From Geoalkalibacter ferrihydriticus DSM 17813 (GTDB lineage Bacteria; Desulfobacterota; Desulfuromonadia; Desulfuromonadales; Geoalkalibacteraceae), in the NCBI RefSeq assembly GCF_000820505.1, contig NZ_JWJD01000008.1, positions 1-64,000 on the forward strand: a stretch of 64,000 nucleotides of DNA, given 5' to 3'. The notes under the pieces are model-generated. The model made no database searches. It was given only the letters and a program-made list of their open reading frames with translations, and was not told where the DNA came from. This document shows positions 1-64,000 of this stretch, one piece after another. The stretch's first letter is position 1. Each line of letters opens with the position of its first letter. The position numbers and the translations under genes were made by a program.

Positions 1-39
1 GAACTCTTTGGAGTAGCGGCCATTCGATCTCTTGCTCAT
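1..39 (-). CDS. IS transposase OrfA, N-terminal fragment (runs off left edge)
   Basis: Only 13 codons are in the window, reading MSKRSNGRYSKEF. This resembles the start of IS3-family OrfA proteins, the helix-turn-helix subunit that binds the element ends. A GGAGG Shine-Dalgarno at 48-52 lies 8 bases before the ATG at 39, which supports a real start. The family assignment rests on very few residues and on the outward-facing end structure, so another IS family is possible. Confidence 0.5.
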   Translation of the reverse strand, partial: MSKRSNGRYSKEF

Positions 40-87
40 GTTGAACACCTCCGCTGATAGGGTACACGTTGGTGTCCGATTTTTTCA
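1..87 (-). mobile_element. End of an insertion sequence (IS3-like)
   Basis: The left edge contains the first codons of a transposase with a strong Shine-Dalgarno, followed outward by a short non-coding stretch. Read on the minus strand, the probable element terminus begins with TG at 87-86, the usual first dinucleotide of IS3-type ends, and runs TGAAAAAATCGGACACC inward. The neighbouring toxin reading frame ends exactly there, so the TGA stop of the toxin seems to be supplied by the IS end. The exact terminus is inferred because only one end is in the window. Confidence 0.55.
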
Positions 88-336
88 ACTTACCCCAACT
101 ATCAAAAGATGATCGCTCTCAACCGCGAAAAGAATCTTATACGGGAAAGCCCTGACAAACGCTTTACGAACTTCTTTTTGGCCCGGGGGAAAGGCGTCAG
201 GCAATTCAATGATCCGTTGAATTGAGGTACGCACCTCCCGCTTGAAACGGGCGCCAAGCCCGGGATATTGAAGTTCGTAATAGGCCACCGCATCACTGAG
301 TTCAAGTTGTGCTTGCGGAACAAAAAACACCTTCAT
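85..336 (-). CDS. RelE/ParE-superfamily toxin, probably truncated at its C-terminus by the IS
   Basis: An 83-residue protein with the usual N-terminal pattern of plasmid-stabilisation toxins: an Ala/Leu-rich helix (AQLELSDAVAYYE), then GLGARFKREV, then a beta strand FPYKILFAVESDHLLIVGV. Members are ribosome-dependent mRNA nucleases (RelE) or gyrase poisons (ParE). Family members normally continue about 12-15 residues past the last strand with an R-x-P-x-x-W-like tail. Here the frame stops directly after that strand, at the inferred IS end, so the active tail is missing and the toxin is probably dead. It overlaps its antitoxin by 4 bases (ATGA), a translationally coupled pair. Confidence 0.75.
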   Translation of the reverse strand: MKVFFVPQAQLELSDAVAYYELQYPGLGARFKREVRTSIQRIIELPDAFPPGQKEVRKAFVRAFPYKILFAVESDHLLIVGVS

Positions 337-536
337 TCGGCAAAAACGTCTTCCAGCGGTATCCCTTTGATCTTGCCAGCGCGATAAGCAGCAAGACGTC
401 GAAGAGCTTCATGGTTCCAAATTTCTTCGATTTTTCGGTCTGGCCGGTCAACGCTTTCCAGCAGCATATCAACCAAGGCGAGGCGCTCTTGTGGTTTTAG
501 TCTCAACGCGTTTTCAAGAATCTCTCTGGTGCCCAT
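333..536 (-). CDS. Addiction module antitoxin (TIGR02574-type)
   Basis: A 67-residue protein beginning MGTREILENALRLKPQERLALVDMLLESVD, the characteristic start of the putative addiction module component family. It is followed by an IWNHEALRRLAAYRAGKIKGIPLEDVF tail of the kind that wraps the cognate RelE/ParE toxin. The ATG at 536 has GGAAGG about 8 bases upstream. Antitoxin first, toxin second with a 4-base overlap is the normal order for this type II module, and such antitoxins usually repress their own promoter. The antitoxin looks intact although the toxin downstream seems truncated. Confidence 0.8.
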   Translation of the reverse strand: MGTREILENALRLKPQERLALVDMLLESVDRPDRKIEEIWNHEALRRLAAYRAGKIKGIPLEDVFAE

Positions 537-1054
537 TCCTTTTTCCTTCCATGCGACTAGGTGCGAGACAAACCTGCCAACTGTAAGCGCGAAGGAGAGG
601 CAAGTCCGAAACTATATGGACATCATCACCCCTTTTCACCTGAAAATCAACCGGTTAGGGTCATGAGAAAAGGGGTCAAATCTTTATTGTTGACAAGCCT
701 TCCATCCCTCTTTGTTCGCAGATGGGAGATGACTCTCTTTGCGCCTTCTCTCCTTTGCGTGAAACCCGAGCCTGAAAACCTGCCTCACGCCCGTTCGCTG
801 CGCTCTCTCAAGCCGCAAAGAATGCGGAGAAAAACGTTTTTTTCTTGAACGCAGATAAAGGCGGATTTACGCAGATGAAAACATTAAAACCAAATCTTAG
901 GATAACACCTCAAAACCCTGAAACTTTATCTGGGTACACGTTGCGAATTTATCGGTTTTATGCCTTTGACCTTATCTGCGTGCATCTGTTCTTATCTGCG
1001 TTCAAAAAAATGACCTTAAAGATCTTGAACCACTTCAATAAAAGGGAGACGAAT
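537..1054. repeat. Gene-free spacer holding composite repeat copy A
   Basis: No gene is supported here. From about 672 to 876 it carries copy A of a composite repeat also seen at 1939-2141 and 3080-3412: a GGGGTCAA...TTGTTGACAAG block, a CGCCCGTTCGCTGCGCTCT block, a GCAAAG...GCGGAGAAAAAC block and a TTGAACGCAGATAA block. The last block (845-876) recurs inverted at 974-1005, so the transcript could fold into a long hairpin. The 12-mer GGGTACACGTTG at 934-945 also occurs at 60-71 near the IS end. Confidence 0.7.
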
Positions 1055-1372
1055 TTATTTTCCGGATTCCTTTTCATAAAAAACAGTACCAACCCTTTGA
1101 ATATGATCGACCAGATCAGGGTTGTCTATCTGGTCGTAAATCGAAAGATCGATCTTATAGGGCAGCAGCACGTCATCCAGTGCGTTTTCTATCGACAAAA
1201 ACGTCTGCCAACCCACCCTGTTCATGATGGTCAGGTCGATGTCGGATGCCGGCCGATAATTTCCTTTGGCGCGTGAGCCATAGATAACGACCCGTTCAAC
1301 CTCTGGAAATTTCTGAAAAACTGAAATAATTTTTTTTCGGTCCTGCGCGGACAAGCCAAAGGCTTTATTCAT
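1055..1372 (-). CDS. mntA: MNT-type nucleotidyltransferase antitoxin (MntA-like)
   Basis: About 105 residues from the ATG at 1372, which overlaps the HEPN gene stop as ATGA; an in-frame start at 1396 is possible but lies inside the HEPN gene. It contains GSRAKGNYRPASDID, matching the GS-x10-D-x-D signature of minimal nucleotidyltransferases. In characterised HepT-MntA pairs this enzyme adds AMP to a tyrosine of the HEPN toxin and silences it. All signature residues are present, so the antitoxin should be catalytically competent. It is the second gene of the pair, after its toxin. Confidence 0.85.
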   Translation of the reverse strand: MNKAFGLSAQDRKKIISVFQKFPEVERVVIYGSRAKGNYRPASDIDLTIMNRVGWQTFLSIENALDDVLLPYKIDLSIYDQIDNPDLVDHIQRVGTVFYEKESGK

Positions 1373-1797
1373 TCCATCAAGTCCTCGATCTGACACTTTT
1401 GCTGGAACGATTGGTAGAATTCGGCAAATAATCGGCTGTAACGGTTCTCCAGGTTCCGTAGAATTTCGTTGGCCGTCTCCTCATTATATGTATGAACGGT
1501 TCGATTTCGATCCTGCAGCATGGCCATCCACCCATGCCCGTCGGAAATCAACTCACGCTTGAAGCCCTCACGGATAGCGTCACGTGAACCTGAAATGACT
1601 TCAGCGCCTTGCCAGAGCAAATAATCACGCAGAACATTCCAGGCCAACTCGTAGGTAAACTCAAAAGCCTGAATAGCCCCTTGTTTTTCAATATTGCTCA
1701 ATTCACGCGTTGCGAGAAGTTCAAGCGCCTCCTGCAACTGAGCGTAGGCTTTTTTGAAATGATTGAATCTCTGCATCCAACGAGTATCTTCAGACAT
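1369..1797 (-). CDS. hepT: HEPN-domain toxin (HepT-like, HI0074 family)
   Basis: A 142-residue all-helical HEPN protein starting MSEDTRWMQRF. The ATG at 1797 has GGAAG about 10 bases upstream, and an upstream in-frame start would add an unrelated Cys-rich leader. Near residue 105 it carries RNRTVHTY, an exact R-x4-H-x-Y motif: Arg and His form the RNase site and Tyr is the residue AMPylated by MntA in studied systems. The ATGA overlap with the MNT gene argues for coupled expression. Both partners look intact, so this is likely a working toxin-antitoxin pair with a possible anti-phage or plasmid-stabilising role. Confidence 0.85.
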   Translation of the reverse strand: MSEDTRWMQRFNHFKKAYAQLQEALELLATRELSNIEKQGAIQAFEFTYELAWNVLRDYLLWQGAEVISGSRDAIREGFKRELISDGHGWMAMLQDRNRTVHTYNEETANEILRNLENRYSRLFAEFYQSFQQKCQIEDLME

Positions 1798-2353
1798 TAA
1801 TCTATTCTTCCGGTTATAGGGGCACGAAAAGCAAGAGGGGCGCCTTTCGGGGTCGGACCAAGCGAACCATCCGTTTCCACGACACATTCAACCAGAAAAC
1901 ACCCTCATCTTCACCCTATGAGCCTTATGCTCGTGCTCGGGGTCAATTCTTTATTGTTGACAAGCCTTTCATCCCTCTTTGTCCGCGGGTGGACTATGTC
2001 TCTCTTCGCGCCTTGGCGGCTTTGCGTGAGACCCGATCTTTGAAAACCTGCCTCACGCCCGTTCGCTGCGCTCTTTCAAGACGCAAAGTACGCGGAGAAA
2101 AACTTTTTCTTGAACGCAGATAAAAACGGGTGGACGCAGATTAAATCAAAACCAGGTCGCAGAAAAACCATGACCCGGGTCGGACCAAGCCAACCAACTG
2201 TTTTTACGATACATTCAACCGAAAATACCGCCATCTCGGCATCAAAAGCCCTATTTTACCATCAAAATCAAGACTGTCTCAGGCCCATTCGATGTGTTCA
2301 CTCAGCCAAAGCCGCAATGGAAAACCTGATCCCGAAAGATTTTGAATCGCCCT
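1798..2353. repeat. Gene-free spacer holding composite repeat copy B
   Basis: No gene is supported. Copy B of the composite repeat spans about 1939-2141, in the same order and orientation as copy A (the TTGAACGCAGATAA block is at 2110-2141). A second repeated unit beginning GGTCGGACCAAG occurs twice, at 1851-1903 and 2178-2230, bracketing copy B; a diverged third copy lies at 3432-3478. The spacer thus separates the two HEPN/MNT modules with repeat DNA on both sides. Confidence 0.7.
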
Positions 2354-2760
2354 TCACGCCTTTACCCTTGAATTTTTCTCCTGCATTTCGCTGAGCCAAT
2401 CAGCCATGAGTTCGGCGTAGTCGTTCAAGTGCGAGAAAATGCGCTTTGCCAGTTCTTCATTGTACGCGTGAACCGTCAGGTTGCGATCATCGACCAATTC
2501 CAGGGCCAGGCGTGCCTGCCCATCTGTCAATATCCCGGACTGTAAGCAGGCTCGCACCACGCCCTTAGGAGACCCCTGTCCAGCCCCTCCTTTTCACGGA
2601 GATACAGCTGGGCTGCTTTCCAGACAGCTTCAAAGGTATATTCAAAACGTTGAATGGCCGCATCGCGTACAATATCGTCGACATTTTTTCCCAAAGGCAG
2701 ATCCTGGAAGCTCCCCAGGGCCTTTTCGGCCATTTCCAGTCTTTCTTTCAGGCGGTCCAT
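2354..2760 (-). pseudogene. Second HEPN-domain toxin, frameshifted
   Basis: Two overlapping frames together make one HEPN protein. The first part (2760 down to about 2573) reads MDRLKERLEMAEKALGSF and continues to KEGLDRG. The second continues SPKGVVRACLQSGILTDGQ, through RNLTVHAY, to the stop at 2354. The R-x4-H-x-Y toxin motif is intact. Joining needs one extra base in a four-base run (CCCC on the plus strand, 2573-2576), so a single-base deletion in a homopolymer is the simplest explanation. It may be real inactivation, slippage or a sequencing error. The start codon overlaps the preceding MNT gene by 13 bases. Confidence 0.8.
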
Positions 2761-3044
2761 TCTATCCCCTCTTTCAGCACTCTTTGTCGGAAATCTTCGT
2801 CGGCTTGCGACAAATCAACAAGATCCACAGGGTACGGCACATTGCTATTCTCGATCTCTTCCCGAATTTGACTGAGCAGGCCTGCAGGCAAGTTTTTTTC
2901 CGGAAACACCGCCACATCGATATCCGAGGTGATTGCGGCACGCCCGGTGGCATGGGAGCCAAAGAGAAAAATCCGGACGGGATATTCTTTGAGGTTTGCC
3001 ACAATAATTTGTCGAATTTTGTTCAAGTCCTGTTCAGACGCCAA
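2748..3044 (-). CDS. MNT-type nucleotidyltransferase antitoxin, second copy
   Basis: About 98 residues from a TTG at 3044 (reading LASEQDLNKIRQ), which has GGAAAGG about 7 bases upstream; a further TTG at 3074 lacks such a site. It carries GSHATGRAAITSDID, again a perfect GS-x10-D-x-D nucleotidyltransferase signature. Gene order is antitoxin then HEPN toxin, the reverse of the first pair, and the two pairs differ clearly in sequence, so they are independent acquisitions and not a local duplication. If the partner HEPN gene is really broken, this antitoxin is an orphan. Confidence 0.8.
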   Translation of the reverse strand: MASEQDLNKIRQIIVANLKEYPVRIFLFGSHATGRAAITSDIDVAVFPEKNLPAGLLSQIREEIENSNVPYPVDLVDLSQADEDFRQRVLKEGIEWTA

Positions 3045-3569
3045 GGTTGCACCTTTCCAAATTAAACAACGCAAAACTGCGTCTTACGCCCGTTCGCTGC
3101 GCTCTCTCAAGACGCAAAGTACGCGGAGAAAAACTTTTCCTTGAACGCAGATAAAAACGGATGGACGCAGATGAAATCAAAATCAAAACCAAAACCAAAA
3201 CGAACAGGGATACACATGCAGCCCTGGGGGTCAAATCTTTGCAGCCCTGGGGGTCAAATCTTTACTGTTGACAAGTTCTGCATCGCTCTTGATTCACAGG
3301 CGAGATATGCCCCACTTCGCGCCTTGACGGCTTTGTGTGAGGCCGACGTCAAGATCTGTCTCTGTCTCGTTCGCTTACGCTCGCTCAAGACGCGAAGGCC
3401 GCAAAGTTTTTTGGACACACTGTCTTTTGCGGGGCGGATCAAGGCAACCATCTGTTTCCACGCCTGTTTTAACCATAACGCATTCATGCTTCCGGCGTAA
3501 ACGCTTTTTTGCCGGCAAAAACAGGCATGAACCTTAAGGCCTACTTGTGTGGCCTGTCTTTGGTCGTGC
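3045..3569. repeat. Gene-free spacer holding composite repeat copy C and a 23-bp tandem duplication
   Basis: No gene is supported. The CGCCCGTTCGCTGCG to TTGAACGCAGATAA part of the composite repeat lies at about 3080-3172, and its GGGGTCAAATC...GTTGACAAG part at about 3250-3412, so the two halves are in swapped order compared with copies A and B. Between them is an A/C-rich AAAACC run and a perfect tandem duplication of 23 bases (3218-3240 and 3241-3263). A diverged GGxCGGAxCAAG unit is at 3432-3478. Confidence 0.7.
3218..3263. repeat. Perfect 23-bp tandem duplication
   Basis: The 23-base unit starting GCAGCCCTGGGGG and ending TCAAATCTTT is present twice head to tail with no mismatch. Perfect identity suggests a recent slippage or recombination event. 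The second copy leads straight into the GTTGACAAG block of repeat copy C. Confidence 0.9.
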
Positions 3570-4787
3570 TTAGCGGCGCAGACGCAGGTTGGCTTTGATC
3601 TGCTCCCAGCGCCGGCGGTCTTCGCCGGCGAGGTTGCGACCGAATTCGCGCACGAAGGCGACCAGCACGGCGAGAAAACCGGCGGCGAAGGTGGCGACAA
3701 GCACCATGAGGGAGCGTTTGGGCTTGCTTTTCAGGTCGGGCACTGCCGCGGCATCAAGGATCTGGAGGGTGGAGGTGTTTTTGGCTTCGCTGATTTTAGC
3801 GACTTCGTACTGCTTGCTGATGAGCTCGAAGAGGGTTTCCTGCACCTTATATTCGCGCATGAGGCGAGCGAACTGCAGGCCGAGTTCGGGAACCTCGGCG
3901 ATGACGAAAAAGAGATCGTCGCCCAGATGCCCCGCACCCGGGGACTGCTCAAGACGACGGATCTGCTCGCGGATCTGGACGATGCTCTCGCGCAGGGCAC
4001 GCACCTCGGGGTTCTGCTCGGTCTGATAGGAAAGCAGTACGCCGAGCTCGACTTCCTTGCTGGCCAGCTCGCCCTTGAGGCGGGAGACGGCTTCAATGAG
4101 GCCTTTGGTCTGTTCATCAATACGGATGGTTTTGTGCTCTTGCTGGAAACGCTTGAGATTTTCCTCGGCCAGCTCGAGATCGCGCGCGACCAGGGCGAGC
4201 CGCTCTTCGAGAAAGACCCGCTCGCGCCCGGCGGTGCTGAGATTGATGCGCACGTTGAGCTTTTGCAGTTCCTCGACATAGGCGTTGGCCATCTCCGCGG
4301 CGAAGCGCGGATCTTCATCGTCGACGCTGAGAGTGATAAAGCCGGTCATCTTGTCGGCCGAGACATTGATCTTGCCGCCCAGGGCCTGATAGGCGCCGTT
4401 TCTGGTCTCCCACCCGAAGCGGTTCATCAGGTCGAAGCGCTCGATGATGGCATCGGAAATCGTGCGGCTCTTGGCCAGACCGACATAGAAATCGGCGGAA
4501 CTGCCCCCCGGGGAAACCCCCGCCAGAGCGGCGAGTCCGCCCATTCCACCGAGCATGCCGCTCAGCCCGCCCTTTTCCTGCTGAGGAGGCAACAGCCGAG
4601 CGGTTGCGGTGAAGATGTTGGGCAGAGTCAAGGTGTAAATGCAGGCCAGAGCGAAGGTGGCAATGCAGGTACCGATGATCAGCCATTTATTCTTGACCAG
4701 AACGAGCAGCAGATCGAGAAGGTTGATTTCGTCGTCCGGCTCCGGGCGCACAGGAGGATGATCTTGGTATTTTTGTTCTTCGGTCAT
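3570..4787 (-). CDS. Chain-length determinant / polysaccharide co-polymerase (Wzz family)
   Basis: A 405-residue inner-membrane protein with a transmembrane helix near residues 34-54 (KNKWLIIGTCIATFALACIY). A long periplasmic coiled-coil-rich region follows, with the second helix near 359-377, preceded by the proline-rich PDLKSKPKRS typical of Wzz. A GGLSGMLGGMGGLAALAG insert lies after the first strand, as in many Wzz/GumC-like proteins. There is no C-terminal tyrosine-kinase domain. It should control the length of exported polysaccharide. It lies at the distal end of the wzi-wza operon, separated from wza by the four-helix-bundle insertion. Confidence 0.9.
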   Translation of the reverse strand: MTEEQKYQDHPPVRPEPDDEINLLDLLLVLVKNKWLIIGTCIATFALACIYTLTLPNIFTATARLLPPQQEKGGLSGMLGGMGGLAALAGVSPGGSSADFYVGLAKSRTISDAIIERFDLMNRFGWETRNGAYQALGGKINVSADKMTGFITLSVDDEDPRFAAEMANAYVEELQKLNVRINLSTAGRERVFLEERLALVARDLELAEENLKRFQQEHKTIRIDEQTKGLIEAVSRLKGELASKEVELGVLLSYQTEQNPEVRALRESIVQIREQIRRLEQSPGAGHLGDDLFFVIAEVPELGLQFARLMREYKVQETLFELISKQYEVAKISEAKNTSTLQILDAAAVPDLKSKPKRSLMVLVATFAAGFLAVLVAFVREFGRNLAGEDRRRWEQIKANLRLRR

Positions 4788-4800
4788 GATATTCTCTTAA

Positions 4801-5285
4801 GGGACGCGGTTTGCGGGACGCGGGACGCGAGGGGCAAAAAGTCTTGCGCCCTGCGGAGCCACATTCCGCGTCAGGGGTCTCTGTTCTTTTTCGCCCGAAT
4901 CAAGCCACCGAGCATTGATGAAATGGCTTCTGTTTCACGAATCCATTTTTTTCCGAGGGCTTTTTCGATATAGGCGATATCCATACCGATATAAATCTGG
5001 GTGCGCAGCTCGCCGCAGGAGCCTTTAGAATATAGTAGAAACCTGACGCACTCGGCGCGGGAAATCCGCTCCATACCTTCGGCAATATTTGAGGGAATCG
5101 ACAAACCGGATCGAGTGATTTGGTCTTTAAACCCGTAATCTTTTAATTCCCTCAACTCCTTGTAGATATCAGCACTCAAGCGCGCAGAACGCTTCCATAC
5201 TTCCAAGTCCTCAAACCGCAAAGCCCCTCCCCTCCGTCAAAAAAACCGGCTTTTCGCGCCCCGCATTCCGCATCCCGCGTCCCGG
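4801..5285. repeat. GC-rich inverted repeats flanking the four-helix-bundle gene
   Basis: The stretch at 4801-4830 is built of GGGACGCGG-type units, and the reverse complement of 5256-5283 is a close copy (GGGACGCGG, then TGCGG, then GCGGG and CGCG with a few mismatches). The repeats face each other and enclose exactly one gene. The arrangement looks like a small insertion carried into the space between wza and wzz. Confidence 0.7.
4871..5221 (-). CDS. Four-helix-bundle protein (S23 / TIGR02436 family)
   Basis: A 116-residue protein with the family hallmarks FEDLEVWKRSARL at the start, GFKDQITRSGLSIPSNIAEG in the middle and FLLYSKGSCGELRTQIYIG later. Members form pentameric four-helix bundles related to the Avd accessory protein of diversity-generating retroelements, and many are encoded in 23S rRNA intervening sequences; their function is mostly unknown. 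No reverse transcriptase or variable-repeat target is visible here. It sits between wza and wzz inside GC-rich inverted repeats, which suggests transfer as a unit and not a role in polysaccharide export. Confidence 0.85.
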   Translation of the reverse strand: MRFEDLEVWKRSARLSADIYKELRELKDYGFKDQITRSGLSIPSNIAEGMERISRAECVRFLLYSKGSCGELRTQIYIGMDIAYIEKALGKKWIRETEAISSMLGGLIRAKKNRDP

Positions 5286-5288
5286 CCG

Positions 5289-8090
5289 CTAAAACGAGGC
5301 CACCGCCGCGGCACCGAGAGCAATCTGGTAGAAGATCTGCGTGAGATCCTTGATCTCGCGCATGATGTGGATGCGGCGGAACTTCTCGGGAACCAGCAGG
5401 GTGTCGCCAGGATACATGACCGTGTTGTTGAAGCCGCCGAATACCCAGCGGAAATTCTCGCGATCCCAGCTCACCCCGGCGCCGGCCTGATTTTGGCTGA
5501 GGACGGTGCCGTCGGCGCGTACGATGAACATCTCGCGGGTATTGGCATCTTCTTTCGTGCCGCCGACCTGATTGAGATAGTGCGAGACGGTTTTGCCCGG
5601 GCTGAAGGTGATGGTAATGGGGTTGTAAACCTGCCCCAGCACCATGACGGTGCGCGGATTGGTGGGCACGGTAAGAGTGTCGCCGTCGAACAGTTCGATG
5701 TCATACTCGCTGCCGCGGAAATCCTCCAGAGGCGCGAGCCTGACCACCATGCGTCCGGTGACGGGCGTTTCACGCATTCTTTCCAAAAGTTCCTGTCGGG
5801 CCTCGAGCAATGCCTGCGCGGATTGAATGTCGTCGCGACTCATGGCGCCGCCGGCAATTTCGGACGAGACGCGCAACGCCGCCTGCTCCTGCTCACGTAT
5901 CAGTTGTTCGAGGCGTTCCTGCTGCATCAGACGCACCGACTCACGGGAGAACTGGGCGCCGCGCAGGTAAGCGCGTTCGGTGAAGCCGCCGGCACGGGCC
6001 AGCAGGGAACCCAGGCTTTCGCCCTTGCCGACGGTGTATTCGCCGGGGAAGCGCACCTCGCCTTCCAGCCGCACGGTGGCCATTTCGGAGAAATCGGGGA
6101 GAGTGCGCACGAAAAGTTGATCGTCGGGATGTAGCGCAATGTTATGCGCGGGATCGCCGGCCAGCGCCTTTTCCAGGTTGATGAGAATCTGCCGGGTGCG
6201 ACTGCCACGCGCATCGTACTCGAACCGGGTAATCTCCGCTTCATCACGAAAGGTTCCGCGCCGCAGGTTACCGGCGGCGACGACCAGATCGCGCACGCGC
6301 ATCTCTTCGAAGTAGCGAAATAATCCGGGATCCTGCACGGCGCCGGATATGCGCACCTGGGCGCTCTCCTCCATCTCCTCGCGGGCGAACAGGGTGATTT
6401 CGTCGTGCTCCCGAAGCAGAATGTCCTCGGCGGGATCGCCGGCCAGGGCGGCGGCGAGATCGACGGTGATTTTGCGCGGTTGGTAAAGGGGCGGCACCAT
6501 GCGCAGCACCTCGGCAAAGCCGGGGTAATAGTAGGGCAGCAAATTGTCGAAACGCAGCAGCAGTTCGCTCAGGCGCATGCCTTCCCGCAGCTCATAGGGT
6601 CCGGGGCGCGCCACGTAACCCTTGAGCATGACGTAGCGGTTCTTCACCGGGGCAATGGAGTGGACCTGCACCATGTCGCGATCGCGGAGAACGAATTGCA
6701 GGCCGGGTTCATCGGCGCGAGGATCTTCACCGAGATCGAGGTCGATGACCTTGCGCGACTGATGGGCGAGTACCCGCTCCACCTGTACCTTGCGCAGATA
6801 GGCGGTGGACTGGAAGCCGCCGGAGAGACGCAGCAGGTCGGCCAGGGTTTCGCCACCCTTGAGTTCATAGATGGCGGGGCGTCGCACGTCACCGGCGATG
6901 CCGACCTGCGCGCCGGCCATGGGCACATGGATGGTGTCGCCGGCCTGCAGGCGTAGGTCACGGCTGCGGTCGCCGGCGGTAAAAAAGGCATAGAAATCGA
7001 CATCCGCCACCTCCTGTCCGCCGCGCACCAACTGCACGGCGCGCAGGCTGCCGTTGCGAGTCGGGCCACCGGCCAGGGTCAGGGCGTTGAGAATGGTGGC
7101 CATGGAACTGACCGTGTAAGTGCCGGGATTTTCGACCTCGCCAACCAGAAATACCTGGATCGAACGCATGGAACCGAGGGTCACGTTCATTTCGAAGTTA
7201 CTGAAGTATTTGGAAATTGCCTGGCGGATGGTTTCCCGTCCCTGCTCCAGACTCTGCCCCCAGAGAGAGACGGGGCCGACGCGTGGGATGGTAATGACGC
7301 CGCTGCGGTCGATGGTCACCTCGTAGCGCCCGTCGATGGATCCCCACAGGTGAACATCAAGGCTGTCACCGGGGCCCAACGGGTAATCGGGTCCGACGGG
7401 TGCGAGGCGATCGGGCAGAAAAGCAGGATCGACAGCTTCAAAAAAGCGGAAACCGAACTGCTTGAGGTCGCGATCAATGCTTGGCGCGCGCAGATCCTGC
7501 AAATACCAGGGCGATTCGCGCTCGCCGGTGGCGTCGAGAAAACGGCGCCGCTCCTCCGGCGGCAGGGTCTGCAAGTAGACGCGGCGCCGTTGCTCGTCGA
7601 GCTCACGGAACATTCTGGCTTTTTCGCGCAGCGTCAGAGTCTCGGGCGCGGTCACCAGTTCAAGAAAAACCAGGCCCTGATAGTCTTCCTTGCTCAGTTC
7701 TTTGGGGTCAAGGGGCGCGGGTCGCAGGCTCTCGCCGCGTTCGACGGCGCCGCCAAGGGGGACCGGCGTCTGCCGAAACTGCTGCTCCAACTGCGAGGGC
7801 GCCACTTCTTTTTCTTTCTGCAAGCGCTTTGTCTGCTCGCGCAACCGCTCTTCGTTTCTGCGCTCCGCATCAAAACGCAGGTCTTCCCTGGTATCCGGAT
7901 CCTGCGGCAGGGGGCGGATATCGCGCGGGTCAAAGGCACGCTGACCAGGGGTGCGTTGATCTTGGCTGCGCAGGTCCTGAGTGCGCGGATCCTCAGAATG
8001 GCCGGCGGCCGCAATCAGCAGCAAAATGCTGCAGAAAAAACCAGTCAACAGGGAGAGTGAGCGGCGCCGGGAGGCAGTCAGGGTTCTCAT
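5289..8090 (-). CDS. Outer-membrane polysaccharide export protein with repeated SLBB domains (Wza-like)
   Basis: A 933-residue secreted protein. An Arg-rich start is followed by a hydrophobic signal segment (LLTGFFCSILLLIAAAG). A charged, proline- and glutamine-rich region (about 35-130) precedes the poly-export domain near residue 238 (YPLGPGDSLDVHLWG) and then several SLBB modules, recognisable by repeats such as FLVGEVENPGTYTV, GIAGDVRRPAIYEL and VRISGAVQDPGLFRY. It is about 2.5 times the length of classical Wza because of the extra SLBB repeats. It should form the outer-membrane and periplasmic polysaccharide channel. The ATG at 8090 overlaps the wzi stop as ATGA. Confidence 0.92.
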   Translation of the reverse strand: MRTLTASRRRSLSLLTGFFCSILLLIAAAGHSEDPRTQDLRSQDQRTPGQRAFDPRDIRPLPQDPDTREDLRFDAERRNEERLREQTKRLQKEKEVAPSQLEQQFRQTPVPLGGAVERGESLRPAPLDPKELSKEDYQGLVFLELVTAPETLTLREKARMFRELDEQRRRVYLQTLPPEERRRFLDATGERESPWYLQDLRAPSIDRDLKQFGFRFFEAVDPAFLPDRLAPVGPDYPLGPGDSLDVHLWGSIDGRYEVTIDRSGVITIPRVGPVSLWGQSLEQGRETIRQAISKYFSNFEMNVTLGSMRSIQVFLVGEVENPGTYTVSSMATILNALTLAGGPTRNGSLRAVQLVRGGQEVADVDFYAFFTAGDRSRDLRLQAGDTIHVPMAGAQVGIAGDVRRPAIYELKGGETLADLLRLSGGFQSTAYLRKVQVERVLAHQSRKVIDLDLGEDPRADEPGLQFVLRDRDMVQVHSIAPVKNRYVMLKGYVARPGPYELREGMRLSELLLRFDNLLPYYYPGFAEVLRMVPPLYQPRKITVDLAAALAGDPAEDILLREHDEITLFAREEMEESAQVRISGAVQDPGLFRYFEEMRVRDLVVAAGNLRRGTFRDEAEITRFEYDARGSRTRQILINLEKALAGDPAHNIALHPDDQLFVRTLPDFSEMATVRLEGEVRFPGEYTVGKGESLGSLLARAGGFTERAYLRGAQFSRESVRLMQQERLEQLIREQEQAALRVSSEIAGGAMSRDDIQSAQALLEARQELLERMRETPVTGRMVVRLAPLEDFRGSEYDIELFDGDTLTVPTNPRTVMVLGQVYNPITITFSPGKTVSHYLNQVGGTKEDANTREMFIVRADGTVLSQNQAGAGVSWDRENFRWVFGGFNNTVMYPGDTLLVPEKFRRIHIMREIKDLTQIFYQIALGAAAVASF

Positions 8091-9610
8091 AAGCGGTAAT
8101 CCAGAGTCAGTAAGGAGAAGTGATGGGTTTCGTTTTGACCGGAGAGGTTGCCCCGGTTACGCACCCGATCAAAGGCATAGCGTCCACTCAGGCGCAGGCT
8201 GTCGGTTGCTTGCCAGGCGAGGCTCAAACCGGGCTGCAGGTGGGATTCACGTATCGGATCGCTGTACCCGCGCGTCTGATAGTCCAGATCCAGTGCGGCA
8301 CTCAATCCGCCGGGCAGATAGGCGGAGAGTTCCCCGTACCAGGAACGGGAGTCGCCGCCCAGGTGGTGACCGAGGATCTTGCGCTCATAGGTGTAGCCGG
8401 AACGATATTGGGAATGACGATACCAGACGGGGCCATGCCCCTCATAAGCCAGGTTGGTGTGTTCGACGCGCAGGGCCAGGCGGCCGCTGGGTTCAAGCTG
8501 CGGCAGGTAGACACCGGCCAACCAGGCTTTTTTGGCGATGAAGCCGCCGGCTTCGTCCTCGCCGCCGAGTTCGCCGTAGAGTTCCGCATTGCCTAGGAAC
8601 GGCAGGGTCAGGCGCGCATCAAGGGCAGCCAATTGATTGCTGGTGTCCTCGCCGCCCTCGAGATTCTTACCGACGAGAATGGTGACGAACTCGGAGAGGT
8701 CGATGCCGGGACGCCCTTCGCCGCCGAACATGACCGCGCGCGAGCCGCCGATCTCCAACCAGGGCAGCGGCTTGAAGTTCAGGCGCATACCGGCGAAGTA
8801 GGGATTGGGCACCTCGCGCGCGCTTTCCAGTTCGCTCCAGAACATATCGAAACGCAGAGGCCCGAGATACTTGAACACCCAGGGCAGCAGAACCGGCGAG
8901 GGATTGGTGATACGCAGCATGTCGAGGGGCTTGGCATTGTTGCTGAGCACCAGAGTACCGTTGCGGCCCTGGCCCCACCACAGTGACTGGCGACCGAAGG
9001 ACAGCTCAACAGGCCCGAGACCCAGAGCAGCGCGGCCGTCAAGCAGCCGCCAGTTGCCGTCGGTGCCTTCTTCCTGAATGGCGAACAGGGGACGCGCGGA
9101 AAAATGCAGGCGGCGCCAGAGGCGCGCTTCGCTCTCGAAGATGAGTTGCGCGTTGTGGCCTTCGCTGAAGTTGAGGCCCTGGCGATTGGTATCAAGCGCG
9201 AACTGTGTGGCATTGGTGCGGTTGGCGGTGGTCGAATCGCCGCCATCGCGCCAGGCATGGGTGAGGCTTGCGCCGCGCAGGGGCTGAAAGTAGTCGACGC
9301 CAACCCGGCCGCCGAGTTCGTCAAGCTCTGAACCCAACTCGCGCTCAAGATCGCGCAGCAGTTCGGCGGCAACGGGCAGGCGAGAAGCAGAATGGCTGCG
9401 CCGGGCGGCGGCGGTCAGGCGCGCCGCCTCCAGTCGTGTGTAGGGTCGGCTGCCTTTTAGGGAAGAATCGATGAGACCCAGCCCTTCAAGCTTATCAAGA
9501 GCTGGATAGACCCAACTGTCCAAAGGCAGGGGGGCGGAAACGGAGGCGGCAAAACCGGGAGAAGCCAAGGCGAGCATCAGTGCCGCCAGCAAAACAATCC
9601 ATTTTTTCAC
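8087..9610 (-). CDS. Capsule assembly protein Wzi-like outer-membrane beta-barrel
   Basis: About 507 residues from a GTG at 9610 (VKKWIVLLAALMLALASPGFAA, a clear signal peptide) with an AAGGT-type site upstream; the longer frame from 9697 adds a leader without signal character and would begin beside the predicted promoter. The mature part has many alternating strands, with the conserved LSFGRQSLWWGQGRNGTLVLSNNA-type segment of the Wzi/CapA-assembly family and an aromatic C-terminus. In Klebsiella and E. coli, Wzi is a lectin barrel that anchors capsule. First gene of the export operon, coupled to wza by ATGA. Confidence 0.85.
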   Translation of the reverse strand: MKKWIVLLAALMLALASPGFAASVSAPLPLDSWVYPALDKLEGLGLIDSSLKGSRPYTRLEAARLTAAARRSHSASRLPVAAELLRDLERELGSELDELGGRVGVDYFQPLRGASLTHAWRDGGDSTTANRTNATQFALDTNRQGLNFSEGHNAQLIFESEARLWRRLHFSARPLFAIQEEGTDGNWRLLDGRAALGLGPVELSFGRQSLWWGQGRNGTLVLSNNAKPLDMLRITNPSPVLLPWVFKYLGPLRFDMFWSELESAREVPNPYFAGMRLNFKPLPWLEIGGSRAVMFGGEGRPGIDLSEFVTILVGKNLEGGEDTSNQLAALDARLTLPFLGNAELYGELGGEDEAGGFIAKKAWLAGVYLPQLEPSGRLALRVEHTNLAYEGHGPVWYRHSQYRSGYTYERKILGHHLGGDSRSWYGELSAYLPGGLSAALDLDYQTRGYSDPIRESHLQPGLSLAWQATDSLRLSGRYAFDRVRNRGNLSGQNETHHFSLLTLDYRL

Positions 9611-9696
9611 AAAATTTCTACCTTTTGCGGGCAACTGGCGGTCGGAAGTAAAAGGAGGATGACATAGGGAAAATGAATTAAACTTCAGAAATTTCA

Positions 9697-9726
9697 AAAC
9701 TATCAGTTGATCGTCACTTTTGTCAA
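9697..9726 (-). promoter_or_regulatory. Predicted sigma-70 promoter of the polysaccharide export operon
   Basis: On the minus strand TTGACA (9726-9721, a perfect -35) is followed after 18 bases by TAGTTT (9702-9697, a weak -10) in an AT-rich gap between the PilZ gene and wzi. It would start transcription about 80 bases before the GTG at 9610. Confidence 0.55.
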
Positions 9727-9738
9727 TATTTTAACCCT

Positions 9739-10425
9739 TTACCGCCCGGCCACTTCAACTTTGGTGCGCAGCTGCCGACGCTGTTCGGAAAAACAGTAGG
9801 AAATCAGGGTTTCCTGGTCTTCATCTTCAATCTCGGTGAAATAGACCGCCACCGACCAGCCAGCCGCACCCTGTTCGACGACACGCACCACGCGTCCCTC
9901 GCAGCGCACGATTTCGCGCGGCGGGCCGGGAATACTCAACTCGAAGCCCAGTTTCTGCCCCACCGCCATGGTCAGAACGGCGGTGAACATCATGCCGCCG
10001 CCGCTCAGGTTGATGCGCTCACGGGGCGACTCGAAGAGCTCGGGGATGTAATCCGGCTCGTCGCTGCACCGCCAGTAGCGCACCGGCACATCGACATCGA
10101 TGCGGAAATGCTCGCGCTTCTGGGGATGTTCGTAGGCCTCGGTGGCCTCGAGGAGCACCTGGCGGTCGTTGACCACCTGGCGGATATGCCCGTGCACGGA
10201 GATGGTCGGTCCGGCAACAACGATGGCCAGCTTGAATTCGCCCTGGGGGTCGATATTGCGCGGCAGGGTGTCGGGGGGGAAACTGACCTTGACGACGGTG
10301 GCCGTGACTGGTTGGGCGATGCCCTCAAAGGGCAGCGATCCCGTGCCCCGCGTGGGGAGGTAGACTTTGACGGATTTTCTTCCCCCCAAATGTTGGAGGG
10401 CTGCCTGGGGAGAAATTTTTTCCAT
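9739..10425 (-). CDS. PilZ-domain c-di-GMP receptor, flagellar operon
   Basis: A 228-residue protein with an N-terminal beta-rich YcgR-like half and a C-terminal PilZ domain. The c-di-GMP contacts are visible as R-x3-R in KREHFRIDV (about residue 105) and N-x-S-x2-G in NLSGGGMMF (about residue 138). Such proteins slow or stop the flagellar motor when c-di-GMP is high. It is the last gene of the fliD-fliS operon, 21 bases after the chaperone-like gene. The polysaccharide operon begins just beyond it, placing the motility brake beside the matrix genes. Confidence 0.88.
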   Translation of the reverse strand: MEKISPQAALQHLGGRKSVKVYLPTRGTGSLPFEGIAQPVTATVVKVSFPPDTLPRNIDPQGEFKLAIVVAGPTISVHGHIRQVVNDRQVLLEATEAYEHPQKREHFRIDVDVPVRYWRCSDEPDYIPELFESPRERINLSGGGMMFTAVLTMAVGQKLGFELSIPGPPREIVRCEGRVVRVVEQGAAGWSVAVYFTEIEDEDQETLISYCFSEQRRQLRTKVEVAGR

Positions 10426-10446
10426 GGGGAAAAATCAGATTGCCTG

Positions 10447-10860
10447 TCAGAAATTGCCGCTGACGATGGACCCCCGGCCGGTCGCAGCGCCGCGGTAGCC
10501 CGACATGGCCGCCCGCCCACCGCGAGCCTGGGTCAGCTCACTGGAAATAACCGACATCATGCCACGAATTTTTTCCGAGAGCAACCGGTTGTTGTCCTGC
10601 ACCTGCTGCATGAGTGATTGGCGCCGTTCCAGGGCAGCGACCAACAGCGGATCGGATGTGGCCTCGGGCAGCAAACCGGCGATGACACGGTCGAAGACTT
10701 CGACCTGAGCGCGGCGCCTGTGTAATTCTTCGGCAAAAGCGACAATCCCTTGAGCAACGGCGCCTGCCGCCACCGCGTCAAATTCCGCAAGGGCGTCAAG
10801 CATTTCGGCATAATGGCGGGTCGAAACCTCCACGGCTTGGGGCAAATCGGCGATGGTCAC
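10447..10860 (-). CDS. Flagellar chaperone-like protein (FliT/FlgN type)
   Basis: A 137-residue helical protein starting at a GTG (10860) with AGAGG 5 bases upstream. It is mostly amphipathic helices, with a flexible Gly-rich tail containing MSGYRGAATGRG similar to the tail of FlgN-type export chaperones. The position immediately after fliS, where many bacteria place fliT, supports a role as a chaperone for FliD or hook-associated proteins. Sequence alone does not separate FliT from FlgN, so no symbol is given. Confidence 0.6.
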   Translation of the reverse strand: MTIADLPQAVEVSTRHYAEMLDALAEFDAVAAGAVAQGIVAFAEELHRRRAQVEVFDRVIAGLLPEATSDPLLVAALERRQSLMQQVQDNNRLLSEKIRGMMSVISSELTQARGGRAAMSGYRGAATGRGSIVSGNF

Positions 10861-10936
10861 TGCAACCTCTCGGGGTTTTCTGGTGATTTAAACAGTTTAA
10901 GGAGTGAGCAACGTCGCCCACCCCCGCTCGGCATCC

Positions 10937-11362
10937 TTAATAGGCCGCGGCGACCTGGGCACTCTGTTCGGGTGCCTGGCCAGCGCGCTCCTTGCGCACG
11001 ATTTCGGCGGCCTGCACCCAGGCCTCGCGCAGCTCGCCAAGGATATTGAGAACCGGCTGCAGTACCCGGGGATCGTTCTTGGCGTTGGCGCGGGGGATTT
11101 CGCGCATGATGAAATCATAGAGCGCCGCCAGGTTGGCCGCGATCTCGCCACCGACTTCATGATTGAGGGTGGCATTAAGCTCGGCGATGATGGCCAGAGT
11201 TTTGTCGAGGTTTTTAATCTTGAGGGCGCGGTCGCCGTTCTCCATGGCAACGCAGGCCTGGTTGAGAAAACGGATGGCGCCGTCGTAGAGCATGACCAGA
11301 ATCTGCTCGGGCGAAGCGGTCTGCACCTGAGTATTACGATAGCTATTGAGATAAGCGTTCAT
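10937..11362 (-). CDS. fliS: Flagellin export chaperone FliS
   Basis: A 141-residue helical protein with the FliS start MNAYLNSYRNTQVQTASPEQ and the conserved LVMLYDGAIRFLNQA segment that holds the flagellin C-terminus. FliS keeps flagellin unfolded in the cytoplasm until export. Its ATG overlaps the fliD stop as TAATG, so translation is coupled. Length and position after fliD are standard. Confidence 0.95.
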   Translation of the reverse strand: MNAYLNSYRNTQVQTASPEQILVMLYDGAIRFLNQACVAMENGDRALKIKNLDKTLAIIAELNATLNHEVGGEIAANLAALYDFIMREIPRANAKNDPRVLQPVLNILGELREAWVQAAEIVRKERAGQAPEQSAQVAAAY

Positions 11363-12708
11363 TATTTTCTACCCCCTAGGCTGGACAACATGGACATCTG
11401 TTGGGTGAGGTAATTGCCGGTGGCGCTCATGGCGCTGACGAGTTCTTCCATGGCGGAGAATTGCGCGCGCAGGGTTTTCTCACGCTGCTCCAAGCGCATT
11501 TCCTGCCGTTCGATCTGGGTGGCGATGCGCCGCATGCCACTGTCGGTCGCCTGTTTGCGGCTGGCGAGAATACCGTTGGTGCTATCGGTGGTGCCCTTGA
11601 GATACGTCTTGAATTTGGCGGCGATGCCCTCGACGCCATTGCCTCCGGCGAACAATCCGATCACCCCGTCGAGATCGTTGCGAATGGCGTCCTTGAGCTT
11701 GGTCCCGTCGACCTTCAGGGTGCCGTCGCGCTGGGTTTCCATCCCGAGCTGGGTCAGAGCCTGAATGCTGTTGTCGCCGCCGATCGCCGTGCCGACCATC
11801 ATCTGCAGATTGCGCCGCGGCGCCTGCAAGCCGGCGTCACGCCCCCAACTGGCATCGTTTTGTTTGGACACGAAGGAAACCATGTCGTTGTAGGCGGTGA
11901 CAAATTCACGCACCTTCTTTTCCACCGCATCCACGTCGAGATCGACTTGCAGACCGGTACTCTCCGCCGGATCGCCGTGTTCTTTGAGCAGATCGATGGT
12001 CACACCGGGGATGGCTTCGGTAATCGTGTTGCTGGTGCGGTAAATATCGATGCCGTCAACCTGGATATGGGCGCGGGTGCCCTCCTGGGTCTGGGTGAAG
12101 AGCGGGTTGGCGTAGCTGCCGCCACTGAGGGAGGCGCTGATTTCAACCGGGGTGCCGGCGTCGTCGGCGGTGATGACCAGCCGATAGGGGTTGTCGGCGT
12201 CGCCGTCGTTGATGATGGCGGCCTTGATTCCCGCGCCGGCGGCATTGATGGCGTCACGGATGCCGCCCAGAGAGTTGTTGCTCTCACCGATATCAATCTG
12301 TACCGCATCGCCACCGCCGACCTGCGCACTGATGCTGCCGGTGCCGAACTCCTTGGCGTTGACATCGGCAAAGCCCTGACTGACTTCTTTTTCACGCTGT
12401 GCCAGGCTCACCACATTGATGTTGTAGCTGCCCTGCATGGCGGTTGCAGAGGCACTGACCTTGAAGAATTCTTCGGACGCGGCCGTAGCCTTGTTGACCA
12501 CCAGCTTGCCTGCCGATTCGAGCCCTTCGGCCTTGGCCTGCAGATCCTTGAGCTTCTTGTCGAAATCGGTAAAGGCGGTGAGTCGCGTGCGCAAAAAATT
12601 GCGGTCGCGTTCCAGCCGCTCGATGGGCTTGCGCTCAGCCTGCAAAAGCTGCTTGATCAAAGAATTGGTGTCGAGGCCGGTGGCCAGACCGCCGATCTGA
12701 ATGGACAT
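11362..12708 (-). CDS. fliD: Flagellar filament cap protein FliD
   Basis: About 448 residues from the ATG at 12708 (MSIQIGGLATGLDTNSLIKQ), chosen because GGGAG lies 7 bases upstream and because this is the universal FliD beginning; a frame from 12765 adds an unrelated leader. N- and C-terminal heptad helices flank a variable middle domain (VSLAQREKEVSQGFAD, then VREFVTAYNDMVSFV), and the end has the helical QMRLEQREKTLRAQFSAMEEL. FliD caps the filament and helps flagellin fold. First gene of the operon, with a sigma-28-type promoter about 80 bases upstream. Confidence 0.95.
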   Translation of the reverse strand: MSIQIGGLATGLDTNSLIKQLLQAERKPIERLERDRNFLRTRLTAFTDFDKKLKDLQAKAEGLESAGKLVVNKATAASEEFFKVSASATAMQGSYNINVVSLAQREKEVSQGFADVNAKEFGTGSISAQVGGGDAVQIDIGESNNSLGGIRDAINAAGAGIKAAIINDGDADNPYRLVITADDAGTPVEISASLSGGSYANPLFTQTQEGTRAHIQVDGIDIYRTSNTITEAIPGVTIDLLKEHGDPAESTGLQVDLDVDAVEKKVREFVTAYNDMVSFVSKQNDASWGRDAGLQAPRRNLQMMVGTAIGGDNSIQALTQLGMETQRDGTLKVDGTKLKDAIRNDLDGVIGLFAGGNGVEGIAAKFKTYLKGTTDSTNGILASRKQATDSGMRRIATQIERQEMRLEQREKTLRAQFSAMEELVSAMSATGNYLTQQMSMLSSLGGRK

Positions 12709-12792
12709 GGGTGTGCTCCCTTGAAGCGCGGGGAGTCGGTCCCGCTGGTCGTCTGGGGCAGACACGCCGCCGGGCGCGCCCTTTCGAGGTGC

Positions 12793-12820
12793 TTATCGGC
12801 AGGGGAGAGAAAAGAGTTTA
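12793..12820 (-). promoter_or_regulatory. Sigma-28 (FliA) promoter of the fliD operon
   Basis: On the minus strand TAAA (12820-12817), 16 bases, then GCCGATAA (12800-12793), which matches all eight bases of the sigma-28 -10 consensus; the usual spacing is 15. Transcription would start near 12786, giving a leader of about 78 bases before the fliD ATG. Confidence 0.8.
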
Positions 12821-12949
12821 GAAGAAAATTCTCATGGAATCCGGGAGCGGTGCGTTGGTGGTTTTCTTGAAAAATTCGTCATCGGAGTGCAACAAGAAAG
12901 AATCGTACCGCATCCGACTTCTTGCAGTCGCACGCGTTGGAGGTAAAAT

Positions 12950-13531
12950 TTGGGTATGGAAAAAACAAGAAAATTCATCATCGATCGTTGGCGGGTATGG
13001 TTGGCGGCCACGCTTTTGGTGCTGGCAGCGGGTTGTACGCATGTACTTCCACCATCAGCAAGACAGGATGTGGATCCCTATCTCGACCTGGCGGCGGTCA
13101 AAGAGGCGCCGCATGAGTATGAAGGGCGCACGCTGCTGCTCGGCGGATTGATCGTCGACCATGAAGTGACCCGTGAGGGTTCGCGGCTGGAGGTTTTGAG
13201 CTACACTCTGGACCGCTGGGGGCGGCCCTTGCGCGCCGACGAAGACGCGGGCCGCTTTCTGACGAAGACAGAGCGCATTCTCGACCCGGCCCTTTACGAG
13301 AAAGGGCGTCAGGTGACCCTGACCGCCGTGGTAAGCGGCACAATGTCGCTGCCTTTGGGCGAAACCGAGTACCGCTATCCGTTGCTGCGCCTGAGCGCCA
13401 TCTACCTCTGGCCGCGCCACGACCCTTATCGTGAGCGGGATTTGTTCGGGCCGCCCTACTACCCTTATACTCACCCTTATCATTCCCCCTTCCGCCCCTA
13501 TCCCTTCGGCTGGTATCATCCTTGGTGGTAA
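12950..13531 (+). CDS. Slp-family outer-membrane lipoprotein
   Basis: A 193-residue lipoprotein: a basic start, hydrophobic WLAATLLVLAAGC with the lipobox LAAGC, then the Slp/YeaY fold, visible as EYEGRTLLLGGLIVDHEVTREGSRLEVLSYTLDRWGRP. The C-terminus is rich in Pro, Tyr and His (PYYPYTHPYHSPFRPYPFGWYHPWW). In E. coli Slp is a starvation-induced outer-membrane lipoprotein of unclear function. A TTG at 12950 lies 6 bases after GGAGG; an ATG at 12956 is 12 bases after it, so either start is possible. Monocistronic, with its own terminator. Confidence 0.85.
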   Translation: MGMEKTRKFIIDRWRVWLAATLLVLAAGCTHVLPPSARQDVDPYLDLAAVKEAPHEYEGRTLLLGGLIVDHEVTREGSRLEVLSYTLDRWGRPLRADEDAGRFLTKTERILDPALYEKGRQVTLTAVVSGTMSLPLGETEYRYPLLRLSAIYLWPRHDPYRERDLFGPPYYPYTHPYHSPFRPYPFGWYHPWW

Positions 13532-13546
13532 GACCGACAAGCGCTG

Positions 13547-13573
13547 GTGAGCAACGCTCACTCCTTGTTTTTT
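13547..13573 (+). terminator. Rho-independent terminator after the Slp gene
   Basis: A perfect GTGAGC-AAC-GCTCAC hairpin (13547-13561) with an extra G-T pair is followed by a T-rich tract including TTTTTTT. Confidence 0.7.
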
Positions 13574-13619
13574 TCTTAGATCGCTGCGGCGAGGGCAAAA
13601 ACATATTGGGAGTAATTCC

Positions 13620-15284
13620 GTGACCCTATCCATGTTCGGCAGCCTGCTGGGCGGCATCGGCCTGTTCATCCTCGGCATGCGCCTGATGACCGACGGGTTC
13701 AAGTACGCCGCGGGGCGCGCTTTGCGCGACATTCTCGCGCGCTCGACGCGCACGCCCTTGCGCGGTATTCTCTCGGGCGCCCTGATCACCGCAATGGTGC
13801 AGGCCTCGGCCATGGTCACCGTGGCGACGATCGGCTTCGTCAATGCCGGGCTGATGAGCCTGCGCCAGGCGCTGACCCTGGTCTACGGCACCAACATCGG
13901 CACCACCATGACCGGGTGGCTGGTGGCGGCGGTGGGTCTGGATTTCAACATCCAGGCCCTTGCCTTGCCCGCCATCGGAATTGGCATGGTTCTGCGCGTG
14001 TTACGCGGCGAGGGTCGAGCGGGGCGGCTGGGCGAGGCCCTGGCGGGTTTTGGTCTGTTTTTCAGCGGGCTCGACGTGCTTAAGAACGCCTTCGGAGCCC
14101 TCGGGCAGGGTCTTGAATTCAGCGCCATTGCCGGCGATGGCCTGCTCGCCGTGGCGGCCTTTGTCGGCGCCGGTTTTCTGCTGACGGTGCTGCTGCAATC
14201 CTCGAGCGCCGCGCTGGCCATCGTTCTGACCTCGGCGGCGGGCGGCGTGGTCGGGGTCGCCGACGCGGCGGCCATGGTCATCGGCGCCAACGTCGGCACC
14301 ACCCTGACCGCCCTGATGGTCGTGCTTGGAGCCACCGCCAACGCCAAACGGGTGGCGGCCGCCCACATCGCCTTCAATCTGATTACCGGCGTGGTGGCCT
14401 TTGCCGTTTTGCCGCTGATTCTGGCGCTTTTCGCCACCGCGCAGAGCCGGCTCGGTCTGGGCCTCGGCCCGGCCACGGAACTCGCCCTGTTTCACACCGC
14501 CTTCAACGTCCTTGGCGTGTTGCTGTTGTGGCCCTGGACCGGCCGGCTGGTGAAATTTCTCAACACCCGCTTTGTGCGGGGGGAGAAAGACCAGGGACAA
14601 CCCAAGTACCTTGACCGCACCCTGGCCGCGACGCCGGTGCTTGCCCTGCAGGCGCTGAGCCGCGAACTGGCCCGCCTGGGAGCGATGGTGCGCGCCATGG
14701 CCCGGGAAGCCATCAGCAGCGAACAGGTCGCTACGCAGAATCTCGAGGAGGAGCGCGCGGCGGCCGACCATCTGATCGAGGCCATCGGCGAATTCAGCAA
14801 CCGCATGCAGCAGAACAATTTGCCGCCGCTGCTGGCGGATGTGCTGCCCGATGCCTTGCGGGTATCACGCTACCACAATGAGATGGCCGAGCTGGCGGTG
14901 CTTATCGGCCAGGCGCAGCAGCGTCTCGGGGATCTGGGGCAGGGGGAGCTGGGCGCCGAAATCGGAGCCTTCAAAGGCCGGGTGGTGGGCCTTTTGACCG
15001 CCTTCGACCACCGGCCTGACGAGGGCCTGGAGGCCGATGCCATGAGGGAACTTCAAGAGGCCTACCAGGGTCTCAAGAGCCGCCTGCTGCGCGCCGGGGC
15101 CGAGGGGCGTGTTGCGGTACGGCGATTGGTCGAGGAACTCGACAATTTGAGCAATATCCGCCGGCTCGCCGAACAGGCCGACAAGGCCGCGCGTTATCTG
15201 CGCAATCTGCACGATTACATGAAGGATGAAAAACCTGCCACGGAGGTGCTTAAAGAGGGAGAAGGACCGTCTCAGGAATCTTGA
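13620..15284 (+). CDS. Na+/phosphate cotransporter family protein with C-terminal PhoU-like domain
   Basis: A 554-residue membrane protein from a GTG with GGGAG 7 bases upstream. The N-terminal 300 residues hold two NptA/PNaS repeats, seen as GTNIGTTMTG and LLQSSSAALA with GANVGTTLTA. The first repeat has QASAM where QSSSA is usual. About residues 340-545 form a helical PhoU-like cytoplasmic domain (LEEERAAADHLIEAIGEFSNRM). Members import phosphate with sodium or act in phosphate efflux and regulation. The stop overlaps the convergent histidine-kinase gene by 13 bases. Confidence 0.9.
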   Translation: MTLSMFGSLLGGIGLFILGMRLMTDGFKYAAGRALRDILARSTRTPLRGILSGALITAMVQASAMVTVATIGFVNAGLMSLRQALTLVYGTNIGTTMTGWLVAAVGLDFNIQALALPAIGIGMVLRVLRGEGRAGRLGEALAGFGLFFSGLDVLKNAFGALGQGLEFSAIAGDGLLAVAAFVGAGFLLTVLLQSSSAALAIVLTSAAGGVVGVADAAAMVIGANVGTTLTALMVVLGATANAKRVAAAHIAFNLITGVVAFAVLPLILALFATAQSRLGLGLGPATELALFHTAFNVLGVLLLWPWTGRLVKFLNTRFVRGEKDQGQPKYLDRTLAATPVLALQALSRELARLGAMVRAMAREAISSEQVATQNLEEERAAADHLIEAIGEFSNRMQQNNLPPLLADVLPDALRVSRYHNEMAELAVLIGQAQQRLGDLGQGELGAEIGAFKGRVVGLLTAFDHRPDEGLEADAMRELQEAYQGLKSRLLRAGAEGRVAVRRLVEELDNLSNIRRLAEQADKAARYLRNLHDYMKDEKPATEVLKEGEGPSQES

Positions 15285-17218
15285 GTCAGAGCGCCGGAGC
15301 CAGGAACCAGTTCCTGGATCACGCGAAAAAATTCGTTGAAATCAACAGGCTTGGCAACATAACCGTCGAGCCCGGCGGCAAGGATGCTTTCGCGGTCGCC
15401 GCTCATGGCGTGGGCGGTCAGCGCCAGAATGGGAATGTGCGGATCAAAGGCCCCGGAGCGATCCTCGCGGATGGCGCGGGTGGCGGCCAGACCATCCATA
15501 ACCGGCATTTGCACATCCATGACCACCAGATCAAAGGTCTTCTCCGCCAATGCACGCAGGGCTTCCTCGCCATTGACGGCACAGTTCACCGTGTGACCCC
15601 TTTTCGCCAGCACGCGAACCATCAGGGTGCGGTTGACGGGATTGTCCTCGGCGAGCAGGATGCGCAACGGTCGCCCGCCTGGCGCTGCGGCCACAGCTTC
15701 AGGCTCCGCGTCGAGCAATTCGGCGGGCACGACCGGCAACGCCAGATTCACGCTGACGCGGGTTCCCGCGCCCGGAGCACTTTCCAAGTCGATCTTGCCG
15801 CCCATCAGGTCCACCAACCTCTGCACAATCGTCAAGCCGAGACCACTGCCCTGAAAGCGCCGCTGATAGGTGCCGTCCTCTTGGGTGAAGGGATCGAAAA
15901 TCCGCTTCTGCATGTCCGGCGCAATACCCACGCCCGTATCCGCCACGGTCAGGCGCAAGCCGATGTTTCCAGTGTCGGAGCACGGCGCGGCGCTCTCCAG
16001 GGACAGCCTCACCTGCCCCTGGGCGGTAAATTTGACCGCGTTACCGAGGAGATTGAAAAGAACTTGCCGCAACCGCGTGGCGTCGCCCATGACCAGGGTC
16101 GGCACCTCGGGCGCGATGTGCGAACGCAGAGCGAGGCCTTTTTCTTGCGCGCTCTGGCGAAACAGGGCCAGGGAGTCGTCGAACAGCTCCGCCAAGTCCA
16201 GGGGCTCGCTGCAAATTCTCAGGCCGCCGGCATCCATGCGCGACACGTCGAGAATGTCGTTGAGCAGGTGCAACAGGTTCTGTCCCGAAGAATAGGCGAT
16301 CTCGGCGCATTCTTTCTGCTGGGCGTCGAGGGCTGATTCCTGCAGAAGTTCGAGCATGCCCAGCACCGCGGTCATGGGCGTGCGGATTTCGTGACTCATG
16401 TTGGCGAGAAATTCACTTTTGGCTCGATTGGCGGCTTCCGCGCGGCGGCGCGCCTCCTCCAGGTCGCGCTCATAGAACATCTTCTGGATGCCCAGGGCGA
16501 AAAGATCGGCCAGGCGGCTGAGGGTTTTCAGATCCTGCTCCCCATAATCGGCGCTGCCGTTGACCACGGCGATCTGTCCGACCGCCTCGCCGCCGCGAAA
16601 CACCGGCACCGCCATAAAACGCGTCACCGGCACATGCCCCGGCGGCAGGCGGCCGAAGCTGGATTCGGCGGAGGGATTGTTGGTGAAAAAGCCCTGCCCG
16701 CGATTGAGCGCCTCGCCGCACAGACCCGGATACCGGCCCTCGGGCGTGCAGGGAAAGGTGCTCAGGCCGCCCTCGGCGGGCATGCGGCAGGCCGGATCCA
16801 TCATCGCCGAAAGGCTGAAGTGAACGTGATCACGGGTGGCGGGATCAATAATGGCAACAAAACCCTGGCGACTGCCGGTGAGTTCGCAGGCCTTGTCTTT
16901 TACGACATCGGCCACCTGGCGCAGATCGGCACCAGGGTCCAGCAGCAGCCGCGAGAGTTCGGCCAGAGCGTCCTTGATGCGGCTTTCCCCTATGGCAGCG
17001 GACTGAGCCTGTTGGCGACACAACAGCACATAGAGCAGCACGCTGGTCACCGCGACGAAGAAGACACCCTTGCCGCCTTGCAGCAGGGCCAGCCAAGCCG
17101 GATCGGCGGTCATCAAATAGACCAGGCGATCGGAAAGGACAATCCATAGCAGTGCCGCCAGAGCATAACTCAGAGTGATGTTCAGGGGCCGACGCGTCGT
17201 CAGGCGCAAGAAAAGCAT
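15272..17218 (-). CDS. Membrane hybrid sensor histidine kinase with GAF and receiver domains
   Basis: About 648 residues from the ATG at 17218 (MLFLRLTTRRPLN), preceded by GGGAT; a longer frame adds 57 residues without domain character. Order: two transmembrane helices (about 15-70), GAF domain (about 95-250, with GHVPVTRFMAVPVF), HisKA with SHEIRTPM (His near 274), HATPase with FNLLGNAVKFT, DTGVGI and GSGLGLTIV, and a receiver domain (ILLAEDNPVNR, MDVQMPVMDG with Asp near 565, and the Lys of VAKPVD). All catalytic boxes are present. It is followed upstream by the EAL protein gene, a likely partner in the same signalling block. Confidence 0.93.
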   Translation of the reverse strand: MLFLRLTTRRPLNITLSYALAALLWIVLSDRLVYLMTADPAWLALLQGGKGVFFVAVTSVLLYVLLCRQQAQSAAIGESRIKDALAELSRLLLDPGADLRQVADVVKDKACELTGSRQGFVAIIDPATRDHVHFSLSAMMDPACRMPAEGGLSTFPCTPEGRYPGLCGEALNRGQGFFTNNPSAESSFGRLPPGHVPVTRFMAVPVFRGGEAVGQIAVVNGSADYGEQDLKTLSRLADLFALGIQKMFYERDLEEARRRAEAANRAKSEFLANMSHEIRTPMTAVLGMLELLQESALDAQQKECAEIAYSSGQNLLHLLNDILDVSRMDAGGLRICSEPLDLAELFDDSLALFRQSAQEKGLALRSHIAPEVPTLVMGDATRLRQVLFNLLGNAVKFTAQGQVRLSLESAAPCSDTGNIGLRLTVADTGVGIAPDMQKRIFDPFTQEDGTYQRRFQGSGLGLTIVQRLVDLMGGKIDLESAPGAGTRVSVNLALPVVPAELLDAEPEAVAAAPGGRPLRILLAEDNPVNRTLMVRVLAKRGHTVNCAVNGEEALRALAEKTFDLVVMDVQMPVMDGLAATRAIREDRSGAFDPHIPILALTAHAMSGDRESILAAGLDGYVAKPVDFNEFFRVIQELVPGSGALTQDS

Positions 17219-17361
17219 GAAAATCCCAGGGCAAAAGGGACGATGAATGGCTGGTTGGGCCACGGGCGGCGAAAAGCCGGATACACAAAAGCGCACCCAT
17301 TTTATGCGAAAGGCACTCTCTGAGAAAAGGGGCTCTGTGATTTTTTGTTGCGAATCTTTGT

Positions 17362-19494
17362 TCAGACCAGGCGCGACGCGCCAAGCCACTGGCTCTCGAA
17401 AGCACTCACCGTCAGCGGCGGGCTGAAAAGATACCCCTGCATCTGGTCACAGCTATTGTTGCGCAAAAAGAGATCGTGCTCTTCTTTTTCCACGCCCTCG
17501 GCGAGAACCTTTAAATTGAGGCTGTGCGCCATCGCGATGATGGTACGGCAGATGGCGGCGTTCTGCGGATTTTTATCGCTGTCCATGACAAAGCTTTTAT
17601 CGATTTTTATGAGATCGAAAGGAAATTTCTGCAGGTAGCTCAGGGAGGAATAACCGGTGCCGAAGTCATCCAGCGCAAGTTGGTAGCCACGCTCCTTCAT
17701 CCGCATCAGGATGCGGGCGGCTTCACCGGTATTTTTCATGATCAGGGTTTCGGTGATTTCAAAGGTCAGATGCGCCGGACTGATGCCGTGGCTCTCGGCA
17801 CCGGCGTCGATGGCGGCCAGGCAGTCTGAACCATGAAATTGACGGGGCGACAGGTTGATGGAGAGATTGAAATCCTCCACCCCGGAATCCAGCCAGGAGC
17901 GTAACTGCCGGCACCCCTCGCGAATCACCCAGGCGCCCAGCGGGCTGATCAGATTGCTCTCTTCGGCCAGGCCGATAAAGCGATCGGGCGCAAGCAGGCC
18001 GAGCACCGGATGCTGCCAGCGCACCAAGGCTTCGGCGCCCACCAGGCGCCGGGTCGCGGTGTCGAATTGGGGCTGGTAATAAAGCAGAAATTCGTTGCGC
18101 TCCAGGGCCCGGCGCAGATCGCCCTGGAGCATCAAGTTTTCCGTGGCGCGCCGATTCATGCTCGGATTGTAGAGCTGGAAGCTGTTGGGCCCTATCTCCT
18201 TGGTGCGGGCCAGGGCGGTTTCGGCGTTTTTCAGCAGCATCTCGACCGTGGTCCCATCGTGGGGAAACATGGCCAGCCCAAGACTTGCCGTCAGGTAGAT
18301 TTCGCGCTGGTCGATGCGGAAGGCGGGGGTCAGGCTCTCAAGGATTTTCAAGGCGACGCGCGCGGCATCCTGCTCTCCCTGCAGCTGCGGCAGCGCCAGC
18401 AGAAAACTATCGCCCCAGAATCGCGCCACGCTGTCTTCGGCGCGCATCGCGCAGCTCAAGCGTCGCGCGGTCTCCTTGAGAACCTTGTCGCCGAAGCCGT
18501 GAGCGAAGGCGTTGTTGATGCGCTGGAACTGATCGAGGTCAACCACCACCACCGCCAGCTTTTCATCACCACGCTGGGCGCGGGCCAGGGCCTGGTCGAG
18601 GCGGTCGCGGAACAGGATCTGGTTGGGCAAACCGGTCAGGGAATCGTAATAGGTCAGGCTGTGGATTTTTTCGTCGGCGCTTTTGCGCGCGGTCACGTCC
18701 TCGGCCACTTTGAGAAAATGGGTGACCCGGCCCTGGGCGTCCTTGACCGGTGAAATGGTCGCGCGCTCCCAATAACTCTCGCCGCTCTTGCGACAGTTGA
18801 AGAACTCGCCTCGCCATTCCTGCCCGCCCCGGATGGTTTCCCACAGTTCGCGGTAAAAGCCCTCCTGCTGACTGTTGGAACTGAGCAGCGCCGGCGACTT
18901 GCCCAACACTTCTTCGGGAGCATAACCTGTCACCTGGGTAAAGGCCGGATTGACGTATTCGATGCATCCTTCGGCGTCGGTGATCACCAGCACACTCGGG
19001 CTCTGTTCAATGGCCCGGGAGAGTTTACGCAGGTACTCTTCATTCTCGTCGAGCTTTTTCTCGGCAGCAACCAGGCGCCGCTGGGTTTCCACCCGGTCGC
19101 AGGCCTGGGCCACCACCGCCGGCAGCAACGCGAGAAACCTTTCGTCCTTGACCAGATAGTCCAAGGCACCAAGCTTCATCATGTCGACGGCGATGCGCTC
19201 GTCACCATTGCCGGTGATGATAATAAAGGGGATGCGCCGCTCGGCCGCGCGCAGGTGCGCAACCACTTCGCGCCCGGTCATGTCGGGCAGATTGAAGTCA
19301 AGCAGCAGCAACAGGGGCGTCTGCGTGTCCAGCCAGTCCAAGGCCTCCCTGCCGGTCGCCACCAATTCAACCGCATAGCCGGTGCGCCGCAGGACACGCT
19401 CGACAATGCGGGCAAAGCCTTGCGCATCCTCCACCAGCAGGATGACATCGCGGGCCTCCACTTCGCTCGCCCCTTGCTCAGCCTGTGCCATCAT
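17362..19494 (-). CDS. Response regulator with PAS, degenerate GGDEF and intact EAL domain
   Basis: About 710 residues from the ATG at 19494 (MMAQAEQG), with GGGGAG 6 bases upstream. Order: receiver domain (VEDAQGFARIV, phospho-Asp 66 in LLLDFNLPD), PAS (IEQSPSVLVITDAEG), GGDEF and EAL. The cyclase signature reads FWGDSF near 360 in place of GGDEF, so diguanylate cyclase activity is unlikely. The EAL domain keeps GAEALVRW, INLSPRQF, FEITET, DDFGTGYSSLSYL, IKIDKSFV and EGVE, so it should hydrolyse c-di-GMP. A c-di-GMP-lowering output fits the nearby PilZ, flagellar and polysaccharide genes. Confidence 0.93.
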   Translation of the reverse strand: MMAQAEQGASEVEARDVILLVEDAQGFARIVERVLRRTGYAVELVATGREALDWLDTQTPLLLLLDFNLPDMTGREVVAHLRAAERRIPFIIITGNGDERIAVDMMKLGALDYLVKDERFLALLPAVVAQACDRVETQRRLVAAEKKLDENEEYLRKLSRAIEQSPSVLVITDAEGCIEYVNPAFTQVTGYAPEEVLGKSPALLSSNSQQEGFYRELWETIRGGQEWRGEFFNCRKSGESYWERATISPVKDAQGRVTHFLKVAEDVTARKSADEKIHSLTYYDSLTGLPNQILFRDRLDQALARAQRGDEKLAVVVVDLDQFQRINNAFAHGFGDKVLKETARRLSCAMRAEDSVARFWGDSFLLALPQLQGEQDAARVALKILESLTPAFRIDQREIYLTASLGLAMFPHDGTTVEMLLKNAETALARTKEIGPNSFQLYNPSMNRRATENLMLQGDLRRALERNEFLLYYQPQFDTATRRLVGAEALVRWQHPVLGLLAPDRFIGLAEESNLISPLGAWVIREGCRQLRSWLDSGVEDFNLSINLSPRQFHGSDCLAAIDAGAESHGISPAHLTFEITETLIMKNTGEAARILMRMKERGYQLALDDFGTGYSSLSYLQKFPFDLIKIDKSFVMDSDKNPQNAAICRTIIAMAHSLNLKVLAEGVEKEEHDLFLRNNSCDQMQGYLFSPPLTVSAFESQWLGASRLV

Positions 19495-19694
19495 CCCTGA
19501 CTCCCCTGTCCTGGGCTTTAAATCGAATGCCGGTACCACAGACGAATCCAACGGACCCAAAACACCAAGAACCGGCAGAAAAATATAAGGTAAGGCTAAT
19601 TTAGAAAACCTAAAGAATCAAGAGATTTTTCACTGCACTCTCATTCAGATCAAGAATTTAGGCATTTTTCCGGCGCCGAATCCACGGATCCCGG
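19495..19694. other. Divergent intergenic region
   Basis: AT-rich gap between the divergent EAL gene and the sigma-54 activator gene. Apart from the promoter at its right end (19695-19723) and the Shine-Dalgarno of the EAL gene, nothing definite is seen. Confidence 0.5.
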
Positions 19695-19723
19695 TTTACA
19701 AATTACACCGCAGCACCTAGAAT
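19695..19723 (+). promoter_or_regulatory. Predicted sigma-70 promoter of the GAF/sigma-54 activator gene
   Basis: TTTACA (19695-19700), 17 bases, TAGAAT (19718-19723): five of six matches in each box at optimal spacing. Transcription would start near 19730, which excludes the earlier in-frame ATG at 19725 and supports the start at 19767. Confidence 0.7.
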
Positions 19724-19766
19724 CTTGGCACCCTCGGTGCTTTGCCGAAACCCCGGAGATCTCTGC

Positions 19767-22586
19767 ATGAATGCCCCGCAACCTTCACGCATCGCCAGCC
19801 TGAACGCCAAGATCGGCAGCTACGGCAAGGAAAACCTCGCGGACATCCTGCATGTGCTGGTCGAGGCGATGAACGTTCTCACCCAACAATCGCGCTGTCG
19901 CATCTATCTGGAAGATCTCACCAGCGGCTCGCTCACCTGTGCGGCGGCCTCGGGACCTTTCGCCGATCTGATCCGCCGCAAGTCTTTTCCCATTACCAGC
20001 ACCGCATTTGCCGTCTCGCGCGTGTACATGACCCAGGAAGAGCTGGTTCTCGAGGATGTCGCCGCCTCATCGAGCCCCTATGCCCGCGAACTTGCGGATA
20101 AATTCAATATCCTCTCAAGCTATCTGACACCGCTGTTACACAATGGCCGCTCTCTCGGGGTGCTGTGTGTCGACAGCGGCCGCCTCGGTCAGATTCCGGA
20201 CAGGACGCAGCGCCAACAGATCAAAACCTTTCTCGCCGAGGTGATCGGGCTCATCGATCTGGCACGCAAATACCACCAGCAAATTGTTCTGGCGCGCCTG
20301 GTGGATCAGGCGAAAAAGCGCGAAGCGGCCCAGTACATGATGAAATCGGCGGTGCGCCTCATCGACAAGCTGGCCTTGGCTTCGGTTCTGGTGCCGGCGC
20401 CGGCCGGCGCCCGGGACGAGCCGGGATTGCAGATTCTGGCCTCTTATTCCAAGGAAAAAGAGGCCAAGCGCCTCTACGAAGACGACAAGATGGTAAGTCT
20501 CGGTCCGGGACGCTCACTGCTGGCGCGCTACATCGACGGCAGCGGCGTGATTACCGACGATCTGCTGCTGACCCCGACCTATTTTTCCGACCTTGAATCG
20601 GAAACCCTGCAAAAACGCTACATCACCGAAGAACTGGGCCTTAAATCCCTGTACCTGGTACCGCGCTTCGAACCGCGTACACGGCGAGTCATCTGCCTGG
20701 TCAATTATTACACCCGGGAAAAATACTTGTTCAGCGATTTCGAAAAGGGCCTGCTCGAAGCGCATGCGGAAATGGCGCAACGCGCCATCGAGGAAATCGG
20801 CGGCCAGCACATGGAGATCCAGGTGCTGGCGGAAATCAACGATCTTTTGCAGGCGCGCTTCAGCGGCCTGCAACCCTTTCTCAACCGGGTTCTTTCCAAG
20901 GCAACGGAAATCATCGGCGCCGACACCGGCAGCATTGCCCTGGTCGAGCAGATCGACGACCGTAAATGGCTGGTGGTCGAAGACGGTGAAGGGCGGCTGC
21001 TCGGCGCCAAGAGCAAGGAATGGTTGAAGAAGAACATCCCCCCCATCCGCATCGGCGCCTTGGATCTGCCGCCCGAGGAGCGCAGCCTCACCGGCTATGT
21101 CGCCGCCACCGGACGCCCGCACCTGGTGGGCGACACCCTGGAAGAGAAAGCCGCGGGCGGCTTTTATCGCGAGATCACCGAGGCAATTCGCAGCGAACTG
21201 GCCGTCCCGGTCATTTGCGAAGGCGAGGTCATCGCCGTGATCTGCCTCGACAGCCTGAAACCTCACCACTTCACCGATGAGCACCAGCGCATTTTGATGA
21301 TCATCGAGCGCATGATCTCGCGCCACATCGCCGACCAGCGCCGCATCGAAAAACTCACCACCGAAGTCAATCGCCTGCGCTCCGATGTCGGCTACAAAGA
21401 CCCCAAGGTTTCGTCCTACAAACTGGGCAACATTATCGGCAACTCGGCAAAAGCCATGGAGGTCGTCGATTTCATCCAGAAAATCAGTCCGCCGCTGGCC
21501 AACCGCATCGCCTTCTGGAGTCAGAGCAACATGCAGGAGGCGACCCTGGGCCTGCCTTCCATTTTCATCACCGGGGAAACCGGCAGCGGCAAGGAGTTTC
21601 TCTTCAACAACATCTATTCGCGTCTCAACGAGATTTATAAGGACAAAATCCGCCCCGGCATGGAACTGCCCTTGAAAAAAACAAATATCGCCGCCTACAG
21701 TGGCGAGCTGACCTATTCGGAACTCTTCGGCCACAAGCGCGGCGCCTACACGGGAGCCAACGCCGATCGTCAAGGCATTCTCGAAGAAGCTCACGGCGGG
21801 GTGGTGTTTCTGGATGAAATCGGCGACGCCGACCCCAAGACCCAGGTACAATTGCTGCGTTTTCTCGACAACGGCGGCATCGTGCGTCTGGGCGAAAACA
21901 TTACCCGCTACGCCCGCGTGTTGCTGGTGGCGGCAACCAATAAAAACCTGCGCCAGTTGATCGTCGAGGGCTTGTTTCGCGAGGATCTCTACCACCGCTT
22001 GACGGAATTGACCATCGAGGTGCCCTCCCTCAACGAACGCCGCGAGGACATCGGGGATCTTGCGGTACACTTTCTCGGGCAACTTTTCCGCGTCTACAAA
22101 AAGCCCGAGGAGACCGACGCCGACCTGCCGACCCTGAGCCGCGGCGCGCGCGAAGCCCTCATCAATCACCACTACACCGGAAATATCCGCGAACTGCGCA
22201 GTATTCTGCTGCGCGCCCTGATCTTTCGCCGCGCCGCGACCATCACCGCCGAAGACATTCGCGCCGTGCTGCCCGGGCCGACGCAACCCTCAGCGGGCCA
22301 TCGCGCACAAAAGCTGGCCGGTGCCCTGGCCGATGAAGTATTCGGCGACATCCGCGCAGGGCGCAAGGACTTCTGGCAAGCCGTCTACGAACCCTATTCG
22401 CGCAGCCGCCTGACACGCGAAATGGTGGTTGCGGTGATCGAGCGGGCGCGCGCCGAAGGCGCCGGCACCATGCCCAAGCTGGCCCTGGCACTTCACGCCT
22501 GCGATCCGAAGAGCAGCGATCCGGAGGAGAAAAAGACCTTCTTTCGCTTCAAGAACTTTTTGTACAAGACGATACGGATTTCGTGA
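19767..22586 (+). CDS. GAF-domain sigma-54-dependent activator-like protein
   Basis: 939 residues from the ATG at 19767, with GGAGAT 6 bases upstream and the promoter just ahead. The N-terminal 560 residues are several GAF-type modules (about 20-170, 185-345, 355-550). An AAA+ domain follows: Walker A GETGSGKE near 602, the sigma-54 contact loop as GAYTGA near 659 (normally GAFTGA), Walker B VVFLDEIGD near 684 and FREDLYHRL. A 30-residue insert sits between Walker A and the ELFG segment. The C-terminal 90 residues do not show the usual FIS-type helix-turn-helix, so DNA binding is uncertain. The signal sensed is unknown. Confidence 0.85.
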   Translation: MNAPQPSRIASLNAKIGSYGKENLADILHVLVEAMNVLTQQSRCRIYLEDLTSGSLTCAAASGPFADLIRRKSFPITSTAFAVSRVYMTQEELVLEDVAASSSPYARELADKFNILSSYLTPLLHNGRSLGVLCVDSGRLGQIPDRTQRQQIKTFLAEVIGLIDLARKYHQQIVLARLVDQAKKREAAQYMMKSAVRLIDKLALASVLVPAPAGARDEPGLQILASYSKEKEAKRLYEDDKMVSLGPGRSLLARYIDGSGVITDDLLLTPTYFSDLESETLQKRYITEELGLKSLYLVPRFEPRTRRVICLVNYYTREKYLFSDFEKGLLEAHAEMAQRAIEEIGGQHMEIQVLAEINDLLQARFSGLQPFLNRVLSKATEIIGADTGSIALVEQIDDRKWLVVEDGEGRLLGAKSKEWLKKNIPPIRIGALDLPPEERSLTGYVAATGRPHLVGDTLEEKAAGGFYREITEAIRSELAVPVICEGEVIAVICLDSLKPHHFTDEHQRILMIIERMISRHIADQRRIEKLTTEVNRLRSDVGYKDPKVSSYKLGNIIGNSAKAMEVVDFIQKISPPLANRIAFWSQSNMQEATLGLPSIFITGETGSGKEFLFNNIYSRLNEIYKDKIRPGMELPLKKTNIAAYSGELTYSELFGHKRGAYTGANADRQGILEEAHGGVVFLDEIGDADPKTQVQLLRFLDNGGIVRLGENITRYARVLLVAATNKNLRQLIVEGLFREDLYHRLTELTIEVPSLNERREDIGDLAVHFLGQLFRVYKKPEETDADLPTLSRGAREALINHHYTGNIRELRSILLRALIFRRAATITAEDIRAVLPGPTQPSAGHRAQKLAGALADEVFGDIRAGRKDFWQAVYEPYSRSRLTREMVVAVIERARAEGAGTMPKLALALHACDPKSSDPEEKKTFFRFKNFLYKTIRIS

Positions 22587-22612
22587 CACGACCCTGACGG
22601 CTGGATAGGACA

Positions 22613-22720
22613 CGGATCAAATCTGCTCCAGACGGATAAAAAAAAACATTTCACCGCAGAGCGCGCCGAGCACGCTGAGAAAAAAGGAGAAAAAAAGCCA
22701 AAGTGATCCGTGTTCCATTG
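22613..22720. repeat. Short intergenic repeat with inverted ends (MITE-like, diverged copy)
   Basis: The gap 22587-22750 begins with ACACGGATCAAATCTG and ends with TGATCCGTGTT, an inverted pair. The interior contains TTTCACCGCAGAG...GCTGAGAA, which matches, in opposite orientation, the interior of the element at 50346-50528. No gene is seen. Confidence 0.65.
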
Positions 22721-22750
22721 TCTTAAGCTTTTTCACCAAGGAATTTCATC

Positions 22751-23200
22751 ATGTTTCAATTGCACCCCCAGCTTGAAGCCGACACCATCATGCTCGGTGA
22801 TTTTCCTTTGTGCCGCCTGCTGCTCATGAACGATGCGGCCTATCCCTGGTTTATTCTCGTGCCGCGCCGCACCGATATCCGCGAAATCTATGAACTCGAT
22901 GATGCGGATCAAGCCGCGCTGCTGCAGGAATCCTCGTTTCTCGCGCGGCGGCTGACCGCCGTGTTCGCGGCCGACAAGATCAACATCGCCGCTTTGGGCA
23001 ACCTGGTGCCGCAACTGCACGTGCATCACATCGTGCGCTACCGCAATGATGCGGTCTGGCCGGCGCCGGTGTGGGGACAGGCGCCGGCCAGGGCCTACAC
23101 ACCACGGGAACTGGCGGCGATGTTGCTCAAAGTGGGCCTGGTACTGGGAGAAGGCACAGAAATGGTGAATGACCATGAGGAAAGTGAGAAGCGCACATGA
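22751..23200 (+). CDS. HIT-domain protein
   Basis: A 149-residue protein of the histidine-triad family, nucleotide hydrolases or transferases. The core is VPQLHVHHIVRYRNDAVWPAPVWG. The first two histidines of H-x-H-x-H are present, and the third position is Ile with His one place earlier, as happens in this bacterial WPxPVWG subgroup. N-terminal residues CRLLLMNDAAYPWFILVPRR match that subgroup. AAGGA lies about 8 bases before the ATG. It overlaps the next gene by 4 bases. The substrate is not predictable. Confidence 0.88.
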   Translation: MFQLHPQLEADTIMLGDFPLCRLLLMNDAAYPWFILVPRRTDIREIYELDDADQAALLQESSFLARRLTAVFAADKINIAALGNLVPQLHVHHIVRYRNDAVWPAPVWGQAPARAYTPRELAAMLLKVGLVLGEGTEMVNDHEESEKRT

Positions 23201-23544
23201 ACCGATTGAAAATCATTGCCGCGGCAGTATTGGCTTTTTTACTGCTGATCGTGATCGTGCAGAACATCGAGCCGGTGGAAATAGACCTGCTGTTTGTCTC
23301 CTTTGAACTTTCCCTGGCGGGTTTGCTGTTCATCGCCTTGGGCGCGGGATTCGTACTCGGCGCGCTGGTGGTTTGGCTTTCTAGAAAGAAAGGGCCCACC
23401 AAAGACAAAAAGGCTAAAACCAAAAAGGAGAAAAAGCCGGAAGAAAAATCCGGCGAACCAAACAGCGCAGAGGCCAGGGACCAGGTGGAGCCCGGGTTCG
23501 AGGCCACGGCGCCCAATGCGGCGGTTAGGGACGAAAAGCCTTAA
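23197..23544 (+). CDS. LapA-domain membrane protein
   Basis: A 115-residue protein with two transmembrane helices (about 6-22 and 38-60), the pair QNIEPVEIDLLFVSFELSLAGLLFIALGAGFVLGALVVWL that defines the LapA (lipopolysaccharide assembly protein A) domain. A highly charged Lys/Glu-rich cytoplasmic tail follows. In E. coli LapA and LapB tune LpxC turnover; no LapB partner is visible here. The start overlaps the HIT gene as ATGA. The 3' end overlaps the convergent M16 gene by 20 bases. Confidence 0.85.
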   Translation: MNRLKIIAAAVLAFLLLIVIVQNIEPVEIDLLFVSFELSLAGLLFIALGAGFVLGALVVWLSRKKGPTKDKKAKTKKEKKPEEKSGEPNSAEARDQVEPGFEATAPNAAVRDEKP

Positions 23545-24859
23545 GCCGGCGCGTCACTCTGCGGCTGACCTCATCGCGCCAAGGGCCAACCACGGCCAGA
23601 CACAGAGATTCGCGACGAAAAATCTGGCGGGCCATTTGTTGCAGCAATTCTGCTGTGATGCCGGCAATTTCGCGGCGCTCCCGGTCCAGGGTGCGCAGAT
23701 TTCCGACGGCTTCGCCCCACCCGTAGCGCGCGGCCAATTCCTCGGTGAAATCACAGCTGAATTCGAGTTCATAAAGAAATGCGCGCACCACTGCCGCCAA
23801 TTCCTCTTCGGGAACGGGGGTGGTGCATAGCTCTTCGAGCAGACGCAGCACCTCATCCAGAGCTTGTTCCAGATTCTCCGGCGCCAAGGACAAATCGATG
23901 GCCAAAGCGCCGGTTTCCGCGGTCTGCATGAGTTGGGCTTCGACGCCGTAGGTCAGGCCCAACTCTTCGCGCAAGCGCAGCATCAAGCGCGCGCTTCCCC
24001 CACCGGACAACACCCGCCGCAACACGCGCAGTGCCAGGCTGCGTTCATCCTGGCGCCCCGGCCCGCGAAACGCCAATTGCAGCGACACCTGCGAGCCGCT
24101 GTCGCGCACCCAACGGCTGTGTGGTCCGGGGCTTTCCGTCGGCTCGTTGAAAACCTGGGCCGCGGGTGCCGGCGAACCCTGCCAGGACCCGAAGTGTTTG
24201 CTTACGGCAGCGACGAAAGCGCCGTGTTCGACGCGCCCGGCAGCCACCGCCACCAGATTGTGGGGAGTGTAGTATTGCGTCCAGTGCCGTTCGAGATCCT
24301 CCAGACGCATAGCCTCGATGGTCTGGCGACTGCCGATGGGCGGTCGGCCGAGAGGATGATCGGGCCACAGGAGCCGCGCGCCCAGGGTGTCAGGGTTGAT
24401 TTCCTCGCCCTGTTCGTTGAGATCTTCCAGTGCTTCTTCAAGAATCACGCGCCGCTCGGTTTCCAGATCGCGCAGCAGCGGATAGCGCAGCATGGCGGCG
24501 AACAGCTTGGTGGCCTGGTCGAGATGGGCGGGGTGCAGCCGCGAATGATAGCAGGTGGTCTCGATGTCCGTGGCGGCGTTGACGTAGCCGCCGATGGCCT
24601 CGAAGGCGCGCTCCAGATCGGGGCCGGTGGGATAATCGCGGTTGCCGCGAAACAGCATGTGTTCAAGAAAATGGGAGACCCCGGCCACCTCAGACGCTTC
24701 GTGGCGGCTGCCGACATTGAAAAAAAACATCATCTCGGCGGCGTGCAGATGGGGCATGGGCACGGTGATCACGCGCAGACCGTTGGCCAGGGTGTCTTGG
24801 AAAAATTCAGGCATGAGGGGTAACTGCTCGTGAGGGGATTCAGATTTCTTCGAGATCAT
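23525..24859 (-). CDS. M16-family zinc metalloprotease (processing-peptidase-like)
   Basis: About 444 residues from the ATG at 24859 (MISKKSESPHEQ), preceded by GGAGAAG and overlapping the DUF2270 gene by 20 bases; a start at 24814 (MPEFFQDTLANG) is possible but has no Shine-Dalgarno. The inverted zinc motif H-x2-E-H is HFLEH at 63-67, with the third ligand Glu in ETERRVILEEALED near 141. The C-terminal half includes the M16_C domain. Two-domain, single-zinc architecture like mitochondrial processing peptidase beta or YmxG. Last gene of the long hem operon. Confidence 0.9.
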   Translation of the reverse strand: MISKKSESPHEQLPLMPEFFQDTLANGLRVITVPMPHLHAAEMMFFFNVGSRHEASEVAGVSHFLEHMLFRGNRDYPTGPDLERAFEAIGGYVNAATDIETTCYHSRLHPAHLDQATKLFAAMLRYPLLRDLETERRVILEEALEDLNEQGEEINPDTLGARLLWPDHPLGRPPIGSRQTIEAMRLEDLERHWTQYYTPHNLVAVAAGRVEHGAFVAAVSKHFGSWQGSPAPAAQVFNEPTESPGPHSRWVRDSGSQVSLQLAFRGPGRQDERSLALRVLRRVLSGGGSARLMLRLREELGLTYGVEAQLMQTAETGALAIDLSLAPENLEQALDEVLRLLEELCTTPVPEEELAAVVRAFLYELEFSCDFTEELAARYGWGEAVGNLRTLDRERREIAGITAELLQQMARQIFRRESLCLAVVGPWRDEVSRRVTRRLKAFRP

Positions 24860-25547
24860 TTCGCTTTTTCTTCTCCGCCTGCTGTGAGCCGAAGAACACA
24901 TCGCGCCCGCCGCGCTTACGTCGGCCGATGACGAGAAACACCAGAAGGTGCAGGAAAAACACCAGGATAAATAACAAAACGCACCAACCCGGGATCATGC
25001 CCAGGCGCGCCTGGCTCAAGTACTGCTGCCAGTTCTCGGCACCGACCGGATGTAGCTTGATCTTGAACAGCCAACCGGCGATGAGCACCAGAAACAGGTA
25101 GATGTAGTTGGAGTAGATGCGCCGCCCCAAGGCGTAGATACGCGGCATCTTGTATTGCGGGTAGCGCAGATCCGAGGCCAATTCAGCCAGCCAGTAGGAC
25201 CCCTCCTCCAGCTGCAGGCGGCTGTTGAGCACACCATAGATGAAGTTCTGGTTGAGCAGCCGCACCCGGTATTCGTAGGCGTCGTAGAAGCGGTAGCGGC
25301 GCGCCTCGACGAAGAGCAGGATATAGGCGATGGCGATGCCGAAGAGGAAAAACGCGTGGGTGATCTCCGGATGCGAAAAGCCGAAGCCAAGAAACGCCGC
25401 CGTGGTTCCCACCGCCCAGTTGGTGGTGCGGTCGAGCCGGGTGCGCCAGGCCAGACTGCGCGTCACCTCGGCCCGATAGTAATGCACCAGGGCGGTAATG
25501 GTTTCGCCACGGCTGAGCTTTTCGCCGTCTTTGGACTCGAGCGCCAT
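24840..25547 (-). CDS. DUF2270 integral membrane protein
   Basis: A 235-residue protein with four predicted transmembrane helices in two pairs: about 42-62 and 65-82 (TNWAVGTTAAFLGFGF, HAFFLFGIAIAYILLFVEARRYRFYDAYEYRVRLLNQN), then about 150-165 and 190-215. It ends in a basic tail (GRRKRGGRD, EKKKRNDLEEI). The RYRFYDAYEYRVRLLNQNF stretch is typical of DUF2270. Function unknown. It lies 8 bases after hemB in the hem operon and overlaps the M16 gene. Confidence 0.85.
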   Translation of the reverse strand: MALESKDGEKLSRGETITALVHYYRAEVTRSLAWRTRLDRTTNWAVGTTAAFLGFGFSHPEITHAFFLFGIAIAYILLFVEARRYRFYDAYEYRVRLLNQNFIYGVLNSRLQLEEGSYWLAELASDLRYPQYKMPRIYALGRRIYSNYIYLFLVLIAGWLFKIKLHPVGAENWQQYLSQARLGMIPGWCVLLFILVFFLHLLVFLVIGRRKRGGRDVFFGSQQAEKKKRNDLEEI

Positions 25548-25555
25548 GCCCGGAT

Positions 25556-26542
25556 TTACCCTGTCGCCCGCGCCCTGAGCAACTGCGCGGCTTCCTTGGC
25601 GTGATAGGTGATGATCAGGTCGGCGCCGGCGCGCTTCATGCCCACCAGGGTTTCAATCACCACCCGATCATGATCGACCCAGCCGAGCTTGGCGGCAGCC
25701 TTGATCATGGAATACTCGCCTGACACGTTGTAGGCCACCAGCGGCAAGTCAAAGCGCTCGCGCAGATCGCGCAGAATGTCGAGATAGGCAAGGGCCGGCT
25801 TGACCATGAGAAAATCCGCGCATTCCTGTACATCCAGGGTCGCCTCGCGCAGGGCTTCGCGGCGATTGGCGGGATCCATCTGGTAGGAGCGCCGATCGCC
25901 GAACTGCGGGGTGGAGTCGGCCGCATCGCGGAAGGGTCCGTAGTAGGCGCTGGCGTATTTGACCGCGTAGCTCATGATGGGGATGTGGCTGAAGCCGTTG
26001 GCGTCGAGGATCTCGCGGATGGCCGCCACGCGCCCGTCCATCATGTCCGAGGGCGCCACCATGTCGGCTCCGGCGCGTGCATGGGAGAGGGCTTCGGCGG
26101 CGAGCAACTGCAAGGTGGCGTCGTTGTCCACGTCGCCGTCCTTGATCACCCCGCAGTGGCCGTGGTCGGTGTATTCGCACAGACATACATCGGTAATCAC
26201 CGTCAGTTCGGGTACCGTTTCTTTAATGGCGCGAATGGTTTCCTGGATAATGCCGGTGTCGCTGTAGGCGTCCTGGCCCACGGCATCCTTGGCTTCAGGA
26301 ATACCGAAGAGGATGACCGCCGGGATGCCCAAGTCGTGTACCTCGCGCGCCTCGGCGACGATATGCTCGATGGACTGCTGATAAATACCCGGCATGGAGG
26401 GGATCTCCTTGCGGATGTCTTTGCCGAAGGCGCTGAACATGGGATAGATCAGATCGTCGACGCGCAGATGGGTTTCACGCACCATGCGGCGTAGGCTGTC
26501 ATTGCGGCGCAAGCGCCGGGCGCGATATTCGGGAAAGAACAT
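25556..26542 (-). CDS. hemB: Delta-aminolevulinic acid dehydratase (porphobilinogen synthase)
   Basis: A 328-residue TIM-barrel enzyme that condenses two 5-aminolevulinate molecules to porphobilinogen. The Schiff-base lysines are K195 in [15 protein letters not shown] and K248 in [12 protein letters not shown]. The metal site [13 protein letters not shown] (C120, C122, C130) is the cysteine type, so a zinc enzyme is predicted and not the Asp-rich magnesium type. AAGGAG precedes the ATG by about 7 bases. Follows cobA-hemD in the heme/siroheme operon. Confidence 0.97.
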
Positions 26543-26592
26543 GCTGGGCTCCTTGTCAAGGTAGTTCGTTGTCCGTAGTCAGTTGTCGTCGG

Positions 26593-28137
26593 TCAATCGT
26601 CCCCGGCATGGAACGGTTGGTGCCGGAAATATTCAACCACGGCTGCCGCAAGATCGTCCAGAGTAGAACTCGCCGGTTGGATATGTACATCCAGGCCGAG
26701 TTTTTGCGCGGTCTTCGTCGTGGGTGGGCCGATGGATGCGACCGCCACACCGCGCGGCAGCTGCGGAGCGTCCTTGCCGACCATTTTAACAAAATTTTGC
26801 ACGGTCGATGAAGCGGTGAAGACGACTGCATCCAGGGTACGCTCTGCGAACAGGCGACGCAACTCGTCCCCCCCGTGCTCCGGCATGACGGTGCGATAGA
26901 GAACCGGTGCGTCAACTTCGGCGCCCAGGGCCCGCAGGTCGCGCGGGATGAGATCGCGCGCGAGTTCGGCATGAGGATAGAGGATGCGTTTGCCCTTCAC
27001 GCCGAGGCCGCGCAGCAACTCCACCACACCTTCGGCCTGATAGGTGTTGGGCACCAGATCCGCGCGGATGCCGTGTGCGGCCAGGGCGGCGGCCGTTTTG
27101 GGACCGACGGCGACCACCCGGACCCCGGCCAGAGCACGCAGATCACGATTCGTCGCGCGCAGGCGGTCGAAAAAGAATTCGACCGCATTGGTCGAGGTCA
27201 GGATCAGAAAATCGGTGTCCGGTAAGCGCATCAGACCCTCGTCCACCGCCGCCCAATCCAACGGCGCTACGGTGGCGATGGTCGGCACGGAGACGACCTC
27301 CGCACCCAGGCCTTCGAGCATCTGCTGAAAGGCGCCGGCCTGCCCGGCGCTGCGCGTTATCAGAAGCCGTCGCCCGAACAATGGGCGCTCCTCGAACCAG
27401 GCCAGATGGGAGCGCAGGGCCACGACCTCGCCGACAATGATCACCGCCGGCGGTTTGAATCCCTGCTTGCGCACCTTGGCGACGATATCTTCCAAAGTCC
27501 CCGTCAGGGTGCGTTGGCACGGGGTGGTGGCCCAGCGAACGATGGCCACCGGCGTTTCGGGCGGGCGGCCGTGACGCACCAGTTCGCGGGTCAGAAGCTC
27601 AAGGTTGGCCATGCCCATGTAAAAGACCAGGGTACCGACGCCGGTGGCCAGCTTCTCCCAATCCAGGCGCGACATCTTCTTCTCGGGGTTTTCGTGCCCC
27701 GTGACCAGCCCGAGGCTGGTGGTGTAGTCGCGATGCGTTAAAGGAATGCCGGCATAGGCTGCGGCGGCAAAAGCCGCGGTGACGCCCGGCACGACCTCGA
27801 AGGCGATACCCTGCCCGCGCAGATGCAGGGCTTCTTCGCCACCGCGCCCGAACACATAGGGGTCGCCGCCTTTGAGCCGCACCACCGTCTTGCCCTGTCG
27901 GGCATGCTCGGCGAGCAGGAGGTTGATTTCTTCCTGGGGGCGATGATGAAGACCGCGCGTCTTGCCCACGTAAATCCGCTCGGCCTCGGGCGGCGCTTCG
28001 GCGAGCAGACGCGGATTGGCGAGATAATCGTACACTACCACGTCGGCGCGACGTAGACAGTCGCGCCCCTTGACGGTAATCAGGCCGGGGTCACCGGGAC
28101 CGGCGCCCACAAGATAGACCACTCCCGTTTTTGTCAT
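26593..28137 (-). CDS. cobA-hemD: Fused uroporphyrinogen-III C-methyltransferase / uroporphyrinogen-III synthase
   Basis: A 514-residue fusion. Residues 1-250 are the SAM-dependent methyltransferase CobA/SUMT (VYLVGAGPGDPGLITVKG, VVRLKGGDPYVFGRGGEEA, VPGVTAAFAAAAYAGIPLTHR). Residues 255-514 are HemD (GRRLLITRSAGQAGAFQQMLEGLGA, FLILTSTNAVEFFF, VFTASSTVQNFV). HemD closes the tetrapyrrole ring and CobA diverts the product to precorrin-2 for siroheme, cobalamin or heme d1. The fusion is usual in clostridia and Desulfuromonadales. It lies between hemC and hemB. Confidence 0.96.
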   Translation of the reverse strand: MTKTGVVYLVGAGPGDPGLITVKGRDCLRRADVVVYDYLANPRLLAEAPPEAERIYVGKTRGLHHRPQEEINLLLAEHARQGKTVVRLKGGDPYVFGRGGEEALHLRGQGIAFEVVPGVTAAFAAAAYAGIPLTHRDYTTSLGLVTGHENPEKKMSRLDWEKLATGVGTLVFYMGMANLELLTRELVRHGRPPETPVAIVRWATTPCQRTLTGTLEDIVAKVRKQGFKPPAVIIVGEVVALRSHLAWFEERPLFGRRLLITRSAGQAGAFQQMLEGLGAEVVSVPTIATVAPLDWAAVDEGLMRLPDTDFLILTSTNAVEFFFDRLRATNRDLRALAGVRVVAVGPKTAAALAAHGIRADLVPNTYQAEGVVELLRGLGVKGKRILYPHAELARDLIPRDLRALGAEVDAPVLYRTVMPEHGGDELRRLFAERTLDAVVFTASSTVQNFVKMVGKDAPQLPRGVAVASIGPPTTKTAQKLGLDVHIQPASSTLDDLAAAVVEYFRHQPFHAGDD

Positions 28138-28150
28138 GCCGTCAAACCAC

Positions 28151-28178
28151 GTAAGGGCGCAGCATGCCGCGCCCCTAC
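28151..28178. repeat. REP-like palindromic hairpin between cobA-hemD and hemC
   Basis: GTAAGGGCGC and GCGCCCCTAC form a stem with one mismatch around AGCATGCC. The same GGGCGCAGCATGC core recurs at 29204-29226 and, diverged, at 29257-29277, so this is a repeated palindrome in the hem operon. It might act on mRNA stability or attenuate the operon. Confidence 0.65.
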
Positions 28179-28213
28179 CGGAATTTCAATCCTATCGTTT
28201 CGTCTTGTACGCT

Positions 28214-29176
28214 TCACACGTCTTCGCGGTCGCGGTTGAAGGTTTCGTGCTGGTAGACCTCGTTGAGAATCTTGTCGGCGCCCATGACCAGCAGATCCTC
28301 GGCGAGAGACACGCCCAGGGCTTGCGCCTCGGCCACCGGCCCGCTGAGGGTTTTCTTGAGAAATTGGCGGCCGTCGACACTCGCCACCAGGCCGGTCAAA
28401 CGCACCTGATCGCCGCTCACCGTACCGTAGGCGGCAATGGGCACCTGGCAGCCGCCTTCGAGGTGGCGCAGCAGGGCGCGCTCGGCGGTGACGGCATAGG
28501 CGGTTTCGGAGTGGTTGAAAAAATCAATGAGTGCATTGATTTCCGCATCGTCCACCCGGCTCTCCAGACCCAGGGCGCCTTGGCCGATGGCGGGCAGCAT
28601 GACCTCGGGCGCGAGATATTCGCTGATCCGAGCGGCAAAACCCAGACGCTTCATGCCGGCCGACGCCAGCACCACGCCGTCGAGATCTTCTTCGGTCAGC
28701 TTGCGCAGGCGCGTCTCGACATTCCCGCGGATATCGAGCATGTGCAGATCAGGCCGCTCGTGCAACATCTGTGATTTGCGCCGCAAGGAGGAAGTGCCGA
28801 TGCGCGCGCCCTGAGGCAGTTCGCGCCAGGTTGCGACTCCCGGGCGCAACACCAAAATGTCGCGCGGATCCTCGCGCTCGGTGATGCAACGCAGGGCCAG
28901 TCCCTCGGGAAACACCGTGGGAACATCCTTCATGGAATGCACGGCGATGTCCACTTCATCGCGCAGCATAGCTTCCTCGATCTCTTTGACGAACAAGCCC
29001 TTTCCGCCAACCATGGCCAGGGGCACATCGAGAATCCGGTCGCCCTGGGTCTTGATCTTGGTCAGGGTCACCTCGAGGTCGGGATATCTTTGTTCCAGAC
29101 AGCTTTTGACCCAGTTGGCCTGCCACAGGGCCAGTTGGCTGGCGCGGGTTCCGATCCGCAGAGTTTTTCTACTCAT
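28214..29176 (-). CDS. hemC: Hydroxymethylbilane synthase (porphobilinogen deaminase)
   Basis: A 320-residue enzyme joining four porphobilinogens into hydroxymethylbilane. Visible hallmarks: IGTRASQLALWQA at the start, catalytic Asp84 in HSMKDVPT, the cofactor-contact segment GTSSLRRKSQ, and Cys243 in EGGCQVPIAAYG, which carries the dipyrromethane cofactor. It is slightly longer than E. coli HemC because of a C-terminal tail. Part of the hem operon, with palindromic repeats on both sides. Confidence 0.97.
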   Translation of the reverse strand: MSRKTLRIGTRASQLALWQANWVKSCLEQRYPDLEVTLTKIKTQGDRILDVPLAMVGGKGLFVKEIEEAMLRDEVDIAVHSMKDVPTVFPEGLALRCITEREDPRDILVLRPGVATWRELPQGARIGTSSLRRKSQMLHERPDLHMLDIRGNVETRLRKLTEEDLDGVVLASAGMKRLGFAARISEYLAPEVMLPAIGQGALGLESRVDDAEINALIDFFNHSETAYAVTAERALLRHLEGGCQVPIAAYGTVSGDQVRLTGLVASVDGRQFLKKTLSGPVAEAQALGVSLAEDLLVMGADKILNEVYQHETFNRDREDV

Positions 29177-29203
29177 CGCTGATTTCGCTCCTGATTAAAG
29201 AGG

Positions 29204-29277
29204 TAGGGGCGCAGCATGCTGCACCCATTATATGGATTCGACAAAATGCCACGACCGGGCGCAGCGTGCTGCGCGCC
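29204..29277. repeat. Two palindromic repeats between hemC and hemA
   Basis: GTAGGGGCGCAGCATGCTGC (29204-29222) and GCGCAGCGTGCTGCGC (29259-29274, a perfect palindrome) share the core of the element at 28151-28178. They occupy nearly the whole hemA-hemC gap on an otherwise tightly packed operon. Confidence 0.65.
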
Positions 29278-30590
29278 TAAGGGTCGCTGTGTTTTTTGCA
29301 GGACGCCGGGTGTTCCTCGCCGTCAACCGGCGGCAGATTGAACAGAGTGCGCAGCGCCTCCACGTAATTGTCGCCGGACGGATCGCTCTGGCCGTTTTTG
29401 AGAACGGTGATCGGTTGGTGCAGGGCCTTGTTGATGATGGCTTGCGCCATGGCCTCGATGGCTTTGCGCTGCTTGCCGTTGAGATCCTTGAGATTGGTAA
29501 AGGTCTTATCGAGTTCGGCGCGACGGATCTCGTCGAAGTGAGTGCGCAGCGCAACAATGGTCGGCACCACGTCAAGCCCCGCCATCCACTGATGAAACTG
29601 GCCGATTTCCTCCTCGACGATGGCTTCGGCCTTTTTCGCCTCTTTGTGGCGCTCCTTGAGATTGGACTGCACCACCCCCTGCAGATCATCGACATCATAG
29701 AGATAGCAGTTGTCCACCTCGTTGACCTTGGGATCGATATCGCGAGGCACGGCGATATCGATGAAGAACATGGGCTTGTGGCGGCGCTGCCTGATCACCT
29801 CTTCGACCTGGCGCTGGTGCAGGATGTAATTAGGCGCGCCTGTGGAGGTGAGTACGATGTCGACCCGGTGCAGGTTGTCGGCATAATTTTCAAACAGAAT
29901 CGGCTTACCGTTGAATTCCTTGGCAAGCTTTACCGCGCGCTCATAAGTGCGGTTGGTCACCAGCACTTGAGCAACGCCGTTGGCCACGAAATGGCGGGCG
30001 GCCAGTTCGCACATTTCCCCGGCACCGATGAGCAGCACGGTTTTGTCGGTGAGGGTATCGAAGATTTTACGCGCCAACTCCACGGCGGCAAAAGACACTG
30101 ACACCGCATTGCTCGCAATCTGGGTTTCGGTGCGCACCCGCTTGGCAACGGAAAAAGCCTTGTGCAGAAAGCGGTTGAGGATCACCCCGGAGGTCTTATA
30201 ATCGCAGGCGTAGCCATAGGCGGTCTTGATCTGACCGAGAATTTGCGGCTCGCCAATGACCATGGAGTCAAGGCTGGAGGCCACGCGAAACACATGGCGA
30301 ATGGCGTCGAGACCACACAGATCGTAGAGGTGAGGCGCGAGCTCATCGAGAGTGAGCCCGTGATAGTCGGCAAGAAAGCGCCTAAGTCGCGCGATGGCCG
30401 CATCCACGTCGCGGCTGGTGACATATAGCTCTACCCGGTTGCAGGTGGAGACGATCACCCCCTCGGTCACCATCGGCAGCTCCACCAATTGCCGCAGGGG
30501 CTTCTCCATGGCAGTCGGCGCGAAGGCGACCTTTTCGCGGATTTCAACGGGGGCGGTCTTGTGGCTGAGCCCCACAACGATGATATTCAT
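29277..30590 (-). CDS. hemA: Glutamyl-tRNA reductase
   Basis: A 437-residue enzyme reducing Glu-tRNA(Glu) to glutamate-1-semialdehyde with NADPH, the committed step of the C5 route to heme. The N-terminal catalytic domain has [13 protein letters not shown] and the nucleophile C50 in STCNRVELY. The NADPH domain has [19 protein letters not shown]-terminal helical dimerisation domain follows. It lies 42 bases after ccsA and is the usual control point of heme synthesis. Its hydrophilic C-terminal tail runs into the palindromic repeat. Confidence 0.97.
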
Positions 30591-30632
30591 GCAATCGACT
30601 CGAGTTCGGCGGAAAGATAAGAAGGTCTGCGT

Positions 30633-31454
30633 CTATTTAAAACGATGCTCGGTGGGGAGCAGGAAATTGACCCCCAGGTAGCTGAACAGCAGACAGAGAA
30701 ACCCGATGATGGAAAATATCGCGGCGCGCCGCCCGCGCCAGCCCGCCGTCATGCGGCCATGCAGCAGCGCCGCATAAATGAACCACACGATCAGACTCCA
30801 GGTTTCCTTGGGATCCCAGCGCCAATATCCGCCCCAGGCCGCGTTGGCCCAGACCGCTCCGGAAATAATGCCCATGGTCATCAAGGGAAAGCCGAACGTC
30901 AGGCACTTATAATTGATGTCATCCAGCTTGCTCAGCGACGGCAGGCGATAGAAAAGTCCGGAGAGCTTCTTGTTTTTGAGCATGCGCTCTTGCAGCAGAT
31001 ACATGACGCTCACGGCAAAGGCCATGGTAAACATGGCGTTACCGAGAAATGCCAACATGACATGCACCGGAAACCACCAACTCTGCAAAACCGGATCGAT
31101 CTCGCCGACGCGGGTAAAAGTGGCCCCGCCGAAAAACATCAGAACCAGAGCCAGGGGCGTAATGAAAGCGCCGATCACCGCCAGGCGATAACGCGTGTCG
31201 AAGACCAAAAAGGTGCCCACCAGCGTCCAGGCGGAGAACGAAAGGGACTCATGCAGATTGGTCACCGGGGTGTGCCCGGCTTCGACAAACCGCACGACAA
31301 GCACCGCGCAATGCATGGCAAAACCGCACACCAGAACCCAGCGCGCGGCCTTTCCCAGGTTGGCGCGCCGGAAAATGATATCGGCGAGATAGAGGATGGT
31401 CGCTCCCAGATAAATGAGCAGGGCCATTTTAAAAAGGAGGATGTTGACGCTCAT
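30633..31454 (-). CDS. Cytochrome c assembly protein CcsA/HemX-like (WWD family)
   Basis: A 273-residue integral membrane protein with about eight transmembrane helices. The heme-handling tryptophan-rich motif is WGGYWRWDPKETWSLIVW; conserved histidines occur in GHTPVTNLHESL, WWFPVHVMLAF and YAALLHGR. Members export or hold heme for System II cytochrome c synthesis, and the hemA-linked copy is often called HemX. It overlaps the siroheme gene by 4 bases (ATGA) and precedes hemA. A second WWD protein lies at 39412-40287, next to resB. Confidence 0.92.
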   Translation of the reverse strand: MSVNILLFKMALLIYLGATILYLADIIFRRANLGKAARWVLVCGFAMHCAVLVVRFVEAGHTPVTNLHESLSFSAWTLVGTFLVFDTRYRLAVIGAFITPLALVLMFFGGATFTRVGEIDPVLQSWWFPVHVMLAFLGNAMFTMAFAVSVMYLLQERMLKNKKLSGLFYRLPSLSKLDDINYKCLTFGFPLMTMGIISGAVWANAAWGGYWRWDPKETWSLIVWFIYAALLHGRMTAGWRGRRAAIFSIIGFLCLLFSYLGVNFLLPTEHRFK

Positions 31455-32116
31455 TTAAGCCCTTTCGGCAGAGAGATCCCCAGGCACTCAAGGGTGACAT
31501 TTTTCCCCGCAACCTGTTGCAACAACTGCTCAACGGCGGCAGAATCTCCGGCCGCCACCAGAGCGGCCAGACCACCGCTCAACAGTTCAGGCAAAACATT
31601 GTGATTGTAGGAGGTTGCTTCATCCCCTGTCAACCGCTTTTGGCGCAGGGCCGCGGCCAGTTCAAGGACCGTCGCCCACTCCGGTCCAAACTCCAGGGAC
31701 AGCAGATCACGCACCGCCGCTGCCAGCGCCGGACTGCGGCCGCCGGTATAAACTGCCAGGGTCAGATCGCCGCGACGCGCCAGGGCCGGCAGATGAAAGT
31801 CGCTGCCCTGCGGATCATCGACCGCCTGCGCCAAGGCCCCGGCGGCACGGGCATCCTCGACAATGCACCGATTCAGGCCGGCATCGGCAGTTGCCGCAAA
31901 CACCAGGAGCGCACCGGCGACATCCTCGACACCATAGGGTCGCGCCACGACTTCCACCCCCTCAAGCCCACCCAGGGCCTGCTGCCGTGCATCAACCACC
32001 CGCACCCGGGCTCCAGCCGCTCTCAAGCCCTGCACCTTGCGCCGCCCCACGGCACCAGCGCCGATCACCACGCACAGCCGGTCCACGAGAGAGAGCGCCA
32101 TCGGATAATCCGCCAC
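31451..32116 (-). CDS. Precorrin-2 dehydrogenase / siroheme synthase N-terminal type
   Basis: A 221-residue protein with a Rossmann NAD site CVVIGAGAVGRRKVQGL (about 15-31), then LLVFAATADAGLNR and VYTGGRSPALAAAVRD, as in Met8p and the N-terminal part of CysG. It oxidises precorrin-2 to sirohydrochlorin and may insert iron. The methyltransferase that makes precorrin-2 is encoded four genes further on as cobA-hemD, so siroheme is the likely product. The C-terminal 60 residues (after ATSYNHNVLPEL) are less typical. Confidence 0.88.
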   Translation of the reverse strand: MADYPMALSLVDRLCVVIGAGAVGRRKVQGLRAAGARVRVVDARQQALGGLEGVEVVARPYGVEDVAGALLVFAATADAGLNRCIVEDARAAGALAQAVDDPQGSDFHLPALARRGDLTLAVYTGGRSPALAAAVRDLLSLEFGPEWATVLELAAALRQKRLTGDEATSYNHNVLPELLSGGLAALVAAGDSAAVEQLLQQVAGKNVTLECLGISLPKGLK

Positions 32117-32125
32117 GAGTTTGCC

Positions 32126-32704
32126 TCAGAGCCCGAAGAGCTCCGCCTCCACCAGCTCACAGGTGAGGCGCCCGCAGAACAGCGCGGCTTCGAGCGCGCA
32201 GGCCAGGGATTCGGTTTCAAGAACAAAAAAATGGTCGGGGCGCTCGCCGAAATACTCCTCTTCACGCCCGTGAAAAAAGACCGCCACCCGGTTGCCGTTC
32301 TGCCGCGCCAGGGCCAGGGCCTCTTCCACCGCCTCGTCGCGTGGCACTCCACACAGCGCTGTCACCACATCGCCGCGCCGCCCCAGGGCGCGCAGTTGCC
32401 GGGAAAAGTACTGACCGGCCTGCTCTTCACGGGCCAGGGCCAACGCCAACAGCGGATCATGACTCAGGGAAACGACCGGCAGCTGTGGACGGTCCAGCGA
32501 CAGCCGAAAATTGAACAGGCTCGCCACCAGATCGGCAATGGCGGCAAACTGGCCGCTGCCGAGAAGAAACAGGCGCCCGCCCTCATGGAAGGTCTCAACC
32601 AGCGCTTGCGCCAACTGCTCAAGCTCAGCGCCCTGCTTGCCGAGAAAGCCTTCGAGCAAATCCGTGTGCTGCTGCAATGATTGGGTGATGCGTTCCTGGC
32701 TCAT
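32126..32704 (-). CDS. SIS-domain sugar-phosphate binding protein (GmhA/DiaA-like)
   Basis: A 192-residue single SIS domain with the phosphosugar-binding stretch GGRLFLLGSGQFAAIADLVASLF and a second half GDVVTALCGVPRDEAVEEAL. The usual SIS triplet ExS is not obvious. It resembles phosphoheptose isomerase and DiaA in length, but its substrate cannot be read from sequence. AGAGG lies 6 bases before the ATG. It is the first gene of the hem operon, whose strong promoter lies about 30 bases upstream. Confidence 0.75.
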   Translation of the reverse strand: MSQERITQSLQQHTDLLEGFLGKQGAELEQLAQALVETFHEGGRLFLLGSGQFAAIADLVASLFNFRLSLDRPQLPVVSLSHDPLLALALAREEQAGQYFSRQLRALGRRGDVVTALCGVPRDEAVEEALALARQNGNRVAVFFHGREEEYFGERPDHFFVLETESLACALEAALFCGRLTCELVEAELFGL

Positions 32705-32742
32705 TGAATACCTCTCGCCGGTTTATCGAAACCCCGGAGGGG

Positions 32743-32771
32743 ATGATAGAAAGGGTCCCGCACGCTGTCAA
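32743..32771 (-). promoter_or_regulatory. Strong sigma-70 promoter of the hem operon
   Basis: Minus strand TTGACA (32771-32766), 17 bases, TATCAT (32748-32743): a perfect -35 and a five-of-six -10 at optimal spacing. Start near 32736, about 32 bases before the SIS gene. It would drive nine genes down to the M16 protease. Confidence 0.8.
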
Positions 32772-32798
32772 GGAAAGGCAGGGGAGAGGATTAAACCC

Positions 32799-32826
32799 TT
32801 GATTTTTTTTCCCCCTGCTCTATTCT
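32799..32826 (+). promoter_or_regulatory. Predicted sigma-70 promoter of trxA
   Basis: TTGATT (32799-32804), 16 bases, TATTCT (32821-32826), with the start near 32833. It lies back to back with the hem operon promoter. Confidence 0.6.
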
Positions 32827-32891
32827 TTTAACCATGCTGGAAAAATGTCAGGCGTCGAGTTATCAACCCATCCCGCAAAGGAGCAGTTTAT

Positions 32892-33221
32892 ATGGCAAGC
32901 GATAAGGTTGTACAAGTAACGGATGATAACTTTGAAAGTGAAGTTCTCAAATCCTCCACCCCCGTACTGGTTGACTTCTGGGCATCTTGGTGCGCCCCCT
33001 GCAAGGCTATCAGTCCCGTTGTGGACGGCTTGGCCGATGAGTATGAAGGCAAGGTCAAAATCGCCAAGCTCAATGTCGACGAAAACCCGGCGACCCCCGG
33101 TCAGTATGGGGTGCGCGGCATTCCCACGCTGATTCTGTTCAAGGACGGCCAGGTTCTTGACCAGGTGGTCGGCGCGGTCCCGAAAAATCAGCTTGAAGGG
33201 CTGATCAAGAAAGCTCTCTGA
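32892..33221 (+). CDS. trxA: Thioredoxin
   Basis: A 109-residue thioredoxin with the active site WCAPC (C34, C37) in the FWASWCAPCKAISPVVD context, the cis-proline in RGIPTLILFKDG and no signal peptide, so cytoplasmic. The active-site pair is Ala-Pro where classical thioredoxin has Gly-Pro. AAAGGAG lies 8 bases before the ATG. A single-gene unit with its own promoter and terminator, divergent from the hem operon. Confidence 0.95.
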   Translation: MASDKVVQVTDDNFESEVLKSSTPVLVDFWASWCAPCKAISPVVDGLADEYEGKVKIAKLNVDENPATPGQYGVRGIPTLILFKDGQVLDQVVGAVPKNQLEGLIKKAL

Positions 33222-33242
33222 GCCGCCGCAACGCTCAACATG

Positions 33243-33266
33243 AAGGCCCCGCAAGGGGCCTTTTTT
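33243..33266 (+). terminator. Rho-independent terminator after trxA
   Basis: GGCCCC-GCAA-GGGGCC stem-loop (33245-33260) followed by TTTTTT. Confidence 0.9.
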
Positions 33267-33320
33267 CGTTCAGAAATCGTACTTTTTCAGCCACCACGCC
33301 CTGCGGTGCATGCCGCTAAG

Positions 33321-33860
33321 TTACCCGGCATCTTCCTCCGCGGGGATCGCCTCGAGAATGCGGTCGATCTCCTCGCGATCGGGAGCCGGCACGTAAACCC
33401 GGTCTATCTCGCGCAAAAGCTCTTCCTTGCCCTGCCGGGCCGCCTCCATCTGCTCCAGAGCCTCTTGCACCACCTCGCGGCTGCTGTAGCTCCAGCGACG
33501 ATAGGCCTGGTTGCGGCGCGTTTCCGCACCCTGGAAAGTCGCGACCAGCTCGCGGGCCTCGTCTTTCCACGCCGCGATCCGCTCCTGGCGCTCGGCGCGT
33601 TCAGCCCGCGCGCGGTGCGCGTCTTCCTCGGCACTGCGCGCAACCCCGGGAAGTGGTTCGGGCGTCGGCTGCACGCTGAGGGTCCCCTCACTTTCGGGCG
33701 CCTCGTCCAGGGGTTCGCAGTCCGGCGGGAATTTCCCGGGATCGTCGGTCATGACCAGTTGCCCGCTCTGATCGCGACAGCGATAGATTTCATCCGCCGC
33801 CCATGCCGATCCGGGAGCGAGAAACAGAAAAGCCAGTGCAAGCAGTGCCCAGCGCAGCAT
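33321..33860 (-). CDS. Secreted DUF4124-type protein with coiled-coil
   Basis: About 179 residues from the ATG at 33860 (MLRWALLALAFLFLAPGSAWAAD), which has AAGGAGG 7 bases upstream; a longer frame from 33974 is rejected. After the signal peptide comes DEIYRCRDQSGQLVMTDDPGKFPPDC, a DUF4124-like module with two cysteines. A long Glu/Arg-rich helical region (about 85-175) likely forms a coiled coil. Function unknown, probably periplasmic. Last gene of the dapF operon. Confidence 0.8.
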   Translation of the reverse strand: MLRWALLALAFLFLAPGSAWAADEIYRCRDQSGQLVMTDDPGKFPPDCEPLDEAPESEGTLSVQPTPEPLPGVARSAEEDAHRARAERAERQERIAAWKDEARELVATFQGAETRRNQAYRRWSYSSREVVQEALEQMEAARQGKEELLREIDRVYVPAPDREEIDRILEAIPAEEDAG

Positions 33861-33906
33861 ACTCAGCCTCCTTAACTCAACCTTTGACAGTGACCGGCGC
33901 GCAACC

Positions 33907-34410
33907 TCAAGGCCGCCCCTTTTCCGCCCCGGCGCGCAGCAGGCGAAAAATTTCGCGGTAGGCACGGCGATCACCGCTCGTGCGAAAATCCTCGCCCAGC
34001 GCGGCCAACGTTTCGCGGTCGCAGCCGGGAAACAGCAGCAAAATCTCGTGCAGGGCCTCTTCTTGACTTTCGTCGCTGCACAGGCGGTCGCGTAACTGCT
34101 CCAGTTGATGAAAGTCCTTCACCTGCTCCTGGCGCCGGCCGCTGCGAACATCAAGATACTTCTCGGCGGCCGCCAGGGCCTGTTCATCGCGGCGCAGCAA
34201 CGCCGCCAGATGTTTGGTCTGGCGTTTGCGCGCCCCGTGTTGGCGGGTTTCGCGCGCCAAACGCAGCGCCTCCAGCAGGGGAGCTTCCCAGCCCAGGCGG
34301 CGCACCTCAGAGTCACCAAGCTCCAGCATTTGCCGGGCGAGATCTTCGATCTGCTGGGCACGGCGCTTGACGGCGCTGCGGCTCGGAGCCGTTTCACGAA
34401 AACTTTCCAT
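33907..34410 (-). CDS. darP: Ribosome-associated protein DarP (YjgA, DUF615)
   Basis: A 167-residue, highly charged helical protein. The start SRSAVKRRAQQIEDLARQMLEL and the centre RKRQTKHLAALLRR match the YjgA/DUF615 family, which associates with late 50S assembly intermediates. No catalytic motif is expected. The start overlaps the dtd stop (TGATG), so translation is coupled. The family is common in beta- and gammaproteobacteria and also present in this group. Confidence 0.85.
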   Translation of the reverse strand: MESFRETAPSRSAVKRRAQQIEDLARQMLELGDSEVRRLGWEAPLLEALRLARETRQHGARKRQTKHLAALLRRDEQALAAAEKYLDVRSGRRQEQVKDFHQLEQLRDRLCSDESQEEALHEILLLFPGCDRETLAALGEDFRTSGDRRAYREIFRLLRAGAEKGRP

Positions 34411-34859
34411 CAGAAGTCCTTTTGGCTGTCGAGCAGAAGGGTGACCGGGCCGTCGTTGACGAGATGTACCTGCATCTGTGCCTGAAAGACACCGGTGGCA
34501 ACCTCCAGCCCCGTCCGGCGCAATCCCGCGACGAACTCTTCATAGAGGCGATTCGCCATATCGGGCGCGGCGGCGGGGGCAAAGCTCGGCCGCCGGCCCT
34601 TGCGGCAGTCGCCATACAGTGTGAATTGGGACACCACCAGCACAGCGCCGCCGACCTCGCTCACCGACAGATTCATTTTGCCCGCGGGATCCTCGAAAAT
34701 ACGCAACCCGGCGATTTTTTCGGCGAGAAAGGCGGCATCCGCACTGCTGTCGGCGCCACCGACCCCCAGCAGCACCAGCAACCCCGGGCCGATGGCGCCC
34801 ACCACGCGGCCGGCAACCTCGACCCGTGCTTCGGTCACCCGCTGCAGCACCGCTCTCAT
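34410..34859 (-). CDS. dtd: D-aminoacyl-tRNA deacylase
   Basis: About 149 residues from the ATG at 34859, which overlaps the nucleotidase stop as ATGA. Shows [15 protein letters not shown], the catalytic SQFTL motif and NDGPVT, whose Gly-cisPro dipeptide excludes L-amino acids. Dtd removes D-amino acids and glycine mischarged on tRNA. Length is normal. Coupled at both ends to its neighbours. Confidence 0.95.
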
Positions 34860-35485
34860 TGCCGGCTGCCGAGATAGGCCGCCGCCTGCTCGGCGCACGC
34901 AACCTGAACATCCACGTAGGGTGCGACGGCCCGCGGTCCGACCAGTATCGTCTTCATGCCCAGCTCCTTGGCGGTTTTCAGGTTGGGCAGCGAGTCCTCG
35001 ACCATGACGCAGCGCTCACCCTCGGTGTCGAGATGCCGCAGCACCGCCCGGTAGGGGTCGGCGTAAGGCTTGGGCAGATAGTTGGCGACCCGGACATCGA
35101 AGATGGCGCTGAACTCATCGCTGAGACCCAGGGCGGCCAGAACCCGTTCGGCATGGCCGCGAGAACCGTTAGTAAACACCACCTTGACCCCGTCGAGGGC
35201 GCGCAGAGCGGCGCGCAGACCCGGATCCGGCAATAGCCGGGTCTGCACGTCGACATCGTGCACATACTCCAGATAATCTTCGGGGTCGACCTGATAATGG
35301 CGCATCAATCCGCCCAGAGTCACCCCGTACTGCTTCCAGTATGCGCGCCGCAAGCCATCCACCTGCGCGAGGGGAATGCCCACCACCTCGCTCATGTAGC
35401 TGTTGATGCGCACATCGATCAGGGAAAACAGCTCCCGCTCGGGTGCGTACAGGGTGTTGTCGAGATCGAAGATGGTAACGTTCAT
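34856..35485 (-). CDS. HAD-superfamily hydrolase, pyrimidine 5'-nucleotidase type
   Basis: About 209 residues from the ATG at 35485 with GAGGAG just upstream; a longer frame from 35620 is out of character. HAD motifs are complete: DLDNTLY (nucleophile D7, acid D9), [24 protein letters not shown] and [16 protein letters not shown]. The architecture matches Sdt1/Phm8-like pyrimidine nucleotidases. Substrate is inferred, not shown. Second gene of the dapF operon. Confidence 0.85.
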
Positions 35486-35544
35486 GATGCTCCTCAGGGT
35501 GTTCGCAGGGCGCAGGGGCGAACCGGGCGCGGCTTCCTGCGCTC

Positions 35545-36390
35545 CTAAGTAGGATCGTAGATGCCTTCGAAGACCTGGACCGCGGGACCGGTCATGAACA
35601 CCTGGCCGTCTTCGGTCCACTCCAGTTCAAGATCGCCGCCGAGCAGATGATTGACGATGCGCCGCTCGGTATGCCCGGTGAGAACGCCGGCTACGGCAAC
35701 CGCCGAGGCGCCGGTGCCGCACGCCAGGGTTTCACCGGAACCGCGTTCCCAGGTGCGCTGCTTGACTTCGCCGCGAGACACCACCTCGACGAACTCGACA
35801 TTGGTGCGGCGCGGGAACAGAGCATGGTTTTCAATGACCGGGCCGTACTTGGCGACGGGAAACTCATGGACGTTGTCGACGAAAATGACGCAGTGGGGGT
35901 TGCCCATGGACACGCAGGTGATGTGAAAGGTGCGGTCGAGCACCTTAAGCTCGGCGCCTACCACTTCCTCCTCGGCAGGTCCGGTCATGGGAATTTCGCC
36001 GCGCTTTAGGCGCGGGCGTCCCATATTGACGCGCACACGGCTCACCTTGTCCTGGTCATTGGGGAAAAGCTGCAAGGTCAAGATCCCCGCGCCGGTTTCG
36101 GCGGTGATTTCGGTTTTTTTCACCAGGCCATGATCGTAAGCATATTTGGCAACGCAGCGGATACCGTTGCCGCACATCTCCGACTCACTGCCGTCGGCGT
36201 TGAACATGCGCATGCGCACATCGGCTTTATCCGAGGGCAGAATCAGAATCAGGCCGTCGGCGCCGATGGCAAAGTTGCGGTTGCTCAGCTCAATGGCCAG
36301 GGCGACGGGATCGTCGACGGGGGTTTCAAAGCCGTTGACATAAACATAATCATTTCCGGCGCCATGCATCTTGGCGAATTTCAAAGCCAT
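35545..36390 (-). CDS. dapF: Diaminopimelate epimerase
   Basis: A 281-residue enzyme that interconverts LL- and meso-diaminopimelate for lysine and peptidoglycan synthesis. The two catalytic cysteines are C73 in [10 protein letters not shown] and C224 in [23 protein letters not shown] at the N-terminus and GADGLILI are typical. First gene of a five-gene minus-strand operon. Confidence 0.96.
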
Positions 36391-36447
36391 AAATCAAAGT
36401 CCTTTCACAGATGGCGTGAACAAGCCCGACGATCGGGGCAAAAAATC

Positions 36448-36477
36448 AGTATAACCAAGGCCGGCCGTTCGCGGCAA
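36448..36477 (-). promoter_or_regulatory. Predicted sigma-70 promoter of the dapF operon
   Basis: Minus strand TTGCCG (36477-36472), 18 bases, TATACT (36453-36448), with the start about 50 bases before dapF. Confidence 0.6.
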
Positions 36478-36603
36478 GCCTTTGATCCGCCAAAGACGCC
36501 GCGCCGCTCTTGTTTCGATGATTCGACCTGTGATAAAGGTAAATATTCAGCCGCGCCGCCCAATCACGCCGAACATTCACCTTTACCGATAAATTTTGCA
36601 ATC

Positions 36604-37701
36604 ATGCCGAAAATCCGTTACTACATCAGCGGCCATGGCCTCGGCCACGCCAGCCGCTCCTGTCAAATCATCAACACTCTGCGGCGACGCCATGGCGATA
36701 TTGCCGTCGAGGTGGTGTCGGACGCCCACGAGTGGTTTTTCCGGAGCTTTCTCGACCCCTCGGTTTCCCTGCGCCGCGCACAGCTCGACATCGGCGTTTT
36801 GCAGCTTGACAGCCTACGCATGCAGGAAGCCCAAACCCTCACCGCCTATCGCGAGTTTCTCCCACAGCGGCAACTGCTGGCGGCCGCCGAAGCCGCCTCC
36901 CTGCGCGCTGAGCGCGTCTCCCTGGTGGCCGCTGACATCCCGCCCCTGGCGCTGGCCGCCGCGCGCCAGGCAGGGATTCCCGGCATCGGCATCGCCAACT
37001 TCACCTGGGAGTGGATTTACGCCGATCTCGTTGCGCGCTACGGCGGCTTTGACGATGTCCTCACCTCGGTGCGCGAAGATTACCGCCAGGCATCAGGCTA
37101 TCTGCGCCTGCCTTTTCACGGCCCCTTTCCCGAGGAGGTGCCCAGCGAGGAGCTTCCCCTGGTCGCGCGCAGCGCGCGTCTGTCCCGCGCGCAAGTACGC
37201 GAGCATCTGGCCCTGGCCCCTGACCAGCGCTTGGCGTTGATCTCCTTTGGCGGCTTTGGCCTGGCGGATTTTGATTTTTCCGCCCTGGCGCGCCTGCGCG
37301 ACTGGGTTTTCGTCAGTGAGGCCGGTCTCTCCACGGAGGCCCCCAACATCCTGACCCTGCCCCCGGACACTCTGGCCTATCCCGACCTGGTGGGGGCGGC
37401 TGACGTGGTCGTGACCAAACCCGGCTACGGTATCGTTTCCGAGGCTATCGTCAACGGCACCGCGGTACTCTATACTTCGCGCGGCGCATTCTGCGAACAG
37501 GCTCTGTTGGTCGCCGGCCTAGAACGTTACGCTCGAGCGCGGGGCATCAGCAACGAAAAACTTTTGCGCGGCGATTGGGGCGAAGATCTCGAAGCACTGC
37601 TGCGCCAACCCTTGCCGACGGCAACCCTGGCCTGCAACGGCGATCAGATCGCCGCCGACCGACTGGCCACCCTGGCCCGCGAGCCGGGCACATTCGCATG
37701 A
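36604..37701 (+). CDS. Glycosyltransferase of the MurG/GT-B type
   Basis: 365 residues from the ATG at 36604, reading MPKIRYYISGHGLGHASRSCQ, a glycine-rich N-terminal loop typical of GT-B enzymes. The C-terminal half has LISFGGFGLADFDF and ADVVVTKPGYGIVSEAIVNGTAVLYTSRGAFCEQ, the nucleotide-sugar binding region. The same N-terminal pattern occurs in uncharacterised transferases and in the N-terminal half of plant L-arabinokinases. Donor and acceptor are unknown. No clear Shine-Dalgarno is visible, and the frame is open upstream into DNA antisense to dapF. Overlaps the dehydrogenase gene as ATGA. Confidence 0.75.
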   Translation: MPKIRYYISGHGLGHASRSCQIINTLRRRHGDIAVEVVSDAHEWFFRSFLDPSVSLRRAQLDIGVLQLDSLRMQEAQTLTAYREFLPQRQLLAAAEAASLRAERVSLVAADIPPLALAAARQAGIPGIGIANFTWEWIYADLVARYGGFDDVLTSVREDYRQASGYLRLPFHGPFPEEVPSEELPLVARSARLSRAQVREHLALAPDQRLALISFGGFGLADFDFSALARLRDWVFVSEAGLSTEAPNILTLPPDTLAYPDLVGAADVVVTKPGYGIVSEAIVNGTAVLYTSRGAFCEQALLVAGLERYARARGISNEKLLRGDWGEDLEALLRQPLPTATLACNGDQIAADRLATLAREPGTFA

Positions 37702-39335
37702 CAGGATTTTTCGTGAGCAGCGACAAGCGCATGATTGAAATTTTTCCCGAAGAGCAGCACATCCCCACATTCTGTCGTCCCCCCGCCGCCGAAGATCAGC
37801 GCGAATATTTGGTAGACGGTTTATTCCGTGTATGGGATGGGCCTTTGCAGGAGATTTACTCGCCTTTGCCCTTACGCCGTGGAAGGGAACTTCTCCCCCG
37901 CCTGCTCGGTCGCGCCCCCCAGCTTGACCGGGTCTCCGCACTCGCCGCCCTGGATGCCGCGGGGACCGCCTTTGACGAGGGGCGCGGCCGTTGGCCGACC
38001 TGCGGCAGCGCAGAGCGCCTACGCGCTCTGCGCGATCTGCGTGCGGGACTGGTCGCGCGGCGTGACGAAATCCTTACCCTGCTTATGTGGGAGGTCGGAA
38101 AAAGCCTCGCCGAGGCCGCAGGCGAATTCGACCGCACCCTGAGCTATTTCGACGAAACCTGTGCCGACCTGCAACGCCGCGCCCGCGACTCCGCCACCCT
38201 GGTGGCGCGCGAAGGTATCGCCGCGCGCTTCGGCCGCGCCCCGCTGGGAGTGACCCTGTGCCTGGGCCCGTTCAACTATCCACTCAACGAGACCTTCGCC
38301 ACACTGCTACCGGCCCTGGCCATGGGCAACACGGTGGTGCTCAAGCCGCCCAAGATCGGAGTGCTGCTGTTTCGCCCCCTGCTTGGGCTGTTTCGTGAAA
38401 TTTTTCCTCCCGGGGTCGTCAATGTCATCTACGGTGAGGGCGATGAGCTTCTGCCCTCCCTGCTCGAAACAGGCCGGGTCGACGTCCTCGCCTTTATCGG
38501 CTCGGGCAGCGTTGCGCAGAAACTGGTGCGCGCCCATCCCCGCCCCCTGCGCCTGACCGCTGTGCTGGGCATGGGCGCCAAGAACGCCGCCGTGGTCTTG
38601 CCCGGCGCCGATCTCGATCGCGCCGTGCGCGAATGTTTGCTGGGCAGCCTCGCCTTCAACGGGCAGCGCTGCACGGCCCTTAAAATTCTCTTCGTGCATC
38701 GCTCCCTGGCCGAGACCTTCATTGGGAAATTCCTGGAAGCCATGGCACGCATTCGTCAGGGTATGCCCTGGGAAAAAGGCCTCTGGATCACGCCCCTTGC
38801 CGAACCCGAGCGCCCCGCCTATCTGCATGAGTTGCTCACCGATGCCACCGCCCAGGGCGCACGCATCTGCAATTCCGACGGCGGCGTCACGACCGGAAGC
38901 TTTTTCGCCCCGGCGCTGATCTATCCTGTGACCCCCGCCATGCGCCTCTTTCATGAGGAGCAGTTCGGGCCCCTGGTGCCGGTAGTTCCCGTTGATGATT
39001 TTGCCCCGGTCGACACCTTTCTGCAGGATTCCGACTATGCCCAGCAGATCAGCCTGTTCAGCAACGACCCCGCGGAACTGGCCCCCCTCATCGACGCCCT
39101 GACCAATCGAGTGGCCCGCGTCAACCTCAACTGCAAATGTCAGCGCGGCCCCGACAGCTTTCCTTTCACTGGCTGCAAGGATTCCGCCGTGGGCACCCTG
39201 GCGGTCAGCGAAGCCCTGGATGTTTTCTCCCGCCCGACCCTGGTCGCCCAACGCGACGGCCGCGACGACCGGCAACTGCTCGACACCCTGGCTAAGGACG
39301 GACGCTCGAGGTTTCTCGCGCAGGAGGAGAGATAG
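37698..39335 (+). CDS. Aldehyde dehydrogenase-family protein, GAPN-like, with altered catalytic Glu region
   Basis: 545 residues, coupled to the glycosyltransferase. It shows the ALDH fold: FGRAPLGVTLCLGPFNYPLNETFATLLPALAMGNTVVLKPP, the nucleophile Cys near 325 in FNGQRCTALK, EEQFGPLVPVVPVDDF and NCKCQRGPDSFPFTGCKDSAVG, closest by eye to non-phosphorylating NADP glyceraldehyde-3-phosphate dehydrogenases. The usual E-L-G-G-K containing the general base Glu reads GMGAK near 290, so Glu is not at its normal place. It may use another base, act slowly as in some acylating enzymes, or be non-canonical. Substrate uncertain. Confidence 0.8.
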   Translation: MTGFFVSSDKRMIEIFPEEQHIPTFCRPPAAEDQREYLVDGLFRVWDGPLQEIYSPLPLRRGRELLPRLLGRAPQLDRVSALAALDAAGTAFDEGRGRWPTCGSAERLRALRDLRAGLVARRDEILTLLMWEVGKSLAEAAGEFDRTLSYFDETCADLQRRARDSATLVAREGIAARFGRAPLGVTLCLGPFNYPLNETFATLLPALAMGNTVVLKPPKIGVLLFRPLLGLFREIFPPGVVNVIYGEGDELLPSLLETGRVDVLAFIGSGSVAQKLVRAHPRPLRLTAVLGMGAKNAAVVLPGADLDRAVRECLLGSLAFNGQRCTALKILFVHRSLAETFIGKFLEAMARIRQGMPWEKGLWITPLAEPERPAYLHELLTDATAQGARICNSDGGVTTGSFFAPALIYPVTPAMRLFHEEQFGPLVPVVPVDDFAPVDTFLQDSDYAQQISLFSNDPAELAPLIDALTNRVARVNLNCKCQRGPDSFPFTGCKDSAVGTLAVSEALDVFSRPTLVAQRDGRDDRQLLDTLAKDGRSRFLAQEER

Positions 39336-39356
39336 CAACCAACCAAGGACGCCGAT

Positions 39357-39396
39357 AAAAAAAAGGCCGGTTCGGAAAACCCGAACCGGCCTTTTT
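39357..39396. terminator. Bidirectional Rho-independent terminator
   Basis: GGCCGGTTCGG (39364-39374) and CCGAACCGGCC (39380-39390) form an 11-bp perfect stem around AAAAC, with an A run before and a T run after. It serves the dehydrogenase gene on the plus strand and the ResC gene on the minus strand. Confidence 0.93.
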
Positions 39397-39411
39397 TATG
39401 GGCTTATTGCC

Positions 39412-40287
39412 TTACCCGGCCCCGTAGGAGTGTAGTCCCGAAAGCACCAGGTTGACGCCGAGATAGCAGAAGATGGTGGCGCCAAAACCGATGATGGACA
39501 GCCAGGCCGCCTTGCGTCCCACCCAGCCGCGCGTAAAACGCGCATGGAGAAAAGCCGCGTAGATGAACCAAATGATGAGACTCCAGGTTTCTTTGGGATC
39601 CCAGCTCCAGTAGGTGCCCCAGGCGTAGTTGGCCCAGGCGGCGCCGGTGACGATTCCCAGAGTGAGCATGGGCCAGCCGATCATGATGGCCTTATAGTTG
39701 ATGTCATCGAGCACTTTGGTGCTGGGGAACATGGCGAGCAGACCGCCTGCGGGTGTGTTGCCTCCACCGCTCTTTTCCTCGCGACCAACCTTGATCAGGT
39801 ACATGACAGAGGCGCCGAAAGCCACGGCGAACCCAGCGTAGCCGATGAAACAGGTGATGACGTGATAGGTCAGCCAGTTACTCTGCAGAGCCGGGACCAG
39901 GGGCTGAATCGCCTTGCTGTGATCAGGCATCATCTGTCCCCAGGCCATGAAAAACACCGCCACCGGCAGGACAAAAGCGCCCACAGCGCGAGCTTTGTAT
40001 TTAAGGTCCATGAGCAGATACACGATGAGAATCGACCAGGCGAAAAAAACAAAGGATTCGTAGAGGTTGGTCATGGGCGCATGGCCCATGCCCATCTGCG
40101 CCGATTCATTCCAGCGCACACCAATGGCGGCCGTGTTGAGCACCCAGCCGAGCCAGGCAATGAGCGTACCGACGAGGCCCACGGTATGGTTTTTGGTTGC
40201 GATGTAGGCGATGAACAGAACCATCGCCACGAAATAGGCGAGTGTCGTGTAGTTGAAAAGTTGATCGCTGAACATGTGATCGATCAT
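39412..40287 (-). CDS. resC: Cytochrome c biogenesis protein CcsA/ResC (System II)
   Basis: A 291-residue membrane protein with about eight transmembrane helices and the WWD motif WGTYWSWDPKETWSLIIW. External and membrane histidines appear in GHAPMTNLYESF, WLTYHVITCF and AAFLHARFTR. With ResB it forms the heme-delivering cytochrome c synthetase. It lies 32 bases after resB and is terminated by the hairpin at 39357-39396. It is a paralogue of the hemA-linked WWD protein. Confidence 0.94.
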   Translation of the reverse strand: MIDHMFSDQLFNYTTLAYFVAMVLFIAYIATKNHTVGLVGTLIAWLGWVLNTAAIGVRWNESAQMGMGHAPMTNLYESFVFFAWSILIVYLLMDLKYKARAVGAFVLPVAVFFMAWGQMMPDHSKAIQPLVPALQSNWLTYHVITCFIGYAGFAVAFGASVMYLIKVGREEKSGGGNTPAGGLLAMFPSTKVLDDINYKAIMIGWPMLTLGIVTGAAWANYAWGTYWSWDPKETWSLIIWFIYAAFLHARFTRGWVGRKAAWLSIIGFGATIFCYLGVNLVLSGLHSYGAG

Positions 40288-40319
40288 GGTGTTTTTCCTC
40301 CGCAGCGGTTAAATGACCG

Positions 40320-41693
40320 TCAGGAATTAAGTTTTTCCTTGAAGTTTTTTTTGAATTCGTCGAAAGCCAGCTCAAATCCGGTCTGGTTGCGATGGGCGAC
40401 GCCGCCGAACTTGACACCCGTCTTACCGCCTTCCAGAGGTACCAGGGTAACCCAGATACGGCGATGCGACAGGAAGAAGGCGATGACCGATCCTGCCATC
40501 AGCAGGATGCAGCCGATCCACACGACCCACACGCCGGGATCCTTGGCGACCTGAAAGCCGGTGTACTGGCGCTGCGTATAGTCGACCAGGGAAAAGATGA
40601 AATCATCACCGCGCTGGGCATCGAACTGCGGGAAGGCCTGAAGAACGGTGAAGGCACGCAGGGGTTGCCCTTCGGGCATGACCTCAACACGGGCCGCGGG
40701 ACCGAAATTCTGAAAATTCTCGGAAAAATTGGCCACGCGGAACGGCGGCCCACCGGGCAGGCGCGCAGGCTGGCCCTGGCGCAGGTTGTAGGTCTGCTTT
40801 TCTCCGGTGGCACGCTCGGTAACCTCGAGCACAAAGGTTGGGTCGCCGGCGGGCCCATAGCTCGATTGATAGAAAACAACTCCCTTGTAGGTCAGGGGAT
40901 CGTTGACGATGACCGAGCGGTCCTTTTTCACTTCCACGCCGTTATCAACAATGGTGACGATGCTCTCATAGAGCTTGGGGCGTCGGCTGCCCTCGTAGAA
41001 ATCCACCGAAAACTTGTCGACGCGCACTGTAAAGCCGAGATCGAGGGGCGTGGGCTCGGTTCCGCCGCGTTTCCACACGCGATTGGTCTCGGTGCCTTCA
41101 ACGATATTGACATAAGCCTTGTAGCCGAACACGCTGCCGATGATGGCGCCGATAAAAATAATGATGATCGAGGCGTGGGTGATATACACCCCGAAGCGCG
41201 CCCAGGCCATTTTTTCGGCATAGAAATGCACCCTGCCGTCATCCCCCTCGGTAACACGTGCCGGGGCGAAATTGGCCTTGAAAAACTCACCGATTTTGGC
41301 TTTGAGCGCATCGGGGCTCTGCTTGCTGACAACCTCTTCCACGTTGGAGAGGGTGCGGTAATGATTATCGTCGGGCACCAATAGCGGGTTGCGCACGAGC
41401 TTCCATACCCGCGGCAGGCGCTTGATGGAGCAAGCGGTCAGGTTGAGGGTAAAAAGGGCGAGCAATCCCAGAAACCACCAGGACTGGTACATGTTGAAAA
41501 AGCCCAGGGTTTCAAATATGCGGTAGGTGGATTCGCCATAGACGCGAATATACTCCTCGGCAGAGCGATTCTGCTGGATCACCGTGCCAATGACCGAGGT
41601 CGCCGCAAGCAGGATCAGGGTGATGATCGTCAACTTGAGTGAGCAGCAAAAATCCCAAAGGGCGTCTAAAAAGGAGCTCTTTTTTGTGTTCAA
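40320..41693 (-). CDS. resB: Cytochrome c biogenesis protein ResB (Ccs1)
   Basis: A 457-residue membrane protein. It starts SFLDALWDFCCSLKLTIITLILLA, the first transmembrane helix with the ResB signature, followed by WWFLGLLALFTLNLTACSIKRLP, a helix near 170-190 and a final helix GVWVVWIGCILLMAGSVIAFFLSHRRIWV. A large periplasmic domain lies between. Together with ResC it attaches heme to apocytochromes outside the membrane. A multiheme-cytochrome-rich anaerobe is consistent with this set. Confidence 0.93.
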   Translation of the reverse strand: MNTKKSSFLDALWDFCCSLKLTIITLILLAATSVIGTVIQQNRSAEEYIRVYGESTYRIFETLGFFNMYQSWWFLGLLALFTLNLTACSIKRLPRVWKLVRNPLLVPDDNHYRTLSNVEEVVSKQSPDALKAKIGEFFKANFAPARVTEGDDGRVHFYAEKMAWARFGVYITHASIIIIFIGAIIGSVFGYKAYVNIVEGTETNRVWKRGGTEPTPLDLGFTVRVDKFSVDFYEGSRRPKLYESIVTIVDNGVEVKKDRSVIVNDPLTYKGVVFYQSSYGPAGDPTFVLEVTERATGEKQTYNLRQGQPARLPGGPPFRVANFSENFQNFGPAARVEVMPEGQPLRAFTVLQAFPQFDAQRGDDFIFSLVDYTQRQYTGFQVAKDPGVWVVWIGCILLMAGSVIAFFLSHRRIWVTLVPLEGGKTGVKFGGVAHRNQTGFELAFDEFKKNFKEKLNS

Positions 41694-41830
41694 GGTTCTC
41701 TTCTCCGGGAAAAATCAATTGATGAGCGGATGCAGTCACGCGCCCGAGATACCGCCTGAGACATCTCGGTACCGAGCATTTCAAGCTGCAACCCTTGCTA
41801 AAAACCATCAGGGGGAAAAAGCCGGTCGAC
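41694..41830. other. Leader between the CPAC protein and resB
   Basis: A 137-base gap inside the operon. It holds an inverted repeat (CCGAGAT...ATCTCGG, about 41745-41772) and a 10-bp palindrome ATCAATTGAT (41716-41725). No promoter or known riboswitch pattern was recognised. Confidence 0.4.
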
Positions 41831-42223
41831 TCAATTCAGAAGCACGACGGTGCGCAACGAAACCAGGCGCGTGTCGGGCAGGAGGGACAGGGAAGCCTTT
41901 ACGCTGTCGGCGCAAGCGACATGGTAGGCATAACGAGGAAGCGGCAGCGCCGCCGGCGCCCCACTGTTCTTGCCGTCAGAAAAGGTATTGGCCAACTGCG
42001 CGAGCGCCGGAGCGCCCTTGGCCGCCCTCTGGGACGGCCCCCCGCAGGCGGGACAGAAAGGGGAAGCCTGGTATTCACTGATAAACTGCTGGGTGCCCGG
42101 GCTCAACAGGCGCAAGCCCGCGTTGGCGCACACCGAGGGCTCCTCTGGAAAACGCCCCCAGACCAGCAGCACCAAAAAACAGGTGAAATAAAGACTCAAC
42201 GCCCAGGGCGCGCGCTTGTTCAC
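41831..42223 (-). CDS. Small secreted or membrane-anchored protein with a CPAC motif, upstream of resB
   Basis: 130 residues from a GTG at 42223 with GAGG 8 bases upstream. The N-terminus (MNKRAPWALSLYFTCFLVLLVWG) is a signal or anchor helix. The exported part holds FCPACGG and further Cys at PSVCANAG and HVACADSV. I do not recognise a family. The CxxC motif, export and placement before resB and resC suggest a redox or structural role in cytochrome c maturation, but this is inference. Overlapping plus-strand frames look like shadows because they lack a good start. Confidence 0.5.
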   Translation of the reverse strand: MNKRAPWALSLYFTCFLVLLVWGRFPEEPSVCANAGLRLLSPGTQQFISEYQASPFCPACGGPSQRAAKGAPALAQLANTFSDGKNSGAPAALPLPRYAYHVACADSVKASLSLLPDTRLVSLRTVVLLN

Positions 42224-42552
42224 GTAGACAACCTCGTCGAAAGAAAATCCATCGGCGTTTCAACACAAGAAGGAACTATAAACCAAATCCGCAAAAATCG
42301 CCACCCGCTAATTGGCGGGCGCGCCCCGAACAAATCTACAAAATAAGAACCGCAGGGCGAATCATAACCTAAACGGAGAGAGTTTGTCCCTCCTTTTCGG
42401 CGCGACCCATTGTATACATCACGCTTGTCTTCATGAAAGCCTGTCGGTATGATGACGTTTTGTGCAAACCATTTTCAGGCCCTCTTCAACAGAAGCAACA
42501 TTCATGCCGAAGGCAAATCGACTTCGGCGAAAAACGCAAGGAGGATCATCTC
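42224..42552. promoter_or_regulatory. Divergent control region between the cytochrome c operon and the malonyl-CoA decarboxylase
   Basis: A 329-base gene-free region. Visible elements are a CCCGC-TAATTG-GCGGG hairpin (42304-42319), the palindrome GGGCGCGCCC just after it, and TTGTATACAT (42410-42419), which resembles GntR-type operators of the GT-N-AC class. No convincing -35/-10 or -24/-12 pair was found for either direction. Confidence 0.4.
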
Positions 42553-44016
42553 GTGGCTGCAACTCAGGTTTTCCGCCATGCTCTCGGCAATCTCAATCGC
42601 ATCTGGCGCGGCATCGCCGCGCCCTTTGCCGAGGATGACAAGCAACCGGCCTTTTCTCCCGAATTGTCCGAAGAGGATGCCCGCCACCTGCGCAACCTGA
42701 TCAAGCAGTGCCTTGAAGGGCGCGGCGGCGAAGTGTCGGCGCGTGGCCACGCGGCCCGCCTCGGTCGTCTTTATCTCGGCCTCGACGACCGCGGAAGACA
42801 ACGCTTTTTGCAAATTCTCGCCCAGGACTTCCCTGCGGATCATACGCGGTTGTGCGATGCGGCCGCGAAACTTTGCGCAGCCCAAAAGGAAAGCGACTAC
42901 CTCGCCGCCGAAGAACATCTGCGCAGCCTCTTGACTTCGCCGCGCCTGCGCCTGCTCAAACACTTCAATGCCCTGCCCCAGGGGATCAAGTTTCTCATCG
43001 ATCTGCGCGCCGATCTGCTCAGATGGACCCCTGAGGATCCTTGGCTCAAGAGCCTGGATCGCGAACTGTGTCAATTGCTCGCCACCTGGTTCGACATCGG
43101 TTTTCTCGAACTGCGCCGCATCACTTGGGATTCACCCGCCGCCCTGCTGGAAAAACTCATCGCCTACGAAGCGGTGCATGAAATTCATTCCTGGGAAGAT
43201 CTGCGCAACCGTCTTGAGTCGGATCGCCGCTGCTATGCTTTTTTTCATCCGGCCATGCCCGAGGAGCCGCTGATTTTCATCGAGGTGGCCCTGGTGGAAG
43301 GTTTGGCCGGAAGCATTCAGGAACTGCTCGATCCACAGGCACCCGTGGCCGATCCCGAGGAGGCGGACACCGCCATTTTTTATTCCATTTCCAATGCGCA
43401 AAAGGGTCTGCGCGGCATCAGCTTCGGCGATTTTCTCATCAAGCAGGTAGTCGACGATCTCAGACATGATCTGCCCGGCCTTAAATCCTTCGCCACCCTC
43501 TCGCCCATCCCCGGCCTGCGCCCCTGGCTGGAGAAGGCGCTGAGCACCGCCGAAACCGACACGACGCTGAGTCGTTTGCAGCAGGCCCTTGATCGAGCGG
43601 CGGAAATTCTCGGGACACCCTCCAGCCTGGCGGCCGTCATCGACACCTCCGACTGGTGGGCGAACGAAGAGGTGGTGAATCTGCTGCGCGAGCCCCTGGA
43701 AGTGCAGTGTCTGCGTTATTTTCACGAGAGCCGCGCGGACGGTTTTCCCCTGGATCCCGTCGAGCGCTTCCATCTCGGCAACGGCGCACGCATCGAGATG
43801 CTCAACTGGCTGGGAGACATTTCACCCAAGGGCATGAAACAGTCTTGCGGACTCATGGTCAACTACCTCTACCGGCTCGAAGACATCGAGAAGAACCACG
43901 AAGCCTTTGCCGGCGAAAGGCGCATCGTGACCAGCAAAAAACTCAAAAGCCGTCTCGAGCCTCTGGAAGGAGACAAAGGCGGTGGCCTGCGCCGCCTGTG
44001 GAAAGGGCGCGCCTGA
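42553..44016 (+). CDS. Malonyl-CoA decarboxylase
   Basis: About 487 residues from a GTG at 42553 with AGGAGG 8 bases upstream; the frame is open earlier but without a start signal. The C-terminal catalytic domain matches eukaryotic and rhizobial malonyl-CoA decarboxylases: HPAMPEEPLIFIEVALVEGL, FYSISNAQKGLRGISFGDFLIK near 275 with the active Ser, LSPIPGL, VERFHLGNGARI near 405 with the active His, and SCGLMVNYLY. The N-terminal 170 residues are the helical oligomerisation domain. It converts malonyl-CoA to acetyl-CoA and CO2. It begins a run with the kinase and regulator genes. Confidence 0.92.
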   Translation: MAATQVFRHALGNLNRIWRGIAAPFAEDDKQPAFSPELSEEDARHLRNLIKQCLEGRGGEVSARGHAARLGRLYLGLDDRGRQRFLQILAQDFPADHTRLCDAAAKLCAAQKESDYLAAEEHLRSLLTSPRLRLLKHFNALPQGIKFLIDLRADLLRWTPEDPWLKSLDRELCQLLATWFDIGFLELRRITWDSPAALLEKLIAYEAVHEIHSWEDLRNRLESDRRCYAFFHPAMPEEPLIFIEVALVEGLAGSIQELLDPQAPVADPEEADTAIFYSISNAQKGLRGISFGDFLIKQVVDDLRHDLPGLKSFATLSPIPGLRPWLEKALSTAETDTTLSRLQQALDRAAEILGTPSSLAAVIDTSDWWANEEVVNLLREPLEVQCLRYFHESRADGFPLDPVERFHLGNGARIEMLNWLGDISPKGMKQSCGLMVNYLYRLEDIEKNHEAFAGERRIVTSKKLKSRLEPLEGDKGGGLRRLWKGRA

Positions 44017-44056
44017 ACCCTGCTCGGCCCAACCCAGCACCCGGGATTAATACCTC

Positions 44057-46033
44057 ATGCGCGGTCTATTGTTCAATTTCGTCGCCAATCTTAAAATGCG
44101 CTGGAAGATGCTGGTGGTGGTGCTGCCGCTGGTGGTGCTGCCGATCTTCGTGGTCGGCGGGGTCATCGGCTATATCAGCTACCAGCAGGCCTATCGCGGC
44201 ATTACCAAGGCCAGCGAAGCTGACCTCGACCACATGGCACGTTTCACCCTCGATCTGCTCGACGCTCACTACAAACAGTTCCAGGTCTACAAAGAAGACA
44301 AGCGGCAGGCGGTGCGCAACGAGCTGCGCACCCTGACCGACCTGGCCTACAGCCTGGCCGAGTCACACCACCACCAGTACCAGAGCGGCGAAATCAGCCT
44401 GGAAAGAGCGCGTAGCGAGGCTGGACGGGCCCTCAAGCAAGTCAGCATCGGCCAAAGCGGCTACATTTTCGCCATGAGCAGCCAGGGTGACCTGACCGTG
44501 CATCCGGCCCGCGAGGGGGAAAATATTTTCGACGAGCAGGCCGAGGACGGCCGGTATTTCATCCGCGCCATGTCCCAGGCGGCCACGCGCGCCCCGCCGG
44601 GGGCCGTCATGTTCACTCTTTATCCCTGGCGCAACGAGATGCTCGGTGATCAGGCGCCACGGCAGAAGATGGCCGCCTATCGCTACTTTCCCGAATGGGA
44701 TTGGATTATCGCCGCCACCGGTTATGTAGAGGAAACCTACGAGGATCTGGCCTTTGAGCGACGCTCCTTTGCCGATCTCAAACAGAAGATCAAAAACAAG
44801 AAGGTCGGCCGCACCGGCTACATCTATTGCATGGATACGCAGGGCACTCTCCACATCCATCCTGAGGATGAAGGGCTCAATATCGCTGAGCGCACCGATT
44901 TCACAGGCAACCCTTTTGTTCGCGAGATGGTGCAGAACAAGCACGGCTGGATCCGCTACCCCTGGCGCGGCACCGAGGATTCACTACCGCGCATGAAAAT
45001 CGTGCGCTACCTCTATTTCAAGCCCTGGGACTGGATTGTTGCGGTGGGTTCCTACGAAGATGAGTTTTTCGAAGAGGCGAAGCTCATCAAGACGCGCATT
45101 CTCGGCAGTCTCTTCATCCTGACTTTTTTTGTCGGGACAACGGCGATCTTCATGGTGTTTGTTGCCGCGCAAGTGCTGACCAACCCCATCCATCACATGA
45201 TCGACGTCATCCGCCGGGTACGCAAGGGACGCCTCGACGCCAAGATGCAAGTGGACACCCACGACGAGCTGGGCGAACTTGCCGCGGCCTTCAATCGCAT
45301 GACCGACATCATGAAACGCAACCAGGAAATGGAGGCGAGCCTCTCGCAACAGGGTAAAATGGCCTCCCTCGGCATACTCTCCTCGGGCGTGGCCCATGAG
45401 ATCAACAATCCCCTGGGAGTTATTCTGGGTTATGCCGCCTACCTTGAAGGCAAGCTCGACCCCGACGATCCCAAATTTAAGTACGTGCACGAGATCAAGC
45501 GCGAGAGCAAGCGCTGCAAGAAAATCGTGCAGGATCTCCTTAACTATGCCCGCACCCCCAAGCCGGCGCTGGAAGCAACCAATATCAACCAGTTGCTTGA
45601 GCAGATCGTCGATTTTGCCGCCAACCATACCGACATGCACCAGGTTCGGGTGCGCAAAGCCTTCACTGCCGAACTGCCGCCGGCCATGATCGACGGCGAC
45701 CAGATCCGCCAGGTGGCCATCAATCTGATTCTCAACGCCGGCGCGTCCATGCCCGAGGGCGGCGATCTGGTGGTGGGCACCTCCATGGGCGCCGACGGTT
45801 TTGTGGAACTCAGCTTTGCCGACACGGGGTGCGGAATTCCGCCCGAATACCTGGAAAAAATATTCGAGCCCTTCTTTACCACACGGCCCCGGGGAACCGG
45901 ATTGGGGCTGGCAATTACCCGCCAGATCATCGAACTGCACCAGGGCGAAATTCACATCGACAGCGAACCGGGGCGCGGCACCAGAGTGTTGGTGCGGTTG
46001 CCCACCCCGGCTCGGGAAAGCACTGACCTATGA
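44057..46033 (+). CDS. Sensor histidine kinase with two Cache domains
   Basis: 658 residues. A transmembrane helix near 15-40 and a second near 355-378 enclose an extracytoplasmic region with two similar sCache_2-type modules: GYIFAMSSQGDLTVHP with FPEWDWIIAATGYVEE, and GYIYCMDTQGTLHIHP with FKPWDWIVAVGSYEDE. Cache_2 domains commonly bind small carboxylates. HAMP (about 375-430), HisKA with GVAHEINNPLGVI (His about 447) and HATPase (NLILNAGASMPEGG, DTGCGI, GTGLGLAI) follow. All boxes are intact. It overlaps the response regulator gene by 4 bases. Confidence 0.95.
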   Translation: MRGLLFNFVANLKMRWKMLVVVLPLVVLPIFVVGGVIGYISYQQAYRGITKASEADLDHMARFTLDLLDAHYKQFQVYKEDKRQAVRNELRTLTDLAYSLAESHHHQYQSGEISLERARSEAGRALKQVSIGQSGYIFAMSSQGDLTVHPAREGENIFDEQAEDGRYFIRAMSQAATRAPPGAVMFTLYPWRNEMLGDQAPRQKMAAYRYFPEWDWIIAATGYVEETYEDLAFERRSFADLKQKIKNKKVGRTGYIYCMDTQGTLHIHPEDEGLNIAERTDFTGNPFVREMVQNKHGWIRYPWRGTEDSLPRMKIVRYLYFKPWDWIVAVGSYEDEFFEEAKLIKTRILGSLFILTFFVGTTAIFMVFVAAQVLTNPIHHMIDVIRRVRKGRLDAKMQVDTHDELGELAAAFNRMTDIMKRNQEMEASLSQQGKMASLGILSSGVAHEINNPLGVILGYAAYLEGKLDPDDPKFKYVHEIKRESKRCKKIVQDLLNYARTPKPALEATNINQLLEQIVDFAANHTDMHQVRVRKAFTAELPPAMIDGDQIRQVAINLILNAGASMPEGGDLVVGTSMGADGFVELSFADTGCGIPPEYLEKIFEPFFTTRPRGTGLGLAITRQIIELHQGEIHIDSEPGRGTRVLVRLPTPARESTDL

Positions 46034-47406
46034 CGAAAAAGCCGAAGATTCTGCTCATTGATGACGAGGAAGGCCTGTGCCGCATGCTTGAAGCCGTGCT
46101 GGGCGACGAGGGGTACGCGGTGCGCGCCTACAATCGGCCGGTGGTGGCCATGAGCGAGTTCGCGGCCGGCCGCTATGACCTGGTCATTACCGATATTCGT
46201 ATGCCCGAAATGACCGGCATCGAGGTTTTACAGCGGGTCAAGGACAAAGACCCCGGCATTCCGGTGATCATCATCACCGCCCATGCCACCGTCGAGATGT
46301 CCATTCAGGCCATGCGGCGCGGCGCCTATGATATGGTCACCAAACCTTTCGAGCCCGACGAACTGCTGTTTCGCGTGAAAAACGCCCTGCGCCAGACCGA
46401 ACTCAGCGCCGAGAACCAGGATCTGCGCGAAGAAATCGCCGGGCGCTTTCGCTTCGACAACATCCTCGGCACCTCGCAGAAGCTGCGCGCGGTGCTCGAC
46501 AAGGTGGAAAAACTCGCCATCCGCGACACGTCGATCCTCATCACCGGTGAGTCGGGCACTGGCAAGGAACTTATCGCCCAGGCGGTGCACTATAATTCAC
46601 CGCGCAAGGACAAGCGCTTTGTCGCCATCAACTGCGGCGCGCTGCCCGAGTCGGTGCTCGAAAGCGAGCTGTTCGGGTATAAAAAAGGTGCTTTTACCGG
46701 CGCCGCCGAGGATCGCGAAGGCTTGCTCAAGGCAGCCGATGGCGGCACCCTGTTTCTCGATGAGGTCGGCAATCTGCCCATGAACGTGCAGAAAACCCTG
46801 CTGCGCTTTCTCCAGGAGCAGGAATTCCGCCGCATCGGCGACACCACCTCCACCAAGGTCGATGTGCGCATTCTCTCAGCGACCAACGCCGATCTGCGCG
46901 AGGGCGTCAAGCAGGGCGATTTTCGCGAAGATCTTTACTATCGCCTCAACGTAGTCAACATTCACCTGCCGCCTCTGCGTGAACGCAAGGCCGACATCGC
47001 CCTGTTGGTCGATCATTTCATCCGCGCGCAGAACGAAAAATTCGCCACCCATATCAAAGGATTGTCCGCCGAAGCCCTCGAGGCGGTCACGGAATTTTCC
47101 TGGCCGGGCAACATTCGCCAGTTGCGCAACGTGATCGAAGCAGCGGTGGCCATGGAAGACGGCGAATACATAACTCTGCCGGTACTCGCCCAGTTTATCG
47201 AGATCGATGACGCCGCCCCCGTGGAGCGCGCGGAAGACAACGACTATTCAAGCGCCATGGCTGATTTTGAAATCGGCTACCTCAAAGAGCTGTTGCGTAA
47301 AACCGAGGGTAACGTCGAGGTCGCCGCGCGCCGCGCCGGCATGAACATGGCAACCATCTACCGCAAACTCAAGAAATACGACCTGCGCAAAGACGATTAT
47401 CTCTGA
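46030..47406 (+). CDS. Sigma-54-dependent response regulator (NtrC/AtoC family)
   Basis: 458 residues: receiver domain with Asp55 in LVITDIRMPE and a conserved Lys in MVTKPFEPDEL, AAA+ domain with Walker A GESGTGKE, the intact sigma-54 loop GAFTGA, TLFLDEVGNLP and FREDLYYRLNVV, and a C-terminal FIS-type helix-turn-helix NVEVAARRAGMNMATIYRKLKKY. Coupled to the Cache kinase by ATGA overlap. The next gene carries a sigma-54 promoter and a palindrome at the expected distance, making it the obvious target. Confidence 0.96.
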   Translation: MTKKPKILLIDDEEGLCRMLEAVLGDEGYAVRAYNRPVVAMSEFAAGRYDLVITDIRMPEMTGIEVLQRVKDKDPGIPVIIITAHATVEMSIQAMRRGAYDMVTKPFEPDELLFRVKNALRQTELSAENQDLREEIAGRFRFDNILGTSQKLRAVLDKVEKLAIRDTSILITGESGTGKELIAQAVHYNSPRKDKRFVAINCGALPESVLESELFGYKKGAFTGAAEDREGLLKAADGGTLFLDEVGNLPMNVQKTLLRFLQEQEFRRIGDTTSTKVDVRILSATNADLREGVKQGDFREDLYYRLNVVNIHLPPLRERKADIALLVDHFIRAQNEKFATHIKGLSAEALEAVTEFSWPGNIRQLRNVIEAAVAMEDGEYITLPVLAQFIEIDDAAPVERAEDNDYSSAMADFEIGYLKELLRKTEGNVEVAARRAGMNMATIYRKLKKYDLRKDDYL

Positions 47407-47554
47407 CCTGCACAGGTGCAAGGGTGCGAAAAAACCATTTGCAAATCTGCGAATTCTTTTCCGCAACCCTCAACTCCCGGACACCCAACTGAAATCACTA
47501 AGTTTTCCGGGGATTGAGGGGAGGTTGCGGGAACCGCCGCCGGGACGCAGGCGC

Positions 47555-47570
47555 TTCGCACCGGTGCGAA
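47555..47570. promoter_or_regulatory. Candidate upstream activating site for the sigma-54 regulator
   Basis: TTCGCACCGGTGCGAA is a perfect 16-bp palindrome centred about 121 bases before the predicted transcription start of the AceTr-like gene, a typical enhancer distance. The half-site with its flank, GGTGCGAAAAAA, is repeated at 47423-47434. An imperfect inverted repeat (CCGCAACC near 47461 and GGTTGCGG near 47523) lies between. Confidence 0.55.
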
Positions 47571-47657
47571 AAAAGCGCCATAGTCCGATCTTGCCTCGAC
47601 CTTTCAAGCCAATGGAATCACTCATTTTTTTCGATTTTCTCGACCTGTCCCCCAAGA

Positions 47658-47673
47658 TGGAATAGCTCTTGCT
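47658..47673 (+). promoter_or_regulatory. Sigma-54 promoter of the AceTr-like gene
   Basis: TGGAATAGCTCTTGCT has GG and GC exactly 10 bases apart and the TTGCT end of the -12 box; only the AAT after TGG departs from the CAC consensus. The start would be near 47684, about 50 bases before the first ATG. Confidence 0.7.
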
Positions 47674-47735
47674 GCTTTTAAATCCCCAGGAGTGCGCTGG
47701 GGCGGTCTTCGAGTTCGCAACCTATCGCGCAAAAA

Positions 47736-48614
47736 ATGACGGCAGAAAGCGGTGCGGCCATGGCGGATGACAGCATCTGTCCCTACTTCGGAATGGATGA
47801 AGACCTGTGCGATGTCGGGTGCGGTTATATTTCCCCCTCCGATGTGCATCAGATCATTCGTTATTGCCGCGCGCAGCACCAGCAATGTCCTCGTTGCCAG
47901 CAACTGGCGGCGCATTTTGCCGAGCAACAGGCGGCTGCGCGAAGCGGCGGGGCACTGCACAGCGCCCGGCGCGAGCTCGACCCCGCGCCGCTGAACAATC
48001 GAAACCCCGCCCCCCTGATCAGCGGCGCAAGGAGTGCAACGGCGTGCCTGAGCCTGCACGAGTCAAGCGCGGAACGCTGCGCGCCGGTGCCTTTGGGCCT
48101 GCTCGGCACGGGCATGACGATTCTTCTGCTGGGTGTGCAACAGGCCACCCTGCTGCCACTGGACGCCATGATGATCGCCATGGGCCTGTTTTACGGAGGC
48201 CTGGCACAGATCATCGCCGGCATTTTCGAGTGGCGGCGCAACCAAAGCTTTGCCGCGACCACCTTTTGCGCCTGGGGCCTGTTCTGGCTGACCCTGGTGG
48301 GCATGGTGGCTCTGCCGCGCGCCGGCATCGGTGATCTGCCCTCCCCGCTGGCGCTGACTTCTTACCTGGTTCTCTGGGGCCTGTTCAGCGGCGTGCTGTT
48401 CATCGGTGCTCTGCGCCTGGGGCGGCTTTTGCCGTTGATTTTCGCCAACCTCAGCCTGTTCTTGTTCCTGCTTGCCCTAAGCGAGGCTCACACTCTGGTC
48501 GCCCTGGACCGCTTGGCCGGATGGCAGGGTGTACTGACCGGCATCCTTGCCGTCTATGCCGGCTGCGCCCAGATGCTCAATGATATTTACCGCCGCCCGC
48601 TTCTCCCGACCTGA
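47736..48614 (+). CDS. Acetate-transporter family (AceTr/SatP) membrane protein with Cys-rich N-terminal domain
   Basis: 292 residues from the ATG at 47736 (47760 is also possible; neither has a clear Shine-Dalgarno). Residues about 120-285 are the six-helix GPR1/FUN34/YaaH fold: PLGLLGTGMTILLL, MIAMGLFYGGLAQIIAGIFEWRRNQSF and CAWGLFWLTLVGMVALP. The family signature NPAPLGL reads CAPVPLGL. Residues 1-60 form a separate Cys-rich unit (CPYFGMDEDLCDVGCGYISPSDV, then RYCRAQHQQCPRC) with six cysteines, which could bind a metal. Family members move acetate or succinate with protons. Controlled, by inference, by the adjacent Cache kinase and regulator. Confidence 0.85.
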   Translation: MTAESGAAMADDSICPYFGMDEDLCDVGCGYISPSDVHQIIRYCRAQHQQCPRCQQLAAHFAEQQAAARSGGALHSARRELDPAPLNNRNPAPLISGARSATACLSLHESSAERCAPVPLGLLGTGMTILLLGVQQATLLPLDAMMIAMGLFYGGLAQIIAGIFEWRRNQSFAATTFCAWGLFWLTLVGMVALPRAGIGDLPSPLALTSYLVLWGLFSGVLFIGALRLGRLLPLIFANLSLFLFLLALSEAHTLVALDRLAGWQGVLTGILAVYAGCAQMLNDIYRRPLLPT

Positions 48615-48746
48615 AAAACACTCCCAATTCCCAGTCTCTCGCAACCCCTCGTCCCTGGCCGCCCGACGCGCTGAGGCCGAGGAACCCGGCACAATCGCGA
48701 ATTGCTATGCTATAGTTCTTGCGAACACCTTTATCAGGAGGCAGCC

Positions 48747-48947
48747 ATGACCCCCGCCAAAGAGAGCGAACAAAGCTACAACGAGTGTACCAACGCACAA
48801 CAACACCGCGAACACCTGTGTATTCTCATGGAGCAAGGACGCAGTCGCGAGGTATCCGAGCGTTCAACGCATCCGGCCTTCGCCTGCCGCAACTGTGGCG
48901 CTTACGCCAACGAGGCGCAAGATCTCTGCAATCCCATGTCCCTTTAG
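48747..48947 (+). CDS. Small Cys-containing protein, function unknown
   Basis: 66 residues from an ATG with AGGAGG 6 bases upstream, a strong start; an upstream in-frame ATG at 48702 lacks one. The C-terminus FACRNCGAYANEAQDLCNP has a CxxC plus a further Cys, resembling half of a zinc ribbon. I do not recognise the family. A TATAGT-like -10 lies just upstream (about 48711), with no convincing -35. It follows the AceTr-like gene by 132 bases and shares its Cys-rich character. Confidence 0.6.
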   Translation: MTPAKESEQSYNECTNAQQHREHLCILMEQGRSREVSERSTHPAFACRNCGAYANEAQDLCNPMSL

Positions 48948-49000
48948 TTTTACCTGGATCCGCAGGCGATGCCGTCGCGCCCTGCTGGAAGGCTGAACAG

Positions 49001-49507
49001 TTACGATTTGGGTTGTCTTATCGCCAGATAGACTTGCAGAATGAAATCGCCCTGGTCTTGTTCGCTGACCAGGCGCCAATCGGAAGAACTGAAAGGTGGG
49101 AAGAAGGTGTCCCCGGAAAACTTCCCGGGGATGCGGGAAAGGATCATCCGGTCGGCGACCGCCAGGGCGCGGCGATAGATCTCGGCGCCGCCGATGAAAA
49201 AAATTCCGCGCCCGGCCCCTTCTGCCTGCGCCAGCGCCGCAGAGAAGCCGCGGCAAACAGTGATGCCCGGACGGGAATCCAGACTGCGGCTGACCACCAG
49301 GTTGAGACGCTCATCAAGAGGGCCGCCGAGGGATGCAAAGGTGTGCCGCCCCATGATTACCGTGTGGGCCAGGGTCAGACGGCGAAACAGGCGGCGATCG
49401 GCCGCGACATCCCAGGGCAGATTACCGTCGCGACCGATAACGCCATTTTCGCCAACCGCGGCGATGATGATTTTTTCCCCGGCTTGGGCGGGCTGAGGAC
49501 TGTCCAT
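49001..49507 (-). CDS. folA: Dihydrofolate reductase
   Basis: A 168-residue enzyme reducing dihydrofolate with NADPH. Visible hallmarks are IIIAAVGENGVIGRDGNLPWDVAADRRLFRRLT with catalytic Asp37, the nucleotide-binding VIMGRHTFASLGGPL, and FFIGGAEIYRRAL. Divergent from the alpha/beta hydrolase gene with only 52 bases between starts, so the two promoters must overlap coding ends. Confidence 0.95.
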   Translation of the reverse strand: MDSPQPAQAGEKIIIAAVGENGVIGRDGNLPWDVAADRRLFRRLTLAHTVIMGRHTFASLGGPLDERLNLVVSRSLDSRPGITVCRGFSAALAQAEGAGRGIFFIGGAEIYRRALAVADRMILSRIPGKFSGDTFFPPFSSSDWRLVSEQDQGDFILQVYLAIRQPKS

Positions 49508-49559
49508 GTCCGCTTTATAACCTGAGTCTCGCTAAATTGAAAGTCTTTGGAGGCAGTTC

Positions 49560-50330
49560 GTGTCTGAAGATCTGCTCAACCATCCGCTGATTGCCGCACG
49601 CTATTTTTTTCCCCGGCCCGACAGCTTCGCCGAGCCCTTCTGGGTCGATGTCGGCGAGGCGCGGCTGGCCTGCCATTATCATCGTCCACATTCCCACGGC
49701 TACACGCTGATTCATTTCCACGGCAATGGCGAAGTCGCCGCGGATTGGCGTGACGGGTTCCCCGAAGCGCTGGCCTCCCTGGGACTCAACTGCCTGCTGG
49801 CGGAGTTCCGCGGCTACGGCGGCTCCAGCGGCCGTCCGCTGCTGGGAGCCATGCTCGACGATGTCGAAGCACTCATCAATGCCGCCGGCGTCGCCCCCGA
49901 GCGCCTGATTCTCTTCGGCCGCTCGGTGGGTTCGCTGTTTGCCGTGCATGGTATCTCGCTCTATCCCAATATCGCCGGACTAATCCTGGAAAGTGCGGTC
50001 GCCGATGTGCTGGAGCGTCTGCTGCTGCGCCTGACCCCGGAAGAACTGGGGGCCAGCCCTGCGCAACTGGAAAGAGCCGTCGCTCAGCGCCTCGATCAGC
50101 AGCAAAAAATGCACGCCTACCCTGGAGAAACACTGGTCATGCATGCGCGCGGCGACAGCCTGGTGGATGTCTCCCACGGCAAACGGCTGCACCAATGGGC
50201 CGGCGGCCCCAAACGCCTGCACATCTTCGCGCGGGGCGACCACAACAACCTCATGTTCGTTAATCAGCGGGAGTATTTTGCGGAAATTGCGGAATTCGTG
50301 GAGCGATTGGAACGGGGGAATGAAATTTAG
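49560..50330 (+). CDS. Alpha/beta hydrolase
   Basis: 256 residues from a GTG at 49560 with GGAGG 6 bases upstream. It shows LIHFHGNGEVAADWRDGFPEAL (oxyanion loop), EFRGYGGSSGRP, the nucleophile elbow GRSVGS, a late Asp in MHARGDSLVDVSHG and the His in FARGDHNNLMF, so a complete Ser-Asp-His triad. No signal peptide, so cytoplasmic. It resembles BEM46/YfhR-type hydrolases; substrate unknown. Confidence 0.87.
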   Translation: MSEDLLNHPLIAARYFFPRPDSFAEPFWVDVGEARLACHYHRPHSHGYTLIHFHGNGEVAADWRDGFPEALASLGLNCLLAEFRGYGGSSGRPLLGAMLDDVEALINAAGVAPERLILFGRSVGSLFAVHGISLYPNIAGLILESAVADVLERLLLRLTPEELGASPAQLERAVAQRLDQQQKMHAYPGETLVMHARGDSLVDVSHGKRLHQWAGGPKRLHIFARGDHNNLMFVNQREYFAEIAEFVERLERGNEI

Positions 50331-50345
50331 AGGCGAATGGGACAG

Positions 50346-50528
50346 GGATCAAATCTGATCAAAGCGGATTAAAGGCTTGAAAACAAAAATTCTGTGTTGT
50401 TTTTTTCTTTTCGTCCTTTAATTTCAATTTTTTAGGTTGGTTTTCTCGGCGTTCTCAGCGTTCTCTGCGGTGAAAGAAACAAGGGGTTTTTGCTTTTGCC
50501 TTATATCCGCCTTGATCAGATTTGATCC
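50346..50528. repeat. MITE-like element with 24-bp terminal inverted repeats
   Basis: The 24 bases at 50346-50369 (GGATCAAATCTGATCAA, then AGCGGAT) recur inverted at 50505-50528 with one mismatch. The 135-base interior has no open frame and contains TTCTCAGCGTTCTCTGCGG, shared in opposite orientation with the element near 22650. No target duplication was identified. It lies in the gap between the hydrolase gene and the 3' end of pcnB. Confidence 0.75.
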
Positions 50529-50553
50529 GTGGTCGAATTAACTTTCTCCCTTT

Positions 50554-51846
50554 TCAGCCCGGGGATCCCTTGTCGGTGTTTCGCTTGCGCCGCCGCGGGC
50601 GGCGACGTCGCTTGGCCGGAGCGTCCGGGGGCGGCGTAGATACGGGCGCCTTGCCGTCCAGGGCAGCGCGCCACTGTCCGACCAGATCGCGGTAATCGCC
50701 CGTCACCTCGCTCCAGCACCCGAGTAGATCCAGGGCATGGGGCGTCATGGGATTGCCGAGCAGCCGCCGCTCACCGCGCTGGCGGCGGCCGCGGGCCAGG
50801 CGATAAATTCCGACCAGCAATTCGCGGGCCTGATGAGAAATGGCGCGGGCGATGCTGAAATACCCACAATGGGGGGCCAGCACCAGGCCCGCCAGGCGCA
50901 CCACCTCGGTGACGGGCGCTTCGCGGTTCGGCGGGCAGGCACGCAGAAAGCGGCTGAGAGAAAGAGCCGCCAGAGCAAAGGGCTCAACCACGGGCAGGCC
51001 GCCGCGGGTACGGCGGTCGAGATGCTCAAGCAGGTCAAAAGTTTCTTCATCGCCCGCATAGCCGGCCAGCAGTGGCTCCAGCAGGCCCATGGCCGCGGCA
51101 TGGCGCAGCACCGCTCCGGCCACCCCGTGGCGGAAGAGCTCCATCAATTCTTCACGGATGCGCGCCGGCGCCGCGTCGGCAATCAGGGGCGCAGCGCGAT
51201 AAATCCCTTGACGTGCCTCGGCGTCGAGGCTGAAATCCAGACGTGCGCAGAACTCAAGAGCACGCAGCATGCGCACCGGATCTTCGGTAAAGCGCTCCAC
51301 CGGCTCGCCGATGACCCGCAAACGGCGCGCCGCAAGGTCTTCAAGTCCACCCACGTAATCGATAATACTGAAGCTGTTAATGTCGTAGAACAAGGCGTTG
51401 ATGGTGAAATCGCGACGAAACGCGTCCTCGCATGGCGAACCGAATACGTTTTCCTGAAAACGAAAATGATCCTCCGGATCCTCCGGCATTTCGCCGACGG
51501 CGGGCTTGCGCCTGAAGGTCGCCACTTCCACCACCTTGTCGCGACCAAAGCGCACATGCGCCAGTCGAAAGCGCCGCCCGACAAGGAAACAATTGCGAAA
51601 CAGGTTCTTGACCTGATTGGGCGTGGCGTCGGTGCCCACGTCGAAATCCTTGGGCCGCCGTCCCAGCAGAAGATCACGCACACCGCCGCCCACCAGATAG
51701 GCCTTGAAACCGTTGCGGTGAAGGCGGTACATGACTTTGAGGGTTTCTTCGTCGATCTGCTTGCGGGAGATGCAGTGCGCGGCGCGCGGCACAATTACCG
51801 CAGGGCAATCAGTATTTTTCGCGGAAGGATCGACAGGCATCATCAT
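50554..51846 (-). CDS. pcnB: Polynucleotide adenylyltransferase (poly(A) polymerase I)
   Basis: 430 residues of the tRNA-nucleotidyltransferase class II fold: AYLVGGGVRDLLLGRRPKDFDVGTDATP with catalytic Asp67 and Asp69, RRDFTINALFYD, and GEPVERFTEDPVRMLRALEFCARL with the conserved RxxR segment. The C-terminal tail KRRRRPRRRKRNTDKGSPG is strongly basic, as in PcnB and unlike CCA-adding enzymes. It adds 3' poly(A) tails that speed mRNA decay. Three consecutive ATGs make the exact start uncertain. Divergent from miaA. Confidence 0.88.
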   Translation of the reverse strand: MMMPVDPSAKNTDCPAVIVPRAAHCISRKQIDEETLKVMYRLHRNGFKAYLVGGGVRDLLLGRRPKDFDVGTDATPNQVKNLFRNCFLVGRRFRLAHVRFGRDKVVEVATFRRKPAVGEMPEDPEDHFRFQENVFGSPCEDAFRRDFTINALFYDINSFSIIDYVGGLEDLAARRLRVIGEPVERFTEDPVRMLRALEFCARLDFSLDAEARQGIYRAAPLIADAAPARIREELMELFRHGVAGAVLRHAAAMGLLEPLLAGYAGDEETFDLLEHLDRRTRGGLPVVEPFALAALSLSRFLRACPPNREAPVTEVVRLAGLVLAPHCGYFSIARAISHQARELLVGIYRLARGRRQRGERRLLGNPMTPHALDLLGCWSEVTGDYRDLVGQWRAALDGKAPVSTPPPDAPAKRRRRPRRRKRNTDKGSPG

Positions 51847-51959
51847 TTCGGCAGGTTACAGGGGTTGACATTCCGGCGCCAAATGTAGCAGAAAGAGCGC
51901 AGCCGGAAAAGCGTTAAATCGGCCTGCCGCATTTGACGGCAAAATGGGGGGAGAGTCAC

Positions 51960-52895
51960 TTGCGGGAAGCGGCAGAGCAGCGAGGCGGTTTGCGAGAAAA
52001 GACCGACATCAACCTGCTGGTGGTGCTGGGCGCCACCGCCTCGGGGAAAACCCGCCTGGGTGTCGAGCTGGCGCGGCGCCTGAACGGTGAAATCATTTCC
52101 GCCGACTCGCGCCAGGTTTTTCGCGGCATGGATCTGGGCACCGGCAAGGATCTGAGCGAATACGGCGAGGTTCCTTTTCATCTCATTGACATCGCCGAGG
52201 CCGGCAGCGAATTCAGCCTGTTCGCTTTTCAGCGTCACTTTTTTTCCGCCTTCGCCGACATTCAGAGGCGCGGCCGCCTGCCGCTGCTGGTTGGTGGCAC
52301 CGGCTTGTATCTCGACGCGGTGCTGCGCGGCTACCGGCTTATCGAAGTGCCGCCCGATCCCAGCCTGCGCGCGCGGCTGGCGACTCTCGACGATGCGACT
52401 CTGCGCGCCCGCCTGCGGCGCCTCAAACCCGAGCAACACAACACCACTGACCTGATGGAACGCGCGCGCCTGGTGCGCGCCATCGAGATTGCCGAGGGCG
52501 AACGCGCTGCCGCAGCCGAGCTCCCCCCCCTGCCCGAGGTGCGCCCTCTGGTGCTGGGCTTGCGCTGGGAGCGTGCCGCGTTGCGCCGCCGCATCGGCCT
52601 GCGCCTGCGCGAACGATTGGCACAGGGCATGGTCGATGAGGTCGCGCGCCTGCACGCGGCGGGCGTGTCTTGGGAGCGGCTGGAATTCTACGGTCTCGAA
52701 TACCGCTTCATCGCCCGTCACCTACAGGGCGCACTCGATTACGATACAATGCTCCAGCAGCTTGCCACCGCCATCGGCCAGTTCGCCAAGCGCCAGGAAA
52801 CTTTTTTTCGCCGCATGGAACGCCAGGGAGTTGAGATTCACTGGGTGCACGCTGAGGAGGAGCCCTTGGAGCAGGCGATGAAGCGAATGTTTTAA
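51960..52895 (+). CDS. miaA: tRNA dimethylallyltransferase (MiaA), variant form
   Basis: About 311 residues from a TTG at 51960 preceded by GGGGGAG; a TTG at 51933 is an alternative. The P-loop is LGATASGKT (about 24-31), followed by the substrate loop ISADSRQVFRGMDLGTGKDLSEYG, LLVGGTGLYLDAVLRG and RQETFFRRM at the end. The enzyme transfers dimethylallyl to A37 of tRNAs reading UNN codons. The usual DSMQ-IYRGMDIGTAKP is DSRQ-VFRGMDLGTGKD, a variant branch, so a second miaA could exist elsewhere. Confidence 0.88.
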   Translation: MREAAEQRGGLREKTDINLLVVLGATASGKTRLGVELARRLNGEIISADSRQVFRGMDLGTGKDLSEYGEVPFHLIDIAEAGSEFSLFAFQRHFFSAFADIQRRGRLPLLVGGTGLYLDAVLRGYRLIEVPPDPSLRARLATLDDATLRARLRRLKPEQHNTTDLMERARLVRAIEIAEGERAAAAELPPLPEVRPLVLGLRWERAALRRRIGLRLRERLAQGMVDEVARLHAAGVSWERLEFYGLEYRFIARHLQGALDYDTMLQQLATAIGQFAKRQETFFRRMERQGVEIHWVHAEEEPLEQAMKRMF

Positions 52896-53084
52896 ATGCC
52901 GCAAAGGTGATGGCGTCGCAAAAAGTCCGCCCTACGGCGTTACGGCGTTTTTTCAGGACCTCTGATGTATGCCTTCGCCCCTGAAAAACCACCAGGCCTT
53001 GTAGGACGAAATTTTTGCTTAGCCATCCTCTTAGTTTTTGCGAGTGCATCAAAGCTGAGTGCTGCCCACCCAGTTCGCCGACCT
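52896..53084. other. Intergenic region between convergent miaA and SNF2 genes
   Basis: No gene seen. It holds GGCGTCGCAAAAAGTCCG and CGGCGTTACGGCGTTTTTT, which may fold as a weak terminator for miaA, and further low-complexity matter (CCCTGAAAAACCACCAGGCC). The style resembles dispersed intergenic elements of related genomes, but only one copy is in this window. Confidence 0.35.
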
Positions 53085-56000
53085 TCAGTCTCCCACCAGA
53101 AACTCAAAATCCTCCCGACTCAGCGGCACACCGCCGCCGTCGCGACCTTCGTCGAGCAGGGCCTGGAACAGGCGCTGCTTGCGCTCCTTGAGCACCATCA
53201 TCTTCTCTTCCACCGTGTGGCGCATGAGCAGGCGCAGCACCGTGACCTTGCGCGTCTGGCCGATGCGGTGGGCGCGGTCGGAGGCCTGGTTTTCCACCGC
53301 CGGATTCCACCAGGGGTCAAGATGAATTACGTAGCTGGCGCGGGTTAGATTGAGACCACGCCCACCGGCCTTGAGGCTGAGGAGAAAGACCAGGGGCTCC
53401 TCGCTGTTCTGAAAAGCTTCCACCAGCTTTTTACGCTGCGCCACCGGGGTGCTGCCGTCAAGGCGTATAAACCCGTGGCCGGCGGCACGTAGATGGGGCT
53501 CCACCAGGTCGAGAAAACTGGTGAACTGAGAAAAGACCAGGGAGCTGTGTCCCTCGGCCTGCAGCTCTTCCAGGTGTTCGCAAAGAGCGGCGATTTTCGG
53601 CGAGGCACCATCCTGCGCCGTGCCACCCGCCAAGCGCGGGTCGAGACACAGGCGGCGCAGGCGGGTGAGTGCAGCCAGGGCGGTGATGCGCGCCTGGGCG
53701 CGGTTCTGCTCTTGCCAGGCGGCGGCGACCTCGGTGCGCACCGCGGCCACGGTATTCTGATAAAGAACCTTCTGCTCTGCACTGAGATCGAGATGCAGAT
53801 CGATTTCGACCTTGTCGGGCAGTTCGGCAGCAATTTTCTCCTTGGTGCGGCGTAGCACGAAGGGCTTGGTGCGGGCGATAAGGCGCTGCAGCGCACCGGG
53901 TTCGACCTCCCTGCGGTTACTGCCGAAGCGGCGATAGGGGCCGAGCAGGCCGGGCAGCACCAAGTCGATGATCGACCAGTATTCACCCAAATGATTTTCG
54001 ACCGGGGTTCCGGTGAGAGCCAGCTTGAAAGCGCCTTGCAGACGCCGCGCCGCGCCGGTCATGGCGGCATGGACGTTTTTTATGGCCTGCGCCTCATCGA
54101 AGATGATGACGTGAAAGGTCAGCGCACACAGTTCCTCAATATCGCGGCGCACAATCTCGTAGCTGGTCAGCACCACGTCGATGCCCTCAAAAGCGTTGAG
54201 ACAGCGATCCTGGCCGCGATAGACCAGGGTGCGCAGATCGGGGGCAAAGCGCGTGAGTTCACTCTCCCAGTTGAACAGCAGGCTGGGCGGCACCACCACC
54301 AGGTGAGGGATGTCTCGCGGTGCGCGCGCGGCGAGTACACCCTGATGCAGAGCCGCCAGCAGGCTGATGGCCTGAATGGTTTTTCCCAGCCCCATGTCAT
54401 CGGCCAGGCAGGCACCGAATTTGTGCTCATAAAGAAAGGCCAGCCAGCGATAGCCCAGCCCCTGGTAGTCGCGCAGCTTGGCGCGCAGCCGGGGTTCATC
54501 CACCTCGGGCAACTTGTCGAAATTCTCCAGACGGGCGAGGATAGTTTCATCCTCGGCGCCAAGATGAAGAGTCGCTCCCAGTTTGCGCAGGGCGAGCAGA
54601 TCGAGAATATGCAGACGCGGGATAAGCACCGGTTCGCGATGCGCTTTTTTCTGCCCTGCTCCGCGGAGTCCGGCCAGGACCGTCAAAGCCTCCCGATCGC
54701 CTGCCTCAAGCAGATGCAGACACCCGTCGGCTTCAAAAATCCCTTCTTCAAGAGCCTTGCGCCAGGTTTCCTCGTCGAGCGCCACCCCCGCGCAGCTGAT
54801 TTCCGGGCGCAGCTCAAACCAGTCGATGTCTTTGGCTCCGGCGGTGACACGGATGTCAAGCCGCGCCGGCACGGCTGGGCGCCCGCCATACCGCAGGTCA
54901 ACGCCCAGGGCACGCAGTTCGCCGACCAACGCCGGCAGGGCGGCGAACAGCGTCTGACGCTTGACCCGCATAGCTCCCGCAAAGGGTGCATCACGCAAGG
55001 CCGCAACCCCGAAATAGCCATAGAGAACCTCCAGCAGCTCAGCTTCCAGCGCGCGGTCGCGTTGCAGCAGCAGCCAGTGTTCCTCGGCAAAACTCAGGTG
55101 CCAGGTGCACTGGCGCTCGCACTCAAGCAGGTTCTCAAGTCGGCCGCGAGCCTCGCTGACCAGGGCCCGCCGCCGGAAATCCGCACCCGCAATGTTTTTA
55201 CGCAGAATACGGTTGCGCTCGGTTTTGGTCGTGGCACGGCGCGCGGCGAAAAAGGTTTCATAGAGCGCGCGGCGGCGCTTGAGGGCGCGCAAAGGCAAGG
55301 ATACACCGTCGAAGAAAGCCTCGCTGAACAACGCCAGGGCACGGGAGTCAAGACCCAGTTCGCAGGCGCCATGCCGAGCCACGGCGCGCAACGTCACTTC
55401 ATCGTCCGCGCCAGGGTTGATTTCCAGAGAATAATCCCTGAGGTGTGTGGGCAGCACCTGCTGTTCTTGTCCGTCGATCTGCAAAAGGCATTCTTCGAGA
55501 GGCGGAGAATCTTCGTCGGACATGAACTCGATGCCGCCGAAATCGCGCCAAGCAACCAGACAACCCGCGCCATCCTCGACAGTCGTGCCGACTGCGGCCA
55601 GTTGCGGCCACAGGCTCCAGACCTCCGGAGCAACCACCCGCACCAGGCGGGCATGCTGCGCGTCGGCGACCCAGGAGCCGAACCACAGCAGACGCCCCCC
55701 CAGGCAACTGCCGTCATCGAGCACCCGCTGGAGACGCAGGCCGCTATCGCGGGCATCAAACACCAGCTTGCCCTTTAGAGCTTGCGACGCTTCGACCTTC
55801 AACGTGTGCAGCCGGCCGCCGCTGTCGCGCACCTGTACCGGCCAGGTCGGCTTTCCCGCCTCCAACAGAGCGCACAGGGCCGTGGCCGAGTGCCCGCCGG
55901 CCATCCAGGGCGATTCGAGCAGAGGCTGCAAGGGCTTAGGGACGCGATGGGTAAAAGGCAGGAGCACGTCCCCTTTGCGCGTGACTTCAACAAAAGGAAT

Positions 56001-56516
56001 CCCGTAGCGCTCACTGAGCACAATGGCATAGTCGGCCTGGTCCCTTGGGCGAGAGTCGGGCTTATTTGCAGATGATTTTCTCTTGCGCGGTCCTATTTTT
56101 TCAGACCGGGGCAACACAGGCGCCAGCAGGGAGGTGCGAATCTTTTCCAGATCGGCATCCACGGCACGCCAGCCGCTTACCGCCGCCGGCACCAGGGCTT
56201 TTTTCAACGTCAGCAAAGCCGCCAGGCTATGGGCACAGACATCCCCCGTAGCGCGATTGCCGCAGCGGCATCGGGTTTCGATCCGCCCGCCCTTGTTGAG
56301 GTGCAGAGAGACTTCATGCACCAAGGCGTTGCCGACATCGACGCTCAACAGTTCGCCGCTCTTCTTCCATACCGGCAGGGCCACGGCATTCTTCTGGCAC
56401 AATAGCAAAGCCTCGACCAACTGGGCTTTGCGTCCCAGGGTGTAAAGGGTCCCTATCGGCAGGTCCCGCAGGGCGCCCGCCAGGGGATTTAACGGCGAAG
56501 ATGCGGTTTGTTCCAT
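53085..56516 (-). CDS. SNF2-family DEAD/DEAH ATPase with N-terminal SWIM zinc finger
   Basis: About 1143 residues from the ATG at 56516 (MEQTASSPLNPLAG); the frame extends upstream but overlaps the next gene. The SWIM finger RCRCGNRATGDVCAH (C83, C85, C94, H96) is followed by a long bacterial SNF2-associated region. The motor follows: motif I DDMGLGKT near 705, DEAQ box near 807, SSLVFSQFTSFLDLV, SLKAGGRGLNLT and DRAHRIGQ. These ATPases translocate on duplex DNA or strip proteins; the HepA/RapA link is distant. No nuclease or methylase neighbours are present, so a defence role is not supported. Confidence 0.9.
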   Translation of the reverse strand: MEQTASSPLNPLAGALRDLPIGTLYTLGRKAQLVEALLLCQKNAVALPVWKKSGELLSVDVGNALVHEVSLHLNKGGRIETRCRCGNRATGDVCAHSLAALLTLKKALVPAAVSGWRAVDADLEKIRTSLLAPVLPRSEKIGPRKRKSSANKPDSRPRDQADYAIVLSERYGIPFVEVTRKGDVLLPFTHRVPKPLQPLLESPWMAGGHSATALCALLEAGKPTWPVQVRDSGGRLHTLKVEASQALKGKLVFDARDSGLRLQRVLDDGSCLGGRLLWFGSWVADAQHARLVRVVAPEVWSLWPQLAAVGTTVEDGAGCLVAWRDFGGIEFMSDEDSPPLEECLLQIDGQEQQVLPTHLRDYSLEINPGADDEVTLRAVARHGACELGLDSRALALFSEAFFDGVSLPLRALKRRRALYETFFAARRATTKTERNRILRKNIAGADFRRRALVSEARGRLENLLECERQCTWHLSFAEEHWLLLQRDRALEAELLEVLYGYFGVAALRDAPFAGAMRVKRQTLFAALPALVGELRALGVDLRYGGRPAVPARLDIRVTAGAKDIDWFELRPEISCAGVALDEETWRKALEEGIFEADGCLHLLEAGDREALTVLAGLRGAGQKKAHREPVLIPRLHILDLLALRKLGATLHLGAEDETILARLENFDKLPEVDEPRLRAKLRDYQGLGYRWLAFLYEHKFGACLADDMGLGKTIQAISLLAALHQGVLAARAPRDIPHLVVVPPSLLFNWESELTRFAPDLRTLVYRGQDRCLNAFEGIDVVLTSYEIVRRDIEELCALTFHVIIFDEAQAIKNVHAAMTGAARRLQGAFKLALTGTPVENHLGEYWSIIDLVLPGLLGPYRRFGSNRREVEPGALQRLIARTKPFVLRRTKEKIAAELPDKVEIDLHLDLSAEQKVLYQNTVAAVRTEVAAAWQEQNRAQARITALAALTRLRRLCLDPRLAGGTAQDGASPKIAALCEHLEELQAEGHSSLVFSQFTSFLDLVEPHLRAAGHGFIRLDGSTPVAQRKKLVEAFQNSEEPLVFLLSLKAGGRGLNLTRASYVIHLDPWWNPAVENQASDRAHRIGQTRKVTVLRLLMRHTVEEKMMVLKERKQRLFQALLDEGRDGGGVPLSREDFEFLVGD

Positions 56517-56598
56517 GAAGAAACCAGAGGGCGTAAAGGATTCAGAGGATGTCGGGAGTCGTGGAGTTTTCGCAGGCGCTTGAAGGGCTGTCTCCTGC

Positions 56599-56982
56599 CT
56601 AAGGGACTGCTGGCGTCCCGCCGGTGCGTAATCTCTCCAAGGCAAAATCCAGATCCACCTCGAAGCCGTCCTCATCGACCAGACGCACCAGGGTTTCGCA
56701 GGGCACGCAGCGAAAGGCGCCAAAAGTTACGGGAATACGCTGCATACGTCCGTCGCGCAGTTCGAATTTAAAGCTCTGGTGCATGCCCCACTCGCTAAGC
56801 CGGTTGCGACAACGCGGGCAATAGGGGCGCAGTTTGCGGTCCCAGAAAATCTCAAACCTGCAAGTATAGCGACGATGAAAACGGGACAGAATATGGTGCC
56901 GGGTCAGCAGCAGTAGCGAACAGGCACCCAGCAGAGCGCCGATGAACGTAAAAAACCGCAGAGAATCAGGGGAAAAGGTCAT
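56599..56982 (-). CDS. Small membrane protein with paired CxxC motifs
   Basis: 127 residues with a transmembrane helix near 9-27 (FFTFIGALLGACSLLLLTR). A soluble part follows holding YCPRCRNRLSEWG and FRCVPCETLVRLVDEDG, two CxxC pairs about 45 residues apart that probably form one zinc ribbon. Family not recognised. The start lies 155 bases downstream of the lipoprotein hydrolase gene, on the same strand, and 82 bases separate its stop from the SNF2 start. Function unknown. Confidence 0.65.
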   Translation of the reverse strand: MTFSPDSLRFFTFIGALLGACSLLLLTRHHILSRFHRRYTCRFEIFWDRKLRPYCPRCRNRLSEWGMHQSFKFELRDGRMQRIPVTFGAFRCVPCETLVRLVDEDGFEVDLDFALERLRTGGTPAVP

Positions 56983-57136
56983 CGTTGTCGGAACATCCGG
57001 GCAAAGGCATCTGATGGCGTCTTCTCTCGTACACGCGCTGCAGAAGATAGCTCAGCCGGTTCTTTCCTGTCAAACAGGAAACAACCGGCCAGTCCGCACC
57101 CCGTGGCCTCGGCGCGCCCAGCCCAGGGCAACACCC

Positions 57137-58291
57137 TCAGCGCACCCCGTCGCGTTCGCGCAGCAAAGCCATCACCGCGCGCCACATGCGCCAGGAGCCG
57201 ATGATGCCGGGCATTACGTCGACGTGCATAAGCCCGCGCACCAGAAACAGGTCGGCCTGCCCAGCGGGCAGCGCGGCCTTGAGCTTGCGGCTTTCGCTAT
57301 GGGGAATGATGGGGTCGTCAAGGCCATGTATAAGAATCAGCCGTGCCTGCAGCTTTTGCAGGTCCTTATCCGCCAGATTAAGCGCGCCAATGTCACGACG
57401 AAGAAACTCGGGAAGATTGGCGATCAGGGCAGGCACCCGCTCGCGATCTTCGTTGACGATAAAGCGATACAGGGCCTTGCCTTCCTCACTCAACCCCAGC
57501 GCCAGATCCTCGATGGGCGCGTCGAGATTTTCTTTGCGGCGCTCCGCCATGGTCTGGAAACGCCGGCGATCGCCCTCTTCGGCCAGGCGATCCAGATTTC
57601 CCTCGACAAAGACCCACTTGCCGTAACGGTTGGGATCGCCGCGCTGCCAGTCATCGCCGTCATGAAACCAGCCGGTGGTAAAAAATGTCATCACCGCGTG
57701 GAGGTCGTAATAGCCGCCGACGCCCACGGCAAAACCCACGTCCTCGCCCACCTCAGGGGCCATGGCCGCCAGCAGTGTCGGCCCCACTGCGTAACTGAAA
57801 GCCATCATGCCGAGATGGCCGGTCGGCACCAACTCGGTGCGGTTGCGAAACCAGGCAAAGGCTGCGGCCACTTCATCGGTATTTTCCGCTCGCACTTCCA
57901 GGCGATGCATGCTTTCCAGCTCAGGGACCAGCACCGCGAACCGCATGCGCGCCAAGGAATAAGCAAAGGCGACCAGCCGCGGATCATCCTTACCTTCCTC
58001 GGCGACCCCTGGCACCACCAGCATGCCCGCCTTAACCGGCTCTTGAGGCAAGTAAAGATCGGCGCCGTAAAACCCGGCGGCGACGGGAAAACCGGGCGCC
58101 ACCGGGATTCGCACCTGAATCCGCGCGGGTTCCGCGGTCTTGGCCTTGAGCCGGCTCGGCTCCTCGCCGGCGGAAACATCGCCGAGAAGCAACACGGCTT
58201 CGTAACCGCGCCGCGGCGAACAGCCGCCGATCAGATTCATCATCAGGACCAGCAGCAGCGAAAAAAGGAAAAAACGCATCGACCCGCTCAT
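57137..58291 (-). CDS. Alpha/beta-hydrolase-like lipoprotein
   Basis: 384 residues with signal peptide MRFFLFSLLLVLMMNLIGGC, lipobox LIGGC, so anchored to a membrane. The rest is an alpha/beta hydrolase fold: GMLVVPGVAEEGKDDPRLVAFAYSLARMRFAVLVPEL, the elbow GMMAFSYAVGP, and LILIHGLDDPIIPHSES with LVRGLMHVDVMPG for Asp and His. The nucleophile context F-S-Y is not the classical GxSxG, so activity is uncertain. Start may be the ATG at 58291 or 58279. It follows the RND permease by 48 bases and may belong to that operon. Confidence 0.78.
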   Translation of the reverse strand: MSGSMRFFLFSLLLVLMMNLIGGCSPRRGYEAVLLLGDVSAGEEPSRLKAKTAEPARIQVRIPVAPGFPVAAGFYGADLYLPQEPVKAGMLVVPGVAEEGKDDPRLVAFAYSLARMRFAVLVPELESMHRLEVRAENTDEVAAAFAWFRNRTELVPTGHLGMMAFSYAVGPTLLAAMAPEVGEDVGFAVGVGGYYDLHAVMTFFTTGWFHDGDDWQRGDPNRYGKWVFVEGNLDRLAEEGDRRRFQTMAERRKENLDAPIEDLALGLSEEGKALYRFIVNEDRERVPALIANLPEFLRRDIGALNLADKDLQKLQARLILIHGLDDPIIPHSESRKLKAALPAGQADLFLVRGLMHVDVMPGIIGSWRMWRAVMALLRERDGVR

Positions 58292-58339
58292 AAGCCGAAG
58301 TATAGCAAACGGGAATCGCGATTCAAATCCGGGTTGGCT

Positions 58340-61300
58340 TCAATAGCGAAAATCACGAAAATTCAAGCGGAAAAACAACGAGTAAAGCACCGGTACCAAG
58401 CCCAGGGTAAGAAGGGTGGCAAAGGCCAGACCGAAAATGATGCTGATGGCCAGGGGCTCCCACATGGGTCCGCCGCCGAGCCACAGGGGAAGCAGGCCGC
58501 CCATGGTGGTAATGGTGGTGAGCAGAATGGGGCGTAAGCGCCTCTGGCAGGCTTCGATCACCGCCCGGGTCGGTTCGAGCCCGTTTTCGTCGATTTCCAG
58601 GCGAATCCGTTCAAGCAGCACGATGGCATTGTTGATAACGATGCCCGCCAACGACACCAGCCCGAGCAGGGTCATGAAACCAAAGGACGTGCCGGTCAAC
58701 AGCAGGCCGGTGGTCACGCCGACCAGTCCCAGGGGGATTGTGAGCAAGATGATCAGCGGCCGGCGAAAGGAATTGAACTGCGTAACCAACAATAGCAGGA
58801 TGATCAAGCCGGCCACCGGCATCTTGGCATTGATTGCTTCGCCGGCCTGGCCGGAGGATTCCAGCTCCCCGCCCAATTCGTACTTGGTCCCCAGGGGCCA
58901 GGCGGCGCTCTGCACTTTGAGCACCTCGTCAAGTTGCCGCGCTATGGCGATGGGGTTGGCCCCTGGATGCACGTCGGCCTGCACGGTCAGAGTCCGGAGG
59001 CGATCACGGCGCAAAATCTTGCCCGGTTGCCAGGCGATCTCGATGTCGGCTACCTGCTTGAGGGGCACAGATTTGCCGGTGCTCTGCACATAAAGATTGA
59101 AAGTTTCCAGTTTGCCGATGTCCTGCCGGTCGGCGGCGACGGAGCGCAGAATGACCGGAATAATCTCGTCCTCCTCACGGAAATCCGTGGTTTCCATACC
59201 GGTCAGAATCGTCTGCAAGGACACCGCCACGTCCCGATTGGACAATCCGGCCCGCTGAGCACGTGGCTGATTAACCCGCACCACCAGCTTCTTGGTGCGC
59301 GGCCCCCAGTCATCGGTGATGCTGCGCACCCCGGGTATCTTCGCCAGTTGGTCGCGGGTTTCGGCGGCCAGGGCGAAAATCTGCTCGCTGTCGCGTCCCG
59401 AGATACGCACTTCCACGGGGTTTTCCACCGGGGGACCGAGAAACAGCAGGCGGATTTGTGCATCGAGATCCGGAAAATGCCTTTGGCAGAAATCCTCCAA
59501 CCCCGGGATAACCCGGTCCAGAAGCACCTCCCGAGAGCTGCCGTTGACGATCAGATAGGCATACTCGGGACTCGGCGGCTCGGGATTATAGGCAAGGATA
59601 TAGCGCGGCGCGCCCTCTCCGAGAAACGTCACCCAGTCGACTATTCCCTCGCGACCCTGGCCCTTATCTGCCATAAAATTGGAAGTCATGTACTCCTCAA
59701 GCTCACCCACCACCTGCGCGGTACGCGCCAGGGGGGTACCGATGGGCAGGCGCAATTCGGCAAAAAAGATCGGCTTGTCGCTGGGCGGGAAGAAAATCTG
59801 CGGCACGAAGCGCAACCCGAACACGGCCAAGCAGAAGAGCAGGAACATTGCCGCCAGGGTCAAAGTGCGCCACCGCAGCAGCATCAGCAACAACCGCCGG
59901 TAGCCACGATAAAACAGACTTTGGTAGTTCTGTGCGGCGCGCTTTGACTTGGGCAAAAAACGCACGCACAGCAGAGGCGTCAGGGTCAGAGACAACACCC
60001 AGGAGCAGAGCAGGGTGATGGTGACCACCTTAAACAGGGGAGCGGTATACTCCCCGGTGATCGATTCGGCAAGAAAGATCGGCAGAAAGGCCGCCGCGGT
60101 GGTCAAGGACGAGGTCAGCAGAGGAATTCTCAGCTCCTGCGCCGAAGCCGTCGCCGCGTCCAGAGGCGCGCGGCCCTCCTCCATGGACACCTTGATGGAC
60201 TCGGACATGACGATGGCATTGTCCACCAACAGACCCAGGGCGATGATCAGCGATGCCAGAGACATCTGGTCGATGCCGATACCGAGGCGCCCCATGACAA
60301 ACAGGGCAAGAATCATTGCCGCGGGAATCAGGCTTGCCACCACCAGACCAGTGCGCACGCCGAGAAAAACCAGCACCACCAGCAACACGATGAGCACCGC
60401 CTGCATGAGGTTGACCACGAACTCATCAACCTTTTTCTGCACATGCTGCGGCTGAAAGGCCACCATGTCGAAATCGACCCCAATGGGATAGACCTGGCGA
60501 AACTCCGCGAGGCGTTGTTGCACATCCTCGCCCAGGGCGAGGATGTTGCCGCCGTGACGCAGGTTGACCGCCACCGCCAGAGCCGGCTCGCCACGGTAGC
60601 GCACCTTGGCCCGCGGCGGATCGATATAGTCGCGCCGGATATCGGCCAGATCCTTGAGATAAACCAACTCATCGCGGCCCGGCAAGGCAATCACGCTGCG
60701 GCTCAGATCCTCCACCGAATCGAAGTTGCCGGTGGGCTCGAGAATGATCTGCTCCGTATCGGTAAAAATTTCACCGCCGGGAATAATAATGTTGCGGGCT
60801 TCCAGAATTTCCTGCAGTTGCAGGGGCGAGACGCCGTATTCGGCGAGGCGGGCATTGCTGTATTCGACGAAAATGCGCTCTTGCTGCACACCGAAAAGAT
60901 CGACCTTGGCCACCTCGCGCGACAGCAGCAGATCGTTGCGACAGTCTTCGGCAATCTTCTTGAGTTCGGCGTAACTCAATCCCTCGCCGCGGATGGTGAA
61001 CACCACGCCGAACACATCGCCGAATTCATCGTTGACCACCGGACCAACCACTTCTGCCGGCAGTTCGCGCGCGGTGCGCTCGACCTTGCGCCGCAAGTCG
61101 TCCCAGATGGGGCGCATGTCGGTATAGCGCTCCTGGATATTGACCAGGATCATCGAAACACCGGGCTTGGATTCGCTGGTGATGAAATCGATCTGAGGAA
61201 TTTCCTGGATCGCTTTTTCCAGCTTATCCGTTACCAGTTGCTCAACACGCTCGGGAGCGGCGCCCGGAAAAAGGGTCAGAACCTGAGCGGTGCGAATGGT

Positions 61301-61420
61301 GAATCCCGGGTCTTCATCACGCGGCAAAGTGAAAAAAGACCACACCCCCGCCACCAGAAGAACCACCAGCAGCGTGAGGGTGACCCGGTTATTCTCAATC
61401 GCCGCGCGGGTCAGGTTCAT
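58340..61420 (-). CDS. RND efflux permease
   Basis: 1026 residues with the AcrB-like plan: a first transmembrane helix (RVTLTLLVVLLVAGVWSFFTLP), periplasmic porter domains, a bundle including LIIALGLLVDNAIVMSE with a proton-relay Asp, then a second half with LLGLVSLAGIVINNAIVLLERI. The beginning, TLPRDEDPGFTIRTAQVLTLFPGAAPERVEQLVTDKLEKAIQEIPQ, places it in the broad HAE1-like group close to many uncharacterised efflux pumps. Substrate cannot be read. Coupled to the adaptor gene as ATGA. Confidence 0.93.
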   Translation of the reverse strand: MNLTRAAIENNRVTLTLLVVLLVAGVWSFFTLPRDEDPGFTIRTAQVLTLFPGAAPERVEQLVTDKLEKAIQEIPQIDFITSESKPGVSMILVNIQERYTDMRPIWDDLRRKVERTARELPAEVVGPVVNDEFGDVFGVVFTIRGEGLSYAELKKIAEDCRNDLLLSREVAKVDLFGVQQERIFVEYSNARLAEYGVSPLQLQEILEARNIIIPGGEIFTDTEQIILEPTGNFDSVEDLSRSVIALPGRDELVYLKDLADIRRDYIDPPRAKVRYRGEPALAVAVNLRHGGNILALGEDVQQRLAEFRQVYPIGVDFDMVAFQPQHVQKKVDEFVVNLMQAVLIVLLVVLVFLGVRTGLVVASLIPAAMILALFVMGRLGIGIDQMSLASLIIALGLLVDNAIVMSESIKVSMEEGRAPLDAATASAQELRIPLLTSSLTTAAAFLPIFLAESITGEYTAPLFKVVTITLLCSWVLSLTLTPLLCVRFLPKSKRAAQNYQSLFYRGYRRLLLMLLRWRTLTLAAMFLLFCLAVFGLRFVPQIFFPPSDKPIFFAELRLPIGTPLARTAQVVGELEEYMTSNFMADKGQGREGIVDWVTFLGEGAPRYILAYNPEPPSPEYAYLIVNGSSREVLLDRVIPGLEDFCQRHFPDLDAQIRLLFLGPPVENPVEVRISGRDSEQIFALAAETRDQLAKIPGVRSITDDWGPRTKKLVVRVNQPRAQRAGLSNRDVAVSLQTILTGMETTDFREEDEIIPVILRSVAADRQDIGKLETFNLYVQSTGKSVPLKQVADIEIAWQPGKILRRDRLRTLTVQADVHPGANPIAIARQLDEVLKVQSAAWPLGTKYELGGELESSGQAGEAINAKMPVAGLIILLLLVTQFNSFRRPLIILLTIPLGLVGVTTGLLLTGTSFGFMTLLGLVSLAGIVINNAIVLLERIRLEIDENGLEPTRAVIEACQRRLRPILLTTITTMGGLLPLWLGGGPMWEPLAISIIFGLAFATLLTLGLVPVLYSLFFRLNFRDFRY

Positions 61421-62520
61421 GGCTGAGGTTCCTCTGTCGCGGCGAGCAACACCCGCTGGCCGTCCTCAATGCGGCTGACCCCGGCGGTCACGACCTGCTC
61501 ACCCGGAGTCAGTCCGGCGAGAATCTCCAGTCCCTCCAGGGTGAATTCTCCAACTTCGACCGCCCGGCGACGCACCACGGCGGTTGTCTCCTCTTTGGAT
61601 TCCACCACGAAAACAAAGCGCCCCTGTTGATCCTCGCCCACCGCAGCCGCCGGCACCAGCATTCGCGAAACCTCCCGCGCCGGCGCAAAACGAAAAACAA
61701 CCTCAGCACTCATGCCCTGGCGCACCCGGTGATCCGGCGTAAGCAACCGCACGGTCACGAGATACGTGGCGCCCGCAGGGCTTGCCGCCACGCCCACTTC
61801 GGTCACCATCCCGGCAAAACGCTCGCCGCCGATGGCGTCAAAGGTCACGCTCACAGTATCACCGCGGGCAATGCCGCCGATGAGCGCTTCGGGCAGAGCA
61901 ACACCCACTTCCGGAAAACGACTGGCGGTCAACACCACGACTTCGGCACCGGTTGCGACATTTTCGTTGACCTCGACACTGACCGCAGCGATGAAACCGT
62001 CAAGGGGTGCGTGCAGGCGCGTATAGGAGAGCTGCAATTGCGCCAATTCCAGCCGCATGGCCACAGCCGCCTCGGCGGCTCGCGCCGATTCGGCCCCGGC
62101 GCGGGCCGCATCCAGATCGGTGAGGGAGGCATGATGATTCTCATACAAGGCCCTGACCCGCTCGTAATGCGCGTCGGCATTGCGCGTTCGGGCACCGGCC
62201 TCGGCCAGAGCGGCTTCGGCTTCGCGGACCTGCAACTGGTAATCGGCAGGATCCAGAGCCGCGATCAGCGCGCCGCGCCGCACCTGATCGCCAACCCTGA
62301 CGGGAATCTCGACAAGGGTGCCCGGCACGCGAAAGCTCAAGCGGGCCTCGATGGCAGGACGTGCGGTGCCGGAAAAAGCGCGTACGCGCACCCCTTCATC
62401 CAGGACCACCTGCTGGGTACGCACCACGCGCAAGGGCTCCTCAGGCAGCGGCGGCTGCTCACCGCAGGCCCACAGCAGCAGCACCAGAAACAAACTCAGT
62501 CGTCGCAGCATCAGGTCCAT
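61417..62520 (-). CDS. RND periplasmic adaptor (membrane fusion lipoprotein)
   Basis: 367 residues. The signal peptide ends LLLWAC, a lipobox-like site, so it is probably a lipoprotein. The barrel-sandwich, hairpin and beta-barrel domains are visible as RVGDQVRRGALIAALDPADYQLQVREAEAAL, ENHHASLTDLDAARAGAESA and LSYTRLHAPLDGFIAAVSVEVNENVATG. It links the permease to the TolC channel. A start at 62511 is an alternative. Second gene of the operon. Confidence 0.93.
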   Translation of the reverse strand: MDLMLRRLSLFLVLLLWACGEQPPLPEEPLRVVRTQQVVLDEGVRVRAFSGTARPAIEARLSFRVPGTLVEIPVRVGDQVRRGALIAALDPADYQLQVREAEAALAEAGARTRNADAHYERVRALYENHHASLTDLDAARAGAESARAAEAAVAMRLELAQLQLSYTRLHAPLDGFIAAVSVEVNENVATGAEVVVLTASRFPEVGVALPEALIGGIARGDTVSVTFDAIGGERFAGMVTEVGVAASPAGATYLVTVRLLTPDHRVRQGMSAEVVFRFAPAREVSRMLVPAAAVGEDQQGRFVFVVESKEETTAVVRRRAVEVGEFTLEGLEILAGLTPGEQVVTAGVSRIEDGQRVLLAATEEPQP

Positions 62521-62542
62521 CGCCTTTCTCTACTCTCGCTTC

Positions 62543-64000
62543 TCAACGCTGCCGCCAAGGCATGGGCTCGGCCGCGTGGAAAAAATTTTGCAAACGGGCC
62601 AGCCAGTCATGCTGTTCCTGCGGGCTTTCCAAAAAGAAAAAAAAGCCCGTGGCCCGCTCCACTTCAGAAAAATCGTGAAGAAAATCATACACCGCGTTGG
62701 CGGCGACCAGTTCGGCCACCCGCATCGCGCTCTGCGCGTCGAGCAATTCAACGATGGAGAGCACTCCCCGCGAGTAAGAATCCTTGACCAGCTCCAGGTT
62801 GTTGCGCGCGGCATCGGCAGCGGCGCGCGACAGATGGATTCCGGCAAAAGTCCCGCGGCTGCTCAGCAGCGCACTGCGAATGTTCTGCTCCAGGCGCTGC
62901 GCCAGAGCCGCGCGCTCCAACTGCAAGCGCGCCACCTCGGCGGTTGTGCGACCCAGTTCGGCACGACGCGCGCCGCCGCTGTAAAGCGGCAAAGACAAAT
63001 TGATGGCCAGGCTCCAGCGGGTATCGTCCTCTTGCGGAAGAGTCAACGGCACATCAGCTGCGGGCGGACTCTGCCCAGCGCCGCCTTCGGCAAGGCGCTG
63101 ACTGAGTTCGCCCCGCAAGTCGGCCTCCGGGGTCCAGAAGGCCCGGCGGGCCGCGCTCTGCTGCCGCCGCTCGGCAGCAACCGCCGCGTCGAATCGGTGC
63201 AATTCCGGCGCCCGCGCCAATCCCTCGCTCACCATGAAATCACGAAAGATTCTAAAATCCCAGGGATTGTCCACATAGCGAAAGACCTCGGGTCGCCCGA
63301 TCAGCATCTCGGGAGAATCAACACGGATATCCTCGAGCTGAAAAACCGTTTCCACCGGGCGGTGGAGCAGTCGGTTGAGGGCAATGCGCGCCAGATCCTC
63401 GTTGACCTCGGCGGCGATGACCCGCTGGCGGTCAGTGGCAATCTGACTTTCCCAGCGATAAACCTCTTCAGGCCCGGAGAAGCCGACCTCGCGGCGCACC
63501 CGTGCCAATTCAAGATTGGTGCGCGTCAGTTCAATATTTTGCCCTTCGATGCGCCGTACGGTCTGCGCCCGCAGCACGCTCAGATAGGTCTGTACCGCCT
63601 CGGCGACAATATCCAGGCGCAGGGCATTGCGATCTTGCTCCCGTGCCTGCTGCTGGTATTCGGCGCTTTCAAAGTCGGCCCAGGCTGACTCGGAATAAAG
63701 GGACTGGCGCAAACGCGCCGTAGCACTCAGGGTGCGCTGCGCCTGATTGCCGAAGCTGCTCTCGGCCCGATCGCGATCGATCAGCAGAGCTTCGGCGCCC
63801 ACGGAAACCTGCGGCAGCAGCGCCGCGCGGGTCTGCACGACCTGCTGCTCGCCGGCGGCCACGGCCTGAGCGCGCGCCGCCAGATCCAGGTTTGCCTTAA
63901 GTGCTTCATGGGCCACGCCCCCCAGGGACAGCAGCGGGCCGGTGGGTCGACCATCTTCGAAGAGCAGCTCAGCCTCGGTCAAAATCCCCCAACTGGGATA
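62543..64000 (-). CDS. TolC-family outer-membrane efflux protein, 5' end beyond the window
   Basis: The frame is open to the right edge (reading YPSWGILTEAELLFEDGRP at the edge), so the start is outside. The visible 485 residues hold both TolC repeats: HEALKANLDLAARAQAVAAGEQQVVQTRAALLPQVSVGA, a proline-containing coil, LSLPLYSGGARRAELGRTTAEVARLQLERAALAQRLEQNIR and SYSRGVLSIVELLDAQSAMRVAE. The edge residues resemble the linker of TolC proteins fused to an N-terminal ABC-type substrate-binding domain, which would lie outside. First known gene of the RND operon. Confidence 0.9.
   Translation of the reverse strand, partial: YPSWGILTEAELLFEDGRPTGPLLSLGGVAHEALKANLDLAARAQAVAAGEQQVVQTRAALLPQVSVGAEALLIDRDRAESSFGNQAQRTLSATARLRQSLYSESAWADFESAEYQQQAREQDRNALRLDIVAEAVQTYLSVLRAQTVRRIEGQNIELTRTNLELARVRREVGFSGPEEVYRWESQIATDRQRVIAAEVNEDLARIALNRLLHRPVETVFQLEDIRVDSPEMLIGRPEVFRYVDNPWDFRIFRDFMVSEGLARAPELHRFDAAVAAERRQQSAARRAFWTPEADLRGELSQRLAEGGAGQSPPAADVPLTLPQEDDTRWSLAINLSLPLYSGGARRAELGRTTAEVARLQLERAALAQRLEQNIRSALLSSRGTFAGIHLSRAAADAARNNLELVKDSYSRGVLSIVELLDAQSAMRVAELVAANAVYDFLHDFSEVERATGFFFFLESPQEQHDWLARLQNFFHAAEPMPWRQR

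Follow-up and report, generated by a model that had tools for sequence, protein, structure and literature searches.

A candidate sigma-54 switch for acetate and lactate uptake in Geoalkalibacter ferrihydriticus and related bacteria

Acetate commonly serves as electron donor to bacteria that respire metals or electrodes. In CrbS/R, a described acetate switch, the regulator belongs to the LuxR/NarL-like class and not to the sigma-54 activators. That switch resembles the system analysed here in placing acetate use under two-component control, but it is listed as governing acetyl-CoA synthase (PMC5436829). The AtoS–AtoC pair of Escherichia coli is likewise a two-component system, with a sigma-54 activator of short-chain acid metabolism, and the excerpted account places TGCA-containing inverted sites far upstream at the atoDAEB promoter, from −184 to −144 (PMC3118216). 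In Desulfovibrio vulgaris, response regulators and sigma-54 activators are tied to genes for the uptake and use of organic acids, DVU3023 and lactate permeases being one example (excerpts of PMC3333781 and PMC4641369). The type of mechanism is already well known.

We found no description of the operator or regulon reported below, nor of acetate-uptake switching in this group of bacteria, in the literature searched; absence from the literature is not proven, because figures, supplements and most subscription papers lay outside the scope of the search. The strings TTGCA, TGCAA, TTTGC and GCAAA are absent from the main texts (figures aside) of PMC3333781 and PMC4641369, as are TTTGCA, TGCAAA and TTCGCA from those of PMC2700814, PMC3543383 and PMC2996986, and TTGCA and TGCAA from that of PMC2725144; the available part of PMC11109978 describes no matching motif. 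Our analysis defines the operator exactly, names a regulator and keeps the list of targets short, so that a single footprint and a single deletion could put the question to the test. The system may act as a sigma-54 switch that responds to acetate or lactate. A leader RNA without an Rfam match in the loci searched came to light as well.

A two-component pair and an acetate transporter

We analysed a window of 64,000 nucleotides, the whole stretch of DNA under study, from contig NZ_JWJD01000008.1 of G. ferrihydriticus DSM 17813. On its forward strand, a gene for a sensor histidine kinase (44057–46033) encodes two Cache modules followed by HAMP, HisKA and HATPase_c domains (Pfam dCache_2, HAMP, HisKA, HATPase_c), and its stop is overlapped by the start of a gene for a sigma-54 activating response regulator (46030–47406, forward strand). 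The regulator matches Pfam Response_reg, Sigma54_activat and HTH_8 above their cut-offs, giving it the receiver (REC), AAA+ sigma-54 activation and Fis-type HTH domains of an NtrC-type protein. The best NCBIfam matches of the kinase and the regulator are AtoS and AtoC, but both miss the equivalog cut-offs (AtoC, PRK11361, 449.7 versus 714 bits; AtoS, PRK11360, 246.2 versus 646 bits). Unlike AtoSC, the window pair has Cache modules in its sensor and targets mainly transporters. Residue D55 is invariant in all 86 aligned regulator sequences, that of the window included, and so are M438, N439, M440, T442, Y444, R445, K446 and K448 near the C-terminal HTH (86/86); from the HTH_8 match, these eight residues are predicted to form the recognition helix.

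The Cache modules of the kinase match the structures 2qhk, 4exo, 4k08, 5g4y and 3ub6. The 4k08 protein (Adeh_3718) was solved with acetate bound, from crystals grown with acetate (PMC3831638, in part), and glycolate, acetate, propionate and pyruvate are all ligands of PscD, the protein of 5g4y (PMC5062169, in part). By eye, and in pairwise alignments that are weak, five of the six residues that contact acetate (Adeh_3718 numbering) appear to be retained in Cache module 2: equivalents of Tyr147, Trp149 and Lys160 are found in the 4k08 alignment and those of Tyr94 and His107 in the 5g4y alignment, with Trp96 replaced by Tyr. Module 1 keeps the equivalents of Tyr94 and His107, and the single stretches that match 4k08 are individually weak (0.27 and 0.01). 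Adeh_3718 and PscD resemble the window kinase in Cache sequence and apparently in most ligand contacts of module 2, but they are chemoreceptors with a single sensor module (PMC3831638, PMC5062169), whereas the window has two modules in a kinase. Because some of the Cache matches have such ligands and most contact residues appear to be kept, acetate or a related acid would be the likeliest signal.

Behind the regulator gene, and on the same strand, lies a gene (47736–48614) for an acetate uptake transporter of the AceTr (Gpr1-Fun34-YaaH) family with a cysteine-rich N-terminal CPYF domain. An initial annotation of the window had called this gene AceTr-like, and the family models bear it out (PF01184, 86 versus 25 bits; NF038013, 191.6 versus 50 bits). 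The true start is probably the ATG at 47760 and not 47736, the start context being conserved in four family members (L075–L078). The CPYF domain (CPYF...CDVG.GYIS...C...C), compared between window positions 47760–47960 and the N-termini of L070 and L204–L222, is common to the acetate transporters and the unrelated MFS transporters of the regulon; that part of the window protein has no match in Pfam or NCBIfam. Further downstream, 48747–48944 encodes a small cysteine-containing protein with no Pfam match, whose counterpart near a transporter gene in genome G002 is 76% identical. The genome contains an rpoN gene and, besides this full copy, a short fragment at C1:385114–385329 (L285) whose match to the sigma-54 DNA-binding domain is borderline.

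Operators and promoter between regulator and transporter

In the regulator–transporter intergenic regions of relatives, the predicted operator is a 16-bp inverted repeat, often present in multiple copies, that reads TTYGCA-N4-TGCRAA; the AtoC site of E. coli, in the excerpted description, consists instead of two inverted 20-bp elements, GCTATGCAGAAATTTGCACA. The window has the multiple upstream inverted-repeat sites of an NtrC-type arrangement, two of them exact and others degenerate, all on the forward strand. We ranked them over 63,977 window positions with a position weight matrix (PWM) trained on 106 sites outside the window's own family. Rank 1 is an exact operator, TTTGCAAATCTGCGAA, at 47438–47453 (an exact TTYGCANNNNTGCRAA), which the initial annotation had overlooked. 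Rank 2 is the promoter-proximal operator TTCGCACCGGTGCGAA, an exact consensus copy that coincides with the perfect palindrome the annotation had reported, precisely at 47555–47570. That palindrome stands as one exact copy of the operator; the rule for recognition is not palindromy itself, since the four middle bases differ from copy to copy. Two overlapping, degenerate candidate operators lie immediately behind the regulator gene, namely CCTGCACAGGTGCAAG at 47407–47422 (three mismatches, rank 10) and GGTGCAAGGGTGCGAA at 47415–47430 (two mismatches, rank 8). The first occupies the position of the distal site in relatives, with offsets of 0/8/31 as in locus L092. The second contains bases 47423–47430 of what had been read as a repeated half-site: the repeat of GGTGCGAAAAAA is genuine (47423–47434 and 47563–47574), but its upstream copy is better described as the right half of a degenerate operator than as a plain half-site. 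Rank 3 goes to position 36595, which falls within other open frames or where they begin and has no listed sigma-54 match close by; we take it as a chance match.

The genome search proposed for the palindrome was run, and the exact form is unique in the 3.84-Mb genome, the next best having two mismatches; at up to three mismatches there are 32 matches, against 15 for a reversed-pattern control. The window has three perfect 16-bp palindromes where shuffles have 1.6 on average, and 6 of 30 shuffles reached three; the other two are TTTTTGCCGGCAAAAA at 3506–3521 and GGCGCCGGCCGGCGCC at 20396–20411. A search of the genome for copies of the whole intergenic region recovered nothing beyond that region and some short, weak matches (best other E 0.175), and it is therefore not a repeated element there. 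A search of the window against Rfam gave nothing at gathering scores. Between the distal and proximal operators, 47458–47533 forms a long imperfect inverted repeat with no T-run behind it and, by eye, no evident counterpart in the intergenic sequences of relatives.

Sigma-54 promoters follow a GG-N10-GC consensus with a TGGCAC-N5-TTGCW-like context. The putative −24/−12 element TGGAATAGCTCTTGCT, at 47658–47673 on the forward strand, agrees with 10 of the 12 specified consensus positions and has GG at 47659–47660, ten intervening bases and GC at 47671–47672, exactly the geometry that had been claimed for it; transcription is predicted to start at ~47684. The proximal operator lies 103 bp from the −24 element, start to start, and its centre ~121 bp before the predicted transcription start. 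The earlier figure of 121 bases before the start is thus right for the predicted start of transcription and wrong for the ATG codons, which lie ~173 bases (47736) and ~197 bases (47760) away. No sigma-70 promoter was found in 47300–49600.

Taken alone, the palindrome and the sigma-54 match are weak and near chance. Sigma-54 matches with at most two mismatches are no commoner in the window than expected (15 versus a shuffle mean of 22), and the element by itself ranks only 9th of 127,962 positions with a matrix built from relatives; a forward-strand match of such quality falls within the 329-bp intergenic region in 2.3% of shuffles. It is the comparison with relatives that makes the predicted arrangement a strong reading.

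We consider it highly probable that the pair, AtoSC-like but with a Cache sensor, switches on monocarboxylate uptake by way of sigma-54 and TTYGCA-N4-TGCRAA sites. The membrane kinase (44057–46033) would bind a short carboxylate through its Cache modules, probably acetate or a related C2/C3 acid, and would phosphorylate the response regulator (46030–47406). Regulator dimers would then bind the 16-bp sites, both in the distal group just behind the regulator gene (47438–47453 and the degenerate 47407–47430) and at the proximal site (47555–47570). The assembled AAA+ ring would reach, by DNA looping, the sigma-54 RNA polymerase waiting at 47658–47673, opening the promoter so that the acetate transporter is made.

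Conservation and co-occurrence in related genomes

The regulator has one match per genome, at E ≤ 1e-135, in 95 of the 136 genomes of the order, that of the window included. Our survey of the DNA downstream of it comprised 91 loci and, once five duplicates (L053, L160–L163) had been removed, represented 86 of these 95 genomes. The genomes left out were G022, G044, G045, G053, G078, G079, G084, G108 and G116, three of which (G022, G044 and G053, equivalent to L031, L033 and L032) carry exact sites. In 54 of the 86 loci, including the window, a gene for an AceTr or OFA-type transporter lies within the next 700 bp in the same orientation. An operator with at most one mismatch is present in 52 of these 54 loci, an exact operator in 43 and a sigma-54 match with at most two mismatches in 50, whereas dinucleotide shuffling predicts 0.63, 0.06 and 1.36 loci, respectively; related genomes are not independent samples. 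The 54 loci hold 120 operator sites with at most one mismatch, those of the window included. The recurrence of the sigma-54 match in corresponding intergenic regions lends support to the promoter that had been proposed from the window sequence. Twelve of the 86 loci have no recognised transporter in the stretch, contig ends among them, and six of the twelve show an operator with at most one mismatch. Genomes G052 and G068, with no operator at the regulator locus, have an operator–promoter module elsewhere.

Exact operators depend on the presence of the regulator gene. The 136 genomes contain 437 of them, against 33 for the reversed pattern. At least two occur in 90 of the 95 genomes with the regulator, and none of these genomes has zero; among the 41 genomes without it, 7 have at least two and 20 have none. 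A composite search for an operator (TTTGCA form only) with a sigma-54 promoter at a set distance returned 65 modules in 50 of the 136 genomes and none with the reversed control; five of the 65 are in regulator-free genomes (G056, G131 and G135). The seven regulator-free exceptions with at least two exact sites are G058, G135, G056, G131, G121, G047 and G130. G058 and G135 have partial ortholog-like matches (70% and 63% identity, respectively), and the remaining five have none above 49% identity among the matches listed. A rescan of nine sub-threshold genomes likewise gave at most 49% identity among the matches listed, the partial matches of G058 and G135 aside.

These data bear on whether the sites might bind a different regulator, for example another sigma-54 activator of the genome, with the neighbouring regulator controlling something else. 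Such genomes do encode many related activators (129 first-look candidates in that of the window), and G056, an assembly of 520 contigs, has eight exact sites and three modules but no regulator match above 49% identity among those listed. We nevertheless regard this explanation as unlikely, given that exact sites follow the ortholog: in genomes at least 95% complete, the mean number is 4.53 with the regulator (n = 55) and 0.40 without it (n = 15). Moreover, G008 and G054 keep AceTr-family genes and ~20 related activators each, yet lack the ortholog and have no exact site, and the invariance of the eight residues near the HTH end also argues against a different regulator. The initial annotation had taken the palindrome for an operator of the regulator whose gene lies directly upstream, and this assignment is supported by the tracking across genomes, by adjacency and by the recurrence of the sites, with sigma-54 promoters, before other transporters. 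The link between regulator and operator is one that we infer from comparison.

Across 297 genomes sampled from the phylum, a search at E ≤ 1e-150 found the regulator in 20, and 17 of these lie beyond the order. The 17 genomes contribute 18 regulator loci; an operator with at most one mismatch lies downstream in 12 of them, also where regulator identity is 54–57%, and no operator was found downstream in the other six. In G226, G320 and G359 operators are instead found next to a gene with a CPYF domain. Of the 17 genomes, 15 have one or more exact sites, G339 and G391 having none in the genome. In total, exact sites number 39 against 6 for the control across these 17 genomes and the regulator-free G277, itself with zero sites. 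The predicted switch, a conserved operator with a sigma-54 promoter, recurs through one order and is scattered elsewhere in the phylum.

The geometry of operator and promoter is also conserved. Where the promoter match has at most two mismatches, every listed operator lies upstream of the promoter, and the operator nearest to the −24 element is 100–116 bp away in 45 of 52 loci: 100–105 bp in 20, 111–116 bp in 25 and 106–110 bp in none. The other seven lie at 69–97, 132 and 237 bp. Distal operator pairs are often 23 or ~31 bp apart (by eye). Rayleigh statistics confirmed that the distances are clustered but did not single out 10.5 bp over 11–12 bp; with no specific 10.5-bp period, the gap at 106–110 bp is only suggestive. 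Such spacing suits activators that must face the polymerase.

This arrangement speaks against the sites being repressor operators that block the promoter, as does the sigma-54 activation domain of the regulator. We rate this possibility, together with the related one that the sites serve mainly autoregulation of the kinase–regulator operon, as very improbable, although sites do lie directly behind the regulator gene and the direction of control is one that we infer. In rearranged genomes, moreover, the sites move with the transporter genes. In 20 of the 86 loci, the transporter genes are elsewhere in the stretch; 17 of these were followed (G094, G111 and G114 were left out), and operator and promoter precede the transporter genes in 16, the exception being L218 (G090), where no operator–promoter pair was found. 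Among the promoters examined away from the regulator loci, five with the nearest operator at 86–89 bp and one with it at 150 bp depart from the 103/114 rhythm. That a chance palindrome met a chance sigma-54 match, or that the palindrome is an RNA hairpin or terminator, is scarcely credible: each element alone is near chance level and 47405–47600 folds well as RNA (z −3.6), but the sites are conserved in relatives and occur together with the regulator, which weighs against it, and the palindrome is followed by an A-run and not a T-run, with no terminator-like site called.

Targets in the genome and leader RNAs

Activation by the Cache-kinase pair would extend beyond the window: in the same genome, the operator–promoter unit would also drive genes for a second acetate transporter, for an MFS transporter of the L-lactate type and for an alpha/beta hydrolase. 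Exact operators in this genome form four groups: that of the window, one on contig C4, one at C1:324642/324744 and one at C1:791524. On C4, three exact sites and a promoter precede an OFA-type transporter scoring above the cut-off of the SfMCT L-lactate model (401.6 versus 320 bits). At C1:324642/324744, the exact sites and a promoter stand before the alpha/beta hydrolase gene, and C1:791524 is a lone exact site with no sigma-54 match nearby. In addition, a pair of one-mismatch sites and a promoter on C9 precede the second acetate transporter. The same target classes, assigned by eye and by length, lie behind the modules in relatives, and the switch appears to control the uptake of both acetate and lactate. 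The hydrolase of the C1:324539–324657 locus (L068, L185) resembles a 3-oxoadipate enol-lactonase below the cut-offs, and hydrolase genes that look similar by eye occur in L179, L180, L186, L187, L191 and L193.

Many relatives, as well as the second acetate transporter gene on C9, have a structured leader in which GUUACUCC, or a variant, is combined with a long stem and a GUUGAGGGAC hairpin. We collected 16 seed copies by the string TTGAGGGAC. The leader stems differ in sequence yet still pair, and six folded copies gave z-scores of −2.3 to −4.4. A model built from the seeds made 25 matches in 20 of the 136 genomes, these being the 16 seeds and nine new copies, most of which are in close relatives of the seed genomes. 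One of the matches is the C9 copy of the window's own genome (C9:98353–98445, equivalent to L071:3855–3952), with the 24 others spread over 19 genomes. All 25 contain TTGAGGGAC, 60–71 nt behind the sigma-54 match; its invariance in the alignment is by construction, because the seeds were chosen by that string. An operator lies upstream in 24 of the 25, and an AceTr or OFA gene was recognised downstream in 22. In the loci searched, no Rfam family matched the leader. The window's own leader is without TTGAGGGAC and folds no better than shuffles (z −0.11).

On balance, we lean towards viewing these elements as an undescribed acetate/lactate-uptake regulon of Desulfuromonadales-like bacteria, found through the order and scattered in the phylum. 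In this view, a single pair of Cache kinase and activator, with one operator and sigma-54 promoters, would control acetate transporters and L-lactate-type MFS transporters, both often with the CPYF domain, as well as an alpha/beta hydrolase, and a new GUUGAGGGAC-loop leader RNA behind many of the promoters would add a second, post-initiation layer of control. In two other families (L101, L102, L108, L092, L096, L099 and L145), a different leader was seen by eye, with GACTCC or ACCTC, a G+C-rich hairpin and a T-run before the gene; placed before the same transporters, this leader looks like an attenuator.
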